Source: a bacterium (GTDB taxonomy: Bacteria; Sysuimicrobiota; Sysuimicrobiia; Sysuimicrobiales; Segetimicrobiaceae). From it: a stretch of DNA of 64,000 bases. Below are positions 1 to 64,000 of the stretch, in pieces (positions within the stretch are counted from its first letter, which is position 1; every line of letters starts with the position of its first letter). A program made the position numbers and the translations under genes. Where the stretch lies: contig DATGFS010000030.1 of assembly GCA_035308905.1 (NCBI GenBank), forward strand, positions 1 through 64,000. Reading direction: 5' to 3'. The notes below the pieces were generated by a model that did not search any database, was not told the DNA's origin, and saw nothing but the letters and a program-made list of their open reading frames with translations.

Positions 1-174
1 GGTACGGCGCGTCGCGCCCGCGATCTCATCCGCCGCCCGCGCGACGGCGTCTTCGCGCCGGCTGCCGATCACGACGTCGGCCCCGGCTTCGGCGAAGCCC
101 TGCGCGATCGCGCGGCCGATGCCGGCGCTCGCGCCCGACACCACGGCCACGCGGCCTGACAGGTCCACCTGCAT
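1..174 (-). CDS. SDR-family oxidoreductase, N-terminal part (runs off window)
   Basis: Only the first 58 codons are inside the window; the gene continues beyond base 1. The N-terminus reads as a Rossmann strand followed by the glycine-rich NAD(P)-binding motif GASAGIG (about residues 14-20) and a basic dinucleotide-specificity turn (GSRR). This is the standard opening of short-chain dehydrogenases/reductases. The ATG at 174 is preceded by a strong Shine-Dalgarno (GAGGAGGAG at about 180-188), which fixes the start. It diverges from the secreted-protein gene at 295, so both promoters must lie in the 120-bp gap. The substrate cannot be inferred because the catalytic and C-terminal regions are missing. 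Confidence 0.85.
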   Translation of the reverse strand, partial: MQVDLSGRVAVVSGASAGIGRAIAQGFAEAGADVVIGSRREDAVARAADEIAGATRRT

Positions 175-294
175 ACGCGCTCCTCCTCGAGTTTGGTAGG
201 AGGCACACTACATCGTTGGGTTCTTGGCCTCGTCGCGCGCCGCTTCCTCCGGCCGCGGGAGGCGGCGACGCACGGTGGAGGAGTCGGCGCGTAC

Positions 295-1605
295 ATGGGA
301 AACACCAGACGCGTGCGCGTCCGTATACAGAGCTGTGTGCGACGAGCGATGAGACGGAACACCGCCCTGCGCTGTGCCGCGGTGCTCGCGCTGGCCGCGA
401 CCCTCACCGCCGCCCGGGTGCCGCCGGGCGCCGCGCAGGGTCCCGCGGTCGAGGCGCTGGCGCCGGTTTCGGTCACGGGCGGCCCAGCCACGGTCGACAC
501 GCTGCGGCTCGCCATCACGACGTCCGCCCGGCTCGCGCTGGGGTTTCAGCCGTCCGCCGTCGTCCGGGTCGCGCAGACCCAGCCCGCGTTGGTGCCGCTC
601 GACGCGTCCGCGGCCGAAACGGTGCTCGCCGGGCTGACCGTCCACGCGCCCGGGATGCCGCCGGCGACCCGGCTGGTCCGGGTCGCGCTGACCAACGCGA
701 TCATCCCCTGGAACGACGCCGAGATCCTGCTCGTCAGCAACAGTCCGGAGACGATCCCCTTCGGCAAGGTCCTCTACACCGGTGCGCTGTCGTCGGGGCA
801 GACCGTCCGCCTCTTGTTCCACCATCAGAACGGCTCGAAGGCCCAGCACATGTTCATCACGGTGACGCTCAGCAACCCCGCCCGCGACGCGGTGTCGCTG
901 TGGGTCCAGGGCGCCGCCGGCGCGCCGTCGCAGGAGGAGGTCACGCCGGGCCACGACGCCGCCCGGACGTTTCTCGACGAGTACGCCCATCACGCCGGCT
1001 TTCTGGTCCGTCTGCCGGGCAACACAACCGTGCCGCTGTTTGTCGAAGACCTGCCGCCGCTCGGCATCACAAGCGGGATCGCGCAGTTCGGTCTGCTCGA
1101 TGGCGACCGCGTGAACGTCCAGGTGGCGGCGCGGCTCGCGGACGAAGGAGAGCCGCCGACGATGAGCTTCGCGCCGGACTTCGACCGCGTGCATCAGCGC
1201 GGGGCGTTCGTCCGGCCGCAGATCGGACGGACAATGACCTATTCGGTCGGCGGCCCGCCGGTGATGATGGTGCTCGCCGCGGATGCCGACCTGCTGCACG
1301 AAGGGCAGACCGGGGCGCTGCTGCAGGGCAACTACGGCGTCGTCTACCGGTTCAACGTCGACGTCGTCAACGCGACCTCGTCACCGGCCGCGGCGGCGCT
1401 CGTCCTGCACGCGGACGGCGGGCAGGCCCGCGGGACGTTCGTGATCGGCGAGCAGGTCGTCGAAAGCCAACTCGTGCAGCCGAATGCGCCGCAGGTCGTC
1501 GCCACCTTCCCGCTGCGGCCGCAGACGCGCCGCACGATTCGAATCCTCACCGTCCCGGAGAGCGGGTCGAACTACCCGGTGCGTCTCACCCTCGGCGCAC
1601 CGTGA
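295..1605 (+). CDS. Secreted protein of unknown function, beta-rich
   Basis: A protein of 436 residues. A signal peptide is visible after a basic n-region: a hydrophobic run AAVLALAATLTAA followed by an Ala-X-Ala-like cleavage region (PPGAAQ). The mature part is rich in alternating Val/Leu/Thr strands, with no catalytic motif or zinc site I recognise; it could be a cell-surface beta-sandwich protein. The ATG at 295 has GGAGGAG eleven bases upstream; an internal ATG at 349 would give a more usual signal-peptide length but has no good ribosome site. The stop codon shares a base with the proB start (TGATG at 1603-1607), so the two are translationally coupled. I cannot name the family. Confidence 0.75.
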   Translation: MGNTRRVRVRIQSCVRRAMRRNTALRCAAVLALAATLTAARVPPGAAQGPAVEALAPVSVTGGPATVDTLRLAITTSARLALGFQPSAVVRVAQTQPALVPLDASAAETVLAGLTVHAPGMPPATRLVRVALTNAIIPWNDAEILLVSNSPETIPFGKVLYTGALSSGQTVRLLFHHQNGSKAQHMFITVTLSNPARDAVSLWVQGAAGAPSQEEVTPGHDAARTFLDEYAHHAGFLVRLPGNTTVPLFVEDLPPLGITSGIAQFGLLDGDRVNVQVAARLADEGEPPTMSFAPDFDRVHQRGAFVRPQIGRTMTYSVGGPPVMMVLAADADLLHEGQTGALLQGNYGVVYRFNVDVVNATSSPAAAALVLHADGGQARGTFVIGEQVVESQLVQPNAPQVVATFPLRPQTRRTIRILTVPESGSNYPVRLTLGAP

Positions 1606-2792
1606 TGCCGGCCACGCCGGTCGTCCCGTCTGACGCAGGACCTCCGGCCGCGAAGCGCCCTCCTGCCCCGGCCGAGGCGGGACCTCTGACCGGCGCGTCC
1701 AGGATCGTGCTGAAGGTCGGCACCACCACCTTGACCGGCGGCGGGCCCGTCGTCGACGCCGGCCGCATCACCGCCGTGGCCGAGGACGTCGCGGCCGCGG
1801 TTCGGCAGCGCCGGCAGGTGCTGCTCGTCTCGTCCGGCGCGATCGCCACCGGCGCCGGGCTGCTCGGCCGCAGGCGGCCCCGGCGCCTCGTGGAAAAGCA
1901 GGCGTTGTCCGCGGTCGGCCAGCCGGTGCTGATGCAGCGGTACGGGGCGGCGTTTGACCGCCTCGGACTGCGCGCGGCGCAGATTCTGCTCACGCGCCAG
2001 GACTTCGCCGACCGCCGGCGCTACGTGAACGCGCGTCTCACGCTGCTTGCGCTGCTCGCCGACGGCGTCGTCCCCGTGATCAACGAGAACGATACGATCG
2101 CGACCGAGGAGATTCAGATCGGCGACAACGACACTCTCTCGGCGCTCGTGGCCAGCCTCGTCGGCGCCGACCTGCTCGTGATGCTCTCGGACGTCGAAGG
2201 CCTCATGACCGCGGATCCGCGGCGGCAGCGCGCCGCCCGGCTGATCCCCACCGTGGAGCGGATCGACGCGCAGATCGTCCGGGTGGCGCGCCGGACGATG
2301 ACCCCGCAAGGCGTGGGCGGCATGGCCACGAAGATCGACGCGGCCCGCATCGCGACCGAGTCAGGGGTGGCGACGGTGGTCACCGGCGGATCCGTGGAGC
2401 GCCCCCTCACCCGCCTGCTCGCGGGCGAACGGCACGGCACCCTATTTCTGCCGGCCGGCCGGTTCTCCGGCCGCGGACGCTGGCTCGCTTTCGGGCTCGT
2501 CGCGCGCGGCACGCTCGTCGTCGACGACGGCGCCGGCGCGGCGCTGCGCCGCGGCAAGAGCCTCCTGCCGGCCGGCGTGGTCCGGATCGACGGGACGTTC
2601 GACGCCGGGGAGGCCGTCACGATCGCCGACGGCCGCGGGCAGGAGCTGGCCCGCGGGCTCGTCAACTACTCCAGCGCGCATCTCGCCAAGATCCGGGGAC
2701 GCCGGACCTCCGAGATCGCGCGGGTGCTCGGCGAGCGGACCCACGACGAGGTCGTGCACCGCGACAACCTGGTGGTGACGGCGGAACGGTGA
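1605..2792 (+). CDS. proB: Glutamate 5-kinase
   Basis: ATP-dependent phosphorylation of glutamate, the first step of proline synthesis in the cytosol; 395 residues. After a 30-residue extension the amino-acid kinase fold begins at about residue 33 with KVGTTTLTGG. It continues with the SSGAIATG loop, the glutamate-site NENDTIA and the GDNDTLSALVA motif. The last 80 or so residues form a PUA domain, as in full-length ProB. The extension (residues about 5-28) is not part of the family fold and is a copy of the dispersed Pro/Ala repeat described in the findings (PSDAGPPAAKRPPAP). It starts inside the TGATG junction with the upstream gene and ends in a GTGA overlap with proA. Confidence 0.95.
   Translation: MPATPVVPSDAGPPAAKRPPAPAEAGPLTGASRIVLKVGTTTLTGGGPVVDAGRITAVAEDVAAAVRQRRQVLLVSSGAIATGAGLLGRRRPRRLVEKQALSAVGQPVLMQRYGAAFDRLGLRAAQILLTRQDFADRRRYVNARLTLLALLADGVVPVINENDTIATEEIQIGDNDTLSALVASLVGADLLVMLSDVEGLMTADPRRQRAARLIPTVERIDAQIVRVARRTMTPQGVGGMATKIDAARIATESGVATVVTGGSVERPLTRLLAGERHGTLFLPAGRFSGRGRWLAFGLVARGTLVVDDGAGAALRRGKSLLPAGVVRIDGTFDAGEAVTIADGRGQELARGLVNYSSAHLAKIRGRRTSEIARVLGERTHDEVVHRDNLVVTAER
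1623..1693 (+). repeat. Dispersed 66-bp-type element, copy in proB N-terminus
   Basis: One good and one decayed partial unit of the dispersed element (core GGACCTCCGGCCGC). It is read in frame as PSDAGPPAAKRPPA followed by PAEAGP at the start of ProB, outside the kinase fold. The same peptide core appears in the unrelated AttH-like protein at 5423-7000. Confidence 0.7.
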
Positions 2793-4069
2793 GCATCCCG
2801 TCTGAGGCCCGGGGACGAACGGCGGCGGTCGTCGGCGTGGAAGCGCAGGCCCGCGGCGCGCGTGAGGCGGCGCGCACGCTGCACCACGCGTCCGACGAGG
2901 CGCGCCGGGCCGGCCTCGCCGCCATCGCCGCGGCGATCCGGTCGCAAGCGCCGGCGATCTTGGAGGCGAACGGCCGGGACCTCGCGTCGCTCGGGGATCG
3001 TCCGGCGGCGTTTCGCGACCGGCTGACGCTGACCCCCGGCCGCGTCGAGCAGCTCGCGCGCGCGCTGGAGGAGATCGCCGCGCTCACCGATCCGGTCGGC
3101 GCCGCGGTCGATGTGCGCGCGCGGCCGAACGGCATGGAAGTCCGGCGGGTGCGCGTGCCCATCGGCGTCGTCGCGATGATCTACGAGTCGCGCCCCAACG
3201 TGACGGTGGACGCCGCGGGGCTCTGCCTTCGCTCGGGCAACGCGGTCATCCTCCGCGGCGGCGCGGAATCCCGCCACTCCGACGAAGCGCTGGGACAGGC
3301 GATCGCGGCCGGGCTGCGCGCGGCGGGGCTCCCCGAGGCCGCGGTCACCCTGCTCGCCCGCCGCGACTACGACGCGATCCGCGAACTCGTGCGTCTCGAC
3401 GGCTTGGTCGACCTGGTCATCCCGCGCGGCGGCCCGGCGCTGATCCGGCTCGTCGTCGAGCACGCCCGCGTCCCCGTGTTGAAGCACGACCGCGGCGTGA
3501 CGCACGTGTTTGTCGACCGCGACGCCGACCTCGAGATGGCCGTGCGGCTCGTCGTCAACGCCAAGACCAATCGTCCCAGCACGTGCAACGCGCTGGAGAA
3601 GGTCCTGATCGACGCGCCGGCGTCGCCGCGGGTCATCCCGCCGCTCGTCGCCGCGCTGCGGACGGCCGGCGTCGAGGTGCGCGGCGACGCCGAGACCCGC
3701 CGGTGGGCGCCCGACGTCACGCCGGCGACGGACGAGGACTGGGACGCGGAGTATCTGGACCTGACACTGGCGATTCGGGTGGTCGACGGATTGGACGCGG
3801 CCGTCGAGCACATCGGGCGGCACGGGACCGGCCTCGCCGATGCGATCGTGACGCGAGACCGCGCCCGCGCCGAGCGGTTCGTGCGGGAGGTCGACAGCGC
3901 CGCAGTGCTGGTCAACGCGTCCACGCGGCTCGTGGACGGCGGCGAATTCGGGCTGGGCGCGGAGGTCGGCATCAGCACCAACCGCCTTCACGCGCGCGGG
4001 CCGATGGGCCTGGAGGACCTGACGACGACAAAGTGGATCGTCTGGGGCACGGGACAGACCCGTGCCTAG
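2789..4069 (+). CDS. proA: Gamma-glutamyl phosphate reductase
   Basis: NADPH-dependent reduction of glutamyl-5-phosphate to glutamate-5-semialdehyde, the second step of proline synthesis; acts with ProB, probably as a complex. 426 residues, full family length. The aldehyde-dehydrogenase-like fold shows the IYESRPNVT motif near residue 131 and the catalytic cysteine at about 266 in NRPSTCNALEK. The GTG start at 2789 overlaps the proB stop by four bases, which defines a proBA operon. ProC is not in the window. The gene ends one base before the convergent LysE-family gene stops, with no terminator in between. Confidence 0.97.
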   Translation: MSIPSEARGRTAAVVGVEAQARGAREAARTLHHASDEARRAGLAAIAAAIRSQAPAILEANGRDLASLGDRPAAFRDRLTLTPGRVEQLARALEEIAALTDPVGAAVDVRARPNGMEVRRVRVPIGVVAMIYESRPNVTVDAAGLCLRSGNAVILRGGAESRHSDEALGQAIAAGLRAAGLPEAAVTLLARRDYDAIRELVRLDGLVDLVIPRGGPALIRLVVEHARVPVLKHDRGVTHVFVDRDADLEMAVRLVVNAKTNRPSTCNALEKVLIDAPASPRVIPPLVAALRTAGVEVRGDAETRRWAPDVTPATDEDWDAEYLDLTLAIRVVDGLDAAVEHIGRHGTGLADAIVTRDRARAERFVREVDSAAVLVNASTRLVDGGEFGLGAEVGISTNRLHARGPMGLEDLTTTKWIVWGTGQTRA

Positions 4070-4714
4070 TCAGGGCCGCCGCAAGATCCCCGCGTTCGCG
4101 GCCAGCACGGCCAGGAGCTTGACCCCGAAGTACGCCATCGCGAGTCCGCAGGCCAGGTTGATCCATCGGTAGAAGCGCGCCGATAACCATCTCCGTCCCC
4201 ATGCGATCATGCCGGCCATGAAAAAACACCAGGCAATACACGCCAGCATGAACGCGATGAAGAAGATCACGAGCAGGTGTAGCCGGTGCACGACTCCCAG
4301 GGCGGCCACGGCGCCGCCGCCGACGCCAAGCCAGAACGCGATGTTTTGCGGGTTCGACAGCGACAACGCGGCACCGGCCGCAAAGTCGCCGCCGGAGGCG
4401 GGCCGGCGGGCCGTAGGCAGCGCGCCCGCCCACGCCTCCCGGAGCGCGTGCCACGCCAGGTAGAACAGCAGGAGAACGCCGAGGGCGGTGAGGCCGGTCG
4501 CAACCGGCCGATACACCGCGAGGTACGCGACTCCGGACAGCGCGAGCGCGGCCCAGGTGGCATCGCCGACGAGCGAACCGAGCTCCGTCAGCAGCGCGCC
4601 GGCGAATCCGCGGCGGACGCCTCGCCGGAGGGCTTCAGCCATGACCGCGCCGGGCGGCGCGCAGAAGACCACGCCGAGCGCGAAGGCGGTCCAGAAAACG
4701 GCTGGGGTCGCCAA
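4070..4714 (-). CDS. LysE/RhtB-family amino acid exporter
   Basis: An inner-membrane translocator of 214 residues with about six hydrophobic segments. The LysE signature is at the N-terminus: a first membrane helix ending in the CAPPGAV turn, followed by a charged segment (RRGVRRGF) and a GxxxGD-type second helix. The family exports basic or neutral amino acids and their analogues; the substrate is not determinable here. The apparent start is TTG at 4714, seven bases after the HAD gene stop, so translation is probably coupled to it. It lies tail to tail with proA. Confidence 0.85.
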   Translation of the reverse strand: MATPAVFWTAFALGVVFCAPPGAVMAEALRRGVRRGFAGALLTELGSLVGDATWAALALSGVAYLAVYRPVATGLTALGVLLLFYLAWHALREAWAGALPTARRPASGGDFAAGAALSLSNPQNIAFWLGVGGGAVAALGVVHRLHLLVIFFIAFMLACIAWCFFMAGMIAWGRRWLSARFYRWINLACGLAMAYFGVKLLAVLAANAGILRRP

Positions 4715-4721
4715 ACGATCG

Positions 4722-5426
4722 TCAGGACAGCGGGCCGGCCGAGCCGCCCAGCGCCGTGATCGTCTCGAGGCCCACCTCGATCAGGCTGTCCGCGACGAGG
4801 TCCGCGGCCGAAAAATCCATCCCGCGGGTCAGCGCCGACGGCACGGCGATGCACCGCATGCCCGCCGCCTTGGCGGCGCGTACGCCGGACTCGCTGTCCT
4901 CGATCGCGACGCACGCCCATTCCGCGACCCCCAGCCGCTCCGCGGCCAGGCGATAGACGTCCGGCGCCGGCTTCGCCCGCGGCACCTCGTCGCCGCCGGC
5001 CACGGCGTCGAACTTGTCCGCCAGCCCGAGCCGCTCGAGCAACTCGCGGACCCGCTCGCGCCGCGACGACGAGGCCACGGCCGTCCGGAGCCGGTGGGCG
5101 CGGACGCTCTCCAGCAGGGCCACGACGCCCGGCAGCGGCGTGAGAAACGCCGGCTGGAGACGGTCGTGGTGATCCTGCCACAGCGCGCGGGCGGCCTCCG
5201 GCGCCATCGGACTGCCGGGCTCTCGAAAGCGGCCGAGCGGATCGAACGGGCTGTCGTTCCTGCCGATGTTGCGGCGCCACGACTCGACCGGAAACGGCCA
5301 GCCGTGGCGCGCGTGCACCGCCTGCCATGCCAGAAACTCCGGCGTCTCGCTGTCGACGATGAGGCCGTCCATGTCGAAGATGACGGCGCGGACTCCGGCG
5401 GTCATGCTCGGGTTCGGCGCGGTCAC
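4722..5426 (-). CDS. HAD-superfamily phosphatase/phosphoglucomutase-like protein
   Basis: Subfamily IA haloacid dehalogenase-like hydrolase, 234 residues. All four motifs are present: nucleophile DMDGLIVDS (about residues 18-26), Ser in VASSSRR, Lys in KPAPDVY, and the acidic EDSESGV. A helical cap lies between motifs I and II, as in beta-phosphoglucomutases and sugar-phosphate phosphatases. The GTG start overlaps the stop of the AttH-like gene by four bases, so it is cotranscribed with the ABC operon. A metabolic phosphatase role is likely but the substrate is unknown. Confidence 0.88.
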   Translation of the reverse strand: MTAPNPSMTAGVRAVIFDMDGLIVDSETPEFLAWQAVHARHGWPFPVESWRRNIGRNDSPFDPLGRFREPGSPMAPEAARALWQDHHDRLQPAFLTPLPGVVALLESVRAHRLRTAVASSSRRERVRELLERLGLADKFDAVAGGDEVPRAKPAPDVYRLAAERLGVAEWACVAIEDSESGVRAAKAAGMRCIAVPSALTRGMDFSAADLVADSLIEVGLETITALGGSAGPLS

Positions 5427-7000
5427 GGCCGCACGAACGTCTCCGACACCGCCGGACCCTGCCAGGCGACCGGCACCCCGCCGACCGTCCCGCGAAGGGT
5501 CGCGTCGCCGCGCAGCTGTAAAAAGATGGGGGTGCCCCGCGACGTCCCGGTCGCGTTCGGGGATCCGAGCGGCCGGCCGCCGAGCGCGTCTACGACCCTG
5601 ATCCGAACCGTCGCCGTATCCGGACCGCTGGCCGCCCGGATGGTGACGTCGGACGGCGCCGGCACCCGGCGGCCGTCCACCAGCGGTCCCGGCCGCCAGC
5701 CGGCGTAGATGACGTCCGTGATCGGGAGCGCGCCGACGAAGCCCCCCTGCTCCCGCGCGGACGACGCGGCGGCGCCGGCGGAGCGCCAGAGAAACATCGT
5801 GGCCCGCGTCCCGCTTCCGTCACCGGCAGGAGACCGCACCGCGGACGCGCCGCCCGGAAGATGGACGTTCGCGTACACGAGCGCGCCCGCGTCGCTTGAT
5901 GCCTGCCCCCAGTCCCAGGACACGCCGCCCCACGTACCCCAGTTGTGGTCGTGGAAGGCCGGCGCGTTCGTCAGCGTGAGGATACGGCCGCCCGCCTGGA
6001 TGGTCCCGTCGGCGCGTCCGCGGGCCACCGGCACGACATATCCGCTGACGACGCTTCCGAGCCGCAGCTCCGTCGCCGGCAGCGCGAAGCCGCGATCCGG
6101 CCGGATCGTGAGACGGACCCGGAGGCGTGGGTCGTCGACCGCGAGGTGGTATCCGGCCGCGTCGGCCGAGAGCCGGGCCGGCCCGACGTGCTGCTCGGCG
6201 GTCGCGGTGGAGATGTCGCCCGGCAGCAGCACGCTCGGCAGGAAGACGTCCTGGACCGGCGCCCCGGGCAGCTTCACCCGGGCCAGCACCACGCCCAGCG
6301 GATCCGCGCCGGTCATGAGCGTCAAATAGGCGTATCCGCCGGTCGCCGGATCGAGCACGTTGAAATAATCCCATTCCACCCACGCGGCCCGCGCTCGTGC
6401 CGGCCGGCTCGGAGCGGCCCCCGTCCCGGCGGGAGGCCGGGGCGCGGCCGGAGGTCCCGCGTCGGACGGGGCCGGCGCTTGATGGAAGTGATCGAGGCGG
6501 TCCGCAAGCGACGCGGGCGGCGGGTTCAGCCACGTCTTGTCCGCCGCGCTGTCGGTCCCGTCCGTGACGGCGCGCGCGGCGTGGGCCTGCGTATCCAGCG
6601 ACGGAATCCCGGCCGAGGCGTCCGCCGTCACCACGCGTCCGCGGGCGCGCACGTACAGCAACCGGGACGAGATCTGCGGGGCCGCGGCGATCACGTCGCG
6701 GCGGAACCGCGGGCCCTCGAGGACCTCGCGCACGAGAAAGCCGGCGTTGGGCACGGTCAAGAACATGCCCGTCACCCCGTTGACCTTGATGACCGCGGGG
6801 TCGATCCCCTCGGGCAGGACGACCACGTCCCCGCCCGCGACGAGGTTGCGGTCCTTCGCTTCGAGCAGCAGCGCGTCGCCGACCGAGAGCAGCGCGATCA
6901 TGATCGCCACGCCGATGCCGTAGCCGAGCAGCAGCAGCGTGGACCGCCACGGCCGATCCAGCAGCGCCCGCCGGGCGACCAGCCACGCCGCGGGCGTCAT
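5423..7000 (-). CDS. AttH/CrtC-like lipocalin-fold protein with FtsX-like N-terminus
   Basis: 525 residues in two parts. Residues 1-150 look like the first membrane helix (around 22-42, LLLLGYGIGVAIMIALL) and part of the extracytoplasmic domain of an FtsX/MacB permease. From about residue 195 onward it matches the hydroxyneurosporene synthase/AttH family, with the hallmark HDHNWG and nearby tryptophans (GVSWDWGQ). A Pro/Ala linker (around 165-195) joins them and carries a copy of the dispersed repeat (PSDAGPPAAPRPPAG). It is the last gene of an FtsX-FtsX-ATPase-AttH cluster, matching the AttEFGH ABC arrangement. The membrane-anchored lipocalin domain is inferred to handle a hydrophobic molecule outside the membrane; the chemistry is unknown. 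Confidence 0.8.
   Translation of the reverse strand: MTPAAWLVARRALLDRPWRSTLLLLGYGIGVAIMIALLSVGDALLLEAKDRNLVAGGDVVVLPEGIDPAVIKVNGVTGMFLTVPNAGFLVREVLEGPRFRRDVIAAAPQISSRLLYVRARGRVVTADASAGIPSLDTQAHAARAVTDGTDSAADKTWLNPPPASLADRLDHFHQAPAPSDAGPPAAPRPPAGTGAAPSRPARARAAWVEWDYFNVLDPATGGYAYLTLMTGADPLGVVLARVKLPGAPVQDVFLPSVLLPGDISTATAEQHVGPARLSADAAGYHLAVDDPRLRVRLTIRPDRGFALPATELRLGSVVSGYVVPVARGRADGTIQAGGRILTLTNAPAFHDHNWGTWGGVSWDWGQASSDAGALVYANVHLPGGASAVRSPAGDGSGTRATMFLWRSAGAAASSAREQGGFVGALPITDVIYAGWRPGPLVDGRRVPAPSDVTIRAASGPDTATVRIRVVDALGGRPLGSPNATGTSRGTPIFLQLRGDATLRGTVGGVPVAWQGPAVSETFVRP
6424..6475 (-). repeat. Dispersed 66-bp-type element, copy in AttH-like gene
   Basis: Sense copy with respect to the gene (core GGGACCTCCGGCCGC), read as APSDAGPPAAPRPPA in the linker between the membrane segment and the lipocalin-like domain. 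It shares PSDAGPPAA and RPPA with the ProB N-terminus, which has no functional reason to resemble it. Confidence 0.7.
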
Positions 7001-7740
7001 ACGACCACGCCGTTTCGCATGCGGAGCCGCAGATCGGCGAGCGCCGCCAGTTCCACGTTGTGGGTCACGACCACCACCGCGCAGCCGTCCTGCGTCGCGT
7101 CGCGCAGCAGGCGGATGATCTCGCGTCCCGTCTCGTCGTCGAGCTCGCCGGTCGGCTCGTCCGCGAGCAGCAGCGCCGGGCGGTTGGCGAGCGCCCGGGC
7201 GATGGCCACGCGCTGCATCTCGCCGCCGCTTAACTGTCCGGGCCGGTGCGCGGCGCGGCCGGCGAGGCCCATCCGCTCGAGCAGCGCCGCCGCCCGCGCG
7301 CGCCGCGCACCGGCGGGCACGCCGGCTTCGAGCATCGGCAGCATCACGTTCTCTTCGGCGGTCAGCATCGGCAGCAGAAAGAACCGCTGGAAGACGAAGC
7401 CGACGTGCGCGAGGCGCACCCGGGCGAGTTGGGCGTCGGGGAGCGCGTGCGTCGGCTGTCCCAGCAGCGTCACGGTTCCGCTCGTGGGCAGGTCGACGCC
7501 GCCGAGCAGATGCAGGAGCGTGGACTTGCCGCAGCCGCTCGGACCGACGACCGAGATCATACGGGCCGCGTCCACGGTCAGACTGACCCCGCGCAGGGCG
7601 TGCACGGTGTCGCCGGCCGTCCGGTACTCTTTCGTGACCGCCGCCGCCACGACGACCGCGGCGTCGCGGCGCGGGCCGGCCGCTTCTGGGCCTGCGGTGC
7701 GGGCCGAAGATGTCCCTCCCGCCGCAGGCGACGTCTTCAC
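6997..7740 (-). CDS. ABC transporter ATPase (MacB/LolD/AttE type)
   Basis: 247-residue nucleotide-binding subunit. Walker A GPSGCGKST at about residues 66-74, Q-loop FVFQRFFLLP, signature LSGGEMQRV, Walker B ALLLADEPTGELD and a switch histidine in VVVTHN. This is the lipoprotein-export/macrolide-export subclass that works with FtsX-type permeases. It sits between the FtsX gene and the AttH-like gene with four-base overlaps at both ends. The N-terminal 30 residues before the first beta-strand are an unusual Ala/Gly/Pro extension encoded by a reverse-oriented copy of the dispersed repeat (ARTAGPEAAGP). Confidence 0.93.
   Translation of the reverse strand: MKTSPAAGGTSSARTAGPEAAGPRRDAAVVVAAAVTKEYRTAGDTVHALRGVSLTVDAARMISVVGPSGCGKSTLLHLLGGVDLPTSGTVTLLGQPTHALPDAQLARVRLAHVGFVFQRFFLLPMLTAEENVMLPMLEAGVPAGARRARAAALLERMGLAGRAAHRPGQLSGGEMQRVAIARALANRPALLLADEPTGELDDETGREIIRLLRDATQDGCAVVVVTHNVELAALADLRLRMRNGVVV
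7660..7731 (+). repeat. Dispersed 66-bp-type element, copy in ABC ATPase N-terminus
   Basis: Plus-oriented copy, antisense to the host gene, matching the segment GCTTCTGGGCCTGCGG and the trailing CGAAGATG of the tandem array at 22694. Read from the host gene it encodes RTAGPEAAGP, the same antisense frame used at the ThiX N-terminus. Confidence 0.6.
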
Positions 7741-8945
7741 GAGAGGACCTCCGCGTGCAGGGTGGCCGCGACCGCGGTCCTCGACGCGACCGCGGCCGGA
7801 TACAGACCGGCGACGGCGCCGGTGGCGGTGAGGAGCATCACCGTTCGCGCCGCGGCCGCCGGCGTCAGCACGAAGAAGTGGAGATCGACCGGCAGCCCCG
7901 GCGCCTGCCTCAGGATCGCGTCGAGGTAGCGCGCGATGACCAGCCCGAGCACGAACGTGCCGGGCAGGCTCGCCACGCCGAGGGCCATCCCTTCCAGCAC
8001 GACGAGGGCCGCGATCCGCGCGCGCGTGAATCCGATCGCCCGCAGCATCGCGATTTCACCCAGGCGCTCGGCGACCGAAAGCGTGACGATCGCGGTAATG
8101 AGCAGAAATGACACGGCCACGCTGAGCGATCCGAGGATCAGCGAGAACTGGCTGAAGTACGTGAGCCGCGTCGCGAGGCGCGCCAGGAAGTCCGCGTTGC
8201 TGAGCGCGTCGACGCGCGGATCCCGCGCGGCGATCCAGCGCGCCAGGGGGCCGGCGCGCGCCGGATCGCCGAGGCGCACAAGAATCATCGACGCCGCGCC
8301 GGCCGGCCGGCCCTGCAGGGCGCGCAGATCCGCGGTCGCGATCGAGATCGACCGCTGCGCCGCCAGGTCGACGTAGAAGTCCGCGATGCCCACGACGCGA
8401 AACGCGCGCGGCGCCGCGAGCGGCGCGAGCCCGCGCGACGGGACGGCCGAGAGCACCACCGTGTCCCCGACGCGCACGCCGTCGCGCCGCGCCATGATCG
8501 GGTTGATGACGGCGGCCGGAGGTCCCAGGGCGGACGGCGCGGCGGGCAGGTCCGTCCCCTCGAGGAGCGCGTAGGCGCCCACGCCGCCGCGCGGCACCGC
8601 CAGCACGAACGACGGGAAGCGCGCGCCGCCGTGCTCGACGTAGACGTTGGTGGCGGCCACCGGCACCGCCGCGGTCACCCCGGGCTGCCGCGCGATCGCG
8701 CCCGCCAGTCCGTCGGCGGCGGGAATCTCCTCGTCACCCGCGAAGGGCAGCGACCCTTTCGGCAGCACGCGGAGCGCGAAGCCGATCCGGCCGAGCACGG
8801 CGCCGAGGCTCGTCTCGAGGCCGTGGGCGAGCATCGTCATGTCGAGCAGCAGCGCCCCGGTGACCGCGAGGCCGAGCAGGACGAGCGCGGTGCGGGCGCG
8901 GCTGCGCCCGAGCGTGCGGCGGGCGAGGAAGACGAGCGACGCCAT
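7737..8945 (-). CDS. FtsX-family ABC permease
   Basis: 402 residues with the MacB/FtsX topology: one membrane helix near the N-terminus (about 20-45, ALVLLGLAVTGALLLDMTML), a large extracytoplasmic domain, then three helices in the last 150 residues. The conserved cytoplasmic coupling segment AERLGEIAMLRAIGFTR lies between helices 2 and 3 and contacts the ATPase in this family. The GTG of the ATPase overlaps its stop; four bases separate its start from the second permease gene. One loop of the outer domain (LPAAPSALGPPAAV) resembles the dispersed repeat. It forms the transporter core with 8950-9768 and 6997-7740. Confidence 0.88.
   Translation of the reverse strand: MASLVFLARRTLGRSRARTALVLLGLAVTGALLLDMTMLAHGLETSLGAVLGRIGFALRVLPKGSLPFAGDEEIPAADGLAGAIARQPGVTAAVPVAATNVYVEHGGARFPSFVLAVPRGGVGAYALLEGTDLPAAPSALGPPAAVINPIMARRDGVRVGDTVVLSAVPSRGLAPLAAPRAFRVVGIADFYVDLAAQRSISIATADLRALQGRPAGAASMILVRLGDPARAGPLARWIAARDPRVDALSNADFLARLATRLTYFSQFSLILGSLSVAVSFLLITAIVTLSVAERLGEIAMLRAIGFTRARIAALVVLEGMALGVASLPGTFVLGLVIARYLDAILRQAPGLPVDLHFFVLTPAAAARTVMLLTATGAVAGLYPAAVASRTAVAATLHAEVLS
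8512..8550 (-). repeat. Dispersed element core inside FtsX outer domain
   Basis: Short sense copy containing the core GGGACCTCCGGCCGC, read as PSALGPPAA. Only the central part is recognisable, so this is the weakest of the in-frame copies. Confidence 0.45.
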
Positions 8946-8949
8946 GCGC

Positions 8950-9768
8950 CTACCGTCCCATCTGGTCGAGCGGACGCCGGCGCAAGAGGCGCCACGCCGT
9001 GAGCGCGCCCGCCGCGACCCCGAGCACCACCGACAGCGCGCCGGCGTCCGCGACGAGGCCCCACGTCACCTGCGAAAAGACGATGTCCGTCTCGAACAGG
9101 CGCCGGTAGTACCCGTTGATGGCGAACGAGAGCGCGTAGGCCAGGCCCGCGCCGGCCAGACTGCCCGCGGTGGCAACGGCCGTCGCGACGAGCAGCACGG
9201 CGGCGGCCACCGTGCGCGTGCCGACGCCCATGAGCCGCATCATGCCGACTTCGCGCCTCATCTCCTCGCCCCGCAGCGTCATGATCGTCACCAGGAAGAC
9301 GCTGCCGGCGAGGACGGCGACGGCCCCGATCGCGCGGTGGAACCGCGCCACCACCTCGAACGAGCTGGAATTGCGGCGGGCGAGGTCGGCGGAGGTGTAC
9401 GCGTGCACCCCGACGCCCATCGACGTCAGATCCGAAGCGACGCGGGAGGCGCGCGACGGATCGCGCAGCCGGACGACAATGCTGTCGACCTCGTCGGCGC
9501 TTCCCGTGAGCGCCTGCAGGTCGCTCAGATGCAGCCGGACGTCGGCCTCCCGATCGGCGACCTCGGTCGGGTACAGGAGCGGCCGGTACAGATGCGCGAT
9601 CCGAACGCGCCGCCACGGGCCCGCGGCGGTCGAGGCAATTTCGATCTCGTCGCCGGCCCGAACACCGAGGGCGCGCGCGGTCCGGTCGCTGACGGCGACG
9701 TCGATCTCCGGCGCCGGCTCCCACGGCGCGGCGGCAACGGCCGCAGCCGCGAGCGCGGCCGCCAGCAC
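8950..9768 (-). CDS. FtsX-family ABC permease, second subunit
   Basis: 272 residues from the GTG at 9768. The C-terminal half has three membrane helices and the coupling segment GEEMRREVGMMRLMGVGTRT; the N-terminal half is an extracytoplasmic domain. The first helix is incomplete from this start. The open frame continues upstream to a CTG at 9801 that overlaps the HIT stop as CTGA and adds an Arg-flanked hydrophobic lead (TRLRLAAGCGVLAAALAAA). The true N-terminus may therefore be eleven residues longer with a rare start codon. It pairs with the permease at 7737-8945. Confidence 0.82.
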   Translation of the reverse strand: MLAAALAAAAVAAAPWEPAPEIDVAVSDRTARALGVRAGDEIEIASTAAGPWRRVRIAHLYRPLLYPTEVADREADVRLHLSDLQALTGSADEVDSIVVRLRDPSRASRVASDLTSMGVGVHAYTSADLARRNSSSFEVVARFHRAIGAVAVLAGSVFLVTIMTLRGEEMRREVGMMRLMGVGTRTVAAAVLLVATAVATAGSLAGAGLAYALSFAINGYYRRLFETDIVFSQVTWGLVADAGALSVVLGVAAGALTAWRLLRRRPLDQMGR

Positions 9769-9797
9769 GCCGCATCCGGCGGCAAGACGAAGCCGCG

Positions 9798-10301
9798 TCA
9801 GGATTCCGGGCCCGCCGGCGGCGTCGCGCGGAGCGCCGCCGCGAGGCGATCGTACGTGGCCGTCAGTTCCTCGGGCAGCACCTTGGTCTCCCCGAGGACG
9901 GGCATAAAATTCGTGTCCCCGACCCAGCGGGGCACGATGTGGGTGTGGAGGTGGTCCGCGATGCCGGCGCCGGCGGCGCGGCCGATGTTCATCCCGATGT
10001 TGAATCCCTCCGGCCGGTAGACCTCTCGCAGCGCGCGCATGGACGCCTGGACGAGGCGCTGCATCTCGAGCTGCTCGTCGTCCGTCAGATCGCCGGGATC
10101 GGCGACGTGCCGGTGCGGCACGACCATGAGATGGCCCGAGTTGTACGGGTAGACGTTCAGAATGACGAAGGCCAGCCGGCCTTGGATCAGGATGCCGCGG
10201 TCGCGGTCCCGGCCCTCACGGGGAAACGTGCAGAAGATGCAATCCGTCATCGGCGGTCCTTTGATGTACTGCAGCCGCCACGGCGCCCAGAGGTACTTCA
10301 C
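9798..10301 (-). CDS. HIT-family nucleotide hydrolase/transferase
   Basis: 167 residues. Opens with the family N-terminus KYLWAPWRLQYI, a CIFC pair near residue 18 that may bind zinc, and ends with the histidine triad HLHTHIVP at about residues 117-124. HIT proteins of this group split or transfer nucleoside polyphosphates such as Ap4A or AMP conjugates. The GTG start at 10301 overlaps the RNase III stop (GTGA), placing it at the end of the fatty acid/RNase III operon. An internal ATG near 10249 is a less likely start because it would remove the conserved WAPWR segment. Confidence 0.9.
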   Translation of the reverse strand: MKYLWAPWRLQYIKGPPMTDCIFCTFPREGRDRDRGILIQGRLAFVILNVYPYNSGHLMVVPHRHVADPGDLTDDEQLEMQRLVQASMRALREVYRPEGFNIGMNIGRAAGAGIADHLHTHIVPRWVGDTNFMPVLGETKVLPEELTATYDRLAAALRATPPAGPES

Positions 10302-11032
10302 CCGTCGCGGCTCGGGCGGAGGTGGTCCAGCGCCTGCTGGGCCGCGGCCTGCTCCGCCTCCTTCTTGCTCTTGCCCCGGCCCTCGCCGATGACGCGGCCG
10401 CTCACTTCCACCACGGCCACGAACGCGCGGCTGTGTTCCGGACCCTCCTGGCCGGTGATGCGGTAGCGCGGCAGGCGGCGTTCGCGCTGCTGCACGAGTT
10501 CTTGGAGCAGACTCTTGTAATCGCTGCCGCCCGGCTCCTCGAGGCGCGACAGGTCCTCCGCGAACCACCGCGTCACGCAGTGGTGGGCGACGCCGTACCC
10601 CGCGTCCACGTACACCGCGCCGACGACCGCTTCCAGCGCGTCCGCGAGGAGCGACGCCCGCGACCGTCCCCCGCCCTTCTCCTCACCCCGCCCGAGCAGC
10701 ATGTAGCGGCCGAGGTCCATCACGCGCGCGATCCGGGCCAGCGGCCCCTCGCTCACCACCGAGGCCCGCAGGCGCGCCAGGTCCCCCTCGAGGCGGGTCG
10801 GGAACAGCCGGTAGAGGTGGTCTGCGACGACGAGGTTGAGGACCGCGTCGCCGAGGAACTCGAGGCGCTCGTAGTTGTCGCCGTGCCGGCTCCGCGCGTC
10901 CGTGCCGACCGAGCCGTGCACGAGGGCGGTGTGCAGGAGCGTCCGATCGCGGAAGTGCACGTCGAGCCGGCGTTCCAGCTCGGCGAGCTGCGCGTCCCGA
11001 TCCGGGGCGAGCGGTTCGAACAGCTCCACCAT
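10298..11032 (-). CDS. rnc: Ribonuclease III
   Basis: Double-stranded-RNA endonuclease for rRNA and mRNA processing, 244 residues. The catalytic signature NYERLEFLGDAVL sits near residues 53-65, with a second acidic patch (LLADALEAVVGAVY). A C-terminal double-stranded RNA-binding domain runs from about residue 168 (DYKSLLQELVQ) to GKSKKEAEQAAAQQAL. Located directly after fabF with one base between the genes; this fab-rnc neighbourhood is common in Terrabacteria. Confidence 0.97.
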   Translation of the reverse strand: MVELFEPLAPDRDAQLAELERRLDVHFRDRTLLHTALVHGSVGTDARSRHGDNYERLEFLGDAVLNLVVADHLYRLFPTRLEGDLARLRASVVSEGPLARIARVMDLGRYMLLGRGEEKGGGRSRASLLADALEAVVGAVYVDAGYGVAHHCVTRWFAEDLSRLEEPGGSDYKSLLQELVQQRERRLPRYRITGQEGPEHSRAFVAVVEVSGRVIGEGRGKSKKEAEQAAAQQALDHLRPSRDG

Positions 11033-11033
11033 C

Positions 11034-12275
11034 TCAGGAGGGGCTCCGCACGATCAGGATCGAGTTGTGGCCGCCGAAGCCGAAGCCGTTCGACATCGCC
11101 GTGGTGATGCGGGCCGCCCGCGGCACGTTCGGGACGTAGTCGAGGTCGCACTCCGGATCCGGGGTCTCATAGTTGATCGTCGGCGGCAGCGCTCCGCGCG
11201 CGATCGCGAGCACGCAGGCGATCAGCTCGACCCCGCCCGCGGCGCCGAGGAGATGCCCGGTCATCGACTTGGTCGAGCTCACCGGGATGCGCCGCGCGGC
11301 CTCGCCGAAGACCCGCTTGATCGCGAACGTCTCGAATTTGTCGTTGTATTCGGTGCTCGTGCCGTGGGCGTTGATGTAGCCGATCTCGTGCGACTCGAGC
11401 CGCGCGTCCCGAAGGGCCCGCCGCATCGCGAGCGCGGCCCCATCGCCCTCCGGGTCCGGCTGGGTGATGTGGAAGGCGTCGGCGCTCGCACCGTACCCGA
11501 CGAGCTCGCCGTAGATCCGGGCCCCGCGCCGCTCGGCGTGGTCCCACGCCTCGATGACCACGACGCCGGCGCCCTCGCCCATCACGAACCCGTCCCGGTG
11601 AAGGTCGAACGGCCGGACGGCCTTCGTCGGGGCGTCGTTGCGGGTGCTGAGCGCCTTCTCCGCGCAAAACCCCGCCAGGCTGAGGGGGGTGATCGCCGCT
11701 TCGGTGCCGCCGCACAGCATCGCCACGGCGTCCCCGCGCTGGATCTTCCGCATCGCCTCGCCGATCGCGTGGCCGCCGGTGGCGCAGGCGGACGCGACGG
11801 AGAAGTTGGGCCCGCGCGCGCCGGTCAGCATGCTGACGATGGCCGAGGCGCTGTTGTGCATCATCATGGGAACGAAGAACGGGCTGATGCGGCCGGGCCC
11901 GCGTTCGAGCAGCAGCTGGTGCTGCGCCTCCCACGTGATCGCCCCGCCGGTGCCGGTCCCGATGATGACGCCGACGTCGTCGCGGATCGACGGCGTGATT
12001 GCGAGGCGCGCGTCGTCGAGCGCCATGCGCGACGCGGCCACGGCGAAATGCACGCATCGGTCGTTGCGGCGGACTTCCTTGCGGTCGAGGTAGGCGGCCG
12101 GGTCGAAATCGGGGACCTCCGCCGCGATCTGCGCATCGTAACCCGCCGGATCGAACGACGTGATGCGGCGGACGCCCGACCGGCCCTCCATCATCGCGTT
12201 CCAAAATGCGTCGGCGCCGGTGCCGATGGGACACACCACGCCCAGGCCGGTCACGGCCACCCGTGTCTCAGTCAT
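11034..12275 (-). CDS. fabF: Beta-ketoacyl-ACP synthase II
   Basis: Chain-elongating condensing enzyme of type II fatty acid synthesis; extends acyl groups with malonyl-ACP. 413 residues, full length. The catalytic triad is visible: Cys near residue 164 in [10 protein letters not shown], His in [12 protein letters not shown] and His in [13 protein letters not shown]. It is encoded 32 bases downstream of acpP, its carrier partner, in the fabHDG-acpP-fabF order. Confidence 0.97.
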
Positions 12276-12307
12276 TGCGGTACGTGCGGGCCCGCCCCGG
12301 CGTCCGG

Positions 12308-12556
12308 CTACTCCGCGGGCGCCTCGACATGGCTCTCGATGTACTTGATCGCCTCGCCGACGGTCGCGATCTTCTCCGCGTCCTCGTCCGGAATCTCGAT
12401 GTCGAACTCCTCCTCGAGCGCCATGACCAGCTCGACGACGTCGAGCGAATCCGCGCCCAGGTCCTCGACGAACTTCGACTGCGGCGTCACCTGGGCGGCG
12501 TCCACGCCAAGCTGCTCGACCACAATCGCCTTTACCCGGTCAAATGCCGATGCCAT
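12308..12556 (-). CDS. acpP: Acyl carrier protein
   Basis: 82-residue acidic helical carrier that holds growing acyl chains on 4'-phosphopantetheine. The attachment serine is residue 37 in [19 protein letters not shown]. The ATG at 12556 follows a strong GAGGAGGTG Shine-Dalgarno eight bases upstream, which selects it over an in-frame upstream ATG giving a 14-residue extension. Flanked by fabG and fabF. The 105-base gap to fabG holds a CCCCAAGG/CCTTGGGG inverted repeat, which may separate or protect the abundant acpP message. Confidence 0.97.
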
Positions 12557-12592
12557 CGTTCGTGCACCTCCTCGGTGACTAACGCCAGTCCA

Positions 12593-12629
12593 CCCCAAGG
12601 TTTCGCTGGAACGATGCGAATCCTTGGGG
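12593..12629. other. Inverted repeat between fabG and acpP
   Basis: Eight-base arms CCCCAAGG (12593-12600) and CCTTGGGG (12622-12629) with a 21-base loop, in the acpP leader on the minus strand. No U-tract follows, so this is not a standard terminator; an mRNA processing or stabilising hairpin is possible. Confidence 0.4.
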
Positions 12630-12661
12630 ACCCCGGACCTTCCCAGCGCGTCGATGCTCCA

Positions 12662-13408
12662 CTAGCGCATGACCAATCCGCCGTCGACGTTCAGGACCTG
12701 CCCCGTGATGTACGCTGTGTCTTCGGCCGCGAAGAACGCCACCGCGGCCGCGACTTCCTCCGGCCGGCCGGTGCGCCCCACCGGGATGTGCTCGGTGAAG
12801 CGCGCGCGCTGCGCGTCGGTGAGCTTGCCGGTCAGCCCGGCCTCGATGTAGCCGGGCGACACGGCGTTGGCCGTGATGCCGCGGGTAGCCACTTCCCGCG
12901 CGACCGCCTTCGTGAAGCCGATCACGCCGGCCTTGGCCGCGATGTAGTTCGCCTGCCCCGGGTTCCCAACCTCCGCGACGACGGACGTGATGTTGACGAT
13001 CCGTCCCCACCGCTGCCGCAGCATCTCCCGCAGCACTGCGCGCGTCAGATAGAACGTCGCGTGCAGGTTGATCGCCATGATATCGTGCCAGTCCTCGTCC
13101 CGCATCCGTATCAATAGGCCGTCGCGCGTGAGGCCCGCGTTGTTCACCACGATGTCGAGCCGTCCGCGCCAGCCGTGGGCCGCGTCCGCGCACTGCCGGC
13201 ACGCCTCCACGTCGGTCAGATCCGCCTGGAGGATGATGCCCTCGCCGCCGCCGTCGGTGATCTGCCGCAGCGTCTCCTCCGCTTCCTCCGCCCGGCGGCC
13301 GTAGTGAACGATGACGGCCGCGCCCTCGCGCGCCAGCCGGACGGCGATCGCGCGGCCGATCCCGCCGGAGGCGCCGGTCACGAGCGCCACCCGTCCGGCG
13401 GCGATCAC
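12662..13408 (-). CDS. fabG: 3-oxoacyl-ACP reductase
   Basis: NADPH-dependent reduction of 3-oxoacyl-ACP in fatty acid elongation. 248 residues with TGASGGIGRA near the N-terminus, NNAG around residue 90, and the catalytic Ser-Tyr-Lys in NITSVVAEVG followed by YIAAK. The GTG start overlaps the fabD stop by four bases. A second FabG-like SDR at 36830 lies outside any fab operon; this one is the fatty acid synthesis enzyme by context. Confidence 0.96.
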   Translation of the reverse strand: MIAAGRVALVTGASGGIGRAIAVRLAREGAAVIVHYGRRAEEAEETLRQITDGGGEGIILQADLTDVEACRQCADAAHGWRGRLDIVVNNAGLTRDGLLIRMRDEDWHDIMAINLHATFYLTRAVLREMLRQRWGRIVNITSVVAEVGNPGQANYIAAKAGVIGFTKAVAREVATRGITANAVSPGYIEAGLTGKLTDAQRARFTEHIPVGRTGRPEEVAAAVAFFAAEDTAYITGQVLNVDGGLVMR

Positions 13409-14382
13409 CGAGCGACCCCCTCACGTCCCGCCGCCGTGCCGGGTCCCGGCGCGGGGGTCCCGCCCGCGGCCAGCAGGGCGAGCGTCTCCTCGCGCGACGC
13501 GGCGTCCTCGACGTGGCACGTCACGGCGTCGACGGTGCGGCGGATCATCCCGCTCACGGTCGTGCCGGGGCCGACTTCGACGAACACCTCGATGCCGTCC
13601 GCCCGCATCGCGCGCACCGATTCTTCCCACCGCACCGGGGAGGCGACCTGGGCGAGCAGCGCCCGCCGGATCTCGTCCGCGGTGCGCACCGGCGCCGCCG
13701 AGACATTGGCGATCACCGGGATGCGCGCGTCGCGCAGCGGCATCCGCTCGAGATCGGCGGCGAGCCTGGATGCGGCCGGGGCCATGAGCCGCGTGTGGAA
13801 CGGCGCGCTGACGGCGAGCGGAATCGCCCGCCGCGCGCCGGCGGCGCGGGCGGCGTCGAGGACGGCCCGCACGGCCGCCGCTTCCCCGCCCACGACCACC
13901 TGTCCGGGGCTGTTGAAATTGGACGGCTCGACCACGCCGAGGTGGGCGTGCGCCTCGCACACCGCGCGCACGCGCTCCCCATCGAGCCCGACGACCGCGG
14001 CCATCATCGTGTCAAGTCCGTCGCAGGCCTCCTGCATGTACTGTCCGCGCAGCCGCACCAGGCGGACCGCGTCTTCGAGCGACACGGCGCCGGCGCACAC
14101 GAGCGCGGTGTACTCGCCGAGACTCAGCCCCGCCGCGCACGCCGGCGCAAGCGGCACCGTCGCGAGACAGGCGAGGCTGGCGGCCAGAATCGCCGGCTGC
14201 GTGTTCGCGGTCTGCCGCAGCGCGTCTTCCGGGCCGTCCGCGCAGAGCGCGTAGAGATCGATCCCGGCGGCGTCGCTCGCCCGGCGGAAGACTTCGCGCG
14301 CCTCGGGGAACCGCTCCGCGAGTTCGCGGCCCATCCCGACGTGCTGCGCGCCCTGGCCGGGAAAGACGGCGGCGACCTTCAC
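13405..14382 (-). CDS. fabD: Malonyl-CoA:ACP transacylase
   Basis: Transfers malonyl from CoA to ACP. 325 residues from the GTG at 14382, which overlaps the fabH stop (GTGA) and starts right at the conserved VAAVFPGQGAQ. The nucleophile serine (about residue 87) is in GLSLGEYTAL, where Leu replaces the commoner His before the serine, a known variant. The substrate-binding arginine region and the catalytic histidine (SAPFHTRLM) are present. The C-terminal 25 residues are a Pro/Gly/Ala tail of no clear function. Confidence 0.96.
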   Translation of the reverse strand: MKVAAVFPGQGAQHVGMGRELAERFPEAREVFRRASDAAGIDLYALCADGPEDALRQTANTQPAILAASLACLATVPLAPACAAGLSLGEYTALVCAGAVSLEDAVRLVRLRGQYMQEACDGLDTMMAAVVGLDGERVRAVCEAHAHLGVVEPSNFNSPGQVVVGGEAAAVRAVLDAARAAGARRAIPLAVSAPFHTRLMAPAASRLAADLERMPLRDARIPVIANVSAAPVRTADEIRRALLAQVASPVRWEESVRAMRADGIEVFVEVGPGTTVSGMIRRTVDAVTCHVEDAASREETLALLAAGGTPAPGPGTAAGREGVAR

Positions 14383-15377
14383 GCCGCGCCGCCCCACCGG
14401 ATCGCGCACGCGCCCCAGGTGTACCCGGCGCCGAACGCGACCATCACGCCGACGTCGCCCTCGCGCACGCGCTCGGCGGCCACCGCTTCGTAGAGCGCCA
14501 CCGGCACGGACGCCGCGGACGTGTTGCCGTAGTGCTGTACGTTGATGTAGAACTTCTCGATCGGCACGCGCAGCCAGTGGGCCGCCGACTGGATGATGCG
14601 GAGGTTGGCCTGGTGCGGGATCACGAAGTCGATGTCGCCCGGCGCGAGCCCCGCCTTGGCGATCGCCTCCAGCGCCGCCCGCGGGATCGTCCGGACGGCG
14701 AACTTGTAAACCTCCGGCCCCTCCATGCGGATCGTGTGCTCGTTCTGCTCGACCGTTTCGAACGACGCGGGCTTCCGGCTACCGCCGGCCGGCAGGTAGA
14801 GCTGGTGGCCCCCGGCGGCGCCGTCGCCGCCGAGCGCGAAGGACAGGAAGCCGTAGCCGTCCCGCGCCGGCCGGACCACCGCCGCGCCGGCGGCGTCCCC
14901 GAAGAGAATGCACGTCGACCGGTCCTGCCAGTTGGTGATCCGGGACAGCGTCTCGGCCCCGACGACGAGCACGGTTTGGGCCTGGCCCGCGACGATCGAA
15001 GCGTGGGCGACGCTGAGCGCGTACATGAAGCTGGAGCACGCCGCCGAGACGTCGAGACATCCGACGGTGCGCGTGCCGAGGCGCTTCTGCAAGAGGCACG
15101 CCACGTTCGGAAAGACCATGTCGGGCGTGGTCGTGCCGACGACGATCAGGTCCACGTCCGCGGCGGTGATCCCGGCCGCGCCGAGCGCCTCCACCGCGGC
15201 GCCGTACGCCAGATCGGAGGTCGCGGTCTCGGGCCCCGCGATGTGGCGCTCGCGGATCCCGGTGTGCGACTCGATCCACGCGTCCGTCGTCGAGACGGAG
15301 GCTGCGAGCTCGGCGTTGGCCAGCACGCGCTCGGGCACGCACCGGCCCATGCCCACGATCGTGGATCCGCTTCGCAC
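14379..15377 (-). CDS. fabH: Beta-ketoacyl-ACP synthase III
   Basis: Starts fatty acid synthesis by condensing acetyl- or branched acyl-CoA with malonyl-ACP. 332 residues. The Cys-His-Asn triad is visible: Cys near 114 in SAACSSFMYAL, His in IPHQANLRII and Asn in HYGNTSAASV. GTG start; 16 bases separate it from plsX. Its place at the head of the fab genes after plsX is the conserved Gram-positive order. Confidence 0.97.
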   Translation of the reverse strand: MRSGSTIVGMGRCVPERVLANAELAASVSTTDAWIESHTGIRERHIAGPETATSDLAYGAAVEALGAAGITAADVDLIVVGTTTPDMVFPNVACLLQKRLGTRTVGCLDVSAACSSFMYALSVAHASIVAGQAQTVLVVGAETLSRITNWQDRSTCILFGDAAGAAVVRPARDGYGFLSFALGGDGAAGGHQLYLPAGGSRKPASFETVEQNEHTIRMEGPEVYKFAVRTIPRAALEAIAKAGLAPGDIDFVIPHQANLRIIQSAAHWLRVPIEKFYINVQHYGNTSAASVPVALYEAVAAERVREGDVGVMVAFGAGYTWGACAIRWGGAA

Positions 15378-15393
15378 GCGTCTCCTCCCCGGA

Positions 15394-16428
15394 CTAGATT
15401 GCGGAGAATCCCTGGGCGAGCGCCAGCTCCGCCAGGCGTGCCACGTCGGCCCGGATCGCGTCGACCATGCGCGCGCGGACCGATTCGGCGGCCAGACCGA
15501 TGGCGTTGCGCACCGCTCTGGCTTTGGAACTTCCGTGGCTCACGATGCAGATGCCGTCGACGCCCAGCAGCGGCGCGCCGCCGTACTCGGTGTGGTCGAG
15601 CCGCAGCGCGAGCGCTTTGAGGCGCGGGCGCGCGAGCGCGACGCCGAGGCGCACGAGCAGGCCGCGGCTCAACTCTTCGCGGAGCAGGCTGAAGATGCCG
15701 AGGGCGAGACCTTCGCCGAACTTGAGGACGACGTTGCCGACGAACCCGTCGCACACCACGACGTCGGCGGCGCCGGCAAAGACGCCGCGCCCCTCGACGT
15801 TCCCGATGAACCGCAGGCCCGACCGGCGGAGCAGCTCCGCCGCCCGGATCACGAGTTCGTTGCCCTTCGTGTCCTCCTCGCCGTTGCTGAGCAGGCCCAC
15901 CCGCGGCGATTCGATGCCGAGGACCCGCGCCGCGTAGACGCTGCCCATGACGCCGAACTGCAGCAGATGTTTGGGCCGGCAGTCCACGTTGGCGCCGGCG
16001 TCCAGCATGATCGCGCGGCCGCGCTGCGTCGGCAGCACGGCCGCGATGGCCGGCCGGTCGATGCCTTCGATCGGCCGCAGCGTCAACAGCGCGGCGGCCA
16101 TGACCGCGCCGGTGTTGCCGGCGCTCACCATGGCGTCGGCCTCCCCGCGGCGGACCAGGTCGAGCGCCACGGCGATCGACGAGCGGCGCTTCCGCCGCAG
16201 CGCCATCGCGGGCGCCTCGGCCATCCCGATGACTTCAGGGGCGTCGACGATGCGCAGGGCCTCGGACCGGTGCGGCGCGGGGACGTGCCGGAGCTCTTCC
16301 TTGAGGCGGTCGGCCGGGCCGGCGAGGATGACCTCGACGTCCAACTCCCGCGCCGCGTCCGCGGCGCCGGCGACGATCTCGCGCGGCGCGTGATCGCCGC
16401 CCATCGCGTCGAGCGCCACCCGCATCAT
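15394..16428 (-). CDS. plsX: Phosphate acyltransferase
   Basis: Converts acyl-ACP to acyl-phosphate for phospholipid synthesis. 344 residues. Begins with the diagnostic VALDAMGGDHAP and carries SAGNTGA near residue 112 and the later GFVGNVVLK. Tandem ATG codons at 16428 and 16425 leave a one-residue ambiguity. It couples the downstream fab genes to membrane lipid synthesis. The 112 bases up to rpmF contain no gene. Confidence 0.97.
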   Translation of the reverse strand: MMRVALDAMGGDHAPREIVAGAADAARELDVEVILAGPADRLKEELRHVPAPHRSEALRIVDAPEVIGMAEAPAMALRRKRRSSIAVALDLVRRGEADAMVSAGNTGAVMAAALLTLRPIEGIDRPAIAAVLPTQRGRAIMLDAGANVDCRPKHLLQFGVMGSVYAARVLGIESPRVGLLSNGEEDTKGNELVIRAAELLRRSGLRFIGNVEGRGVFAGAADVVVCDGFVGNVVLKFGEGLALGIFSLLREELSRGLLVRLGVALARPRLKALALRLDHTEYGGAPLLGVDGICIVSHGSSKARAVRNAIGLAAESVRARMVDAIRADVARLAELALAQGFSAI

Positions 16429-16540
16429 CGGCGCCCGGCGTTCGTGACCTCAGCCGCCCCGCGGGGATCGGGCAGGGGCATCCGCGACGCCGTGCTGTCG
16501 ATATCGCGGGAAGCCGTCCCCCGACGGCGGCGTTGGTGCA

Positions 16541-16738
16541 CTAGGCGCTCTTGTCTTCCTTCGTCTTGATTTGGATCGCCTGCCGGCCGGCGTAGTAGCC
16601 GCACGTGGGGCACACCCGGTGCGGCACCATCCGCGCGTGGCACTGCGGGCAGTCGACCAGCGTCACCGGCTGCGCGCGGAACCCGGCGCGGCGCGACGCG
16701 GTGCGGGCCTTGCTGAATCGCCGTTTGGTCAGTCCCAT
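16541..16738 (-). CDS. rpmF: Large ribosomal subunit protein bL32
   Basis: 65-residue basic ribosomal protein. Opens with a lysine/arginine-rich segment (TKRRFSKART) and contains a zinc ribbon with two pairs, CPQC and CPTC, so this is the zinc-binding form. A good Shine-Dalgarno (GGGAGTG) precedes the ATG. Encoded between the YceD-family gene and plsX, the usual order in many bacteria. Confidence 0.97.
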   Translation of the reverse strand: MGLTKRRFSKARTASRRAGFRAQPVTLVDCPQCHARMVPHRVCPTCGYYAGRQAIQIKTKEDKSA

Positions 16739-16778
16739 CCGTCACACTCCCTTGAACGTCGCCGGCGCGAGGATCATC

Positions 16779-17309
16779 TCACGCCTGCCCGGCGCTCCAG
16801 CGCCGCAGTCCTTCCAGCCTGGGGTCCACCTCGCGCGGATCGCACCCGCACGGTCCGTCGTTGAGATCCGCGCCGCACCGGGGACACAGGCCCGGGCAGC
16901 CGTCCCGGCACCGCGGCGCCAGCGGCAGCGCCAACAGCACGTGCTGGCGGACCACTTCCGTCACGTCGATCGTGTCGCCGGCCTCAACCGGAACCAGAAA
17001 ATCGCCGGCGGTCAGTTCGTGTTCCTCGCCGGGCGCCTCCGGCCGCTCCCCGCGCGGCCCGAACTCCTCGCTGACGTCGACCGCGATCGGCAGCTCGAAC
17101 CGGCGCAGGCACGCCCCGCACACGCAGCCGGCGACCGTGCGGACCCGGCCGCGAAGCGAGACGCCGCCCGCCGCGCCGGTCAAGGTGATCTCGCCGGTGA
17201 CCGGTTCGGCGAAGGCGATGTCCTCGCTGGGCGCCGACAACTCTTCCGCGAACGCGAGCACCCGGACGCCGTCGCGGTCCGCCAGGAGCTCAGCCACGTT
17301 CACGCGCAC
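16779..17309 (-). CDS. YceD/DUF177-family protein
   Basis: 176 residues, the usual partner gene of rpmF. In this family a role in 23S rRNA or large-subunit maturation has been proposed. Cysteines are arranged as CVCGAC in the middle and CxxxC-type plus CPRC near the C-terminus (PGLCPRCGADLN), consistent with zinc binding. GTG start; the leader contains a strong hairpin and a consensus promoter, making this the first gene of the rpmF-plsX-fab-rnc operon. Confidence 0.9.
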   Translation of the reverse strand: MRVNVAELLADRDGVRVLAFAEELSAPSEDIAFAEPVTGEITLTGAAGGVSLRGRVRTVAGCVCGACLRRFELPIAVDVSEEFGPRGERPEAPGEEHELTAGDFLVPVEAGDTIDVTEVVRQHVLLALPLAPRCRDGCPGLCPRCGADLNDGPCGCDPREVDPRLEGLRRWSAGQA

Positions 17310-17326
17310 AGCCGCACCTCACAACA

Positions 17327-17353
17327 TGTGCCCGGCGGGCACCGCCGGGCACA
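17327..17353. other. Hairpin in leader of the YceD-rpmF-plsX-fab operon
   Basis: Perfect 12-base inverted repeat (TGTGCCCGGCGG and its complement, three-base loop) between the promoter and the YceD start codon. On the minus strand it would form in the 5' untranslated RNA just before the start; no U-tract follows. It might bind a protein or sequester the start region. Confidence 0.55.
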
Positions 17354-17366
17354 CGAACACGCGTTC

Positions 17367-17396
17367 ATTATACGAATGCCCGGTTTGCGATGTCAA
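17367..17396 (-). promoter_or_regulatory. Consensus sigma-70 promoter of the rpmF-fab operon
   Basis: On the minus strand TTGACA (17396-17391) and TATAAT (17372-17367) are both perfect consensus hexamers, 18 bases apart, about 60 bases before the YceD-family start. No other gene start competes for it, so it should drive YceD, rpmF, plsX, fabHDG, acpP, fabF, rnc and the HIT gene, perhaps also the ABC genes behind them. Confidence 0.85.
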
Positions 17397-17425
17397 GGCG
17401 GCGGCGGGCCCGTCGCGCGTTGTCC

Positions 17426-17454
17426 TTGCTTTCACGGCCGAACAGGCGTACCAT
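17426..17454 (+). promoter_or_regulatory. Probable promoter of rpoZ
   Basis: TTGCTT (17426-17431) and TACCAT (17449-17454) with a 17-base spacer, about 110 bases before the rpoZ ATG, back to back with the rpmF-fab promoter. Confidence 0.55.
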
Positions 17455-17566
17455 GAAGAAGAAGGCTCTCCTCTCTTCCTTGTGTCCTCGATCAATCCTC
17501 GCGAACTGGGATTGGCCCCCCTCGGAGGCGAGCGCACCAGTAGTTTCATTCTCCGGGAGGGAACAT

Positions 17567-17848
17567 ATGCGCCAGCCGCCCACCGAAGTACTTCTGGAAC
17601 GAATCCCCAAGCGCTTCACCATGGTGAATGCCGTGGCCGCGCGGGCCGAGCAGTTGATCCGCGGCGACATCCCCGCGATCGAGACCACGACTCGCAATCC
17701 GGTGCTTGTCGCGATGGAAGAACTCGCATTGGGGAAGTTCCACATCGTCCCCCGCCGTTCGCCGGCGAATGACCCGGTCGTGACAGAGTCCGCGCCGGCA
17801 ATTGGTCCGTTCGTGGACGAGAAGCGCCCCGCCGCCGCCGGGGTGTGA
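17567..17848 (+). CDS. rpoZ: RNA polymerase omega subunit
   Basis: 93 residues. The conserved omega region is at the N-terminus: RFTMVNAVAARAEQLI, the counterpart of the KYxLVxxxxxRA motif, then VLVAMEELALGKFHIV. The ATG at 17567 follows GGGAGG at about seven bases. Omega helps assembly of RNA polymerase and mediates ppGpp responses in some bacteria. The last 25 residues are a Pro/Ala-rich tail beyond the usual domain. The stop overlaps the GTG of a small unknown gene. In many genomes rpoZ sits beside gmk or coaBC; here it is placed inside the coaD/rpmF neighbourhood. Confidence 0.88.
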   Translation: MRQPPTEVLLERIPKRFTMVNAVAARAEQLIRGDIPAIETTTRNPVLVAMEELALGKFHIVPRRSPANDPVVTESAPAIGPFVDEKRPAAAGV

Positions 17849-18051
17849 TCGCTGTGACGGCGCGGCGCCAGCGAGGCTCTATCAAGCCCCTATCGTTCTA
17901 CGGCGTCAAGTTCAAACTGCCCGCCGTGGTGGCCGTCCCTGCCAAACCGCTGAGCGAGGGCGCGCCGCGAGGCGACCGCACCGCACCGGACCGGATCGCC
18001 CTTTACCGGCCGAGCGAGAGCGGCATCACCCGAGACACCAAACCCATCTGA
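17845..18051 (+). CDS. Small hypothetical protein coupled to rpoZ
   Basis: 68 residues, GTG start overlapping the rpoZ stop by four bases, the same coupling as the surrounding operons, which supports it being real. Basic start (TARRQRG), a short hydrophobic stretch (KFKLPAVVAVPAKPL) and a charged tail. No membrane helix, cysteine motif or known fold is recognised. It ends 51 bases before the convergent coaD stop. Either a lineage-specific partner of transcription or a spurious ORF; I favour real at moderate confidence. Confidence 0.55.
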   Translation: MIAVTARRQRGSIKPLSFYGVKFKLPAVVAVPAKPLSEGAPRGDRTAPDRIALYRPSESGITRDTKPI

Positions 18052-18102
18052 CCGCCCGTCGTCGCGGCGTCACTCGCGACGGCGCGGCTTCGGCAGCCCC
18101 GC

Positions 18103-18618
18103 TCACGCGGGACCAGCCGGCGGTGTGCGCCCGCGTTGCTGCGCGAGGCGCTGTTCCACCGCCGCGGGAACGAGCCCGGCGACGGATCCCCCGAACTGTG
18201 TGACCTCCCGGATGAGCGTCGAGCTGAGATAGGCGTACTCCGGGCTCGTCATCATGAAGACGGTTTCGATCTCGGGATGGAGCCGCTTGTTCATCGCCGC
18301 CATCTTGAGTTCGAACTCGAAGTCCTCGTTGGCGCGCAGTCCGCGGACGATCACACCGGCGCGGATGGACGCGGCGAACTCGACGGTGAGGCCCTCGAAG
18401 GCGCGCACCTCGATGCCCTCCTGCCCGGTCATCGCCCCGCGCAGCATCTCGACGCGCTCCTCCGTCGAGAACATCGCCTGCTTGCCGACGTTCGTGGCGA
18501 CCGCCACGACCACGCGGCCGAAGACGCGGCGCGCCCGGACGATGATGTCGAGGTGGCCGTTGTGCACCGGGTCGAAGCTCCCGGGATAGAGCGCGGTGAC
18601 ACCGTCGGACGTCGTCAT
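18103..18618 (-). CDS. coaD: Pantetheine-phosphate adenylyltransferase
   Basis: Fourth step of CoA synthesis: adenylates 4'-phosphopantetheine to dephospho-CoA. 171 residues. The nucleotidyltransferase signature is at the N-terminus (YPGSFDPVHNGH, HxGH at about 19-22) and the second motif LSSTLIRE near residue 130. The ATG at 18618 overlaps the rsmD stop (ATGA) and fits the family start; an upstream in-frame start would add residues from inside rsmD. A 25-residue Gln/Arg/Pro C-terminus is variable in the family. Confidence 0.96.
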   Translation of the reverse strand: MTTSDGVTALYPGSFDPVHNGHLDIIVRARRVFGRVVVAVATNVGKQAMFSTEERVEMLRGAMTGQEGIEVRAFEGLTVEFAASIRAGVIVRGLRANEDFEFELKMAAMNKRLHPEIETVFMMTSPEYAYLSSTLIREVTQFGGSVAGLVPAAVEQRLAQQRGRTPPAGPA

Positions 18619-19178
18619 CCCGCCTCCCCACCCTCTCTCGAATAGAACCAAAGTCCGGTCTCACCGTAGCGCGCATCCCGCGTTCTCCGGAGGCCGGGAA
18701 TCTCGCCCGGGTCGTCGCGCCAGTGCCCTTCCGCGGCGATCACGCCCCCGTCCGCCAGCAGCGCCGAGGCGGCCAGCCGCCGGAGGGTGCGCGCCGGGAG
18801 GTCCTGGCCGTACGGCGGGTCGAGCACGATGAGGTCGAACACCGCGCCGTCGCGCTCGAGCCCGTCGAGGGCGCCCGGCACCGTGCCGCGCCGCACTTCG
18901 CTCTGCCCGTCCACGTGCGCCGCGGCGAGGTTGCGGCGGATCACCGCGACCGCGCGCGCGTCCCGCTCGACGAAGACCGCCCGCGCGGCCCCGCGGCTCA
19001 GCGCCTCGATCCCCAGCGCCCCGGTCCCGGCGAAGAGGTCCAGCACCCGCGCATCGGCGAGGCGCGGCGCGAGCGCGTTGAACAGCGCCTCCTTCACCCG
19101 GTCGGACGTCGGCCGCACGCCCGAGCCCGGCGCGCGGAGGTGCGTCCCCTTGGCCCGCCCCGACGTGACGCGCATCAT
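18615..19178 (-). CDS. rsmD: 16S rRNA (guanine966-N2)-methyltransferase
   Basis: 187 residues. The SAM-binding motif [14 protein letters not shown] near residue 46, an acidic VFVERD at the ribose site and the catalytic DPPYG at about residue 121 identify the RsmD family. It opens with [12 protein letters not shown] and [12 protein letters not shown], the substrate-recognition start of the family. Four-base overlaps with recG upstream and coaD downstream. Confidence 0.95.
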
Positions 19179-21385
19179 CCCACCCGCACGTTCGCCACCG
19201 GCGCCGCCGCGAACCGGGCCCGGAGCGCGTCGGCGACCGGCCGGTGCGCCGGCTGGCGCAGCGCGGGATCCTTCGCCAGCATGGCCGCGGCGTCGCCGCG
19301 GGCCCGTTCAAGCCAGTCTCGATCGCGGATGAGGTCCGCGATCCGCAGATCGCCCCGCAGCCCGTGCTGCCGCAGCGCCTCGCGTCCGGTCTCCCCGAGG
19401 AGCTCGCCGATGCCCCGCAGTTCCAGGTCGCGCTGCGCAATCACGAAGCCGTCCGTCGTCTCCCGCATCGCCTGGAGGCGCACGCCGCCGTCATCGGTTT
19501 TCGGATCGCCGACCAGCACGCAGTACGACGCGTGCTGGCCGCGGCCGACGCGGCCCCGCAGCTGATGCAGCTGCGACAATCCGAACCGGTCCGCGTCCTC
19601 GATCACCATGACGGTGGCGTTGGGCACGTCGATGCCGACTTCGATGACCGTCGTCGCGACCAGGATGTCGATCGTGCCGGCGCGCAGCTCCCCCATGATT
19701 TTGTCGCGGTCGTCCACCTTCATGCGCCCGTGCAGCACCCCGACGCGCAGGCCCGCGAGCGGCCCGGCGGCGAGCCGGGCCGCGAGGCCGGTGGCCGCTT
19801 CGACTTGCAGCTTGTCGCTCTCTTCGATGAGCGGACAGACCACGTAGGCCTGCCGTCCCCCGCGGACCTGCTCCGCGACCCACGCGTAAATCTGCGGACG
19901 GCTCGCGCCGGTACGGACGTGGGTCCGGATCGGCGAGCGCCCCGGCGGGAGCTCGTCGAGGACCGAGACGTCGAGGTCGCCGTACAGCGACAGCGCAAGC
20001 GTCCGCGGAATCGGCGTCGCGGTCATCACCAGTACATCCGGCCGGCTGCCTTTCGCCCGCAGCGCCGCCCGCTGGGCCACGCCGAAGCGATGCTGCTCGT
20101 CGACCACCACCAGTCCGAGGCGGGCAAAGGCGACGTCTTCTTCGATCAGCGCGTGCGTGCCGATGACGAGGTCGGCGCCGCCGTCGCGGATCAGATCGAG
20201 CGCCTCGCTCCGGGCGGCGCGGCCGAGGCCGCCGATGAGCAGGACCGCCGTCACGCCGATGGGGTCGAGGAGCGCCCGCAGCGTGAGATAGTGCTGCCCG
20301 GCCAGGATCTCGGTGGGCGCCATCAACGCCCCCTGCGCGCCGCCGCCGATGCACCGCAGCAGCGCCTCCGCGGCGACGACGGTCTTCCCCGAACCCACGT
20401 CGCCCTGCAGCAGCCGGTTCATCGGGTGCGGCGCGCCCAGGTCGTGGGCAATCTCGTTCACCACGCGCCGCTGCGCGCGGGTCAGCCGGTACGGCAGGCG
20501 CGCCTCGAACCGCTCGAGCAGCGGCGCCGCGTCGCCGTAGCGGATGCCCTTTGGCTCCCGCTGCCGCGCCTGCTTGTGCCGCAGCAGCAGGGTTTGAAAG
20601 AGCAGCAGCTCCTCGTACGCCAGCCGGCCGTGCGCCGACGTCTGTTCGTCTTCCGTCTCCGGGAAGTGGAGGGCCCGGAGGGCGCCCGGCAGCGCCGGAA
20701 ACGCGTACCGGTCGCGCAGCTCGTCCGGCAGCCAGTCGACGGCGGACGGCGCGTACTCGTCGAGTGCGCGCATGACCATCGTCCGCAGCACGCGCTGCGT
20801 CACCCCTTCGGTCGCGCGGTAGACCGGCACGATCCGGCCCGCGTGCAGCGTGTCCTCCCCGGGCTCCAGAACTTCGAACTCCGGGGCGATCATCTGGATC
20901 TCACCCGCCTGGCGCTGCACGCGCCCGTGCAGGATGACGCGCGCCCCGGCCGGCAGCTGCCGGACGATGTACCCTTGGTTGTACCAGACGGCGTGCAGCA
21001 CGCCGGTTCCATCGGTGACGGCCGCTTTGACGATGACGAAGTTGCGGCGGCGCCGCACCCGGAACGCCCGGATGCTGGCCACCGTGCCCTCGACCGTTTC
21101 CACCGCCCCGTGCGTGAGATCGTAGATCCGGTGGAGCGTGCGCCGGTCCTCGATGCGGCGGGGCGGCCGGTACAGGAGGTCGCCCACCGTGCGCAGTCCG
21201 AGGCCTTCGTCGAGCCGCTCGGCCCGCTTCGGACCGACGCCGGGCAGGAATCGGAGGGACGTGTCGAGGGGGTGACCGGACGGCTGCGGGGTGCCCGAAT
21301 CCGGCGTCACGTCCGGCGCGGCGGACGGGATCTTCGGAGATGCGACCGCGGTCTCGCGAGCCCGTGCCTTCCCTGCGCTCGCCAT
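19175..21385 (-). CDS. recG: ATP-dependent DNA helicase RecG
   Basis: Branch-migrating helicase that remodels stalled forks and Holliday junctions. 736 residues. After a 40-residue Ala/Pro/Ser lead comes the wedge/OB domain ([21 protein letters not shown]). The helicase domains show Walker [16 protein letters not shown] box, [19 protein letters not shown], then [11 protein letters not shown] and QLRGRVGRG. The chosen ATG has AGGAGGG some 12 bases upstream; a longer upstream frame lacks support. The lead peptide varies between species and may be partly unstructured. Confidence 0.96.
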
Positions 21386-21480
21386 CCCGCCGCCCGCCCT
21401 CCTGCGTTGATGTGCGCCGTCTGCCGGGACGCGTCTGGCCGATCCGCGCGTTCGGCGGACCATGTTCTACGCGACCGGCA

Positions 21481-21510
21481 TTGCCCCTCCCGGATGCCGT
21501 GTGCTACACT
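21481..21510 (+). promoter_or_regulatory. Probable promoter of rpmB
   Basis: TTGCCC (21481-21486) and TACACT (21505-21510), 18-base spacer, 31 bases before the rpmB start, with GAGAGGGGG as ribosome site between. Confidence 0.6.
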
Positions 21511-21541
21511 CAACGGCGCTGTTCGAGAGGGGGCACGTCCA

Positions 21542-21733
21542 ATGGCACGTCGCTGCGCCATATGCGGCAAGGAGCCGCATACGGGAAACAGAGTGAGCCA
21601 CTCGCATCACAAGACCAAGCGCCGGTTCAATCCAAATCTCCAAAAGGTCCGGGCGCTCGTGTCCGGCTCGGCCAAGCGGATCATGGTCTGCACGCGTTGC
21701 CTCAAAGGCGGGAAGGTGAAGCGCGTCGCCTAG
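21542..21733 (+). CDS. rpmB: Large ribosomal subunit protein bL28
   Basis: 63 residues, zinc-binding form with CAIC near the N-terminus and CTRC near the C-terminus. Core motif [19 protein letters not shown] is diagnostic for bL28. It diverges from recG and converges on hslO with only six bases between the stop codons. Confidence 0.97.
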
Positions 21734-21739
21734 GTACCG

Positions 21740-22648
21740 CTAGACGACCGCTTCGCCGGTCCCCGTCCCGCGCCGGAGCGCGTCGATCAACGCCCGGACT
21801 TCGTCCTCGGTCAGCACGTAGCGGTCCCCGCAGAAGCGGCACGTCACCTCAGCCTGTCCTTCCTGCGCCAGCAGCGCTTCGAGCTCGTCGGCGCCGAGCA
21901 CGCTCAGCATCCCCTCCACCCGCTCCCGGCTGCACCGGCACGTGAACGTGACGGGGCCCGCGCTCGGGGGCTCCGCCGCGAAACCGTCGAGCGCCGCCCC
22001 GAGCAGCTGCTCCGGCGTCTGCCCCGCGGCGACGAGGTCCGTGATCGGCGGGAGCGCCCGGACGCGCTCCTCGAGGCGCGCCACGACGTCGGGGTCCGCC
22101 CCGGGCAGCGCCTGCACGCACAGGCCGCCGGATGCGAGCACGCGGAGATCCCGTCCCACGAGCACGCCCAGCGAGACCGCGGACGGGACCTGCTCGGACC
22201 GCGCGAAATAGGCCGCCAGATCCTCGGCGATCTCGCCTGAGACGAGCGGCGCCGAGCCGTAGTACGGCGTCCGCATCCCGAGATCGCGCGTGACGTGGAG
22301 CGTGCCGTTGCGCCCGACGAGCCCGCCGACGTCGAGCTTGCGCGCCGGAGTCGGCGGGAGATCCGCCTGCGGGTTCATGAGGTAGCCGCGCACCCGTCCG
22401 CCGGCATCGGCCTGCGTGATGATGCCGCCGGCGGGACCGTCGCCGAGCACGCGCAGCGTGACGGACTGTCCGTCCTTGAGGGCCGCCGACAGCAGGGCCG
22501 CGGCGGTCAGCGTGCGGCCGAGCGCCGCGGTCGCGGTCGCCGACGTCGCGTGCCGGATGCGCGCATCCTCCACCATTTCCGTCGTGACCGTCGCGACCGC
22601 CCGGACACGCTCGCCGGCCACGGTCGCGCGGACCATGTAGTCACCCAT
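21740..22648 (-). CDS. hslO: Hsp33-type redox-regulated chaperone
   Basis: Holdase activated by oxidative stress, cytosolic. 302 residues. The zinc-binding redox switch is at the C-terminus: CRC near residue 237 and CRFC near 270. Other Hsp33 features are RHATSATATAALGRTLTA and the substrate-binding ITQADAGGRVRGY region. ATG at 22648 with AGGAGGATC eight bases upstream. The open frame continues upstream through the tandem 66-bp repeats, so the intergenic array imposes no stop, but the ribosome site shows where translation starts. Confidence 0.95.
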   Translation of the reverse strand: MGDYMVRATVAGERVRAVATVTTEMVEDARIRHATSATATAALGRTLTAAALLSAALKDGQSVTLRVLGDGPAGGIITQADAGGRVRGYLMNPQADLPPTPARKLDVGGLVGRNGTLHVTRDLGMRTPYYGSAPLVSGEIAEDLAAYFARSEQVPSAVSLGVLVGRDLRVLASGGLCVQALPGADPDVVARLEERVRALPPITDLVAAGQTPEQLLGAALDGFAAEPPSAGPVTFTCRCSRERVEGMLSVLGADELEALLAQEGQAEVTCRFCGDRYVLTEDEVRALIDALRRGTGTGEAVV

Positions 22649-22693
22649 GTTGCGAGATCCTCCTATGTTCTGTTGGTGCGGGCCGGGCTCTAG

Positions 22694-22840
22694 GCCTCCT
22701 GCCCCGTCTAACGCGGGACCTCCGGCCGCCTCTGAGCCTGCGGCGCGGGCTAAAGATGCGCCTCCTGCCCCGTCTAACGCGGGACCTCCGGCCGCTTCTG
22801 AGCCCGCGGCGCGGGCCAAAGATGCGCCTCCTGCCGGTGC
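22694..22840 (+). repeat. Tandem 66-bp repeat array between hslO and thiD
   Basis: Two complete units (22694-22759 and 22760-22825), nearly identical, and the start of a third (22826-22835). The period is exactly 66 bases, 22 codons. On the plus strand each unit is open and reads PPAPSNAGPPAASEPAARAKDA; on the minus strand it reads through as LARAAGSEAAGGPALDGAGG. Degenerate relatives lie at 1623, 6424, 7660, 8512 and 30546. This is the best preserved copy and the reference for the family. Confidence 0.9.
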
Positions 22841-23616
22841 ATCGGATTGACCGGACCGTGCCCCCCGCCGAGGGCCAGCGCCGCTTCGATCGCGCCGGTC
22901 ACAAAAATCTTCGCGGCGCGAATCGCCGCCGGCACGTCCTCGCCGCGCGCAAGGCCGGCGGCGATCGCCGCCGAGAACACGCAGCCCGTGCCGTGCGTGT
23001 TCCGCGTGGCCACGCGCGGCGCCTCGAGATGTTCGACGCGGTCGCCGTCGTAGACGGCGTCCACCGCGGGGCCCTCGAGATGGCCGCCCTTCACGACGAC
23101 GTACCGCGGGCCCAGCGCGGCGATCCGCCGCGCCGCGTCGTCCATCTCTGCCGGCGTCGTGATCGTCGCGCCGCACAGCGCCTCCGCCTCCGGGAGGTTC
23201 GGCGTCACGACGAGCGCGAGCGGCAGGATGTGGCGCCGAAGGGCGTCCACCGCCTCCGGCCGCAGCAGCGCCGCGCCGCCTTTCGCGATCATCACCGGAT
23301 CGACGACGAGCCGCTCGAGGCGGTGGTGCCGGATGCGGTCGGCGACGGCCTCGATGATGGCGGCGCTGCTCAGCATGCCCGTTTTGGCGGCGTCGACGCC
23401 GATGTCAGACACGACCGCGTCGATCTGCCGCGCCACCATCTCCGGCGCGATCTCGGCGATGCCGGTGACGTCGCGCGTGTTCTGGGCGGTGACCGCGGTG
23501 ACGGCCGTCATGCCAAATACGCCCATAGCGGAGAACGTCTTCAGGTCGGCTTGAATGCCCGCCCCGCCGCCGGAGTCCGACCCGGCGATCGTGAGCGCGC
23601 GTGGGATCGGCATCAT
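22774..23616 (-). CDS. thiD: Hydroxymethylpyrimidine (phosphate) kinase
   Basis: Phosphorylates HMP twice to HMP-PP, the pyrimidine substrate of ThiE. 280 residues. Ribokinase-like fold: TIAGSDSGGGAGIQADLKT at the N-terminus, DPVMIAKGG in the middle, GTGCVFSAAIAA near the end. The family normally ends at GHGPVNPMH, present here; the last 20 residues (RQEAHLWPAPRAQKR...) are read from the dispersed repeat, and the stop lies inside a repeat unit. The ATG pair at 23616/23613 follows AGGAGG. Last gene of the thiamine operon. Confidence 0.94.
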   Translation of the reverse strand: MMPIPRALTIAGSDSGGGAGIQADLKTFSAMGVFGMTAVTAVTAQNTRDVTGIAEIAPEMVARQIDAVVSDIGVDAAKTGMLSSAAIIEAVADRIRHHRLERLVVDPVMIAKGGAALLRPEAVDALRRHILPLALVVTPNLPEAEALCGATITTPAEMDDAARRIAALGPRYVVVKGGHLEGPAVDAVYDGDRVEHLEAPRVATRNTHGTGCVFSAAIAAGLARGEDVPAAIRAAKIFVTGAIEAALALGGGHGPVNPMHRQEAHLWPAPRAQKRPEVPR

Positions 23617-23632
23617 CCCTGTCCTCCTAACT

Positions 23633-24721
23633 CTATGTCGGCGCGCTCCCGCGCGCGAGGTGGTCCCAGCCGGCGGCCCGGAGGGGCTGCCGTTCTCCGG
23701 TGGCCGTGACCATCCACCGGCCCTCGAGGTCGGGCAGCACGTCGCCGATCCGCGTGATGTCGACGCCCGCGGTTTTCGCGATCTCGTCCGCCCGTCCGTC
23801 AAACGCCGCCCCGGCGGCGAAGAGCAGTTCGTAGTCTTCGCCACCGCCGAGCGTCCAACTCTCCATCGGGACTCCGGCCGCGCGGGCGGCCTCCGGCAGC
23901 CCGCGCGGCACGGGCAGGCGCCCCGCGCCGAGGAGGACCCCGACGTGCGAGGCCTCCGCGAGATGCAGCAGATCGCTCGCCGTGCCGTCGCTCGTGTCGA
24001 TCATCGCGGTCACGAGTCCCGAACGCGCAAGCGCGCCGAGCGTCCGGCCCGCGGCGACGCGCGGGACGGGGCGGCGGTAGGCCACCTCGAGCGTCTCACG
24101 TCCGTGCACGGTGGCGTCGCGGCGCTCCAGCAGGAACCGGCCCGCCGCGGCCTTGCCGGTCTGCCCCGTGATCCAGATCCCGTCGCCCGGCCTGGCGCCG
24201 CTCCGCCGCACCGGGTGTTCCGCCTCGCCGAGCACTGTGACGTCGACCGCGAGGGGACCCGGCGTCGCCGAGACGTTGCCGCCGACCACGGCGACGCCGT
24301 GAAGGCCGGCGAGCTCCGCCATCCCTCCGTACAGGTCCTCGAGCGCCGCCGAGTCCGCGGAGGCCGGAATCAGCAGCGAGACGAGGGCGTACCGCGGCAC
24401 CCCGCCCATCGCTGCGACGTCGCTGAGGTTCACCGCGAGCGCCCGCCAGCCGACGTCGGCCGGCGTGCACGTCTCGCGCGTAAAGTGGATCCCCTCCACC
24501 TGCGCGTCGCAGGTCGCGAGGATCGTGGCGCCGGGTCGCAGCACCGCGGTATCGTCGCCGATGCCGAGGATCACCCCTGCCCCGCCGCCCGGGACGATCG
24601 CCCGAAGCCGTTCGATCAGCGCAAACTCGCCGAGCGCCGGTCCGCGCGGCGCCCACTCCGCGCGCGCGGCCCCCGAGACGGGCGCGGGCCCGCGCGGTCC
24701 GCCGTCAGGCCGTGCCGCCAC
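23633..24721 (-). CDS. thiL: Thiamine-monophosphate kinase
   Basis: ATP-dependent conversion of TMP to TPP, the last step of the pathway. 362 residues from a GTG that overlaps thiE by 17 bases. The conserved core starts at GEFALIERL (about residue 31) and continues with GIGDDTAVL, the DAQVEGIHF Mg/ATP motif, AVNLSDVAAMGG and a GGGEDYELLF loop in the C-terminal half. The 30-residue lead (RPDGGPRGPAPVSG) is not conserved, and a later start is possible. Belongs to the AIR-synthase superfamily. Confidence 0.94.
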   Translation of the reverse strand: MAARPDGGPRGPAPVSGAARAEWAPRGPALGEFALIERLRAIVPGGGAGVILGIGDDTAVLRPGATILATCDAQVEGIHFTRETCTPADVGWRALAVNLSDVAAMGGVPRYALVSLLIPASADSAALEDLYGGMAELAGLHGVAVVGGNVSATPGPLAVDVTVLGEAEHPVRRSGARPGDGIWITGQTGKAAAGRFLLERRDATVHGRETLEVAYRRPVPRVAAGRTLGALARSGLVTAMIDTSDGTASDLLHLAEASHVGVLLGAGRLPVPRGLPEAARAAGVPMESWTLGGGEDYELLFAAGAAFDGRADEIAKTAGVDITRIGDVLPDLEGRWMVTATGERQPLRAAGWDHLARGSAPT

Positions 24722-25379
24722 GAGCGCGGTCGACCTCCTGTCTGAGGAGCCGCGTCGCCTCGGCCATGTCCTCCGCCATCGTCACCGCCGTGATGACCGC
24801 CACGCCGGCCGCCCCCGCGCGGATGACCGCCGCCGCGTTGCCGACGGTGATCCCGCCGATGCCGACCACGGGCAGATCGCTGGCTGCGGCGACTTCGCGG
24901 ATCCGCGCGAGTCCGACGGCGTCGCCGGCGTCCGCCTTCGTGGCCGTGGCGTACACCGCGCCCACGCCGAGATAGTCGGCGCCGTCTCGCGCGGCCGCGC
25001 GCGCCTCGTCGGCCGTGGCGGCCGACACACCGAGAAACAGGGAGGCGCCGAGCAGCGCGCGCGCGGCCGCCGCCGGCAGATCCTGCTGTCCCACGTGCGC
25101 GCCGTCCGCCTCGGACGCGAGGGCGACGTCGACCCGATCGTTGACGATCAAGGCGACGCCGGCCTCGCGGCACCGCGCGCCGATCCGACGGGCCGTCTCG
25201 ACGATGGTACCGGCCGGCGCGTCCTTCATCCGCAACTGCACGGCCGTCGCGCCGCCCCGGATCGCGGCCTCGGCGATCTCGAGATGCGAGCGCCCGCGGG
25301 CCTGCGACGATCCGGCCGTGATCACGTACACGCGCCAATCCCCGCGGAGCGTCCGCCGCCCCGCGCCCGGCGCGGTCAC
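24705..25379 (-). CDS. thiE: Thiamine-phosphate synthase
   Basis: Couples HMP-PP with thiazole phosphate to give TMP. 224 residues. TIM barrel with VQLRMKDA (substrate pyrophosphate site), NDRVDVALASEADGAHVGQQDLP, and the phosphate loops GVGAVYATATKADA and GIGGITVGN. The GTG at 25379 overlaps the thiM stop (GTGA). Confidence 0.96.
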   Translation of the reverse strand: MTAPGAGRRTLRGDWRVYVITAGSSQARGRSHLEIAEAAIRGGATAVQLRMKDAPAGTIVETARRIGARCREAGVALIVNDRVDVALASEADGAHVGQQDLPAAAARALLGASLFLGVSAATADEARAAARDGADYLGVGAVYATATKADAGDAVGLARIREVAAASDLPVVGIGGITVGNAAAVIRAGAAGVAVITAVTMAEDMAEATRLLRQEVDRARGGTA

Positions 25380-26272
25380 GATCGGCTCCCCCGGCCCGCT
25401 TTCGTGTCGTCGTGGCCGGCAGCGGGTCCGCCGGCCGGTATGACACGCTCGACGCGCCACGTCCCGCGCGCGGCCACCGTGCCGGGATCCAGGGCCGCCA
25501 GCGCGTCGAACAGCGCGACGCGGAACGAGCCCGGTCCCGAGGCGATCTTCGCGGCCTGCTCCGCGGCGATCTCGAAGCAGGCCAGTCCCGCCACCGCCGC
25601 GGCGAGCGCATTCTCCTCGATCGCCGCGAACGCGCCGATGCACGCGGTGGCCATACACCCGCTGCCGGTGATCTGTCCCAGCCAGGGATGTCCGAGCGGG
25701 AGGAGCACGAGGCGTGCGCCGTCCGTCAGCACGTCGACCTCGGCCGTCGCGGCGACGGCGCAGCGCAGCCGGACCGCCAACGCCGAGGCAAGGCGAACGC
25801 GGTCGTCCGCGGAATCCGCGCCGCCGTCGCTCACGGCGTCGACGCCCCGCACCATCCCCGGCCGGCCGGCCAGCGCCGCGATCTCGCCGGTGTTGCCTCG
25901 CACGCAGGCCACGCGCGCCTCGGCGAGCAGCCGCTCGACCTGGGCCGTGCGGAAAGGCGTCGCCCCGACCCCGACCGGGTCCAGCACGACGGGGATCCCC
26001 CCGGCGTTGGCGCGGCGGGCGGCCCGCACCATCGCGTCCACCGCGGCGACGGTGAGCGTCCCCACGTTCAGGACGAGCGCCCGCGCCTGCGCCACCATCG
26101 CCTCGACTTCTTCCGGCGCGTGCGCCATCACCGGCGAGGCGCCGATCGCGAGCGTCGCGTTGGCGACGTCGTTCTGCGTGACGGTGTTGGTGATGTGATG
26201 GACGAGCGGCCGCGCTTCCCGCACGCGCGCCAGCAGCGCGGCTGCCGTGGCGGGATCGATGCCGCCGTCCAT
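25376..26272 (-). CDS. thiM: Hydroxyethylthiazole kinase
   Basis: Phosphorylates 4-methyl-5-hydroxyethylthiazole (THZ) for ThiE, a salvage enzyme. 298 residues. Contains PLVHHITNTVTQNDVANATLAIGASPVM, of which HHITNTVTQNDVAN is diagnostic, then LDPVGVGAT, VRGNTGEI and the ribokinase-like catalytic ITGSGCMATACIGAF. The last 35 residues are a Gly/Ala/Asp-rich tail. Start shares one base with the thiW stop (TGATG). Confidence 0.96.
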   Translation of the reverse strand: MDGGIDPATAAALLARVREARPLVHHITNTVTQNDVANATLAIGASPVMAHAPEEVEAMVAQARALVLNVGTLTVAAVDAMVRAARRANAGGIPVVLDPVGVGATPFRTAQVERLLAEARVACVRGNTGEIAALAGRPGMVRGVDAVSDGGADSADDRVRLASALAVRLRCAVAATAEVDVLTDGARLVLLPLGHPWLGQITGSGCMATACIGAFAAIEENALAAAVAGLACFEIAAEQAAKIASGPGSFRVALFDALAALDPGTVAARGTWRVERVIPAGGPAAGHDDTKAGRGSRS

Positions 26273-26781
26273 CACGCCCGCGCGTCCACCTTGGCCATGT
26301 GCAGCGCGGGCCGCAGCACGCGCAGCGCCACGTAGCCGAGAATGGCGCCCGGAATGCTGGCTTCCAGGAATGCCACCTGGAAGGCCCAAAACGCGGGGTG
26401 TTTGCCGACGAGCGGCCCGACCAGGAGAACGGCCAGGGTCGCTCCGATGGGGCCCGTTCCGAGCGGCTCAAACACCGCCGCCGCGTCGTTGCGGAGCCAG
26501 CGGTAGGCGTAGCCTACGACGATGGCGCCGAACGGACTGCCGGGGAATGCGAAGACGGTTCCCGTGTGCAGCGCGTTCCGTAATATTGCCGCCACCAGCG
26601 CGGCGCCGGCCGCGTACCACGGCCCAAGAAGAACGCCCGCGATGGCGTTGACCGTGTGCTGCAGCGGGAAGACGCGCGGCCCGAGCGGCAGCGGGATGCT
26701 GAGCGGGCCGAGCACCGTTGCGATGGCCGCGAACATCGCGGCAAGAATGAGACGCCGGAGATGCAGACCCTGATCGGTCAT
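26272..26781 (-). CDS. thiW: ThiW, ECF transporter S component for thiazole
   Basis: 169-residue membrane protein with about five helices. Matches the ThiW S-component family through PLGPRVFPLQHTVNAIAGV and the loop FAFPGSPFGAIVVGYAYR. S components confer substrate specificity to the shared ECF energizing module, which is not encoded here. Its place right before thiM suggests thiazole uptake followed by trapping as the phosphate. ATGA overlap with tenA. Confidence 0.9.
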   Translation of the reverse strand: MTDQGLHLRRLILAAMFAAIATVLGPLSIPLPLGPRVFPLQHTVNAIAGVLLGPWYAAGAALVAAILRNALHTGTVFAFPGSPFGAIVVGYAYRWLRNDAAAVFEPLGTGPIGATLAVLLVGPLVGKHPAFWAFQVAFLEASIPGAILGYVALRVLRPALHMAKVDARA

Positions 26782-27443
26782 ATCGGCCACTCCTCCATTC
26801 GCTGTGCCATATCGAAGAACAGGTACTCGTACCGGGCGCTCGTCACGAAAATCTCGCGAAGCGCCGCTTCGCCCTCGGCCGAGATCTCTTCCCCGAGGCG
26901 GTCCAGCTGCCCGGCGAGCCAGCGGGCCGCCGCGGCGTATTCGTCGGACGTGTAGGCTTTGATCCAGTTCTCGTAGGCCGGGACGCGCGGCAGTCCGCGC
27001 GAGCGCAGGGTGCTCGCGATCTCCCAGTAGCCGTGGGCGCACGGCAGAATCGCCGTCACGATCGCGGGGAGCTCCGAGGTCTCCGCCACGAGGCGCAGGT
27101 GGTTCGTGTACGCGAGCGTCGTCGGCGCGGGGCGCGTGTCTTCGAGGGCCTCCGGGGAGATGCCGCAGGACCAGCACGTCTCCCGGTGCAGGTCCATCTC
27201 CACGTTGAGGGTCTGGTTGAGCAGGTCGGAGAAGCGTCCGGCGACCGCGACCTCGGCGGCGCGCGCGGACGCGAGCGCCAGCACCCGGCAGTACTCGATG
27301 AGAAAGACGTAGTCTTGCCGGAGATAGTACTGGTACTGATCGCCGGGCAGCGTGCCGTCGCCGAGGCCGCGCACGAACGGGTGCGCGAGAATCCGCCCGC
27401 GGATCGGCGCCGCGTCTTCCTGCAGCCGCGCGAAGAGGCTCAT
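26778..27443 (-). CDS. tenA: TenA-family aminopyrimidine aminohydrolase
   Basis: Hydrolyses 4-amino-5-aminomethyl-2-methylpyrimidine to HMP in thiamine salvage; older members are called thiaminase II. 221 residues, all-helical fold. Sequence marks: YYLRQDYVFLIEYCRVL near residue 38, the active-site cysteine in LPCAHGYWEIA near 137 and the acidic YTSDEYAAAARWL region. It overlaps the upstream M20 gene by four bases, the expected pairing of deformylase and aminohydrolase. Confidence 0.94.
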   Translation of the reverse strand: MSLFARLQEDAAPIRGRILAHPFVRGLGDGTLPGDQYQYYLRQDYVFLIEYCRVLALASARAAEVAVAGRFSDLLNQTLNVEMDLHRETCWSCGISPEALEDTRPAPTTLAYTNHLRLVAETSELPAIVTAILPCAHGYWEIASTLRSRGLPRVPAYENWIKAYTSDEYAAAARWLAGQLDRLGEEISAEGEAALREIFVTSARYEYLFFDMAQRMEEWPI

Positions 27444-28732
27444 GTCTCGTCGATGCCCGCCCATCCGGCGATCACGCGGGCGTACACCCGGGCGCAGCGC
27501 ACCAGATCGTCGAGCGCCACGTATTCGTCCACCGCGTGCGCCTGTCCCCAGCCGCCCGGACCGTAGACGACCGCCGGGATCCCGCGCTCGGCGAGCCAGC
27601 CCGCATCGCACACGCCGCCGGACGTCCGGTAGCCTGAGGCGGCGCCGCAGACATCCGCGTGGGCCCGCGCCACCACCAACGCCCCGGGATGCTTCGCCGG
27701 CGTCTCGAAGGCCGGGAAGACCTCGCCCCGATCCTCGATCATCGAGGATCCGCCCCAGCGGAAGGCCGGCGGATGCTCCCGCAGCCACGGGTCCGCCGCG
27801 GCGGCGGCGCGCACCGCCGCCTCGATCTCGCGGGTCACCCCCTCCATCGTCTCGCCGGGATAGAAATGCACGGTGATCCACAGGGCGCAGCGGCCGGCGA
27901 CGAACGCCGGATGCCGGCCGCCCTCGATCGCCGCAGGATTGATCGTCGTCGTGCCGGGCGGGAAACCGGGGTGGGACTTCATGACGGCCCAGTGGCGTTC
28001 GAGCGTCTGCAGCGACTGCAGCACGACCACCATCTTCTCGATCGCGCTCCCGCCGAACACGCCGCCGCCCGCGTGAATCATCCGCCGGCGCATCGCGTCA
28101 TGGAAGGTCTGCGGACTCTGGATGGTGATCCATCCGGTCACGACCCCGCCCTGGCCGAGCGAGATTTCGCCGCTGCTCGGCTCCAGCACGAGGGCGAGAT
28201 CGGCCCGCGGCGTGTGCTCGATCGCGGTCAGCGTCCCCGCCTCCCCCATCTCCTCGCCGGTCACCGATTGGACGAAGATATCGCCGCGCGGCCGGCCGAG
28301 GGTCGCGACAACCGTTTCGAGGGCGACCAGCGCCGCGGCGATGCCGCCCTTCATGTCCGCAGCACCGCGGCCGTAGATCCGGCCCTCCCGGCGGACCGGC
28401 CGGAACGGCGGCGTGGTCCACGGCTCATCCGGGGCCGTCGACGCGACGTCGACGTGGCCGTTCAGGACCAGCGAGCGCCCTCCGCCGCGGCCGGAGAGCC
28501 GCGCCACGAGCTGCGGGTCGCCCGGATACAGCGGAAAGACGCCGACCTCCGCGTCGAGCGCGCGAAGCCGCTGCGCGAGAAACTCCTGGATCGGCCCGGT
28601 GTTGCGGCCGGGCGGACAGGGCGTTTCGAAGGCGATGAGGCGTTCGGTGAGCGCGAACAGCTCCTCGCGCCGGCGCTCGAGCACCGCGTCCAGCGCCGGC
28701 CCCCAGGGCCAGCCGTCCTTGCGGGCCGTCAC
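27440..28732 (-). CDS. M20-family amidohydrolase, candidate formylaminopyrimidine deformylase (YlmB-like)
   Basis: 430 residues from the GTG that overlaps the thiY stop. Di-metal M20 motifs: NGHVDV, YGRGAADMKGG, TGEEMGEAG and a late HADV-type histidine. By context, between a ThiY-type binding protein and TenA, it should correspond to B. subtilis YlmB, which removes formyl from N-formyl-4-amino-5-aminomethyl-2-methylpyrimidine before TenA. Sequence alone only says M20 deacylase (ArgE/DapE-like); the specific substrate is an inference from the operon. Confidence 0.85.
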   Translation of the reverse strand: MTARKDGWPWGPALDAVLERRREELFALTERLIAFETPCPPGRNTGPIQEFLAQRLRALDAEVGVFPLYPGDPQLVARLSGRGGGRSLVLNGHVDVASTAPDEPWTTPPFRPVRREGRIYGRGAADMKGGIAAALVALETVVATLGRPRGDIFVQSVTGEEMGEAGTLTAIEHTPRADLALVLEPSSGEISLGQGGVVTGWITIQSPQTFHDAMRRRMIHAGGGVFGGSAIEKMVVVLQSLQTLERHWAVMKSHPGFPPGTTTINPAAIEGGRHPAFVAGRCALWITVHFYPGETMEGVTREIEAAVRAAAAADPWLREHPPAFRWGGSSMIEDRGEVFPAFETPAKHPGALVVARAHADVCGAASGYRTSGGVCDAGWLAERGIPAVVYGPGGWGQAHAVDEYVALDDLVRCARVYARVIAGWAGIDET

Positions 28733-29721
28733 GGCGCGAGATTCGCGTACAACTGATCCGCCGGCACGGGGGAGGAAATGACCTTTTGCGCGGCCATCCA
28801 CCCGCTGAAGGCCGCCCAGCGTTCGCGAAGCTGGCGCTGGCTGCGGGCGTACGCGGGCAGCGTCGCCTCGAACGACCGGCGGTTGAACGCATCGTCGAGC
28901 TTCGGGTTGAGGCGGATGTAGTGCTTGAACGCCTCCTCGGGATGGGCCACGGTGAGCGCGAGCCCGCGGCCGGCCGCGCGGACAAATCGCGCCAGGACGT
29001 CCCGGCGCGAGCCGACCGCGGCGTCGCCCGCGATCAGGACGAGCTCGTAAAAGGGCGGCACGCCGTAGCGCTCCGGCTCGAACATGCCGACGGCTTGCCC
29101 CTGCATCTCGATCTGGATGCGCTCCACGTTGCGGTAGCCCCCGATCACGGCGTCGACCTTCCGCGACAAGAGCGCCGGCACGATATCGAAGCCGACGTTC
29201 ACCAGCGTGACGTTGGCCTTCGTCACCCCGTCCGAGCGGAGGATCTGGTCGATCATCGCGTCTTCGAGGCCGGAGACGGCGAACCCGACGCGCCGGCCGG
29301 CGAGATCGCGTGGCCGGCGGACCCCCGAGCTCCGCAGGAACATCACGGTCGTCAGCGGCTGCGCGACGACGAGGCCGATGCTGCGCACCGGCAGGCCCTG
29401 GGCGCGGGCGAAGATGACGCCGGACTCGTAGTTGACCGCGACGTCGACCTTGCGCGCGGCGACGAGCTTGAGCGGATCGTCCGCGTTCGCCGGGACTTGG
29501 AGGTTGATGATGAGGCCGGCCTGCGTGAAGTAGCCGGCGCCGAGCGCGGCGTACAGCGGGACGTGGTCCGGATTGGGAAACCAGTCCAGCATGAAGGTGA
29601 GCGGCGTGCCCGGCGCGGCCGCCTCGGTGCGTCCGCCCGCGCCGAGCACACCGGCGAGGGCCGCCGCCGCGCCTCCGGCCACCAGGTGTCTCCGCCCGAT
29701 CCGCACTCCTAGGCCTCCCAT
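28729..29721 (-). CDS. thiY: ThiY/NMT1-type substrate-binding protein
   Basis: 330 residues, extracytoplasmic. N-terminus has a twin-arginine-like signal (RIGRRHLVAGGAAAALAG). The mature part begins with the family signature LTFMLDWFPNPDHVPLYAA and continues with NYESGVIFARAQG and RRVGFAVSGLEDAMID. It binds formylaminopyrimidine in characterised relatives. ATG at 29721 overlaps thiX by 13 bases; a GTG at 29706 would give a shorter signal. The binding subunit of the importer formed with the next two genes. Confidence 0.9.
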   Translation of the reverse strand: MGGLGVRIGRRHLVAGGAAAALAGVLGAGGRTEAAAPGTPLTFMLDWFPNPDHVPLYAALGAGYFTQAGLIINLQVPANADDPLKLVAARKVDVAVNYESGVIFARAQGLPVRSIGLVVAQPLTTVMFLRSSGVRRPRDLAGRRVGFAVSGLEDAMIDQILRSDGVTKANVTLVNVGFDIVPALLSRKVDAVIGGYRNVERIQIEMQGQAVGMFEPERYGVPPFYELVLIAGDAAVGSRRDVLARFVRAAGRGLALTVAHPEEAFKHYIRLNPKLDDAFNRRSFEATLPAYARSQRQLRERWAAFSGWMAAQKVISSPVPADQLYANLAP

Positions 29722-30608
29722 TCCGCCTGCGCGGCCGCTTCGGCCCGGCGCCACGGCAGCGCCGTCCACTCGACGAACGACACCGTCCAGAACAGCGCGG
29801 TGGCCATCACGCTGAGATAGACGATGACGGCGAAGACCAGGTCGACGTGCAGCTGCGCGTTGGCGTGGATCATGAGGTAGCCGAGGCCGCGGGTGGACCC
29901 GACCCATTCGCCGATCACGGCGCCGATCACGCTGGTCGCGATCGCGATGCGCGTGCCGGAGAACACAAACGGCAGCGCCGCCGGCACCCGCACGCGCCGG
30001 ACGATCTCCGCCGGCCCGGCGCCGAGAATGACGAGCAGGTTCACCATGTCGGGATCGGCCGCCCGCAGCCCGTCCACCGTGTTCACGACGATCGGAAAGA
30101 AGACGATGAGGGCGGCCATCACGATCTTCGAGAGCGTGCCGTAGCCGAACCAAACGACGAGCAGCGGGGCGATCGCGAACACCGGCACCGTCTGGCTCGC
30201 GATGACGAGCGGGTAGACGGCGCGCTCCACGGTCCGGGACGAGAAGATCGCGAGCGCCAGGACGACGCCCACGACGAACGCGATCGCAAAGCCGAGCATG
30301 ACTTCGCCGAGCGTCACCGCCGCCTCTCCAAGCAAGAGCGCGCGGTCGCCGGCGAGCACACCGGCGATCCGGCTCGGGGCCGGCAGGATGTAGAACGGGA
30401 TATCGAAGACGCGCACCGCCGCTTCCCAGGCGGTCAGGATGATCGCGAGGAGCACGAGCGGCGGGACGATCCGTGCCGCGTACGCGCGCAGGCGGGCGCC
30501 CGCCGCGGCGCCGCCGGACGCCCGGGCGGGGCCCGGCGCCGCGGAGCCCGCCCTGTCCGGTGCCGGACCTCCGGCCGTTTCTGGGCCTGCGGCGCGGAGG
30601 ACGCTCAC
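29709..30608 (-). CDS. thiX: ThiX-type ABC permease
   Basis: 299 residues, about six membrane helices, SsuC/NMT family. The EAA cytoplasmic coupling loop is at AADPDMVNLLVILGAGPAEI. GTG start overlaps the ATPase stop by four bases. The first 40 residues are an Ala/Gly/Pro/Arg extension before the first helix; residues 5-20 (RAAGPETAGGPAPD) are a reverse-oriented copy of the dispersed repeat. With ThiY and ThiZ it should import a thiamine pyrimidine precursor. Confidence 0.92.
   Translation of the reverse strand: MSVLRAAGPETAGGPAPDRAGSAAPGPARASGGAAAGARLRAYAARIVPPLVLLAIILTAWEAAVRVFDIPFYILPAPSRIAGVLAGDRALLLGEAAVTLGEVMLGFAIAFVVGVVLALAIFSSRTVERAVYPLVIASQTVPVFAIAPLLVVWFGYGTLSKIVMAALIVFFPIVVNTVDGLRAADPDMVNLLVILGAGPAEIVRRVRVPAALPFVFSGTRIAIATSVIGAVIGEWVGSTRGLGYLMIHANAQLHVDLVFAVIVYLSVMATALFWTVSFVEWTALPWRRAEAAAQAEWEA
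30546..30600 (+). repeat. Dispersed 66-bp-type element, copy in thiX N-terminus
   Basis: Plus-oriented copy, antisense to thiX, carrying both GGACCTCCGGCCG and TTTCTGGGCCTGCGGCGCGG. In the host frame it encodes RAAGPETAGGPAP, in the same antisense frame as the hslO-side array and the ABC ATPase copy at 7660. Confidence 0.75.
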
Positions 30609-31348
30609 GCGAACGCCTCCGACATCTCGGCGTGCAGCAGGTCGAGGATCGCCGCCTTCTCCGCGACGATACCGGGGTCCGTGGCACGCCGGGGCCGCGG
30701 CAGATCGAGCCGGCGCTCGGCGCGAATGCGGCCGGGCCGCGCGGCCATCACATAGACGCGGTCGGAGAGCAGCACCGCCTCCTCCACGTCGTGCGTGATG
30801 AAGAGGACCGTGCGGCCGAACTCCTCGCGCAGCCGGAGCAGATAGCCCTGCATCGCCGCGCGGGTCATCGCGTCGAGCGCGCCGAACGGTTCGTCGAGCA
30901 CGAGCAAATCCCGCCGGCACAGCAGCGTCCGCACGAGCGCGACACGCTGGCGCATTCCGCCGGAGAGCGTCGCGGGGTACGCCCGCTCGAAGCCCTCCAG
31001 ACCGAACCGCCGCAGCATCGCGCGCGCTTCCTCGCGCGCGGCCGCGCGGGGCGCGCCCTGAATCTCGAGCCCGAGGATGGCGTTGTCGAGCACGGTGCGC
31101 CAGGGCAGCAGCAGGTCCTTTTGCTGCATGTAGGCCACCTGTCCGTCGATCGCCACGGTGCCGGCGTCCGGGCGGACGAGGCCGGCCACGACGTTGCAGA
31201 TCGTGCTCTTGCCGCAGCCGCTCGGACCGACCAGCGTCACGAACTCGCGCGGCCCGACGTCGAGCGACACGCCGGCCAGCACGTCCAGCCACTCGCCGTC
31301 GTGCCGGAACCGCTTCCGAAGACCCTTGATCTCCAACGCTGCCGGCAT
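30605..31348 (-). CDS. thiZ: ThiZ-type ABC ATPase
   Basis: 247-residue ATPase of the precursor importer. Walker A GPSGCGKST near residue 40, YMQQKDLLLPW Q-loop, signature LSGGMRQRV, Walker B LLVLDEPFGALD, switch FITHDVEEAVLL. This is the SsuB/TauB/ThiZ subclass. First gene after the TPP riboswitch; AGGACAGGGG serves as ribosome site for the ATG at 31348. Confidence 0.93.
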   Translation of the reverse strand: MPAALEIKGLRKRFRHDGEWLDVLAGVSLDVGPREFVTLVGPSGCGKSTICNVVAGLVRPDAGTVAIDGQVAYMQQKDLLLPWRTVLDNAILGLEIQGAPRAAAREEARAMLRRFGLEGFERAYPATLSGGMRQRVALVRTLLCRRDLLVLDEPFGALDAMTRAAMQGYLLRLREEFGRTVLFITHDVEEAVLLSDRVYVMAARPGRIRAERRLDLPRPRRATDPGIVAEKAAILDLLHAEMSEAFA

Positions 31349-31372
31349 GGGCCCCTGTCCTGCGTCCTCCCG

Positions 31373-31413
31373 AAAAAAACGCAACGCGCCGGCCCGGAAC
31401 CCCGGGCGGCGCG
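31373..31413 (-). terminator. Intrinsic terminator in the thi leader (riboswitch expression platform)
   Basis: On the minus strand a strong GC stem (CGCGCCGCCCGG paired with CCGGGCCGGCGCG, one bulge, loop GGTT) is followed after TTGCG by seven U residues. It directly abuts the 3' strand of riboswitch helix P1 and lies 25 bases upstream of the thiZ start. That is the layout expected for TPP-induced premature termination. Confidence 0.8.
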
Positions 31414-31503
31414 TCACAACCTTCCCTCCGCTGGCATTACCCAGATCAGGTTCCGGGGTCGATGGCAGGGTCGGTCGCAGCCATCCTCTCAGCCTGGTTG
31501 TCC
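31414..31503 (-). ncRNA. TPP riboswitch (THI element)
   Basis: Minus-strand leader RNA with the conserved THI-box blocks: ACCAGGCTGAGAGG in the pyrimidine-binding arm and ACCTGATCTGGGTAATGCCA in the pyrophosphate arm, closed by helix P1 (ACAACC at 31501-31496 with GGTTGT at 31421-31416). It precedes thiZ, so it senses TPP and should turn off the ten-gene salvage operon 30605 to 22774 through the adjacent terminator. Confidence 0.95.
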
Positions 31504-31538
31504 CAAGCTCCCCCACGTGCTATTCGATTGTCGATTTC

Positions 31539-31566
31539 AGTATATCACACGGCCCACGAACGCAAA
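31539..31566 (-). promoter_or_regulatory. Probable promoter of the thiamine operon
   Basis: Minus strand: TATACT (31544-31539) preceded 16 bases upstream by TTTGCG (31566-31561), about 36 bases before the riboswitch. The -10 is good, the -35 weak. Confidence 0.55.
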
Positions 31567-31583
31567 CGCCCCGCGCGGCGGCG

Positions 31584-32615
31584 TCACGCCCCCCAGGTCT
31601 CCCGGAGCACGCGGACCCAGTTGCCCTGCAGCAGCTTCCCGAGATCGCCGTCCGTATACCCGCGCGCCCGGACGGCGTCGACGAGCCGCGGGAGCCCCGC
31701 GGCGTCCCGCAGCTCCGCCGGCACGGTCGTCCCGTCGAAGTCGGACCCCAGCGCGACGTGGTCGATGCCCATGCGTTCCACCATGTACTCGATGTGGTCG
31801 ACCATTCGGACGATCGGCGTATCGGGGTTGCGCGCGCCGTCTTCGCGCAGGAACCCGACGGCGAAATTGAGCCCCGCGACGCCGCGGGTGTCGCGTACCG
31901 CGTCGAGCTGCTTGTCGGTGAGGTTGCGGGGGTTGCGGCAGAGCGCGTGGGCGTTCGAGTGGGTCGCGACCAGCGGCGCGTCGGTGATCGCCGCGACGTC
32001 CCAGAACCCCCGCTCGTTGATGTGCGAGAGGTCGATCATCACCTTGCGCTTGTTCAGCTGGCGCACGAGCGTCTTGCCCGCCTCCGTAAGTCCGGGGCCC
32101 AGGTCGGGGCTGCTCGGGAAGGCGCGTGTCGGCACGCCGGTGGAGAACGCGTTTCGGCGCGCGTGCGTGAGGCCGACCGACCGGAGTCCGGCGGCGTAGA
32201 AGACCTCCAGCGCGCGGCCCTCCGGATCCAGCGGTTCGGCGCCTTCGAGGTGCAGCAGCATCGCAAACGTCCCGCCGTCGAGGCAGGTCTGAATCTCGCC
32301 GGCGGTCCGGACGATTCGGACCCGGCCGCCCGACGCCTGCGCGATCTCGAGCAGCCGCCCGAACATCGACAGCATCTCGCTCTGCGCGGGCCCGAGGTCC
32401 GGACCCGCCGGCACGCCGCCGGCGGGCGCCTGCGTGTCGGGCGGCGGGACGTAGATCGCGAAGAACCCGCCGCCGAGACGGCCTTCCAGCGCGCGGGGCA
32501 GGTCGATGTGCCCTTCGGCCGACCGCTCGAAGAACGAGCGGCCGGTCCGCGTCACGCTGAGGATCGTATCGTTGTGACCGTCGAAGATCGGCGGATACGC
32601 AGCCGTCTGTGGCAT
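31584..32615 (-). CDS. Membrane-dipeptidase-family (M19) peptidase
   Basis: 343 residues, zinc-dependent TIM-barrel dipeptidase. Metal ligands: FDGHNDT near residue 10, the glutamate in LLHLEGAE, histidines in ATHSNAHALC and the aspartate in ALGSDFDG. No signal peptide, so probably cytosolic, unlike animal renal dipeptidase. ATG at 32615 with AGGAGG seven bases upstream. Bacterial members split dipeptides, including some D-amino-acid ones; the substrate is not known. It ends 18 bases before the thiamine promoter. Confidence 0.92.
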   Translation of the reverse strand: MPQTAAYPPIFDGHNDTILSVTRTGRSFFERSAEGHIDLPRALEGRLGGGFFAIYVPPPDTQAPAGGVPAGPDLGPAQSEMLSMFGRLLEIAQASGGRVRIVRTAGEIQTCLDGGTFAMLLHLEGAEPLDPEGRALEVFYAAGLRSVGLTHARRNAFSTGVPTRAFPSSPDLGPGLTEAGKTLVRQLNKRKVMIDLSHINERGFWDVAAITDAPLVATHSNAHALCRNPRNLTDKQLDAVRDTRGVAGLNFAVGFLREDGARNPDTPIVRMVDHIEYMVERMGIDHVALGSDFDGTTVPAELRDAAGLPRLVDAVRARGYTDGDLGKLLQGNWVRVLRETWGA

Positions 32616-32623
32616 GATGCCTC

Positions 32624-32914
32624 CTAACGAAACTTTAACTTGACCCGCCGCGACAGGAGGCGGCCGATCCGGCGCTCCATCTGCGCGCTCGCCAGGCGGG
32701 CCGCCTGCTCGGTCGCCGTGAGCGCGCGGGCGCCGCGCTCCAGCCGGACCTCGACCTGCGCCTGCGACCGCAGGGTCGGCTTCCCCGGGCCGGGGCTGTC
32801 GTGCGCGACGGGCTTTGGGGGGGATGCGGCCTTCGGCGTCGTGGCTCGCTTGGCCCGCGGCGCCGGACGCGCCCTCCGCTTCTTCGGCGCCGCACGGCGG
32901 CGGGATCGCGTCAT
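32624..32914 (-). CDS. Small, highly basic Pro/Ala/Lys-rich protein
   Basis: 96 residues; the first 45 are a low-complexity basic tract (TRSRRRAAPKKRRARPAPRA) resembling histone H1-like tails, the rest a possible helix with alternating charge (RLERGARALTATEQAARLA). The ATG overlaps the AIR-synthase gene stop by four bases and it is followed nine bases later by the M19 gene, so it sits in an operon and is likely translated. It may bind nucleic acid, but no family is recognised. Confidence 0.55.
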   Translation of the reverse strand: MTRSRRRAAPKKRRARPAPRAKRATTPKAASPPKPVAHDSPGPGKPTLRSQAQVEVRLERGARALTATEQAARLASAQMERRIGRLLSRRVKLKFR

Positions 32915-33921
32915 TGGCGGAGCACCCGCCACAACTCGTCGCGCTCGGGCGGAACAAGCGGCCCTTCGCGCCCCGCGCGGCGGACACGTCGGTCGCCCGG
33001 TCCGAGGGTGGCGACGACCGTCGCCGGGACGCCCGCGTCCGCGATTGCCGCGGCCGTCCGGTCCGGCTGCGGGGTCGCCACCAGCAGGGCCCCGCTGCCG
33101 ATAAGGGCGAGCGGATCGGCGCCGAGGGCGTCGCAGATCGCTCTCGTCTCCGGGAGCACCGGCACGCGGTCGGCGTCGAGGAGCACGCCGAGGCCGGACG
33201 CCGCGGCAAGCTCGTAGACCGCGCCGAGTACGCCGCCCTCCGTGACGTCGTGCATCGCGTGGGCTCCGGCGGCCGCGGCGGCGCGCGCCTCCGGCAGCAC
33301 GCTCAGCCGCTCGCGAAATGCCCGGGCCCGGGAGACGCCGGCCTCGCCGAGGGCCCCGGTCAGATCGGCGCGGCGCAGGTCCGCGAGGAGCGCCGTCCCT
33401 TCGACGCCCGCGGCCTTGGTGAGCAACAGGGCGTCGCCGCTCTGCGCCGCCCCGCTTCGGAGCAGCCGGTCGCGCATCACCCGGCCGAGCGCGGTGACGA
33501 CCACGAGCGTCCGCGCGAGACCGCCTACCACTTCGCTGTGGCCGCCGGCGATTTCGACGCCGAGCGAGGCCGCCGCCGCGCCGGCGTCGCGCATGATCCG
33601 GGCGAGGTCGTCCGCGGCGCGCGCCGGCGACAGGAGGATCGTCAGGACGACCGCCACCGGCTCCGCGCCGGCGGCCGCGAGGTCGTTGGTGCCGATAAGG
33701 ATCGCGTACCAGCCGAGGTCTGCTCCCGCGCCGGTGATGGGATCCGTGGTGACGGCCGCGAGGCCGCTGCCGAAATCAATGACCGAGCAGTCCTCGCCGA
33801 ACGACGCGTGCACGAGCACGTCGGCGCGCCGCGCGCCGAGATGCCGGTACACCAGCGCGTCGAGCACGTCCGGCGGCACTTTGCCGACCGGAAGCGGGCG
33901 CCCGGTCGCGTCACCCGTCAT
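32911..33921 (-). CDS. AIR-synthase-family protein (PurM/SelD/HypE-like)
   Basis: 336 residues with the two-domain ATP-binding fold: VGKVPPDVL lead, SFGEDCSVIDF near residue 42 (the GxDxAvi motif), TTDPITGAGADLGWYAIL, GGHSEVV and HDVTEGGVLGA in the C-terminal domain. The latter resembles HypE. No HypE C-terminal cysteine and no SelD Sec/Cys motif, so hydrogenase maturation or selenophosphate synthesis is unlikely. A kinase-like reaction on an unknown metabolite is inferred. Divergent from the Lrp-like gene with only 36 bases between starts. Confidence 0.85.
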   Translation of the reverse strand: MTGDATGRPLPVGKVPPDVLDALVYRHLGARRADVLVHASFGEDCSVIDFGSGLAAVTTDPITGAGADLGWYAILIGTNDLAAAGAEPVAVVLTILLSPARAADDLARIMRDAGAAAASLGVEIAGGHSEVVGGLARTLVVVTALGRVMRDRLLRSGAAQSGDALLLTKAAGVEGTALLADLRRADLTGALGEAGVSRARAFRERLSVLPEARAAAAAGAHAMHDVTEGGVLGAVYELAAASGLGVLLDADRVPVLPETRAICDALGADPLALIGSGALLVATPQPDRTAAAIADAGVPATVVATLGPGDRRVRRAGREGPLVPPERDELWRVLRQ

Positions 33922-33957
33922 AGGAACCCCCGCGGCTGCGCCGAATCAACGCGGGCG

Positions 33958-34194
33958 ATGCCCCAGACGGCGTTCGTGCTCATCAATCTCAATCGCGGCA
34001 CGCCCGCCGAGGTCGCGCGTCTGGTCCGCGCGCTCCCCGGAGTGACGCAGGCCCACGCCGTGATGGGCGACTATGACGTGCTGGCCGTGATTCACGCGGA
34101 AGTCACGCGGGAGATTTCGACGCTCGTGGACGCGCACATCCGAACGATCGACGGTGTGGCGAAGGTCGTGACCTGCGTCGCGGTGCCGACGTAG
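33958..34194 (+). CDS. Stand-alone Lrp/AsnC ligand-binding domain protein
   Basis: 78 residues consisting only of the RAM (effector-binding) domain: AFVLINLNRGTPAEVARLV, the turn PGVTQAHAVMGDYDVLAVI and the final strand VAKVVTCVAV. There is no helix-turn-helix. Such solitary domains occur in many archaea and bacteria and form oligomers that bind amino acids. Weak ribosome site. It ends four bases before the convergent oxidoreductase gene stop. Confidence 0.85.
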   Translation: MPQTAFVLINLNRGTPAEVARLVRALPGVTQAHAVMGDYDVLAVIHAEVTREISTLVDAHIRTIDGVAKVVTCVAVPT

Positions 34195-34197
34195 CCG

Positions 34198-35127
34198 CTA
34201 CACCGCAACTCGGGGCGTAATCACCGTCATCGTCTGAAGAATCTTGAGGGCCACCTCGAGGGCCCTGAGGCCGTCCTCTCCCGACACCAGGGGCACCGTT
34301 TCGCCGCGGACGCATTGGATGAAGTGCGTCAGTTCCGCCCGCAGAGGCTCGCCGGCCGGCACGGTGAGCCGCCGTTCGTCCCCGCCGCGCCGGACCGTGA
34401 GCTGCTGACCGAGGTAGTTGAGGTGGATGAAGCCGTCCGGCAGGGTGATCTCGAGTTCGGCCGCCTTGACCGGCGAGACCCGGCTCGCGACGAAGCTGGC
34501 CATACACCCGTTGCGGAGGGTCAGATGGGCGACCGCGAGATCCTCGTCGTCGCCGTGGATCGCCGCTCCCACCGCGCTGACACGCGACACCGGCGCGTGC
34601 ATCAGGTGAAGGATGATGTCGAGATCGTGGATCATGAGGTCGAGCACCACCCCGACGTCCATGATCCGCCGCGGGTTCCAGGGCCGGACGCGGCGCACCT
34701 GCACAAACAGCGGATCGGTGACGAGGTCGCGCAGGCGCTGCACCGCGGGTTTGAACCGCTCCACGTGCCCGACCAGCAGCACGAGCCCTCGCCGCTGCGC
34801 GAGCTCCACCAGTTCCGCGGCTTCGTCCACACTGGTCGTGATCGGCTTTTCGACCAGCACGTGGATGTCGTGCTCGAGGAAGTCGCGCGCGATCTCGTAG
34901 TGGAGCGCCGTTGGGACGACGAGGCTGACCGCGTCCACCCGCCCGAACAGGTCGCGGTAGTCGCTGAAGCCCGTCGTGCTGTAGCGGCGCGCGAAGCCGG
35001 CGGCCTCGCGTGCCGCGGTGTCGACCACCCCGGCCAGCATGGCGCCCGGCAATTGATGATAGATGCGGACGTGGTGCTGCCCCCACTGGCCCAGGCCGAC
35101 GACGCCGATGCGGATCGGTCCGGTCAC
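34198..35127 (-). CDS. Gfo/Idh/MocA-family sugar oxidoreductase
   Basis: 309 residues. NAD-binding GVVGLGQWGQHH at the N-terminus, HVLVEKPITTS around residue 90, and the substrate-side MDVGVVLDLMIHDLDIIL, typical of enzymes oxidising nucleotide sugars. GTG start overlaps the DegT-family aminotransferase stop by four bases. The pair resembles oxidoreductase/aminotransferase sets that make amino sugars, for example GnnA/GnnB in 3-amino-GlcNAc synthesis, but the substrate is only a guess. Confidence 0.9.
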   Translation of the reverse strand: MTGPIRIGVVGLGQWGQHHVRIYHQLPGAMLAGVVDTAAREAAGFARRYSTTGFSDYRDLFGRVDAVSLVVPTALHYEIARDFLEHDIHVLVEKPITTSVDEAAELVELAQRRGLVLLVGHVERFKPAVQRLRDLVTDPLFVQVRRVRPWNPRRIMDVGVVLDLMIHDLDIILHLMHAPVSRVSAVGAAIHGDDEDLAVAHLTLRNGCMASFVASRVSPVKAAELEITLPDGFIHLNYLGQQLTVRRGGDERRLTVPAGEPLRAELTHFIQCVRGETVPLVSGEDGLRALEVALKILQTMTVITPRVAV

Positions 35128-36248
35128 GACGAACTCTTTCCCGGGTCGAAGCGCCGCACGGCCTCGATGATCCGCTCGAGGTCCGTGTCCGTGACGGCGG
35201 GATGGACCGGGACGCTCAGCGCCTGCTCGGCCGCCCGGACCGCCTCGGGACACCGGCTTTCACCGAAGCGCGCCCGGTAGAATGGGGTCAGATGAATCGG
35301 CGTCGGGTAGTACACGCGCGAGCCGATCCCTTCTTCCTCGAGGTGCCGGCGCAGGCGGTCGCGGCCCCGCGCCACCCGCACCGTGTACTGGTGGAAGACG
35401 TGCGTGTACCCGTCGGGCGTGACGGGGCATCGCAGCCAGTCGAGGCCGGCGAGCCCGTCCGAGAGCCGCGCGGCGTTTCGCCGCCGCCGGTCGTTCCAGC
35501 CGTCCAGGCGGCTCAACTGGCCGATGCCGATCGCGGCCGCCATCTCGGTCATCCGGTAGTTGTAGCCCTCCGCCTCGTACAGGTACTGCTGGCGTTCCCC
35601 GCCGCGCACGAAGAGTCGCGCCCGGTCGGCCACGTCCGGGTCGGAAGTCGTGGCCATGCCGCCTTCGCCCGTGGTCATGTTCTTTGACGGATAGAAACTG
35701 AAGGCCGCCGCGCGGCCGAGGGCCCCGGCGCGGCGGCCGCGGAACGCGGCCCCGTGCGCCTGCGCCGCGTCCTCGATCAGCGTGAGGCCGTGGGAGGCCG
35801 CCAGCGCCTCAAACCGGTCGATGGCACACGGCAGCCCGTACAGGTGCACGAGGAGGACGCCCCGCGCGCCGGGCGTCCGCCCCAGCGCGTCCGCGGTCGA
35901 CTCGGGGTCCAGGTTGAATGTGCGCGGATCGATGTCGGCGAAGACCGGTTCCGCCCCGCACGACAGGATCGTGGCGGCCGTCGCGCCGTATGAGAAGGCG
36001 GTCGTGATGACGCGGTCTCCCGGCCGGATGTCGGCCGCCCGAAGCGCCGCCATGAGCGCCGTGGTCCCCGAACTGGCCGCCACCGCATGGGAGGCTCCCA
36101 CGTAGGCGGCAAAGGCCTGCTCGAAGTCCGCGACCCGCGGTCCGGCGACGAAATGTCCGGAATCCAGGACTTCGAGGACTCGGCGTTTGTCCTCGTCGGA
36201 GATCAGAGGCTGGGCGATTGGGATGAGTCGGCGCGAGGTCGTCGGCAT
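35124..36248 (-). CDS. DegT/DnrJ/EryC1-family aminotransferase
   Basis: 374-residue PLP enzyme, sugar aminotransferase family. Marks: SSGTTALMAALRA for the cofactor phosphate, EDAAQAHGA, and the PLP lysine in FSFYPSKNMTTGEGGM near residue 190. The C-terminal Arg/Tyr segment (GSRVYYPTPIHL) fits the substrate pocket. The ATG at 36248 has no clear Shine-Dalgarno. Works with the adjacent oxidoreductase, which would supply a keto sugar for transamination. Confidence 0.92.
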   Translation of the reverse strand: MPTTSRRLIPIAQPLISDEDKRRVLEVLDSGHFVAGPRVADFEQAFAAYVGASHAVAASSGTTALMAALRAADIRPGDRVITTAFSYGATAATILSCGAEPVFADIDPRTFNLDPESTADALGRTPGARGVLLVHLYGLPCAIDRFEALAASHGLTLIEDAAQAHGAAFRGRRAGALGRAAAFSFYPSKNMTTGEGGMATTSDPDVADRARLFVRGGERQQYLYEAEGYNYRMTEMAAAIGIGQLSRLDGWNDRRRRNAARLSDGLAGLDWLRCPVTPDGYTHVFHQYTVRVARGRDRLRRHLEEEGIGSRVYYPTPIHLTPFYRARFGESRCPEAVRAAEQALSVPVHPAVTDTDLERIIEAVRRFDPGKSSS

Positions 36249-36324
36249 TATCCGATTGGCCGGGCTATGCTCGTGAATCCGAACGATTGTTCTCCACCCG
36301 GCGGGCATTTCCTGCGCCCCCGCG

Positions 36325-36768
36325 TCACTTGCCGCCCTCGATCTGCTGCTGGAGCGCCTTGAGCATGCCGTCGATGTTCTCCCGCATCTTCACCCGCAGC
36401 AGTCCGGTCAGCAACCGGCCGATCAGCGGAATCCCGAACTCGAACCGGACCGTGATCGTGGTGCGCGTGCCGCCGCCGTCGGCGGCGAACTCCCACGTGC
36501 CCTCGTAGCTGTCAAAATCCCCGTCCCGCTGCCGGAAGCGGCAGCGGTGGGCGGCGTCGTCCCACTCGTCCTCCTCCACCCAATGGATGCGGCGGCCTTC
36601 GACGATGCCGACCCATTCTGTCAGCGTCGGCACCTCCCCGTTTCGTTCCAGGACGGTCACGCGCTCGAGGTCCGGCATGAAGCTCGGGAAGTCTTCGACC
36701 CGCCGCGCACGCGCATAGACCGTGTCGAGCGGCGCGCGGATGACGATCGATGCGCTGACCTCGGGCAT
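36325..36768 (-). CDS. SRPBCC (START-like) family protein
   Basis: 147 residues with the polyketide-cyclase/aromatase-like fold: SIVIRAPLDTVYARARRVEDFPSFMPD at the N-terminus, of which APLDTVYARARRVEDFP is typical of ligand-carrying START domains, strands around WEFAADGGGTRTTITVRFEF, and a long C-terminal helix. It probably binds a hydrophobic ligand such as a quinone precursor. GGGAGG precedes the ATG. Confidence 0.85.
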   Translation of the reverse strand: MPEVSASIVIRAPLDTVYARARRVEDFPSFMPDLERVTVLERNGEVPTLTEWVGIVEGRRIHWVEEDEWDDAAHRCRFRQRDGDFDSYEGTWEFAADGGGTRTTITVRFEFGIPLIGRLLTGLLRVKMRENIDGMLKALQQQIEGGK

Positions 36769-36829
36769 GGAGCCTCCCGTCCGGGGCGTGAATTACGTGG
36801 CGGGCCCGCGGGCCCGCCGCGACAGTTGA

Positions 36830-37585
36830 TTATCGCCCGCCCGTGACGTCGAGAATGGCGCCGGTCGTGTAGGACGCCGCGGGCGACAGCAGCCAGAGAA
36901 CCGCTTCAGCGACTTCGTCGGCCGTTCCCCCCCGCCCCATCGGGATGGTGGGAGCGAGGCGCGCCGGACGGTCCGGATCGCCGGCGGTCGTGTGAATGTC
37001 GGTCAGAATCAGTCCGGGGCGGACCGCGTTCACGCGAATGCCTTCCGCCGCGACCTCTCGCGCCAGCCCGATCGTGAAAGTATCGACCGCGCCTTTGGAG
37101 GCGGCGTAATGCACCCACTCGCCCGGTCCGCCGAGGCGCGCCGCCGCCGATGAGATATTGACGATGACGCCGCCCCGGCCGCCGTGCCGCGGGGACATCC
37201 GCCGGACCGCCTCGCGCGCGCACAAGATGGTCCCGGCCACGTTGGTGCCCAGGACGCGCGAGAGGTCGCCCGCCGCAAGGCCGTCGAGCCGCCCCGGCCG
37301 GCTCGACACGCCCGCGTTGTTCACCAACGCGGTCACCGGGCCGAGGACGCGGGCCGCCTCCGCGAACAGCGCGACGACGTCCGCTTCGTTGGACACGTCG
37401 CCCCGGATCGCGCGGGCCCGGCCGTCCGCCGCTTCGATGCGGCGGACCACCTCCACCGCGGCCCGCTCGTCCCGGACGTAGTTGACCGCGACCGCATAGC
37501 CGCGCGCGCCGGCGAGGCGGGCCACCGCCGCCCCGATTCCACGGCCCGCGCCCGTGACGACCAGGACCTGATCGCCGCTAGGCAT
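36830..37585 (-). CDS. SDR-family oxidoreductase
   Basis: 251 residues. Glycine motif TGAGRGIGAA, NNAG near residue 90, and the Ser-Tyr-Lys site in VNISSAAARLGGPGEW with YAASK. FabG-like, but not in a fatty acid operon; probably reduces a hydroxy or keto substrate with NADP. Its ATG overlaps the upstream GTPase stop by eight bases. Confidence 0.92.
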   Translation of the reverse strand: MPSGDQVLVVTGAGRGIGAAVARLAGARGYAVAVNYVRDERAAVEVVRRIEAADGRARAIRGDVSNEADVVALFAEAARVLGPVTALVNNAGVSSRPGRLDGLAAGDLSRVLGTNVAGTILCAREAVRRMSPRHGGRGGVIVNISSAAARLGGPGEWVHYAASKGAVDTFTIGLAREVAAEGIRVNAVRPGLILTDIHTTAGDPDRPARLAPTIPMGRGGTADEVAEAVLWLLSPAASYTTGAILDVTGGR

Positions 37586-38624
37586 GCAGTTCGAGCACGT
37601 CGCCGTCGTCGAGGACGTGCTCGCGTTGGACCATCTGGCCCTCGTAGGTGTGGCTTCCCCAGACCCGCGCGTACTTCAAGCGCTCGGCGAAGTCTTTGTG
37701 GACGACGGCGGCGACTTCCTCGACCGTGATGCCGCGACGGAATACGTACGGCACCGACTTGTCGGCGCGCCGGCCGGGCGCCTTGGTGTAGACGCGGATC
37801 ACTCCGAGCAGCCGGAACAGCTCCAGCCTCAGCGTCTCCAGCCCCTCGCCCGTCTCCGGCGACACGGGCAGGATCTCGAACCGCGCGCCGTACGCCTCAC
37901 GCAGCAGTTCGAGGCGCACGCCCGCGTCCGGCGCGTCGCTCTTTGTGGCGACGAGGAGCGTCGGCGTGGGTTTCGTGGCGGCCGGCTTTGATTCCATCGT
38001 GGCCGGGAGCGGAGCGGACGGCGGCGGCGCGGACGGCATCGGCCCCTGCGGCCCGCGGGCGGGCCCGAACTCGACCCGGCCCTCTGTCGTGAGCGCCATG
38101 ACCGCGTCCATCGAGGCGAGCAGGTCGTCGTCGGCGAGATCCGCCACGAGCAGCGCCCCGTCGGCCTGCCGGATCAGCGCGAAGAGCCACGGCTCCGCCG
38201 TCTCCGGCGCGATCGGCGGCAGGTCCACCAGCTGGATGTTGATGTCTTCGAACGGCACCATCCCGGGCAGCGGCGTTCGTGTGGAAAACGGATACGGCGC
38301 GACGACCGGGTTCGCGTTCGTGAGCGCGGCGAGCAGGCGCGACTTCCCGGCGTTCGGGGCGCCGACGAGCGCGATCTGGCCGGCTCCCTCGCGCGGCACG
38401 TGGTGCCACGTCGGCCCCTTCGCCGCGGCCTTCTTGCTGCGCGCCGCCTCCGTCCGGATTTTGGCCATGCGGCGGCGGATGTCCGCGCGCATGTGCTCCG
38501 TCCCCTTGTGCTTGGGGATCGTCGCCATCATCGCGTCCAACGCCTCGAGCTGCTCGTCGGGCGACGTGGCCTGCCGGAACCGGCGCTCGGCCTCGAGATA
38601 TTGCGGTGTCAGGTTGGCGGGCAT
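37578..38624 (-). CDS. DRG/OBG-type GTPase with TGS domain
   Basis: 348 residues. Helical lead (RRFRQATSPDEQLEALD), P-loop GAPNAGKSRL near residue 87, G2/G3 region PFSTRTPLPGMV and QLVDLPP, G4 ATKSD, and a C-terminal TGS domain (YTKAPGRRADKS, VVHKDF, DDGDVLELHA). Between G3 and G4 there is a Pro/Ala-rich insertion of about 30 residues (PSAPPPSAPLPATMESK) not usual for the family. DRG-like TGS GTPases act near the ribosome; function here is inferred. Confidence 0.88.
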   Translation of the reverse strand: MPANLTPQYLEAERRFRQATSPDEQLEALDAMMATIPKHKGTEHMRADIRRRMAKIRTEAARSKKAAAKGPTWHHVPREGAGQIALVGAPNAGKSRLLAALTNANPVVAPYPFSTRTPLPGMVPFEDINIQLVDLPPIAPETAEPWLFALIRQADGALLVADLADDDLLASMDAVMALTTEGRVEFGPARGPQGPMPSAPPPSAPLPATMESKPAATKPTPTLLVATKSDAPDAGVRLELLREAYGARFEILPVSPETGEGLETLRLELFRLLGVIRVYTKAPGRRADKSVPYVFRRGITVEEVAAVVHKDFAERLKYARVWGSHTYEGQMVQREHVLDDGDVLELHA

Positions 38625-38636
38625 AGCGCTCGCGCT

Positions 38637-39380
38637 TTATTGTAGCGTGTCGGCGCTCCCGGCGGCCACCCCGAGATACGCCTCTCGGACGCGCGGACTG
38701 TGCCGCAGCGCATCCGCGGTGCCGGCGAGCGCGATGCGGCCCGTCTCCATCACGTACCCCCGGTCGGCGTGCTCGAGGGCGACGGCGACGTCCTGCTCGA
38801 CGAGCAGCAGGCTGGTCCCCCGCCCGCGCAGCCGGTCGACCGTTTCCATCAGCGCCTGCACGGCGATCGGCGCGAGGCCGAGCGACGGCTCGTCGATCAG
38901 CAGGAGGCGCGGCCGCGCCATGAGGGCCCGGGCGAGCGCGGCCATCTGCTGCTCGCCGCCGCTCAACTGGCCGGCGGGGAGATGGAGGCGCTCGCCCAGG
39001 ACGGGGAAGAGGTCGAGGACGTCGCGCAGATCCGCGGCGACCGCGGCGCGGTCTGAGCGCGCGTATGCCCCGACGAGGAGGTTCTCCCGCAGCGTCAGAT
39101 CCGCGAAGAGGCGGCGGCCCTGCGGTACGTGCGCCATGCCCAGTCGCACGATCGCCTCCGGCGGCAGGCCGGTGATGTGCCGTCCCTCCCAGCGCACGCG
39201 GCCGCGCCACGGCCGCAAGAGTCCGGAGATCGCCCGCAGCAGCGTCGACTTGCCGGCGCCGTTGCTGCCGACGAGCGCGACCACCTCTCCCCGCCGCACC
39301 TCCAGCGCGACCTCCCAGAGCACCTGGACGCTGCCGTAGCCGGCGCCGAGTCCCTCGACGAGGAGGAGCGGCTCGGTCAT
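38637..39380 (-). CDS. livF: Branched-chain amino acid-type ABC ATPase (LivF)
   Basis: 247 residues. Walker A GSNGAGKST, VPQGRRLFADLTLRENL characteristic of LivF, signature LSGGEQQMAALARALM and Walker B LLLIDEPSLGLAP. ATGA overlap with livG. Last gene of a five-gene importer; the family carries branched-chain amino acids, amides, urea or aromatic substrates. Confidence 0.92.
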   Translation of the reverse strand: MTEPLLLVEGLGAGYGSVQVLWEVALEVRRGEVVALVGSNGAGKSTLLRAISGLLRPWRGRVRWEGRHITGLPPEAIVRLGMAHVPQGRRLFADLTLRENLLVGAYARSDRAAVAADLRDVLDLFPVLGERLHLPAGQLSGGEQQMAALARALMARPRLLLIDEPSLGLAPIAVQALMETVDRLRGRGTSLLLVEQDVAVALEHADRGYVMETGRIALAGTADALRHSPRVREAYLGVAAGSADTLQ

Positions 39381-40129
39381 CGTGGGTCCGCCTCGCCCCG
39401 CGCGGCGTGGCGCGGTCCGAGGTACGCCGCGATCACGGCGGGATCGGACGTGACCTCTTGCGGCGGCCCCTCCGCGATCTTCGAGCCGTGGTGCAGGACG
39501 ACGACGCGGCGGCACAGCCCCATCACGACGCGCAGCACGTGCTCGATGACGAGCAGGGTGATCCCCTGCTCGTTGATGCGGCGCAGGAGCGCCATGTCCG
39601 CCTCGGTCTCGGCGGGCGTGAGGCCGGCCATCACCTCGTCGAGCAGCATGAGGCGGGGACGCAGCGCGACCGCCTTCGCGAGCTCGAGGCGGCGGAGGTC
39701 CGGGGTCGTCAGCGCGCGCGCCGGAAGGTCGCGCTTCGCGCCGAGGCCGACCCCGTCCAAGACCTCGTCGGCGCGGCGGAGCGCGTCGGCGACCCCGGCG
39801 GCGGGCTGCGCGCGGAACAGCATCGGGACCGCGACGTTCTGGCGGACCGACATATTGCGGAACGGCTGGGCGATCTGGAACGTCCGGGCGATCCCGAGCC
39901 GCGCGATCGCCGCCGGCCGGCGTCCGGTGATGTCGGTCCCGTCGAACTCGACGCGGCCGGCGGCCGGCGCCTCCATGCCGGTGATCACGTTCACAAGGGT
40001 GCTCTTGCCGGCGCCGTTCGGCCCGATGAGTCCCACGATCTCGCCGGCCTCGATCGCGACGTCGACCCGATTGATCGCCGCGAGACGGCCGAAGAACTTG
40101 CTCACTCCCGTCGCGGCCAGCAGCGGCAT
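39377..40129 (-). CDS. livG: Branched-chain amino acid-type ABC ATPase (LivG)
   Basis: 250 residues. Walker A GPNGAGKSTLVNVITG, GIARTFQIAQPFRNMSV typical of LivG and a Walker B LMLLDEVMAGLTPAE. The signature motif is altered to LTTPDLRRLELAKAV, where most LivG proteins have LSxGQQRxLEIARAL; this is a real departure in a motif that contacts ATP in the partner subunit. One-base TGATG overlap with livM. Confidence 0.9.
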   Translation of the reverse strand: MPLLAATGVSKFFGRLAAINRVDVAIEAGEIVGLIGPNGAGKSTLVNVITGMEAPAAGRVEFDGTDITGRRPAAIARLGIARTFQIAQPFRNMSVRQNVAVPMLFRAQPAAGVADALRRADEVLDGVGLGAKRDLPARALTTPDLRRLELAKAVALRPRLMLLDEVMAGLTPAETEADMALLRRINEQGITLLVIEHVLRVVMGLCRRVVVLHHGSKIAEGPPQEVTSDPAVIAAYLGPRHAARGEADPR

Positions 40130-41163
40130 CAGACGCGGTTCTCCTGGAGAGCCTCGCGGATCGACGCGCGCAGCGCCGCGGCACGTCCGCTGCCGGGCCG
40201 GGCCTGGAAGAGCTCGGCGAGGCCCCGCGGCGCGAAGATGACGAGCGCGCAGACCAGCGCGCCGAAGAAGACGTTGTGGAGGAACAGCGAGACGTTGGTC
40301 AGCGTGACGTCGAGGCTCTTCAGAATGACCGCCCCGGCGGCGGGCCCGAGGACCGTGCCCGGTCCGCCAAACAGCGCCATGACCACGGCCTGGACGGTGA
40401 AGTCGATGTTGAAGACGGTCGGCGGGTCGATAAAGGTGAGCCAGTACGCGTAGATGCCGCCGGCGGCGGCGAACAGGAACGCGTTCGCCGCGTACGCGAG
40501 GATCTTGAAGGGGAGCGGCTCGATGCCGAGCACCTGGGCCGCGTCCTGGTTCTCGCGGATCGCCGCGATCGCGTAGCCGGCGCGCGTCCGCGGCAGCGCG
40601 AACCCGGCGAGCACCGCCAGCGCCAGGCCGGCCAGCATCCAGTAGTAGAAGACCTTGAAGTCGCCCGCCGGCGGCAGGTTCATCCCGGATCCGCCGCCGG
40701 TAAGCTCGAGGTTCGCGGTGAGCTGGCGCAGCACGAGCATGAACCCGAGCGTCGCGATCGCAAAGTAGTGGCCGCGCAGCCGCAGCAGCAGGGCTCCCAT
40801 CGCCACGGCCGAGGCCGCGGCCAGCAGGCAGCCGGCCGGCAGCGCCGCGGGAAACGGCAGATGCGCCCGCACCATGAGGATCCCGGTCGTGTAGGCGCCG
40901 ATGCCGATGAACGCCGCGCCGCCGAAGTCGGGGTAGCCGGTGTAGCCGCCGATCAGGTTCCACGCCGATGCGAGGATCCCGAACAGGAAGATGCCGGTGA
41001 TGATCCGGACGTAGTACGTGTTGAGGAGTCCCGGCAGCACGAGCGCCACGACGAGCGCCGCGGCCGCGACGGCGAGGCCGCGCGCGTCCCCCCTGTGAGG
41101 GACTAGCGAGGCGGGACGCTTTGGCTCACGCCGTAGGCCTGCGCCGGCGTCGCGGCGGGTCAT
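40129..41163 (-). CDS. livM: Branched-chain amino acid-type ABC permease (LivM)
   Basis: 344 residues, eight or more membrane helices. LivM marks: SAWNLIGGYTGYPDFGGAAFIGIGAY, with NLIGGYTGYPDFGGA as the core, and the coupling loop GYAIAAIRENQDAAQVLGI. A 30-residue basic cytoplasmic lead precedes helix 1. ATGA overlap with livH. Confidence 0.93.
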   Translation of the reverse strand: MTRRDAGAGLRREPKRPASLVPHRGDARGLAVAAAALVVALVLPGLLNTYYVRIITGIFLFGILASAWNLIGGYTGYPDFGGAAFIGIGAYTTGILMVRAHLPFPAALPAGCLLAAASAVAMGALLLRLRGHYFAIATLGFMLVLRQLTANLELTGGGSGMNLPPAGDFKVFYYWMLAGLALAVLAGFALPRTRAGYAIAAIRENQDAAQVLGIEPLPFKILAYAANAFLFAAAGGIYAYWLTFIDPPTVFNIDFTVQAVVMALFGGPGTVLGPAAGAVILKSLDVTLTNVSLFLHNVFFGALVCALVIFAPRGLAELFQARPGSGRAAALRASIREALQENRV

Positions 41164-42047
41164 CCGCGGAACCGCGCCGCGCGCCCGAACAGCCCCGCGG
41201 GACGCACCAGCAGGACCAGAATCAACGCGCTGAACGCGACGATGTAGTCGTAGTTTGGACCGAGCCAGCCCGCCGCGTACGTCGTCAGCAGGCCGAAGAT
41301 CAGCCCGCCCGTCAGCGCCCCGGCGACGCTGCCGAGCCCGCCGAGCACGCAGACGACAAACCCGATGAACGTGAAGTTGGCACCCATCGCCGGGTAGATC
41401 GGAAAGCTCATGCCGGCCAGGCCCCCGGCGATGCCCGCCGTCGCCAGCGCGATTGCGAAGGTGAGCGCGTACACGTGGCCGATCGGAATGCCCATCAGGC
41501 GCGCGGCGTCCTGATCGGACGCCGTGGCGCGGATCGCGGTCCCCAGGCGGGTCCGGCTCATCAGCAGGTGCAGCAGGAGGGCGACGAGGAGCGCGACCGC
41601 GAGGGTCATCAGGCGGACGGCCGGCACGATGACCGGACCCAGGTGGAGGGCGCGGCCCGAGTAGGCCGTCGTCACGGCCCGCACGTCGGCGGTCCAGACC
41701 GCGAGGGCCCCGTTCGTGATCAGGAGATCGAAGCCGAACGTCAGCAGGAACGTGATCAGGAACGACGCGCGGATGACCTGGTTGACCACCACGCGCTGCA
41801 ACCCGTAGCCGAGGACGAACAGCGCCGCGCCCGCGATCGGCAGCGTCGCGAACGGGTCGATGCCGTAGAGCGTGAACAGCCAGTACGTCGTGTACGCGCC
41901 CAGCATGACGAACGCGCCGTGCGCGATGTTGATCACGTTGAGCACGCCCCAGACGAGGGACATGCCGAGCCCGACGGTCGCGTAGGTGCCGCCGATCAGG
42001 AGGCCGTTGACCGCGTTCTGCAGCGCGATCTGAACAGCCGGGCTCAC
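41160..42047 (-). CDS. livH: Branched-chain amino acid-type ABC permease (LivH)
   Basis: 295 residues, about eight membrane helices. LivH marks: NGLLIGGTYATVGLGMSLVWG, whose NGLLIGGTYATVGLG is the classic start, VLNVINIAHGAFVMLGAY, and the EAA-like loop GTAIRATASDQDAARLMGI. GTG start 13 bases after the binding-protein stop. Confidence 0.94.
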   Translation of the reverse strand: MSPAVQIALQNAVNGLLIGGTYATVGLGMSLVWGVLNVINIAHGAFVMLGAYTTYWLFTLYGIDPFATLPIAGAALFVLGYGLQRVVVNQVIRASFLITFLLTFGFDLLITNGALAVWTADVRAVTTAYSGRALHLGPVIVPAVRLMTLAVALLVALLLHLLMSRTRLGTAIRATASDQDAARLMGIPIGHVYALTFAIALATAGIAGGLAGMSFPIYPAMGANFTFIGFVVCVLGGLGSVAGALTGGLIFGLLTTYAAGWLGPNYDYIVAFSALILVLLVRPAGLFGRAARFRG

Positions 42048-42060
42048 GGGGACGGGGCCG

Positions 42061-43290
42061 TTACTTGCGCGCCGTCCACACCGGCGTCGGGTACATCGCC
42101 TTCGCGGCCGCCACGTTCCCGGGCCAGACCGTCACCACTTTGCCGTGCTGGATTTGGACGGTGACCATCGGTTTGTAGCTGTTGTAGCCTTTGTCGTTGA
42201 ATTTGATCCGGCCGTAGAACGTGACCAGGTCGAGCGCGGCGAGCGCGTCCCTTACCTTCTGCCGGTCGATGCCGCCGGCGTTCTGGATTGCGAGCTGCAG
42301 GGCGAGGCCGCCGGCGGAGCCGTTCGCGGCGTGGTAGTCGGGCTCGAAGCCGTACCGCTTCGTGAACGCTTCGCTGTACTGCCGCGTGGTCCCGAAGAGC
42401 GGCCCGTTGTACTTCACATCGGGCGTCCACTGCGACGAGGCAAAGACGTACTCGGCCGCGGGGCCCAGCGCTTTGACGAAGTCCGGCGTCGTCGGGCCGA
42501 CCGTGAATCCGAAGAACTTCGCGTTGACCTCGAGGCTCTGCGCCTGCCGCATCGCGACGAGGGATTCCTGCAGGTGGCCCGACTCGATGATGACGTCCGC
42601 GCCGGCGGCCTTGATCGCGGTGAAGGGCGCGCTGAGATCGTTCGCGCCGACCGGATACTTCTGGAAGTAGACGACGCGCATGCCGTTGCGGTCGGCCCAG
42701 TCCCGGGCGCCGTTCGCGACCTCGAGCGAAAACAGGTCGTCGGCGGCGATGATGGCGACCGTCGCCGGCCGCGGCGACAGCGAGGCCGCGCACTGCAGCA
42801 TCGCCGCCGCGTAGTCCGCGGCCGGACTGCTGACGCCGAATGTGTACTTGTACCCCTGCTCGAAGATCTTCGCGGCCGCACCGTTCGAGTCGACCATCGG
42901 CATCTTGTACTTCTCGGCGATGCCGGCGTCGGCGAACGTGGCCGGGCTGCCGTAGGGCCCGAGCAGAAACGCGACGCGGTCCTGCGTGATGAGACGGTCG
43001 GTGAGCTCCGCGGAGGTCTGCGGCTTGCTCTGATCGTCGTAGTAGACGATCTGGACCTTGTAGGTGTGCGGGCCCGCCTTGATGCCGCCGCGGGCGTTTA
43101 CGGCCGAGGCCCAGAGGTCGTAGCCCTGCTTGGCCAGCGCGCCTTCCCGCGCGTCCGCGCCCGTCGCCGCGAGGGGCGCGCCGAGCTTCAGTATCTCCTC
43201 GCCGTGCAGCGCGCCCGCGGTGACGCCGAGGGCCCCCACGACGATGATCGCGGCGATCGCGATCGGTACGCGGCTCTTGGAACGCACCAT
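42061..43290 (-). CDS. livK: LivK-type ABC substrate-binding protein
   Basis: 409 residues with an uncleaved or long hydrophobic signal (VPIAIAAIIVVGALGVTAGA). Periplasmic-binding type I fold: LKLGAPLAATGADAREG, YYDDQSKPQTSAELTDRLI, of which DDQSKPQTSAELTDRLI is typical, and a C-terminal lobe ending WTARK. Two ATGs compete; the one at 43290 has GGGAGG at seven bases, while 43296 abuts it. First gene of the livKHMGF importer. Ligand unknown; neighbours point to a nitrogen compound other than leucine being possible. Confidence 0.92.
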   Translation of the reverse strand: MVRSKSRVPIAIAAIIVVGALGVTAGALHGEEILKLGAPLAATGADAREGALAKQGYDLWASAVNARGGIKAGPHTYKVQIVYYDDQSKPQTSAELTDRLITQDRVAFLLGPYGSPATFADAGIAEKYKMPMVDSNGAAAKIFEQGYKYTFGVSSPAADYAAAMLQCAASLSPRPATVAIIAADDLFSLEVANGARDWADRNGMRVVYFQKYPVGANDLSAPFTAIKAAGADVIIESGHLQESLVAMRQAQSLEVNAKFFGFTVGPTTPDFVKALGPAAEYVFASSQWTPDVKYNGPLFGTTRQYSEAFTKRYGFEPDYHAANGSAGGLALQLAIQNAGGIDRQKVRDALAALDLVTFYGRIKFNDKGYNSYKPMVTVQIQHGKVVTVWPGNVAAAKAMYPTPVWTARK

Positions 43291-43361
43291 GCCCATCCCT
43301 CCCGGCCGGCCACCCGGCCCCCCGAACGGCGCCCCGCCGGTGCCGGTAGAGTTAGGAGGCT

Positions 43362-43904
43362 TTACTCGCGAGGCGCGGCCGTCCCTGCCCGGGTCAGCAG
43401 ATAGGATGGATGGTGAAAGCCCGTCGGCGCATAGAGTTCGTGGTGCGTGAACCGAAAGCCGAGTTTCTCGAGCACCCGCCGCGAGGGCGCGTTGTCCGGA
43501 TGGTGACCGGCAAACAGCGCCGCGGCGCCAATCGTCTCGAACGCGAACGTCACGACCGCCTGCGCGGCCTCCGTGGCAAGCCCCTGCCCCCAGTACGGGG
43601 TCCGAAGATGAAAGCCGAGTTCGTAGATGCGGTCCTCCGGGCGATACGGCCGCAGGCCGGCGCAGCCGGCGTGCTCGCCGCCCGCGAGCAGAAAGATCGG
43701 CCAGTACTGCACGCCGTGCGCGCGCATCGACGCGATCTCGGAGCCGAGCCGCGCCTCCGCGGCGTCGGCGGACAGCGGGCCCCCGATCAAGCGTGTCACT
43801 CCGGGATCACCCCAGAGGGCCAGGGCCAGCGGCAGATCGTCCGGCTGCCAGCGCGCGAAGCCGAGCCGGGCGGTCGTGAGAAAATACGCCCGGGGCACCG
43901 TCAC
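43362..43904 (-). CDS. GNAT-family N-acetyltransferase (RimJ/RimL-like)
   Basis: 180 residues. TTARLGFARWQPDDLPLALALWGD at the start, the LGFHLRTPYWGQGLATEAAQAVV acetyl-CoA loop (core YWGQGLATEA), and HPDNAPSRRVLEKLGFR near the end. Acetylates an amine of a small molecule or protein N-terminus. GTG start overlaps the LLM gene stop by four bases. Confidence 0.9.
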   Translation of the reverse strand: MTVPRAYFLTTARLGFARWQPDDLPLALALWGDPGVTRLIGGPLSADAAEARLGSEIASMRAHGVQYWPIFLLAGGEHAGCAGLRPYRPEDRIYELGFHLRTPYWGQGLATEAAQAVVTFAFETIGAAALFAGHHPDNAPSRRVLEKLGFRFTHHELYAPTGFHHPSYLLTRAGTAAPRE

Positions 43905-44839
43905 CCCCGGCCGCGTCCGGCGACCGGCAGCGCGCGAACTGCGGGGACCAGCTCTGCGCCCCAGCGCTCCAGGACGGCGGGGTCGTAGACCTTCGCTTTC
44001 TCCGATCCCAGGATCACCGTGTCGATGCCCAGGCCGGCCAGGGTCCGGCAGTAGTCGATCGCCTGTGTGATCGACGTCGTCTCATTCGGCGTGGCGCGCC
44101 GCGAGACGTGGACCGTTTTTTCGATGGCGTCGTACGGCCGGCTGAGCCGCTCGCAGTGCCCGCGCAGCACGGCCAGCTTGTGGGCGAGCTGCTCGAAGGT
44201 GAGGCGGTCCTGAAGATTGCAGGCGTCGGCATACTGGGCGACCATGCGCAGGGTTTTCCGCTCGCCTTCGCCGCCGATCAGGATCGGCGGATGCGGCCGC
44301 TGCAGCGCCTGCGGCACGTTAAGGGTCCGCTCGAGCTGGTAGTGCCTGCCGCGGAACGGCTTCGCCCGGTCGTACTTCCCCTCGTCCGCCCACATCTGCA
44401 GCGCGATCTGCAGGGTCTCTTCGAGGCGCTCGAAGCGCTCGGCGCGGGCTGGAAACGGGATCCCGAGCGCGCGATGCTCCTCCTCGAACCACCCGGCGCC
44501 GACGCCGAAGATGGCGCGCCCGCGCGACAGCACGTCGAGGCTGGTGACCTGCTTGACCAGCGCGCCGGGATGCCGGTAGGTGGCGGAAACGACCATGGTG
44601 CCGAGCTTGATCGTGCTCGTGACGCCGGCCATAAACGCCAGGACGCCGTAGGCTTCGAGCATTTCGCGGTCGGTCACGCCGGACCCGACCGGCGGTTCGT
44701 CCCAGAAGAAATGGTCCCATACCCAGAGACTCTCGAACCCCGCGGCCTCGGCGCGCCGCGCCATCGCCGCGATCTCCGGGCCGAGCTTCGCCGGCCCGCC
44801 GGGCGCGGTGAAGTTGGCCACGCTCAAGCCGATGTGCAT
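43901..44839 (-). CDS. LLM-class, probably F420-dependent oxidoreductase
   Basis: 312 residues, luciferase-like TIM barrel. Marks: FESLWVWDHFFW near residue 35, GTMVVSATYRHPGALVKQVTSLDVLSRGRAIFGVGAGW (core TSLDVLSRGRAIFGVGAGW), ERFERLEETL and PPILIGGEGE. The family uses F420 or FMN; the TIGR-style F420 subgroup pattern is likely. Substrate unknown. Lies two bases from the class III aminotransferase gene. Confidence 0.88.
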   Translation of the reverse strand: MHIGLSVANFTAPGGPAKLGPEIAAMARRAEAAGFESLWVWDHFFWDEPPVGSGVTDREMLEAYGVLAFMAGVTSTIKLGTMVVSATYRHPGALVKQVTSLDVLSRGRAIFGVGAGWFEEEHRALGIPFPARAERFERLEETLQIALQMWADEGKYDRAKPFRGRHYQLERTLNVPQALQRPHPPILIGGEGERKTLRMVAQYADACNLQDRLTFEQLAHKLAVLRGHCERLSRPYDAIEKTVHVSRRATPNETTSITQAIDYCRTLAGLGIDTVILGSEKAKVYDPAVLERWGAELVPAVRALPVAGRGRG

Positions 44840-44840
44840 G

Positions 44841-46214
44841 CTACCGGCTGCCGCCCGCGACGCCCGCTGGCTTGGCGTGCTTCATCTCCTTGAACACCCC
44901 GTCTGCGACGTCCAGGATCTTATCGACGTCCGCCTGCGTGTGGGCTGCGGACATGAACCACGGGCGCGGCACCGCGAAGACGCCGTTTGCGAGCAGCCCG
45001 TGCGAGAACTCGGTCGCGCGGGCGAAGTCTTCGCCGGACCGTTCGCGGATGGTCGTCAGGTGGTCCAGACCAAAATGCACCTGGAACATCGACTTCACGC
45101 CCGTGATCGCCAGCGTAATCCCGTGATCCGTCGCGAGCCGCTTCAAACCGCCGCACAGCCGCTCGGTCATCACGTCGAGCTGGCGGTACACGTCCCCCTC
45201 TTCCAAAACCTTGATCGTGGCGAGGCCGGCGGCCATGGACACGGCGTTTCCGGAGAACGTGCCGGACTGGCTGATCCGCCCCTGGTCCTCGGACGGTCTG
45301 CCCGTCGGCGTGACCAGCCGGTCCATCAGGTCGCGCCGGCCGGCGTACCCGCCGATCGGGAAGCCGCCGCCCAGGATCTTGCCGAGCGTCACGAGATCCG
45401 GCTTGATGCCGTAATGCTCGCTCGCCCCGCCGAGTCCCAAGCGGAAGTTGGTCACCACCTCGTCCAGGATGAGCGGGATGTCGCGCTTGGCCGTCGCCTC
45501 GCGGATCGCGTGGATGAACTCGCGCGTCGCCGGCACGCAGCCCATCCCAAAGCCGGCGACCGGCTCCATGATCACCGCGGCCAGTTCGTCGGCGTGCGCG
45601 GCGATGAGCGCGGTGGCCCGCTCGGGATCGTTGTAGGGCAGGATCACCAAATCCCGCAGGGTGCTCTTCGCGACGCCGCTGTGATTGAGGGACGGCTCGG
45701 GGGCGTCGACGGGACCGGCGATGGTGCTCGTGCTGACCTGCACGAGATCGTGCTGGCCGTCGTAGTTGCCTTCGAACTTGGCGACCTTGTCGCGCTTCCG
45801 GTAGGCCCGGGCGACCCGGATCGCCATCAGCGTGGCCTCGGTGCCGGTGTTGACGAAGCGGACCATCTCGGCGCAGGCCATGTGCCTGCGCACCTTGCGC
45901 GCGAGTTCCACCTCGAGCTCCGTCGCCATGCCGGGCAGCGGCCCCGAGGACAGCCGCTCCCGGACCGCCGCCATGACGGGAGCCGGCGCGTGGCCGAGAA
46001 TGTGGATGCCGAGGCCCATCACGAGGTCGATGTACGTGTTGCCGTCGATGTCGGTCACGTAGGCGCCTCGGGCGTCCCGGAAGTACAGCGGGTACGGCGA
46101 AATGGCCTTGGTGTTGGCGGCGACGCCGCCCGGCAGTACGAGCTTGGCCTCCTCGTACACCGCCCGGGACTTCTGGGTGCGGCTCCTCACGCGTTCTTCG
46201 AAGATGCTGGCCAT
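44841..46214 (-). CDS. Class III PLP aminotransferase (glutamate-1-semialdehyde-aminomutase-like)
   Basis: 457 residues. LVLPGGVAANTK and DIDGNTYIDLVMGLGIHILGH at the N-terminus, FVNTGTEATLMAIRVARAY for the cofactor phosphate, PLILDEVVTNFRLGLGGAS, and the PLP lysine in LVTLGKILGGGFPIGGYAG. It is HemL-like in sequence but stands outside any heme operon and carries a C-terminal extension, so a catabolic transaminase or aminomutase is more likely than HemL. ATG at 46214 with AGGGGGAG. Confidence 0.87.
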   Translation of the reverse strand: MASIFEERVRSRTQKSRAVYEEAKLVLPGGVAANTKAISPYPLYFRDARGAYVTDIDGNTYIDLVMGLGIHILGHAPAPVMAAVRERLSSGPLPGMATELEVELARKVRRHMACAEMVRFVNTGTEATLMAIRVARAYRKRDKVAKFEGNYDGQHDLVQVSTSTIAGPVDAPEPSLNHSGVAKSTLRDLVILPYNDPERATALIAAHADELAAVIMEPVAGFGMGCVPATREFIHAIREATAKRDIPLILDEVVTNFRLGLGGASEHYGIKPDLVTLGKILGGGFPIGGYAGRRDLMDRLVTPTGRPSEDQGRISQSGTFSGNAVSMAAGLATIKVLEEGDVYRQLDVMTERLCGGLKRLATDHGITLAITGVKSMFQVHFGLDHLTTIRERSGEDFARATEFSHGLLANGVFAVPRPWFMSAAHTQADVDKILDVADGVFKEMKHAKPAGVAGGSR

Positions 46215-46224
46215 GCGCTCCCCC

Positions 46225-47319
46225 TCACCGCGAAATTTCGACGCCGTATCGCGCCGCGTCGACCCCCACCGCATCCTGCAGCCGCCCGATTCCGTCCCGA
46301 TCCAGCAGGCGTACCAGGCCCCGCGCCGCCTGCCGCGGCATGCCGGGGCCGCCGTAGACGAAGCCGGTGTACACTTCCACCAAGGTGGCGCCGGCTTTGA
46401 TCTTTTCGTAGGCATCCTCGGCGGTCATGATCCCTCCGACGCCGATGATCGGCACCCGCCCGCCGGTGGCGCGGTAGAGGACGGCCACGGCGTCCGTGGC
46501 GAGCTGCCGGAGCGGCCGCCCGCTGACACCGCCCGGTTCGCGCGCGGCCGGGCTCCCCAGCCCTTCGCGGCGAACGGTGGTGTTGGTGGCGACCAGGCCG
46601 TGCGCCCGGCCCTGCACCGCGTCCGCGACCGCCTCCAGCTCGTCCCTCGTCATGTCGGGCGCCACCTTCACGAACACGGGCTTCTCGCCGAGCGCGCGGT
46701 TGCGCGCGGCGACCGCGTCGAGCAGCGGCACAACGTTCTCGCGGGTTTGAAGCGACCGCAGCCCGGGCGTGTTGGGCGAGGAGACGTTCACGACGATGAA
46801 GTCCGCGTGCGGATGAAGCCGCTCCAACACCCGCACGTAATCCGCCGCGGCGTCCTCGATCGGCGTGTCCTTGTTCTTGCCGACGTTCGCGCCGAGCGGG
46901 ATCGGATATCGGCCGGTCCGGCGGGCCGCCGCCATGCGGGCGGCGACGACGTCCGCGCCCGGCGAGTTGAACCCGAGGCGGTTGATGAGCGCACCGTCCT
47001 CCGGCAGCCGGAACAGCCGCGGTCTCGGGTTGCCCGGCTGAGGCCGCGGCGTGACGGTGCCCACTTCGACGAAGCCGAATCCGAGGCGGGGCCACGCCCA
47101 CAGCGCGCGCGCGGCCTTGTCGCAGCCGGCGGCGAGGCCGATCGGCGAGGGAAATCGCAGCCCGCAGGCCTCGACGGCGAGCCGGGGATCGGCCGGCGCC
47201 GCGGCGACCCCGAGCCGGCTCCACACCGTCCCCGCGGCGCCGAGCGCCGCGAGCGCGAGTTCGTGGCTGCGCTCGGGGTCCAGCCGGAACAGCGCCGGTT
47301 TGACCAGCCGGTCGTACAT
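46225..47319 (-). CDS. pyrD: Dihydroorotate dehydrogenase, class 2
   Basis: Oxidises dihydroorotate with a membrane quinone in pyrimidine synthesis; FMN enzyme. 364 residues. The N-terminal amphipathic helix (LFRLDPERSHELALAALG) marks class 2. Catalytic serine region VNVSSPNTPGLR, phosphate loops IGVGGIMTAEDA and VEVYTGFVYGGP. Its neighbours are a CoxG-like protein and a cyclic amidohydrolase, so it could serve synthesis or, with those, breakdown of a heterocycle. Confidence 0.93.
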   Translation of the reverse strand: MYDRLVKPALFRLDPERSHELALAALGAAGTVWSRLGVAAAPADPRLAVEACGLRFPSPIGLAAGCDKAARALWAWPRLGFGFVEVGTVTPRPQPGNPRPRLFRLPEDGALINRLGFNSPGADVVAARMAAARRTGRYPIPLGANVGKNKDTPIEDAAADYVRVLERLHPHADFIVVNVSSPNTPGLRSLQTRENVVPLLDAVAARNRALGEKPVFVKVAPDMTRDELEAVADAVQGRAHGLVATNTTVRREGLGSPAAREPGGVSGRPLRQLATDAVAVLYRATGGRVPIIGVGGIMTAEDAYEKIKAGATLVEVYTGFVYGGPGMPRQAARGLVRLLDRDGIGRLQDAVGVDAARYGVEISR

Positions 47320-47334
47320 CGCGGGCGTCCGCCG

Positions 47335-47787
47335 CTACCCCGCCTGCTCCAGTTCGCGGCGGACGGCGTCGGCAAATTGCGTCATGATGCCGTCCGCTTT
47401 GTGCTGGATGATGCCGTGTCCGAGCGTGCCTAATTTCCCCAGAATGGTGGTCTCGGACGCGATGCGAAGCGTCGATGCCGCGCCGTCGCCCTCGATCGTG
47501 AGGTCCAGCGTGACCTTGAGCGAGCTGCCCATCGCGGAGTCGCGGCCGGTGGCCTGCGCCTTCAGGCGGCGGTGCTCCTCGACCTCGAGGACGCGGATGT
47601 CCATCGGAAACCGCACCGTGAACGGCCCCACCCGCTCGCTGACGACGCACTCATAGCGCTCGTGCGGCACCACGGTGCGCGCGTCGCGGCATCCCGGCAG
47701 GCACCGGGTGACCCGTTCGACGTCCCAGAGGAAGGCCCACACCCGGTCGCGGGGCGCGCCCACCGCGAGCTCTTTCTCGAATTTCAT
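47335..47787 (-). CDS. CoxG/SRPBCC-family protein
   Basis: 150 residues. KELAVGAPRDRVWAFLWDVERVTRCLPGC is the CoxG-type start (core VWAFLWDVERVTRCLPGC); central strands then SETTILGKLGTLGHGIIQHKADGIM and a C-terminal helix. Relatives accompany molybdenum hydroxylases or bind small hydrophobic ligands. No hydroxylase gene is in the window. Packed between pyrD and the amidohydrolase. Confidence 0.88.
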   Translation of the reverse strand: MKFEKELAVGAPRDRVWAFLWDVERVTRCLPGCRDARTVVPHERYECVVSERVGPFTVRFPMDIRVLEVEEHRRLKAQATGRDSAMGSSLKVTLDLTIEGDGAASTLRIASETTILGKLGTLGHGIIQHKADGIMTQFADAVRRELEQAG

Positions 47788-47804
47788 CTCGCGGCCCCCG
47801 GCAT

Positions 47805-49169
47805 CTAGACGGCCGGCGTCTGCAGTTCGCCGCGCGGCTTCCCGACGATCTCGCCGCCCTCCATGACCACCTGGCCGCGGACGATCGTGTAGACGGGCAG
47901 GCCCTTGACCTTGAAGCCGTGGAACGGCGTGAGCTTGTTCTTGCTGTGGAGGCGGTCCTGGTCGATTGTGCCGTCCTTGGTCATGTCCACGATCGTGACG
48001 TCGCCGTCGGCGCCGCGGCCGAGATGCCCCTTGCGCGGCCAGAGGTTCCACGCCCGCGCCGCGCCCTCCGCCTGCACCTTGACGTAGTGATTGAGCGTCA
48101 TCCGTCCGGCGTTGACCTGCGTCAGCATGAGCGGCACGTTGGTCTCCACGCCGGGCCACCCCGCGGCCGCCTTCCAGATGTCGCCCATCCGGTCGTCGAA
48201 CATCTTCTCATCCCGCGTGTGGGGGGAATGGTCGGTCCCGAGGACCTCGATGGTCCCGTCGAGCAGGCCGCGCCACAACGCCTCGGCGTGCTCGCGGGAC
48301 CGCACCGGCGGATTGATCTTCAGCATGGACCCGAGGTTCATCCGCACCATGTCCTGCCCTTCCATGAGGAGGTAGTGCGGGGTCGTCTCGCCCGTCACGT
48401 CGACGCCGCTGTCCTTTCCCCGGCGCACGAGGTCCACGCCCTCCGCGGCGCTCATGTGGTAGATCATCAATTTGCTCTTGGCCTCGCGCGCGAACAGGAT
48501 CGCCCGGGAGATCGCCTCGGCCTCCGCGACGGACGGCCGCGACTCGAGGTGCGCGAGCGGGTCCGTCCGGCCGGCGTCCTGCAGCTTTTTCCGCAGATAG
48601 AGGATGATCCCGTTGTCCTCGGCGTGCACGCCGCACCGCAGGCCCGTCTGCGCGACGATCCGCCACGCGTCGATGATCTCGCCGTCCTGCGGCGCGGGGA
48701 CGTTGCCCACCGTCTCGCCCATGAAGACCTTGTAGCCGACGACGCCGGCGTCGGCGAGCGGCAGAATCTCCCGGCCGTTGCCTTCGACGATCACCGCGTA
48801 GAGGCCGAAATCGACGTACGAGACGCCGCGCGCGCAGGCGACCTTGGCGTGAAAGCCCTCCACGCTCGAGGTCAGCGGGTTCGTGTTCGGCATGTCGATG
48901 ACGGTGGTAATGCCGCCCGCGGCGGCGGCCTGCGACCCGGTCGAGAAGTCCTCTTTGTAGTCGAGGCCCGGCACGCGGAAGTGGACGTGCGGGTCGATGA
49001 GCCCCGGCAGCACGTGCAGTCCGGTCGCGTCGATGGTGCGCGCGGCCGCGGGCAGGTCGTCGCGGACCAGGATCTCGAGGACCCGGCCGCGCTGGATCAC
49101 CAGATGGCCGCGGCGGCTCGCGGCCGGGCTCACGATCGTGCCGTTCTTGACGATCAGATCGACCGCCAT
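47805..49169 (-). CDS. Cyclic amidohydrolase (dihydroorotase/allantoinase/hydantoinase type)
   Basis: 454 residues, TIM barrel with binuclear metal site: LPGLIDPHVHFRVPG, the carboxylated lysine in VVGYKVFMGE, histidines in CGVHAED and MIYHMSAAEG, and the aspartate in LGTDHSPHT. Length and motifs fit allantoinase or a long-form dihydroorotase. With pyrD 500 bases away a pyrimidine role is possible, but the transporter, LLM and transaminase genes nearby would equally suit catabolism of an imide or ureide. Not resolvable by sequence reading. Confidence 0.85.
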   Translation of the reverse strand: MAVDLIVKNGTIVSPAASRRGHLVIQRGRVLEILVRDDLPAAARTIDATGLHVLPGLIDPHVHFRVPGLDYKEDFSTGSQAAAAGGITTVIDMPNTNPLTSSVEGFHAKVACARGVSYVDFGLYAVIVEGNGREILPLADAGVVGYKVFMGETVGNVPAPQDGEIIDAWRIVAQTGLRCGVHAEDNGIILYLRKKLQDAGRTDPLAHLESRPSVAEAEAISRAILFAREAKSKLMIYHMSAAEGVDLVRRGKDSGVDVTGETTPHYLLMEGQDMVRMNLGSMLKINPPVRSREHAEALWRGLLDGTIEVLGTDHSPHTRDEKMFDDRMGDIWKAAAGWPGVETNVPLMLTQVNAGRMTLNHYVKVQAEGAARAWNLWPRKGHLGRGADGDVTIVDMTKDGTIDQDRLHSKNKLTPFHGFKVKGLPVYTIVRGQVVMEGGEIVGKPRGELQTPAV

Positions 49170-49194
49170 TCGCGCCTCCCTGACGCGGGTCCGC

Positions 49195-50202
49195 TCACGG
49201 ACGAAGACGCGGCCGCACGCGTTCGGCGAGGAGCCGCATGGCGCCCGTCACGATCTCGTGCGGCATCCCGGGGAAGTTCACCCGGAAGATCATCGTCGTA
49301 GCGCCGGTCAGCGCCGCGCACCGGTTCACCTCGTCAGCGCAGCGCGCTGGATCGCCGAGGATGAAGCGGTCCTGCGCAAGCCCCTCGAAAGCCTGCGTCA
49401 TGTCGTCGCCCGCCGGCAGCGCGCGGTGCTGCCCCCAGGCCACGTACGCCTCGTACTTCTTCTCCACGTACGGGCGCGCGAGCTCGATCGCGCGGGCGGC
49501 GGTGTCCGCGACGAACAACTCGCGGCGCATCGGCAGCTCCGCGGGAAACGGCTTGCCGGCGCGCGTGAGGGCCGCGCGGTAGATGCCGGTCTGCCGGACG
49601 ATCGTCGCCAGCGTCGCGTGCGGATTGATGACCCACGTGTCGCCGAGCTCCGCCGCGCGCTCCACGGCGCGGTCGTTGTTCGCCGCCATCCACACCGGCG
49701 GGCCGGGACGCTGCAGCGGCCGCAGGCCGATGCGGACGCCGTCGAGCCGGCAGTACGGCCGGTCGAGCGTCGCCGGTTCGCCCGCCCACAGCTGCCGGAT
49801 CACGCGGAGATGCTCCCGCAGGCGCCGGACCCGCTCGCCTTTACCGACGCCGAAGGCCCGATCTTCGACGTCTCGGTAGCCGAGGCCCACGCCGAAGATG
49901 AACCGGCCGCCGGTGATCACGTCGAGGGACGCCGCTTCCTCGGCCAGCGCCGCGGGGTTGAGGAGCGGCAGCAGGTAGATGGAGACGCCGATGCGCATCG
50001 TGCCGGCCTCGGCCGCCGCCCGGGCCACCGAGACCGCCGGCTGCAGCATCGCGAACTCGCTGATGAGGTAGTGCTGCCCGAGTACGATGAGATCGAAGCC
50101 GAGGCTCCTCGCGAGGCGGACCTGTTCGAGGATCTCGTTCCACCGGTCCGCGAGCGAATCACCCGGCGGGTGCTGATTGACCAGCATCAGGCCGACCCGC
50201 AT
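49195..50202 (-). CDS. LLM-class flavin/F420-dependent oxidoreductase
   Basis: 335 residues. GLMLVNQHPPGD start, FDLIVLGQHYLI, RIGVSIYLLPLLNPAALAEEAASLDVITGGRFIFGVGLGY (core EEAASLDVITGGRFIFGVG) and PPVWMAANN. Luciferase-like fold; bacterial luciferase or F420-type. It is not a close RutA by its motifs. Lies 25 bases upstream of the amidohydrolase gene. Confidence 0.87.
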   Translation of the reverse strand: MRVGLMLVNQHPPGDSLADRWNEILEQVRLARSLGFDLIVLGQHYLISEFAMLQPAVSVARAAAEAGTMRIGVSIYLLPLLNPAALAEEAASLDVITGGRFIFGVGLGYRDVEDRAFGVGKGERVRRLREHLRVIRQLWAGEPATLDRPYCRLDGVRIGLRPLQRPGPPVWMAANNDRAVERAAELGDTWVINPHATLATIVRQTGIYRAALTRAGKPFPAELPMRRELFVADTAARAIELARPYVEKKYEAYVAWGQHRALPAGDDMTQAFEGLAQDRFILGDPARCADEVNRCAALTGATTMIFRVNFPGMPHEIVTGAMRLLAERVRPRLRP

Positions 50203-50277
50203 GCCTACACCTTCGCGTCGGCGAAGGACCCGGCCTTCGTCAGAAGAACCCGGGGCCCCCAGCGTATTCGCGTCGGT

Positions 50278-51249
50278 TCAGCGAATTCGTTGGGGCGGGC
50301 GTCCGGCCTCCGCGGGGGTCGCGGGGCCCGCGGCCAGATACCGCCCCGGCAGCGTCCGACCGATCACGCCGGCCAGCCAGCGCGACGTGCCGGCGACGGC
50401 GTCGATCTCCACGCCGGTCTCCACCCCCACTCCGTGCAACATATAGAGGAGATCTTCCGTCGCGAGGTTCCCGGAGGCGCCGGGTGCGTACGGACAGCCC
50501 CCGAGCCCGCCCGCGGCGCCGTCGACGGTGGTGACGCCGGCCTCGAGGGCGGCGAGCACGTTCGCGAGCGCCGTGCCGCGGGTGTCGTGCAGGTGGACCG
50601 CGACGCGCGCGACCGAAATGTCTCCCGCTACCCGCTCTACGAGCGCCGCCACCTCGCCCGGCGTCGCGGCGCCGATCGTGTCGCTGAGGGCGATCTCATA
50701 GCAGCCCATCTCGGCCAGGGCCGCGGCGACCCGGCGCGCCGCATCGGGCGCGACCCGGCCGGTGTACGGGCACCACCACGCCGTGGAGACGTAGGCGCGC
50801 ACGCGCCGCCCGTGCTCCGCCGCCATCGCGAGCACGTCGCGAAACCGGACCAGCGACTCCGCGATGGTCATGTTGATGTTGTGGCGGGCGAACGCGTCGG
50901 ACGCGGCCGTGAACACCGCGACCTCACCGGCGCCGGATGCGAGCGCGCGCTCCATGCCGTGGCGGTTGGGAACCAGGGCCGACAGCACCGGGGCGCCGGC
51001 GTGCGCGGTCGGCCCCGGCGTCCCGTCCGCGGCCGCGGTGAGGCGCCGGAACAGCGCGTCCGTTCCGGCCATTTGCGGAACGCGGTCCTCCCGGACGAAC
51101 GCTCCCGCCTCGATCTGGGGCAGCCCGCACGCGGCGAGCCGCCGTACGAACTCCACCTTCTGGTCCAGCGAGAGCACGGCCGATTCGTTCTGGAGCCCGT
51201 CGCGCGGGCCGACCTCGACGACGCGCACATGCCGCGGCACAGGCATCAC
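50278..51249 (-). CDS. Hydroxymethylglutaryl-CoA lyase
   Basis: Cleaves HMG-CoA to acetyl-CoA and acetoacetate, the last step of leucine breakdown. 323 residues. DRE-TIM fold: [11 protein letters not shown] at the N-terminus, [16 protein letters not shown] for the metal histidines, and the active-site cysteine loop [15 protein letters not shown]. Start is GTG at 51249 or ATG at 51246, both joined to the biotinyl gene stop. A C-terminal Pro/Ala tail follows. Confidence 0.93.
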
Positions 51250-51791
51250 GGACCGTGCTCCGTCGCGTCCGCCGGGGCCGCGCCGGCGGCGTGCAGTTCG
51301 GCCACGACGGCGCCGGCCTCTACCTGCTCGCCCTGCCGGACGCGCAGCGCGACGACCCGGCCGGCGTGCGGCGCGCGAATGACGTGCTCCATCTTCATCG
51401 CCTCGACCACGACGATCGGCTGCCCGGCCGTCACGGTCTCACCCTCGCTCACGGCGACGCGCGTCACCGTCCCCGGCATCGGGACCTCCAGGCCTTCCGG
51501 CCGGCGCGCCGTCGGACGCCGCGCGACGGCGTCCCCGATCCGGACAGGGAGCGTCTCTCCGCCGACCTGCAGCCAGCGGACGCCGGCGTGCTCCACCGAC
51601 CGGACGATGTGCGCCGCCCCCTGCTCGTCGACGACACGCCACGTGGTCGGACCGAGCCGCTCGAGGCGGAGCTGGATCTCACGGCCGGCGACGCGCACCG
51701 CCACCGCCTGGGCGCCGGCGCCGTCCCGTGGAGACGGGGTGACCTGCGCGCGGACGCGTCGGTCGCCCGCCCGCATCACGATCTCAGTCAT
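51246..51791 (-). CDS. Biotinyl domain subunit of an acyl-CoA carboxylase
   Basis: 181 residues. The C-terminal biotinyl domain carries the modified lysine at residue 133 in [15 protein letters not shown]. Residues 1-100 (strands such as [18 protein letters not shown]) resemble the BT linker domain that in methylcrotonyl-CoA carboxylase alpha joins biotin carboxylase to the biotinyl domain. So the alpha chain is split here, with the break before BT. ATG overlaps the biotin carboxylase stop by eight bases. Confidence 0.92.
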
Positions 51792-53322
51792 GCGGCCCGC
51801 CGATCCGCCAGCCGGAGGCGGTCTCCCACGGATCCCACGCGACCGGGTCCACGCGGCCGGCGGCGCCGCCAGCCGGCGGCGCCGGCCGCGGCTGCGTGAC
51901 GGCGATCGCCGCCGCCACGGCCAGGGCGCGCGGCGACGGGTCCGGCTGCCATCCGGTGAAATGCCGTTCGAGGAAGTCGGTCGTGGTCTCCGCCCGGCGA
52001 AACGCCTCGTGCGCGATCACGGCCCGCAGAAACTCGAGGTTCGTGCCGCAGCCGAGGATGACGAAGCGGCCCAGCGCCTGCTGCATCCGCGCCACCGCGC
52101 CGGCGCGGGTGCGGTCCCAGACGATGACCTTCGCGAGCAGCGAATCGTACACCGCGGGCACCTGCCAGCCTTCGCGGATCCCGGAATCGACCCGGATCCA
52201 CGGCCCCGCCGGCTCGTCCAGCACGAGGATGGGCCCCGGCGACGGCCGGAAGCCGTCCGCGGGGTCCTCGGCGCAGACACGGCACTCCAGCGCGTGGCCT
52301 CGCGGGGCGGCCGCGTCCGCGGACGGAATCCCGGCGGCATCCAGGGGCTCCCCCGCCGCGATCCGGAGCTGCGATTTCACCAAATCGACGCCGGCGACGA
52401 ACTCGGTCACCGGATGCTCGACCTGCAGCCGGGTGTTGACCTCGAGAAAATAGAACTGCCCGCCGGGCTCCATGAGGAACTCCACCGTCCCGGCGTTGAC
52501 GTAGCCGGCGGCATTTGCCACCGCGACGGCCGCGGCCGCCAGGCGGGCGCGCCCGGCGGGGTCGACCCGCGCCGACGGGGCTTCCTCGATCAGCTTCTGG
52601 TGGCGCCGCTGCACGCTGCACTCGCGCTCCCCGAGCGCGGCCGTGCGCCCGTCCCCGTCGGCCACGATCTGGACTTCGACGTGCCGGACCTCGGGCAGCT
52701 GACGCTCAAGGAACAGCCGGCCGTCGCCGAAGGCCGCGCGCGCCTCGCGCTCGGCGGACGCAAGCGCGCCGCGCAGGTCGTCCGCACGCTCGACGACCCG
52801 CATGCCCCGGCCGCCGCCGCCGGCGGCGGCCTTGACGAGCAGCGGATAGCCGAGCTGCTCCGCCGCCGCGGCGAACGCGTCCGGCCCCCCGCCCCCCGCC
52901 CGCCCTTCGGGCGTGAACCCGGGGATGACCGGTACGCCGGAGCGCTCCGCGATCGCCCGCGCTGCGGTCTTGTCGCCGAGGCGGGCGATGACCTCGGCCG
53001 GCGGGCCGACAAAGCGCAGCCCCGCGGCGGTCACCGCGTCGGCGAACGCCGCGGATTCGGCGAGAAACCCGTACCCCGGATGGACCGCGTCGGCCCCCGA
53101 CCGGCGCGCCGCGTCGATCAGGCGGTCCTGGCGCAGGTAGCTCTCGCGCGGATCGGACGGACCGAGATGCTCGGTGCGGTCGGCCAGGCGCGCGTGCGGC
53201 GCGTCGAGATCGGCGTCGCTCGCGACCGCGACGGTTTCGAGCCCGAGCTCGCGGCACGCGCGGATGACGCGCACGGCGATCTCGCCCCGGTTGGCCACGA
53301 GAACGCGGCGCAGGCCTTTCAT
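51784..53322 (-). CDS. Biotin carboxylase subunit (methylcrotonyl-CoA carboxylase type)
   Basis: 512 residues. [22 protein letters not shown] start, ATP-grasp [14 protein letters not shown], biotin/bicarbonate site [27 protein letters not shown] (core [16 protein letters not shown]), then the carboxylase C-terminal domain. About 60 residues longer than AccC; the tail ([11 protein letters not shown]) belongs to the start of the linker region. Located between the carboxyltransferase gene (five-base gap) and the biotinyl gene. Makes carboxybiotin. Confidence 0.94.
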
Positions 53323-53327
53323 TTCAT

Positions 53328-54935
53328 TTACATCCGGAAGACGCCGGGGTGCATGCCCTCGATCGGCGCGTTGAGCGTCGCGGACAGCGCCAGCGCGAGC
53401 ACCGTGCGGGTCTCGGCCGGATCGATGATGCCGTCGTCCCAGAGGCGCGCGGTGCTGAAGTACGGATCCCCTTCCGCCTCGTACTTGGCGAGGATCGGCT
53501 CGACCAGGGCCTGCTCCTCCTCCGGCGACAAGGTGCGGCCCTCCCGCCGCAGCTGATCGCGCTTGACCGTAAGCAGGACCGTGGCGGCCTGCTCGCCGCC
53601 CATGACTGAGATGCGCGCGTTCGGCCACGTCCACAGAAAGCGCGGATCATACGCCCGTCCGCACATCGCGTAGTTGCCCGCGCCGTAGGAGCCGCCGATA
53701 ATGACCGTCAGACGCGGCACGCCGGACGTCGCGACCGCGTGCACCATCTTGGCGCCCGCCCGGGCGATGCCGGCGGCTTCGTACTGCCGGCCGACGATGA
53801 AGCCCGTGATGTTCTGGAGAAAGACGAGCGGAATCCGCCGCTGCCCGCACAGCTCGATGAAATGCGCGCCCTTCTCCGCGCTCTCGACGAAGAGGACGCC
53901 GTTGTTGGCGACGACGCCGACCGGGATCCCGTGAATATGCGCGAAGCCGGTGACGAGGGTCGTCCCGTACAGGGCCTTGAACTCCCGGAAGCGGCTGCCG
54001 TCGACGACGCGGGCGATGACCTCGCGGGCATCGAACTGCCGCCGCAGATCGCGCGGCAGCACGCCGTAGATCTCGCGCGGATCGTACCGCGGCTCTTCCG
54101 GCGGGACCAGGGCGAGCGCCGGTTGTTTGACGCGATTGAGCGCGCCCACGATCTCGCGCACGATCTCCATCGCGTGCGCGTCGTCGTCGGCCATGTGGTC
54201 GGCGACGCCGCTGCGCCGGGTGTGCACGTCGGCCCCGCCGAGCTCTTCGGCGGACACTTCCTCGCCGGTCGCCGCCCGGACGAGCGGCGGCCCGCCGAGG
54301 AAGATCGTCCCCGTGCCGCGGACGATCACGGTCTCGTCCGCCATCGCGGGAACGTAGGCGCCGCCGGCCGTACACGAGCCCACGACCGCGGCGATCTGCG
54401 GGATGCCTTCGGCCGAGAGCACCGCCTGGTGGTAGAAGATGCGGCCGAAGTGCTCGCGGTCCGGGAAGACGTCGGCCTGCAGCGGCAGGAATGCCCCGCC
54501 CGAGTCCACGAGGTAGATGCAGGGCAGGCGGTTGTCGCGCGCGATCCGCTGGGCGCGCAGGTGCTTCTTGACGGTCAGCGGATAGTACGTCCCGCCCTTG
54601 ACGGTCGGGTCGTTGGCCACGATGACGCACTCGAGTCCCCGCACGCGCCCGATGCCCGTGACGAGGCCCGCCCCCGGCGCCTCGCCGCCGTACATCTCCC
54701 AGGCGGCCAGGGGCGACAGCTCGAGCAGCGGCGAGCCCGGATCGAGCAGGAGGTCGATCCGCTCGCGCGCGCTCAACTTGCCCTGGTCGCGCAACCGGCG
54801 GTGCGCCCGCTCGCCGCCCCCGGCCCGCACCTGGGCGAGCCGGTCCGCCAGAAGGCGCGCCAGGCCCGCGTGGTGCTCGCGATTGCTCTGGAATTCCGCG
54901 GAGTCGGCGTTGGCGTGTGACTCGAGGACGGCCAT
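53328..54935 (-). CDS. Methylcrotonyl-CoA carboxylase carboxyltransferase subunit
   Basis: 535 residues, the standard length for the beta subunit. Marks: [26 protein letters not shown] (core [18 protein letters not shown]), [40 protein letters not shown] and the acyl-CoA site [20 protein letters not shown]. Together with the HMG-CoA lyase gene this identifies methylcrotonyl-CoA rather than propionyl-CoA as substrate. Isovaleryl-CoA dehydrogenase and methylglutaconyl-CoA hydratase are not in the window. Confidence 0.94.
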
Positions 54936-55014
54936 CGCCGCGACGTATTCCGCCCGGCGGCGGACCGCCCCTTCCGCGAACGCCGTCCCGGACGGCCGGG
55001 TGGGCCGGCCGCGC

Positions 55015-56082
55015 TCAGCGCGTGTGGTCGAGGATCACTTTGACGGAGTCGTCCGCCGCCGCGACGAGCCGGAATCCCGCCGCGGCCTCGGACAGCCCGA
55101 GCCGGTGCGTGATCATGTCGTCGACGTGCACGCGCCCGCGCGCGATCAGCTCCAGCGCCTCGGCGTAGTCGGCCGGCGCGGCGCCGTAGGACGTCGTGAC
55201 GGTGAGGTCCGTCCGGAAGAACGTCTCGTTGAACGGGAGGGCCGGAAACGCAAACTCGGGCCCCGACGGCGCGAAAAGCATCACCGTGCCGCCGGGTTCG
55301 GCGCAGCGCAGCGCCTGGGTGATCGCCGGCCCGGCGCCCGTGCAGACAATGACGAGATCCGCGAGGCGGCCCTCGTTGGCCTCGCGCACCTGGGATGCGG
55401 GGTCCGCGCCGGGCCGGAACGCGGCGTCGGCGCCGAAGCGCGCGGCGGCGGCCAGCCGGTACTCCGAGATATCGCTCGCCAGGACGCGCCGGGCGCCGGC
55501 GGCGCGCGCGAGCTTGATGTGCAGCAGCCCGATGATCCCGCTGCCCGCGACGAACACGGTGTCGTCCTCCCGGACCGGCGCGAGGCGCTGCGCCCGCACC
55601 ACGCAGGCGAGGGGCTCCACGAAGACGGCCTGGTCGAACGACACGCCGTCCGGCAGCCGAAACACGCCGCGGTCCACGTGGATCGGACTCAGCCGGGTGT
55701 ACTCGACGAATCCCCCGGGATCGAAGTTCGTGGTGTGGAGCGTGTGGCACATCGTGTGGCGGCCGCGCCGGCAAAACCGGCAGGCGTCGCAGGGGACGTG
55801 ATGCGCCGCGGTGATGCGATCGCCGGCGCGGTAGGCGTGCACGCCGTCCCCCACCGCCGCGACCGTCCCTCCGACCTCGTGGCCGAGCACCAGCGGCGCC
55901 CGATGGCGGCGGTACCACTCCATCACGTCGCTGCCGCAGATCCCGCTGCGCTCCACGCGCATCAGGATCTCGCCGGGGCCGATCGCGGGGACCGGGCGGC
56001 GTTCGAGCCGGACGTCGCGGTTCGTATAGTAGACGGCCGCGCGCATCTGCGCGCCCGGGCGGTTAGAGCCCGGCGGCGTCAT
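55015..56082 (-). CDS. Zinc-dependent medium-chain alcohol/polyol dehydrogenase
   Basis: 355 residues. Catalytic zinc cysteine in [24 protein letters not shown], structural zinc cysteines in [20 protein letters not shown] fold [15 protein letters not shown]. Resembles sorbitol or threonine dehydrogenases. ATG at 56082 overlaps the aldolase stop; a second start at 56046 would drop a short Pro/Asn lead. The aldolase neighbour suggests sugar or polyol catabolism. Confidence 0.92.
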
Positions 56083-56894
56083 CGTCTCGCCGCGTGCTGG
56101 GCTCCCTCCGCCGCGGCGCGCCGGAACAGCGCGAAGGCGTCTTCCGGCGACGCGTCCTCGTGCACGATCGCGCGGATCGCCTTGATCATGGCGACGGGCG
56201 CGGGATGCTGCCAGATGTTGCGGCCCATGTCGACCCCGGCGGCCCCCAGGCTGATCGCGCGCGAAGTCAGCTCGAAGACGTCCATCTCCGTGTCGAGCTT
56301 CGGCCCGCCGGCCACGACCAGCGGGACGGGACAGCCCTCCACGACCTTGTCGAACCCGTCGCAGTAGTACGTCTTGACGATCTGCGCGCCCGCTTCCGCC
56401 GCGATCCGGCAGCACAGGCCGAGATAGCGGGCGTCGCGCTTCTCGAGCTCCTTGCCGACGGCCGTGACGGCCAGCACCGGCATGCCGTACTCCTGGCCTT
56501 CGCTCACGAGCGCGCCGAGGTTGAGCAGCGTCTCCCGTTCGTGCCGCGTGCCGACGAAGATCGAGAGCGCGACGGCGGCCGCGTTCAGCCGCACCGCGTC
56601 CTTCATCGTGGTCATGATGCCTTCGCCGGACAGGTCCTCGGTGAGGATGCTCGTGCCGCCGGACACCCGCAGCACGATGGGCACGGCGGCGGCCGGCGCC
56701 ACGGACGACCGCACGACGCCGCGCGTGACCATGAGCGAATCCGCGAACGGCAGCAGCGGCTCGATCGTCGTGCGGGGGACTTCGAGCTTGGAGGTCGGTC
56801 CCATGAAGTAGCCGTGATCCACGGCGAGCATGACGGTCCGGCCGGTGTCCGGCCGGATGATGCGGTTCAGCCGGTTGCGCATGCCCCAGTCCAT
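56079..56894 (-). CDS. LsrF/DhnA-family class I aldolase-like protein
   Basis: 271 residues. RTVMLAVDHGYFMGP start, the Schiff-base lysine in AQIVKTYYCDGFDKVV near residue 182, VAGGPKLDT and GAAGVDMGRNIWQHPAPV, the phosphate-binding end. LsrF is an autoinducer-2 thiolase and DhnA a fructose-bisphosphate aldolase; the MGRNIWQ ending is shared. No lsr genes nearby, so a sugar-phosphate aldolase role with the adjacent dehydrogenase is favoured. Confidence 0.9.
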   Translation of the reverse strand: MDWGMRNRLNRIIRPDTGRTVMLAVDHGYFMGPTSKLEVPRTTIEPLLPFADSLMVTRGVVRSSVAPAAAVPIVLRVSGGTSILTEDLSGEGIMTTMKDAVRLNAAAVALSIFVGTRHERETLLNLGALVSEGQEYGMPVLAVTAVGKELEKRDARYLGLCCRIAAEAGAQIVKTYYCDGFDKVVEGCPVPLVVAGGPKLDTEMDVFELTSRAISLGAAGVDMGRNIWQHPAPVAMIKAIRAIVHEDASPEDAFALFRRAAAEGAQHAARR

Positions 56895-56930
56895 GGCGCC
56901 TGCTTTCGGGCTAGAGGCCGCGCACGCCTG

Positions 56931-56969
56931 CCCCGACGCCGCGGGCGGCGGCCGCCCGCGGCGTCGGGG
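56931..56969. other. 39-nt perfect palindrome
   Basis: Arms of 19 bases (CCCCGACGCCGCGGGCGGC and its exact complement) around a single G, in the 107-bp gap between the secreted repeat-protein gene and the aldolase gene. No U-tract on either strand, so a Rho-independent terminator is not supported. It could be a REP-like element, an mRNA stabiliser, or a cruciform. Confidence 0.8.
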
Positions 56970-57001
56970 TTCGTGCCGCGAGATATCGTGCTCCCGGCGG
57001 A

Positions 57002-57388
57002 TCAGAGCGGCAGCTGCACCAGGTTGAGTTGCACGGTCGGACCTTCGGGCGGACAGGCCACACAGCTCGCCTGGGCGTTCGGCGGGCACCCCGTGCAGGC
57101 GGACGCTGCCGGCGAGGCGATCGTCGGCGTGGGATTGCGGTTGCTTATCTCAATCGTACTCAGCGGCGGCGCCGGCGAGTGGTTGATCGGGATGTGGCGC
57201 ACGGCCACACGCAGCCGCGGCGCCGGCGAGGGAGTGACCGCGACATGGTGCACGGCCGTACGCAGCGGCGGCGCCGGCGAGCGGGTGATCGGGATCTGGC
57301 GCGCGGCCGCAAAGCCGCCGGCGGGGCCGAGCGCGACTGAGGAGAGCACGGCGCACGCCACGAGGCTCGAAACGAGGAAGTGTTTCAT
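57002..57388 (-). CDS. Secreted small protein with three 17-residue repeats and CxxC pairs
   Basis: 128 residues. Sec signal peptide (HFLVSSLVACAVLSSVALG, then Ala-rich cleavage region). Then three tandem 17-residue units with consensus RxIPIxxSPAPPLRxAV, a short Asn/Pro spacer, and a tail with CTGC and CVAC that could bind metal or form disulfides. No known family. It is preceded by AAAGGGG at about seven bases and stands alone between a terminator and a palindrome, so it is probably its own transcription unit. Confidence 0.75.
   Translation of the reverse strand: MKHFLVSSLVACAVLSSVALGPAGGFAAARQIPITRSPAPPLRTAVHHVAVTPSPAPRLRVAVRHIPINHSPAPPLSTIEISNRNPTPTIASPAASACTGCPPNAQASCVACPPEGPTVQLNLVQLPL
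57162..57314 (-). repeat. Three tandem 51-bp coding repeats
   Basis: Units begin at 57162, 57213 and 57264 with an exact 51-base period (17 codons), all inside the secreted protein gene. Units 1 and 3 are closest; unit 2 has drifted. The block AGCGGCGGCGCCGGCGAG is shared, with one base changed in unit 2. Confidence 0.85.
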
Positions 57389-57441
57389 ACATCCCCTTTC
57401 GATTCGATATCGTCAATCCCGTATATCCCCAACTGCGCGGG

Positions 57442-57483
57442 AAAAACGCGGCGGGCCGGCGCGTTCCCGCGCCGGCCCGCCGC
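57442..57483 (-). terminator. Intrinsic terminator of the lytic transglycosylase gene
   Basis: Perfect 16-base stem (GCGGCGGGCCGGCGCG with its complement, loop of four) at 57448-57483, followed on the minus strand by GTTTTT at 57446-57442. It lies 20 bases after the transglycosylase stop. Confidence 0.85.
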
Positions 57484-57503
57484 GGCCGATCTGTCACGGT
57501 TGG

Positions 57504-58364
57504 CTAGACGAGGAGACCTCCAAAGATCGAGAGCACTTTCCACACGTAGGAGCGGGTCTCCGGATACGGCGGAATCCCGCCGTACTGGCGCACCGCGCCG
57601 CCGCCGGCGTTGTACGCGGCGAGCGTGAGCGGCAGCGTGTGGAACTCCGCGAGGTCGAGGCGCAGCAGTCTCGCGGCGCCCACGAGGTTCTGCCACGGAT
57701 CACGCGGATTCACGCCGAGCTCCGCGGCCGTCTGCGGCATCAGCTGACCGAGACCCAGCGCGCCGACCGGCGACACCGCGCCGGGATCGAACGCGCTCTC
57801 CACGCAGACCACCGCCGTCATCAGGCGCTGATCGACGCCTTCCTGGGTCGCGGCCTCATGAATAGCCTGGCCCTCCCACTGCGCCTGCTTCGGCATAATG
57901 TCCGGGTTCGACGCGCGGATGAACTGAGCGATGCCCCGCGAGCTGCTGGTGTCCCAGCGCCCCAGTACGCTCTTCACCGCGGTCTGCACGGTGGCGGGCT
58001 GGCCGAGGCGGCCGAGCCAAGCCAGCGCGTACCGGGCCTGCGCGGTCGAGGGGTGGAGCAAGAGCGCGAGCCGGAACCAATGGCCGGCGTGCACGTTGTC
58101 GCCGCGGGCCATCATCACCGCGCCCATCCACACGGCGGGAGTCGCGGACTCGGGCGTGCTCGCCGCAGCCTTGGCGAACGCGGTCTGCGCCTGGGCCATG
58201 TGTCCGGCCTGATAGGCCTGCCACCCGGTCTGCAGCCAGCTCTGGGCGTCCACAGGCTGGTGGAATCCGGTAAGGGCGATAAGCAGGGATACTCCGACGA
58301 GTGTGAGGCTGATGTACAGGCGGCGCCGATTGGACGGACGACCGCCGCCCACCACGTGAAACAT
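57504..58364 (-). CDS. Lytic transglycosylase with TPR-like N-terminal region
   Basis: 286 residues. An N-terminal membrane anchor (YISLTLVGVSLLIALTGF) followed by two TPR-like helical pairs (WQAYQAGHMAQAQTAFAKAA) and a C-terminal SLT domain. The catalytic glutamate is in CVESAFDPGAVSPVGALGLG, with GLGQLMPQTA and LAAYNAGGGAV. It cleaves peptidoglycan with anhydro-muramic ends, outside the membrane. GGGGGAGAAG-type site upstream of the ATG. Confidence 0.92.
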   Translation of the reverse strand: MFHVVGGGRPSNRRRLYISLTLVGVSLLIALTGFHQPVDAQSWLQTGWQAYQAGHMAQAQTAFAKAAASTPESATPAVWMGAVMMARGDNVHAGHWFRLALLLHPSTAQARYALAWLGRLGQPATVQTAVKSVLGRWDTSSSRGIAQFIRASNPDIMPKQAQWEGQAIHEAATQEGVDQRLMTAVVCVESAFDPGAVSPVGALGLGQLMPQTAAELGVNPRDPWQNLVGAARLLRLDLAEFHTLPLTLAAYNAGGGAVRQYGGIPPYPETRSYVWKVLSIFGGLLV

Positions 58365-58628
58365 GCCCTTCTCCCCCGTACGAGCGGTTTGTTACTCCCA
58401 AGAACCTAGCATGGGCCCGCAGAGTGGCACAATACTGCGAAGACCCGAGTCTTACAGGCAAAATCGGGCTGTGGCGGCTTCTCGCTGCCGGGGACGGTCC
58501 TCAAGTCATGAAGAGCACAACAGATGTTCGCCGCCCGGCCCCAGATCGCCGCACGGGTGCACCCCCGCCATCCCGCAGGCGTCCAGGGAGGCGGACGGGT
58601 GCCGGACGACCGGCCGGCTGCGTGTCCG

Positions 58629-60266
58629 CTACTTGAAGACCGAGGTTTCGATCTCCCGCGAGGTAATGAACTCGAGCAGGGCCGGGACGCCGTCATCGGT
58701 CTTCCGGACCGCCCGCTTGATCGCCGGTACGATCTCGCCCGGCTCGGTGACGCGCTCCCCGTACCCGCCGAGCGCCTGCGCCAACGCCGCGTAGTTGCCG
58801 GAGATGTCGGTGCTCCGGTACTTCTCCGTGGAGACCGGCATCACGGGCAGCTCGATGGCCATGCACGAGTTGTTCAGCAGGACCGAGAGAATCGGGATCC
58901 GCTCCCGGACCGCCGTCTCGAAGTCCATGCCGGTGAACCCGATGGCGGCGTCGCCCCAGACGTTGATGCAGAGCTTCTCAGGGGCGAAGAGCTTGGCGCC
59001 CATCGCGAGGCCGAGGCCGTAGCCGAGCTGCGTGGTCTTGCCCCAGCCGATGTAGGACAGCGGGGCCTCCACCTGCCAGAACGGCGAGAGCTGATCGCGC
59101 GGACTTCCGGCGTCGTGCGTGATGACGGTGTTGGCCACATCGACGGTCCGCAGGAGATCGCGGATCACGCGGTACGGCGACAGCGGCGTTTCGTCGGAGT
59201 TGAGTTTCGGGCTCCACTGCGCGAGCCACGCTTCGCGTCCGCTCTGGATCTCGCGGGCGACGGACGCGGCGCGGTCCTGACGGGGCGCGCGCACCCGGTC
59301 TTTGACCGCGGCGAGCAGCGCCTCCAGCACCAGCCCGGCGTCGCCGATCACCACGTGGTCGGCCGGGAGGTCTTTGTTGACGTCGGCCGCGTCGAGCGTC
59401 GCGTGGATGATTGTCTTCCCCTCCGGCATCGCGACGCCGTAGTTGGTCGTCGCGAAGCTGCAGCCGATGCCGAAGATGACGTCGCTCTTTGCGAGGAAGT
59501 CATGCACGGGTTTGGGCATGGATCGCCCGCCGGAACCGAGCGACAGCGGGTGTGTCTCGGGGAACGCGCTCTTGCCCTGAAGGCTCGTGGTGACCGGCGC
59601 GCCGAGCCACTCGGCGAGATCCTTGAGTTGGCCCCAGGCGCGCGCGTAGTGCACGCCCTGTCCCGCGTAGATCACCGGCCGGCTCGCTTCGACCAGCAGA
59701 CCGGCGATCGTCTCGATCGCCTGTGGATCGGGTCCCACCCGCACGGCCGCCGGCGGCCGGTAGTCGGCCGGTTCCGGAATATCCGAGGAGAGGACGTCGG
59801 TGGGAAACTCGATCAGCACCGGCCGGGGGCGCCCGTTGCGCACCTGGGTGAAGGCGCGGCGCATCGCCGCCGGCGCTTCCGCGGGCAGGAGCACCTGCTC
59901 GGCCCACTTCGTGATGTGCCGGTAGTTGAGGGCGGAATTGAAGTTGGGCGCGACGTTGGTGAGGCGGCGGGGATAGCCAGCCGGCAGCACGACGATCGGC
60001 GACGAGTCACCGTACGCCTGCGCGACGCCGCCGAACGAGTTCTCCGCCCCCGGTCCGTGTTGCATCGTGAACACGCCGATCCGCCGCCCGGACGACATCC
60101 GGCTCACCGCGTCCGCCATGTGGAGGCCGGTGCGTTCCTGCCGGACGATGATCGTGCGGATGTCGGCCGCCGCGGCCGCCTCGATGATCGGATTGACCGG
60201 GTAGCCGATCAGAAACTCCACGCCCTCGCGCTTCAAGATCTGAGCGACCGCCGCCGCGACCTTCAT
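58629..60266 (-). CDS. Thiamine-pyrophosphate-dependent enzyme (acetolactate synthase-like)
   Basis: 545 residues in the usual Pyr/central/PP order. N-terminal domain has the cofactor-activating glutamate in IIVRQERTGLHMADAVSRM; the central domain follows (PVIYAGQGVHYARAWGQL); the C-terminal domain carries the TPP motif GDAAIGFTGMDFETA ending LLNNSCM. Relatives include acetolactate synthase, glyoxylate carboligase and phenylpyruvate-type decarboxylases; no regulatory subunit gene is adjacent, so IlvB is uncertain. TGGAGG precedes the ATG. Confidence 0.9.
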   Translation of the reverse strand: MKVAAAVAQILKREGVEFLIGYPVNPIIEAAAAADIRTIIVRQERTGLHMADAVSRMSSGRRIGVFTMQHGPGAENSFGGVAQAYGDSSPIVVLPAGYPRRLTNVAPNFNSALNYRHITKWAEQVLLPAEAPAAMRRAFTQVRNGRPRPVLIEFPTDVLSSDIPEPADYRPPAAVRVGPDPQAIETIAGLLVEASRPVIYAGQGVHYARAWGQLKDLAEWLGAPVTTSLQGKSAFPETHPLSLGSGGRSMPKPVHDFLAKSDVIFGIGCSFATTNYGVAMPEGKTIIHATLDAADVNKDLPADHVVIGDAGLVLEALLAAVKDRVRAPRQDRAASVAREIQSGREAWLAQWSPKLNSDETPLSPYRVIRDLLRTVDVANTVITHDAGSPRDQLSPFWQVEAPLSYIGWGKTTQLGYGLGLAMGAKLFAPEKLCINVWGDAAIGFTGMDFETAVRERIPILSVLLNNSCMAIELPVMPVSTEKYRSTDISGNYAALAQALGGYGERVTEPGEIVPAIKRAVRKTDDGVPALLEFITSREIETSVFK

Positions 60267-60603
60267 CTTGGGCCTCCAGTCCGCGTGCCGGATGGTTCTC
60301 CGCAGGCAGGTTCTGGGGGGCGGCGCGCGGTTCCTCGGCGCGCGCCGCGTTCGTTGAAAGTTACGCAAATCTTCCGTCGCTACATGTACCGGCACCCAGA
60401 CCGCTTGGGGGGCCTATTCTCTCGCGCGCGATGCCGGCCGCGTATACGATGAGCCTGCTCGCAACCTTGACTAGGTGGGGGGAGGACGGGCTCGTGAAAC
60501 GACTCTTGGCCACGCCGTCCGAGGGCGACGTCTCGACACTCATCCGACTGGTGCCCGCGGCCAACCCGTCTGCGAACATCGGGGGCAGAGGAGGTCGTCT
60601 GAG
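60267..60603. other. 337-bp divergent intergenic region
   Basis: Lies between the divergent TPP-enzyme and GAF genes, so both promoters are expected here. A GC hairpin (CGGCGCGCG with CGCGCGCCG, nine-base loop) lies at about 60321-60347. I see no consensus promoter. A short plus-strand ORF (60431-60625) overlapping the GAF start is not convincing. Confidence 0.5.
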
Positions 60604-61368
60604 ATGGCGGTGGTATCGGCGGTAGCCAACGAAGTCCAGAGCAGCGCAGACTCCGTGCGGGCCAGCGATACGTGGATCCGCGAGATGCTGGCCGGCGCCT
60701 CTTCCCCGGAGGCGGCCGCGGCGGCGATCGGGCGCACGCTCCTGTTGGTGACCGGGGCGCCGCGGGCCGCGGTCTTCTTTCGTTCGCTGAGCGGCGCCGT
60801 GACGTGTCCCTGGTCCCACAACCTGTCGGACGCGTACGTTCGAGGGCTCGTCACGCCGGACGGCGTGAATCCGTGGGCGCATCTGCTGCGCTACCCTGAA
60901 CTCGAGTGCATGGATTTGCCGAAGCGAGGCTGGTCTCAGAGCCCCGAAGCGCGGCACCTCGAGCACGTCGGGGACCTGCCCTACGGCACGGCCGTTCGTG
61001 AACGGATCGCGCGGGAGGGTCTGCGTTCGATCAGTACGTGGCCGCTGCTGCACGGCCGCCGGGTGATCGGAGCGATCTCCTGCTACTTCGATGCCCCCCG
61101 GGTGTGGTCTACGGAAGACGAGGACACCATGCGCACGTTCGCGCTGCAGGCGGCCGCCACGATCCCTCCCGCCACCGCGCCCCGCGTTCGGGAAACGCCG
61201 CGCGACGCGTGTGAACGTCTCGCGGCGCTGGAGCGGGAGCTCGCGGTCAAACAGGCGCGGATCGTCCAGCAGCGCGCGTCACTCGAAGCGGAGTACCAGC
61301 GGTTGTCCGCGGAGACCGCCCGGCTCACCGCCGAGCGCCAAGCGCTCGAACTCCAGGAGGCGGGTTGA
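60604..61368 (+). CDS. GAF-domain protein with C-terminal coiled coil
   Basis: 254 residues. Residues about 20-200 form a GAF sensor fold (VFFRSLSGAVTCPWSHNLSD, then STWPLLHGRRVIGAISCYF, the typical last strands). The final 50 residues are a charged heptad-like helix (RLAALERELAVKQARIVQQ) suited to dimerisation. No kinase, HTH or GGDEF output, so it may act by protein contacts. ATG at 60604 is set by GAGGAGGT nine bases upstream. Confidence 0.85.
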   Translation: MAVVSAVANEVQSSADSVRASDTWIREMLAGASSPEAAAAAIGRTLLLVTGAPRAAVFFRSLSGAVTCPWSHNLSDAYVRGLVTPDGVNPWAHLLRYPELECMDLPKRGWSQSPEARHLEHVGDLPYGTAVRERIAREGLRSISTWPLLHGRRVIGAISCYFDAPRVWSTEDEDTMRTFALQAAATIPPATAPRVRETPRDACERLAALERELAVKQARIVQQRASLEAEYQRLSAETARLTAERQALELQEAG

Positions 61369-61419
61369 AGCAGGCGTAGGCGACCACCTACCCGCCCTTA
61401 TCAGAAGGCGATGTTAAGA

Positions 61420-61456
61420 AAAGGAAAAGGAGGCCCGAAGGGCCTCCTTTTCCTTT
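61420..61456. terminator. Bidirectional intrinsic terminator
   Basis: 17-base perfect stem (AAAGGAAAAGGAGGCCC with its complement, loop GAA), 51 bases after the GAF gene stop, ending CTTTTCCTTT on the plus strand and with A-rich DNA before it, so it could terminate from either side. Confidence 0.85.
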
Positions 61457-61523
61457 GTTCGGCAGGAGTCACGGTGTGGCAACGGTACTTCAGTGTCCAG
61501 GTCGTATCGCGGAGGCTGCGTCC

Positions 61524-61751
61524 ATGGCGCTCTCTCGGCAAAGGAAGACGGAAATCATCATCCGGGTCGCCGGACTGCTCGAACGCATGCCTGCAGACAA
61601 AGCGATTCATGCGGCCGGCGGGACAACGCAAGACGACATGTTCCGGGGGTTGAACCACGAGGACGTGTCGTTGGTGGAGAACCTTCTCGAAGGCACGATC
61701 GCGGCCACCGCACGAGATCTCCAAGGCAATCTCAGGGTCTGGCCACGGTGA
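61524..61751 (+). CDS. Small hypothetical protein
   Basis: 75 residues. Starts at an ATG with GGAGG eight bases before it. Predicted mostly helical, with charged helix-forming segments (SRQRKTEIIIRVAGLLERM and HEDVSLVENLLEGTIAATA) and no cysteines. Not recognised. It ends three bases before the displaced tRNA-Pro fragment. A longer in-frame start at 61455 lies in the terminator and is unlikely. Confidence 0.6.
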   Translation: MALSRQRKTEIIIRVAGLLERMPADKAIHAAGGTTQDDMFRGLNHEDVSLVENLLEGTIAATARDLQGNLRVWPR

Positions 61752-61753
61752 GA

Positions 61754-61796
61754 TTGGTCGGGCCGGCCGGATTTGAACCGGCGACCACCTGAACCC
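61754..61796 (-). repeat. Displaced 3' half of tRNA-Pro (putative att site)
   Basis: 43 bases identical to the 3' half of the tRNA-Pro gene at the right edge (from the anticodon loop to CCA). No 5' half is next to it, so it is not a functional tRNA. Together with 63940-63982 it forms a direct repeat 2186 bp apart, the pattern left by a tRNA-targeted integrase. Confidence 0.85.
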
Positions 61797-61938
61797 ACGG
61801 ACGGTGAACCGCCAAGAACGCCTGCGTGAGAGCACTGAGAGGTTCAAGCAATTGATTACGGGGACCAGGGGGTCGATCCACCGAAGTGTAGTAGGGTACG
61901 GGCTCGTAGGGCGCCCCGGGAACAGGCACCGAAACCAG

Positions 61939-62796
61939 CTAAACGCCGCGCGGTGCTCCAACAAACCGTGCGTCCAGCCAGCGCCAGACTTCCCACAAGA
62001 CGTCGGCGCCAGCCCAGCCCAGGCACAGCCCGCCGAGCACCTCGGACGTCCAGTGATCGCCGAGATAGACTAAGGACAACGCCAGGACGGCGACAACGGC
62101 TACGCTCAAGGCGGGAACGCGTCGAAGCGCCGTGCCAGCGAACAATACCGTCCGTGTCACATGGCCGGACGGGAACCCGTACGGAGTGTACCCCTGCATC
62201 ACCGCTGTCAGCGCGAGAATCGTTCTAGTCACGGCGTCCCTGAAGAGCACGACCATCGCACAAGTGGCGAATGCTGCGACCGTCGGCCAGAGCGACAGGG
62301 GACGACGATGCCCATCCTGGAGGAGTATGATCGAGAGCCCGGCCGCAGCGATGAGGGCGATCGCGGCAACGGCGTTCGAAACCGACACATCCGAGATGAC
62401 GGGCGCATCCGCGAACCGCGGCACTTGAATCCTCAGGTCGGGGCCTGGGTGCACGATCACGTGCTCGAAATAGGCGGCAATCGCGCTAATACCAATCGCT
62501 CCAGCCGCCAGCAGCAGGAGCCTGCCGGCGTGCCAAACTTCACCGAGAAGTAGAACGAGAAGCCCGCTCGCAACGAGTCCCGGAATCATGATCGCGGCAT
62601 CTGCGAGAGAAACGAGATCGGCGGCGGCGCGGGCAGCACCCGGGAACGCATTCTGGATCGAGGTGTTCTGCATCGAAATCGTGATCGTGCGATCGATGCG
62701 CGCGGCGGCCGGCTGTCCGGATGCAATCCCCAGCACAGCGAACAGAAGGAGCGCAACGAGGAAGCGGATTGCGGCGGGACGGAGATGCCGGATCAT
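61939..62796 (-). CDS. PAP2-family membrane phosphatase
   Basis: 285 residues with about six membrane helices. The second PAP2 motif PSGHVTRT (near residue 207) and the third region YLGDHWTSEVLGG are present; the first Lys/Arg-Pro motif is only partial (HPGPDLR). Probably a lipid phosphatase such as undecaprenyl- or phosphatidate-phosphatase. It is the only intact gene inside the tRNA-bounded segment. Start ATG has a GTGAGAG site. Confidence 0.85.
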   Translation of the reverse strand: MIRHLRPAAIRFLVALLLFAVLGIASGQPAAARIDRTITISMQNTSIQNAFPGAARAAADLVSLADAAIMIPGLVASGLLVLLLGEVWHAGRLLLLAAGAIGISAIAAYFEHVIVHPGPDLRIQVPRFADAPVISDVSVSNAVAAIALIAAAGLSIILLQDGHRRPLSLWPTVAAFATCAMVVLFRDAVTRTILALTAVMQGYTPYGFPSGHVTRTVLFAGTALRRVPALSVAVVAVLALSLVYLGDHWTSEVLGGLCLGWAGADVLWEVWRWLDARFVGAPRGV

Positions 62797-62872
62797 CTCT
62801 CACCACTATAGCCGAAACGAACGCACCCGTCGGCGGCCTGAAGTCTCGTAAGGATCTGTTCTCAAACTGCGG

Positions 62873-63170
62873 CTAGTGAACCGGGAACGCTTTGGCGAGG
62901 CCGTCGAAGTATTTCTTGGCGAGATCGTCAAGTGGTACCGGTGGTTCCACAGGAACGGTCCAGCATGATCGACGTCGATGTAATTGTATTCCCACAGCGG
63001 GCTTGCCGAGCCGTCGTCGTGGAGAGGTACAGGCACAGCGGTGACGCCGATCATACTGGCTTCACGCGTCACCTGAACGGGCACGTACTGAGTGGAGTGC
63101 CACGCACTGTTCCAGTTGGCCGTCACCGTGCCAGTCCCGACGCCGTCGGCCTCGGCGCATCTCTACTCCA
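62873..63170 (-). pseudogene. Frameshifted fragment of an unknown protein
   Basis: Two overlapping minus-strand frames together read like one protein. The upstream one carries TANWNSAWHSTQYVPVQVT and PLWEYNYIDVDHAG; the other continues PVEPPVPLDDLAKKYFDG to a TAG at 62875. The switch is a +1/-1 change near 62950. The upstream frame begins right after an in-frame TAG with no start signal, so the N-terminus is also lost. The family is not recognised. Confidence 0.5.
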
Positions 63171-63939
63171 CGAGCGATCGTTGGGGGGCCGTGCAGGGAT
63201 TACCCCTGCTATTCTGAGGAGCGGAGAACTCCCCCGCGCAGAATATTCTGTGCTCACGGCCCCTGCCCGCAGTGTGGCAGACTGCAAGAATCGGAGGGAT
63301 CAATCGAGAGGTTATTATGACACCGGTCACTCGGCTTCGAACGTAGGTTTGGTTCCGCGAAGTCGCCCGTGGCGTAGGCCCGCGCGGGAATTGCCCCCTC
63401 AACGATCTAGAATCACCATCTGTAAACGGCGCGCTTGCCTGTTCCTCCTCGACGCGCTCAGTTGCGGTCCCCGCCGTGTCGCTGAGGTGGCCGTGGCGGC
63501 ACACGAGGCCCGAATCGCTCCGAGCCCCTTGCGCCGCGCCAAGGAGAGGCTCGGGGTCCGCTCGGTGAAACTCGGATTGCGCGCTGGATGGGCCTGGACA
63601 CTTTTCGCGTAAGCGCCTTCGGGCTGGCACAGTGCGCGCCTTCGGCAAAGGGGTGATTCTTGTCAAGGGGTTTGGCCCGCCATCGTTCGAAGGCGCGGCC
63701 CAGAAGTGTACAAAAAACAACCTCCCGCACGTCCGCGCGCGCGGATAATTGAGCGTTCGCCGGCACGGTCACTAGCTCCGCGGGGGCGTCTAAGGCACCA
63801 CCGCCGGCGACCACACTTTGTAGTCGAGCCAGTAGGTCACCTCAAACGAGGAGACACGACCTTCGAACCACAAAGGTTGCCAGTATTGGAGTCTAAACCG
63901 GAGGTCGAAAACTCGCTGGAGCCCTTGCCCTGCTTATCT
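63171..63939. other. 770 bp without a convincing gene
   Basis: Somewhat less GC-rich than the rest of the window. Several ORFs of 90-185 codons are open but have no Shine-Dalgarno, atypical composition (Pro/Arg/Ser-rich) and no recognisable domain. Probably decayed DNA of the integrated element. Confidence 0.5.
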
Positions 63940-63982
63940 TTGGTCGGGCCGGCCGGATTTGAACCGGCGACCACCTGAACCC
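63940..63982 (-). repeat. tRNA-side copy of the 43-bp direct repeat
   Basis: 3' part of the tRNA-Pro gene, identical to 61754-61796. The identity ends in the anticodon loop, a crossover site used by many tyrosine integrases. Confidence 0.85.
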
Positions 63983-64000
63983 CATTCAGGTGCGCTACCA
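63941..64000 (-). tRNA. tRNA-Pro(GGG), 3' part; 5' end beyond window
   Basis: Reads from the right edge leftward: D-loop remainder (TGGTAGCGCA), anticodon stem CCTGA with loop ATGGGGT (anticodon GGG) and TCAGG, T-arm GCCGG-TTCAAAT-CCGGC, acceptor strand CGGCCCG, A and an encoded CCA (63943-63941). The 5' acceptor strand is outside the window. Confidence 0.9.

Follow-up and report, generated by a model that had tools for sequence, protein, structure and literature searches.

Secreted and surface proteins with intragenic tandem repeats are a known general kind, and the small protein described here resembles them in its export, in its in-frame tandem repeats and in a repeat make-up that varies among close relatives. 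It differs from them in that the repeat unit itself changes from species to species (17 residues, 5 residues and a weak 12 residues), besides the copy number, and in being a small protein without a known adhesin domain and, as judged by eye, without a cell-wall anchor motif. A second point of comparison is the proline-rich periplasmic linker of TonB-type proteins, which is likewise Pro-rich, charged, likely extended and found in a diderm cell, whereas the protein studied here is a free-standing chain of about 100 residues in which no membrane or receptor-binding domain was found. Zinc-ribbon-like CxxC sites are a third, since the protein carries the spacing C-x2-C-x7-C-x2-C; unlike in those sites, the cysteine set is absent from its two orthologues, and there is no Pfam match above cut-off.

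The gene lies in the window, by which we mean the whole 64,000-nucleotide stretch of DNA that was analysed. Our main reading, to which we give a probability of roughly 40%, is that its product would belong to the envelope, would be disordered, cationic and rich in Pro and Ala, and would be confined to the genus and evolve by intragenic tandem duplication; as an envelope component it is probably unusual, not extraordinary. With it, a poorly known uncultured soil lineage gains a small exported protein family of its own genus, whose wider importance stays slight unless it can be shown to be expressed and to bind a partner.

The gene and its taxonomic range

The protein opens with a stretch resembling a signal peptide (MKHFLVSSLVACAVLSSVALGPAGGFAAA), which is followed, towards the C-terminus, by the three repeats of 17 residues, the anchor segment VRHIPINHSPAPPLSTIEIS, a Pro-rich linker, the CTGC-x7-CVAC segment and a hydrophobic end, VQLNLVQLPL (Table 1). 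In the following, G000 denotes the window's own genome, and G001 and G002 the two other genomes of its genus. Both of these hold a syntenic orthologue whose reading frame is uninterrupted from start to stop, at 46% identity in G002 (E 4.9e-22) and 35% in G001 (E 8.7e-8), and for every pair the alignment scores of the whole and of the mature proteins beat 1000 of 1000 shuffles (six tests). The earlier note had described a small exported orphan with repeats and named a lack of both homologues and expression, or a match to a known family, as what would count against it; the ORF on the minus strand, its orthologues, its repeats and the absence of an assignable family all agree with that description. 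The flanking genes for the TPP-type enzyme, the aldolase and the carboxylase are 86–92% identical to their counterparts in G001 and G002, and the locus is a clean case in which one exported gene falls to 35–46% and swaps its repeat unit between well-kept flanks.

Table 1. Positions of the small exported protein gene, its parts and its neighbours in the window.
Feature	Position	Strand	Basis or remark
Small exported protein gene	57388..57002	minus	ORF with ATG start, 128 aa; syntenic orthologues in 2/2 other genomes of the genus
Signal peptide, about residues 1–29 (Sec/SPase I type by eye)	57302..57388	minus	Hydrophobicity, orthologue starts
Three 51-bp (17-residue) tandem repeats	57155..57309	minus	Copy spacing, TRF, codon shuffles
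Conserved anchor VRHIPINHSPAPPLSTIEIS, residues 63–82, overlapping the last repeat copy	57143..57202	minus	Orthologue identity
CTGC-x7-CVAC segment, residues 98–112	57053..57097	minus	Sequence
Upstream block GGGGATATACGGGATTGA, candidate promoter element	57413..57430	minus	Shared with the upstream regions of both orthologues (alignment)
Terminator-like hairpin, 17 pairs then T-rich	57447..57484	minus	After the transglycosylase, upstream of the small gene
SLT lytic transglycosylase, TPR-like N-terminus	57504..58364	minus	PF01464, E 2.3e-22
Presumed TPP-type (thiamine-pyrophosphate-type) enzyme ORF, conserved upstream neighbour	58629..60395	minus	Synteny, 92% and 86%
Perfect palindrome, 19-nt arms, 1-nt spacer	56931..56969		Between the small gene and the aldolase gene
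DeoC/LacD (DhnA-type) aldolase, downstream	56079..56894	minus	Domain match; orthologues 90% and 87% identical

A profile search found strong members (E < 1e-40) in three of the 43 genomes of the order, all of one genus; 12 of the 43 gave any match at E ≤ 0.1, these three included, and the others scored no better than 0.0039. Six of the 12 genomes of the family matched at E ≤ 1, three of them strongly. With the single protein as query, 32 of 100 relatives matched at E ≤ 0.1 and, the own genome aside, only G002 and G001 fell below 1e-7. We required E < 1e-7 plus synteny for acceptance as an orthologue, because the matches at loci L007 and L011 show that composition alone gives E values of about 1e-4. 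Both were rejected as chance: the match at L007 (genome G019, E 2e-4) is on the opposite strand of a large ORF, within it, which by eye we take to be cation-exchanger-like, and that at L011 (genome G003, E 0.0047) lies inside another ORF, presumably dienelactone-hydrolase-like. These two were the weak matches opened; the others had E values of 0.0037 or worse. The other 40 order genomes searched yielded no credible orthologue, and the small gene was present at none of 80 loci (kept of 128 found) around relatives of the TPP-type enzyme. When 117 loci were searched with a profile, the three members were recovered and, besides them, a weak match at L014 (E 0.019). A search with the protein alone gave 229 pattern matches in the genome collection, and the viral collection gave 22, with no relative in either, and a viral origin was rejected on the latter result. 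Within what was searched, the small exported protein thus appears to be genus-restricted.

Pfam and NCBIfam at E ≤ 1 gave no match for the window protein, Pfam at E ≤ 5 gave nothing beyond weak matches for the three orthologues, PHROGs gave none for any of the three, and no credible match was found in the PDB. A weak PADLOC match to AbiEi (E 0.034, residues 10–46) was not taken as real. Those parts of the literature that were accessible contained no description of the protein.

Repeats, anchor and evolutionary rate

Three coding copies at an exact 51-bp period had been described for the gene, together with a common motif, xIPIxxSPAPPL. The period holds, the copies lying at 57155, 57206 and 57257 (spacing 51 and 51), and the best self-match of the gene, 59, was reached by none of 200 codon shuffles (highest 17). 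The motif fits two of the copies (RQIPITRSPAPPL and RHIPINHSPAPPL) but not the middle one, which reads HHVAVTPSPAPRL. Compared with the reference copy, the two remaining copies are 75% and 89% identical, and with a TRF score of 205 the repeat is the second strongest of 27 rows for the window. The strongest is a 66-bp tandem repeat at 22694–22835 (2.2 copies, 96% matches), which sits where two minus-strand ORFs adjoin, or close to that point; by eye, these ORFs are presumably ThiD-like and Hsp33-like.

When relatives were searched for repeat variants, as the earlier note had proposed, the unit itself was found to differ: 51 bp × 3.0 in the window, 15 bp × 7.1 in G002 (also 30 bp × 2.1) and a weak 36-bp unit in G001. 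The self-match lies beyond all 200 codon shuffles in each of the three orthologous genes, barely so in G001 (score 20 versus a shuffle maximum of 19). By eye, an HSPAxxL segment is found in one copy each in G002 and G001 and in three related copies in the window protein, and the repeats of G002 and G001 stand N-terminal to their single anchor.

The anchor, with the 20-residue consensus VRHI[AP][IV]xHSPAPxLxTxEI over the three orthologues, is the one well-conserved part of the small protein. For the pairs G000–G002, G000–G001 and G002–G001, in this order, its identity is 16/20, 13/20 and 13/20, compared with 12/25, 7/25 and 11/25 for the signal peptide, 9/33, 5/31 and 15/29 for the repeat region, where the alignment is uncertain, and 4/10, 8/10 and 5/10 for the C-terminal ten residues. 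An impression by eye that the C-terminal motif was conserved was dropped, as just 4 of 10 residues agree between the window protein and G002.

The dN/dS ratio of the small gene is 0.48–0.83, as against 0.07–0.12 for the aldolase, carboxylase and TPP-type genes and 0.22 for the transglycosylase, and its dS among the three species is approximately 0.7–1.1. Such a high ratio would fit relaxed constraint or positive selection, which three orthologues cannot separate. GC content at codon positions 1, 2 and 3 is 0.67, 0.61 and 0.85. The codon-usage score per codon is 0.052, with 0.021 for the best antisense frame and 0.279 for the transglycosylase, which itself belonged to the training set; codon usage is weak backing for the small gene as coding. 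Long spurious antisense ORFs are common in the GC-rich DNA of the window, compare a 771-aa ORF on the plus strand (56094–58409) that spans both the small gene and the transglycosylase and reaches across most of the aldolase gene.

The dN/dS values, the low codon score with its nearly equal antisense frame and the frequency of spurious ORFs would all be expected if the exported ORF were decaying or under hardly any constraint, had no function for which it is itself selected and stayed open since stops are rare in GC-rich DNA. We regard this as unlikely, however, given that a shared start, a hydrophobic N-terminus and an intact frame are seen in three species at the above dS and that the anchor has retained 13–16 of its 20 residues. 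Synteny and shuffle-beating alignments, weighed against the low codon score and the high dN/dS, mark the small exported protein as the product of a real gene, but one that is weakly constrained or fast-changing.

Export, envelope and cysteines

All three orthologues bear out the signal peptide that had been proposed: they begin with MKH, MKH and MRH, and their N-terminal hydrophobic 12-mers average 2.2–2.6, while the later chain never exceeds 1.43. In the window protein, the top 12-mer begins at residue 4 with a mean Kyte-Doolittle value of 2.6, the remainder reaching at most 1.03. Sec would export the protein and signal peptidase I would remove about 28 residues. Omp85 is encoded in the genome (116.8 bits, E 1.9e-33; as a control, the search matched in 7 of 14 named genomes), which points to an outer membrane. 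A diderm cell is therefore probable, with a product bound for the periplasm or beyond. In the accessible portions of the paper on the phylum (PMC11604079), envelope terms led to no passage on the outer membrane or cell wall. With regard to the lipobox pattern of bacterial lipoproteins, the window protein has LVAC at residues 9–12 and G002 has LAVC, while G001 has no cysteine there. A lipoprotein was rejected on the ground that a lipobox cysteine after the signal peptide is not conserved, and since the lipobox-like LVAC is confined to the window protein, lipidation seems unlikely.

The mature proteins carry net charges of +5, +7 and +8 and consist of P, A, S, T and G to 47–52%. A single-sequence AlphaFold model has almost no secondary structure and a mean pLDDT of 50, which from such a model is weak evidence for disorder; the mature chain may well be disordered. 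Under our main reading, some 100 mature residues, Pro/Ala-rich, cationic and probably unfolded, would be located in the periplasm of a diderm cell or on its surface, with the anchor consensus as the functional part. Together with the basic R/H-rich stretch that precedes it, the anchor would most likely dock on an anionic envelope component, for which peptidoglycan or an outer-membrane glycan is a candidate; cell-wall or envelope association of the protein is possible. Tandem duplication would have tripled the anchor segment in the window species, where three copies might provide higher avidity or reach, and species-specific duplications would tune length or avidity. That the anchor was re-amplified repeatedly, with a different unit in each species, as a diversifying surface ligand under pressure from phages, predators or competitors seems to us an improbable extension.

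A cationic, Pro-rich, exported, stand-alone product that evolves fast and is restricted to a genus could also be a secreted antimicrobial-like peptide aimed at competitors, its repeats and its rapid change being driven by an arms race. But the flanking genes look metabolic, with no immunity or export gene recognised among them, and no PADLOC or PHROGs match was taken as real (the AbiEi match above included), so that we consider such a role rather unlikely. Such a peptide and the little-selected ORF discussed above are the chief rivals of our main reading.

The CTGC/CVAC tail, which the earlier note had suggested might bind metal, is present in the window protein, and its spacing together with the four histidines of the mature part would suit a metal-binding peptide. 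The four cysteines are not conserved, however. The mature proteins have four cysteines in the window and two each in G002 and G001; G002 keeps the first and last and has lost the inner two (CVGA...TCSP, ACVGAPPTSQAPGPTCSPQ), and G001 has a single CAQC and is the sole relative retaining a CxxC. As the pairs are not kept, metal binding is disfavoured as a common function and the CxxC metal site was rejected as that of the family; with no Pfam metal-binding family above cut-off either, we hold a metal-binding peptide to be very unlikely. Disulfides appear more likely than a metal site, a reading based on even cysteine counts in three sequences, too few for proof.

Neighbourhood and upstream signals

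Along the locus, the gene for the TPP-type enzyme is followed by that for the transglycosylase (present at this place in G000 and G001 but not in G002), the small gene, the aldolase gene, an alcohol-dehydrogenase-like ORF and a carboxylase gene, the last two being presumed names. The small gene was said to stand alone between a terminator and a long palindrome and near a lytic transglycosylase, and it does (Table 1). In place of the palindrome, the gap between the small gene and the aldolase gene holds a different 17-nt hairpin in G002, and no hairpin of at least 8 nt was found there in G001.

Adjoining, same-oriented genes in the window and in G001 might indicate that the small protein is an accessory of the lytic transglycosylase. 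G002, however, has the small gene and no transglycosylase at the locus, and its best copy elsewhere, at 56%, corresponds to the second copies of G000 and G001. This second copy, 56% identical to that of the window, is found in all three genomes (G000:C40, L158; G001:C181, L159; G002:C69, L160), each time directly downstream of an ORF of approximately 570–630 aa, and inspection by eye of the ORFs listed around it revealed no small relative. A terminator-like hairpin also separates the two genes in the window. The transglycosylase, being gone from the locus in one relative, is not an obligate partner, and we rejected the partnership; an accessory role is very unlikely.

No sigma-70-type promoter match was found upstream of the small gene. 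Visual comparison of the upstream regions of the three orthologues yielded a block, GGGGAWATACSSKMWTGA, that has one exact occurrence in the window, upstream of the small gene; at up to three mismatches, at least one match was seen in 40 of 100 window shuffles. The shorter form, GGGGAWATACSSK, occurs once in the whole genome and therefore marks no regulon, and the block was rejected as a regulon box. It may be part of a promoter.

Lastly, relatives of the TPP-type enzyme at 62–81% identity are spread over numerous phyla (128 found, of which 80 were kept), including one 80% identical in Terrabacteria group bacterium ANGP1 (L066) and one 81% identical at L038. ANGP1 is Candidatus Segetimicrobium genomatis of the phylum Sysuimicrobiota and is tentatively the nearest named organism, other taxa such as that of L038 scoring similarly. 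For the aldolase, the best that the family's other genera offer is 26–31% identity, which is no close counterpart. It may be that this genus acquired the cluster or put it together itself.
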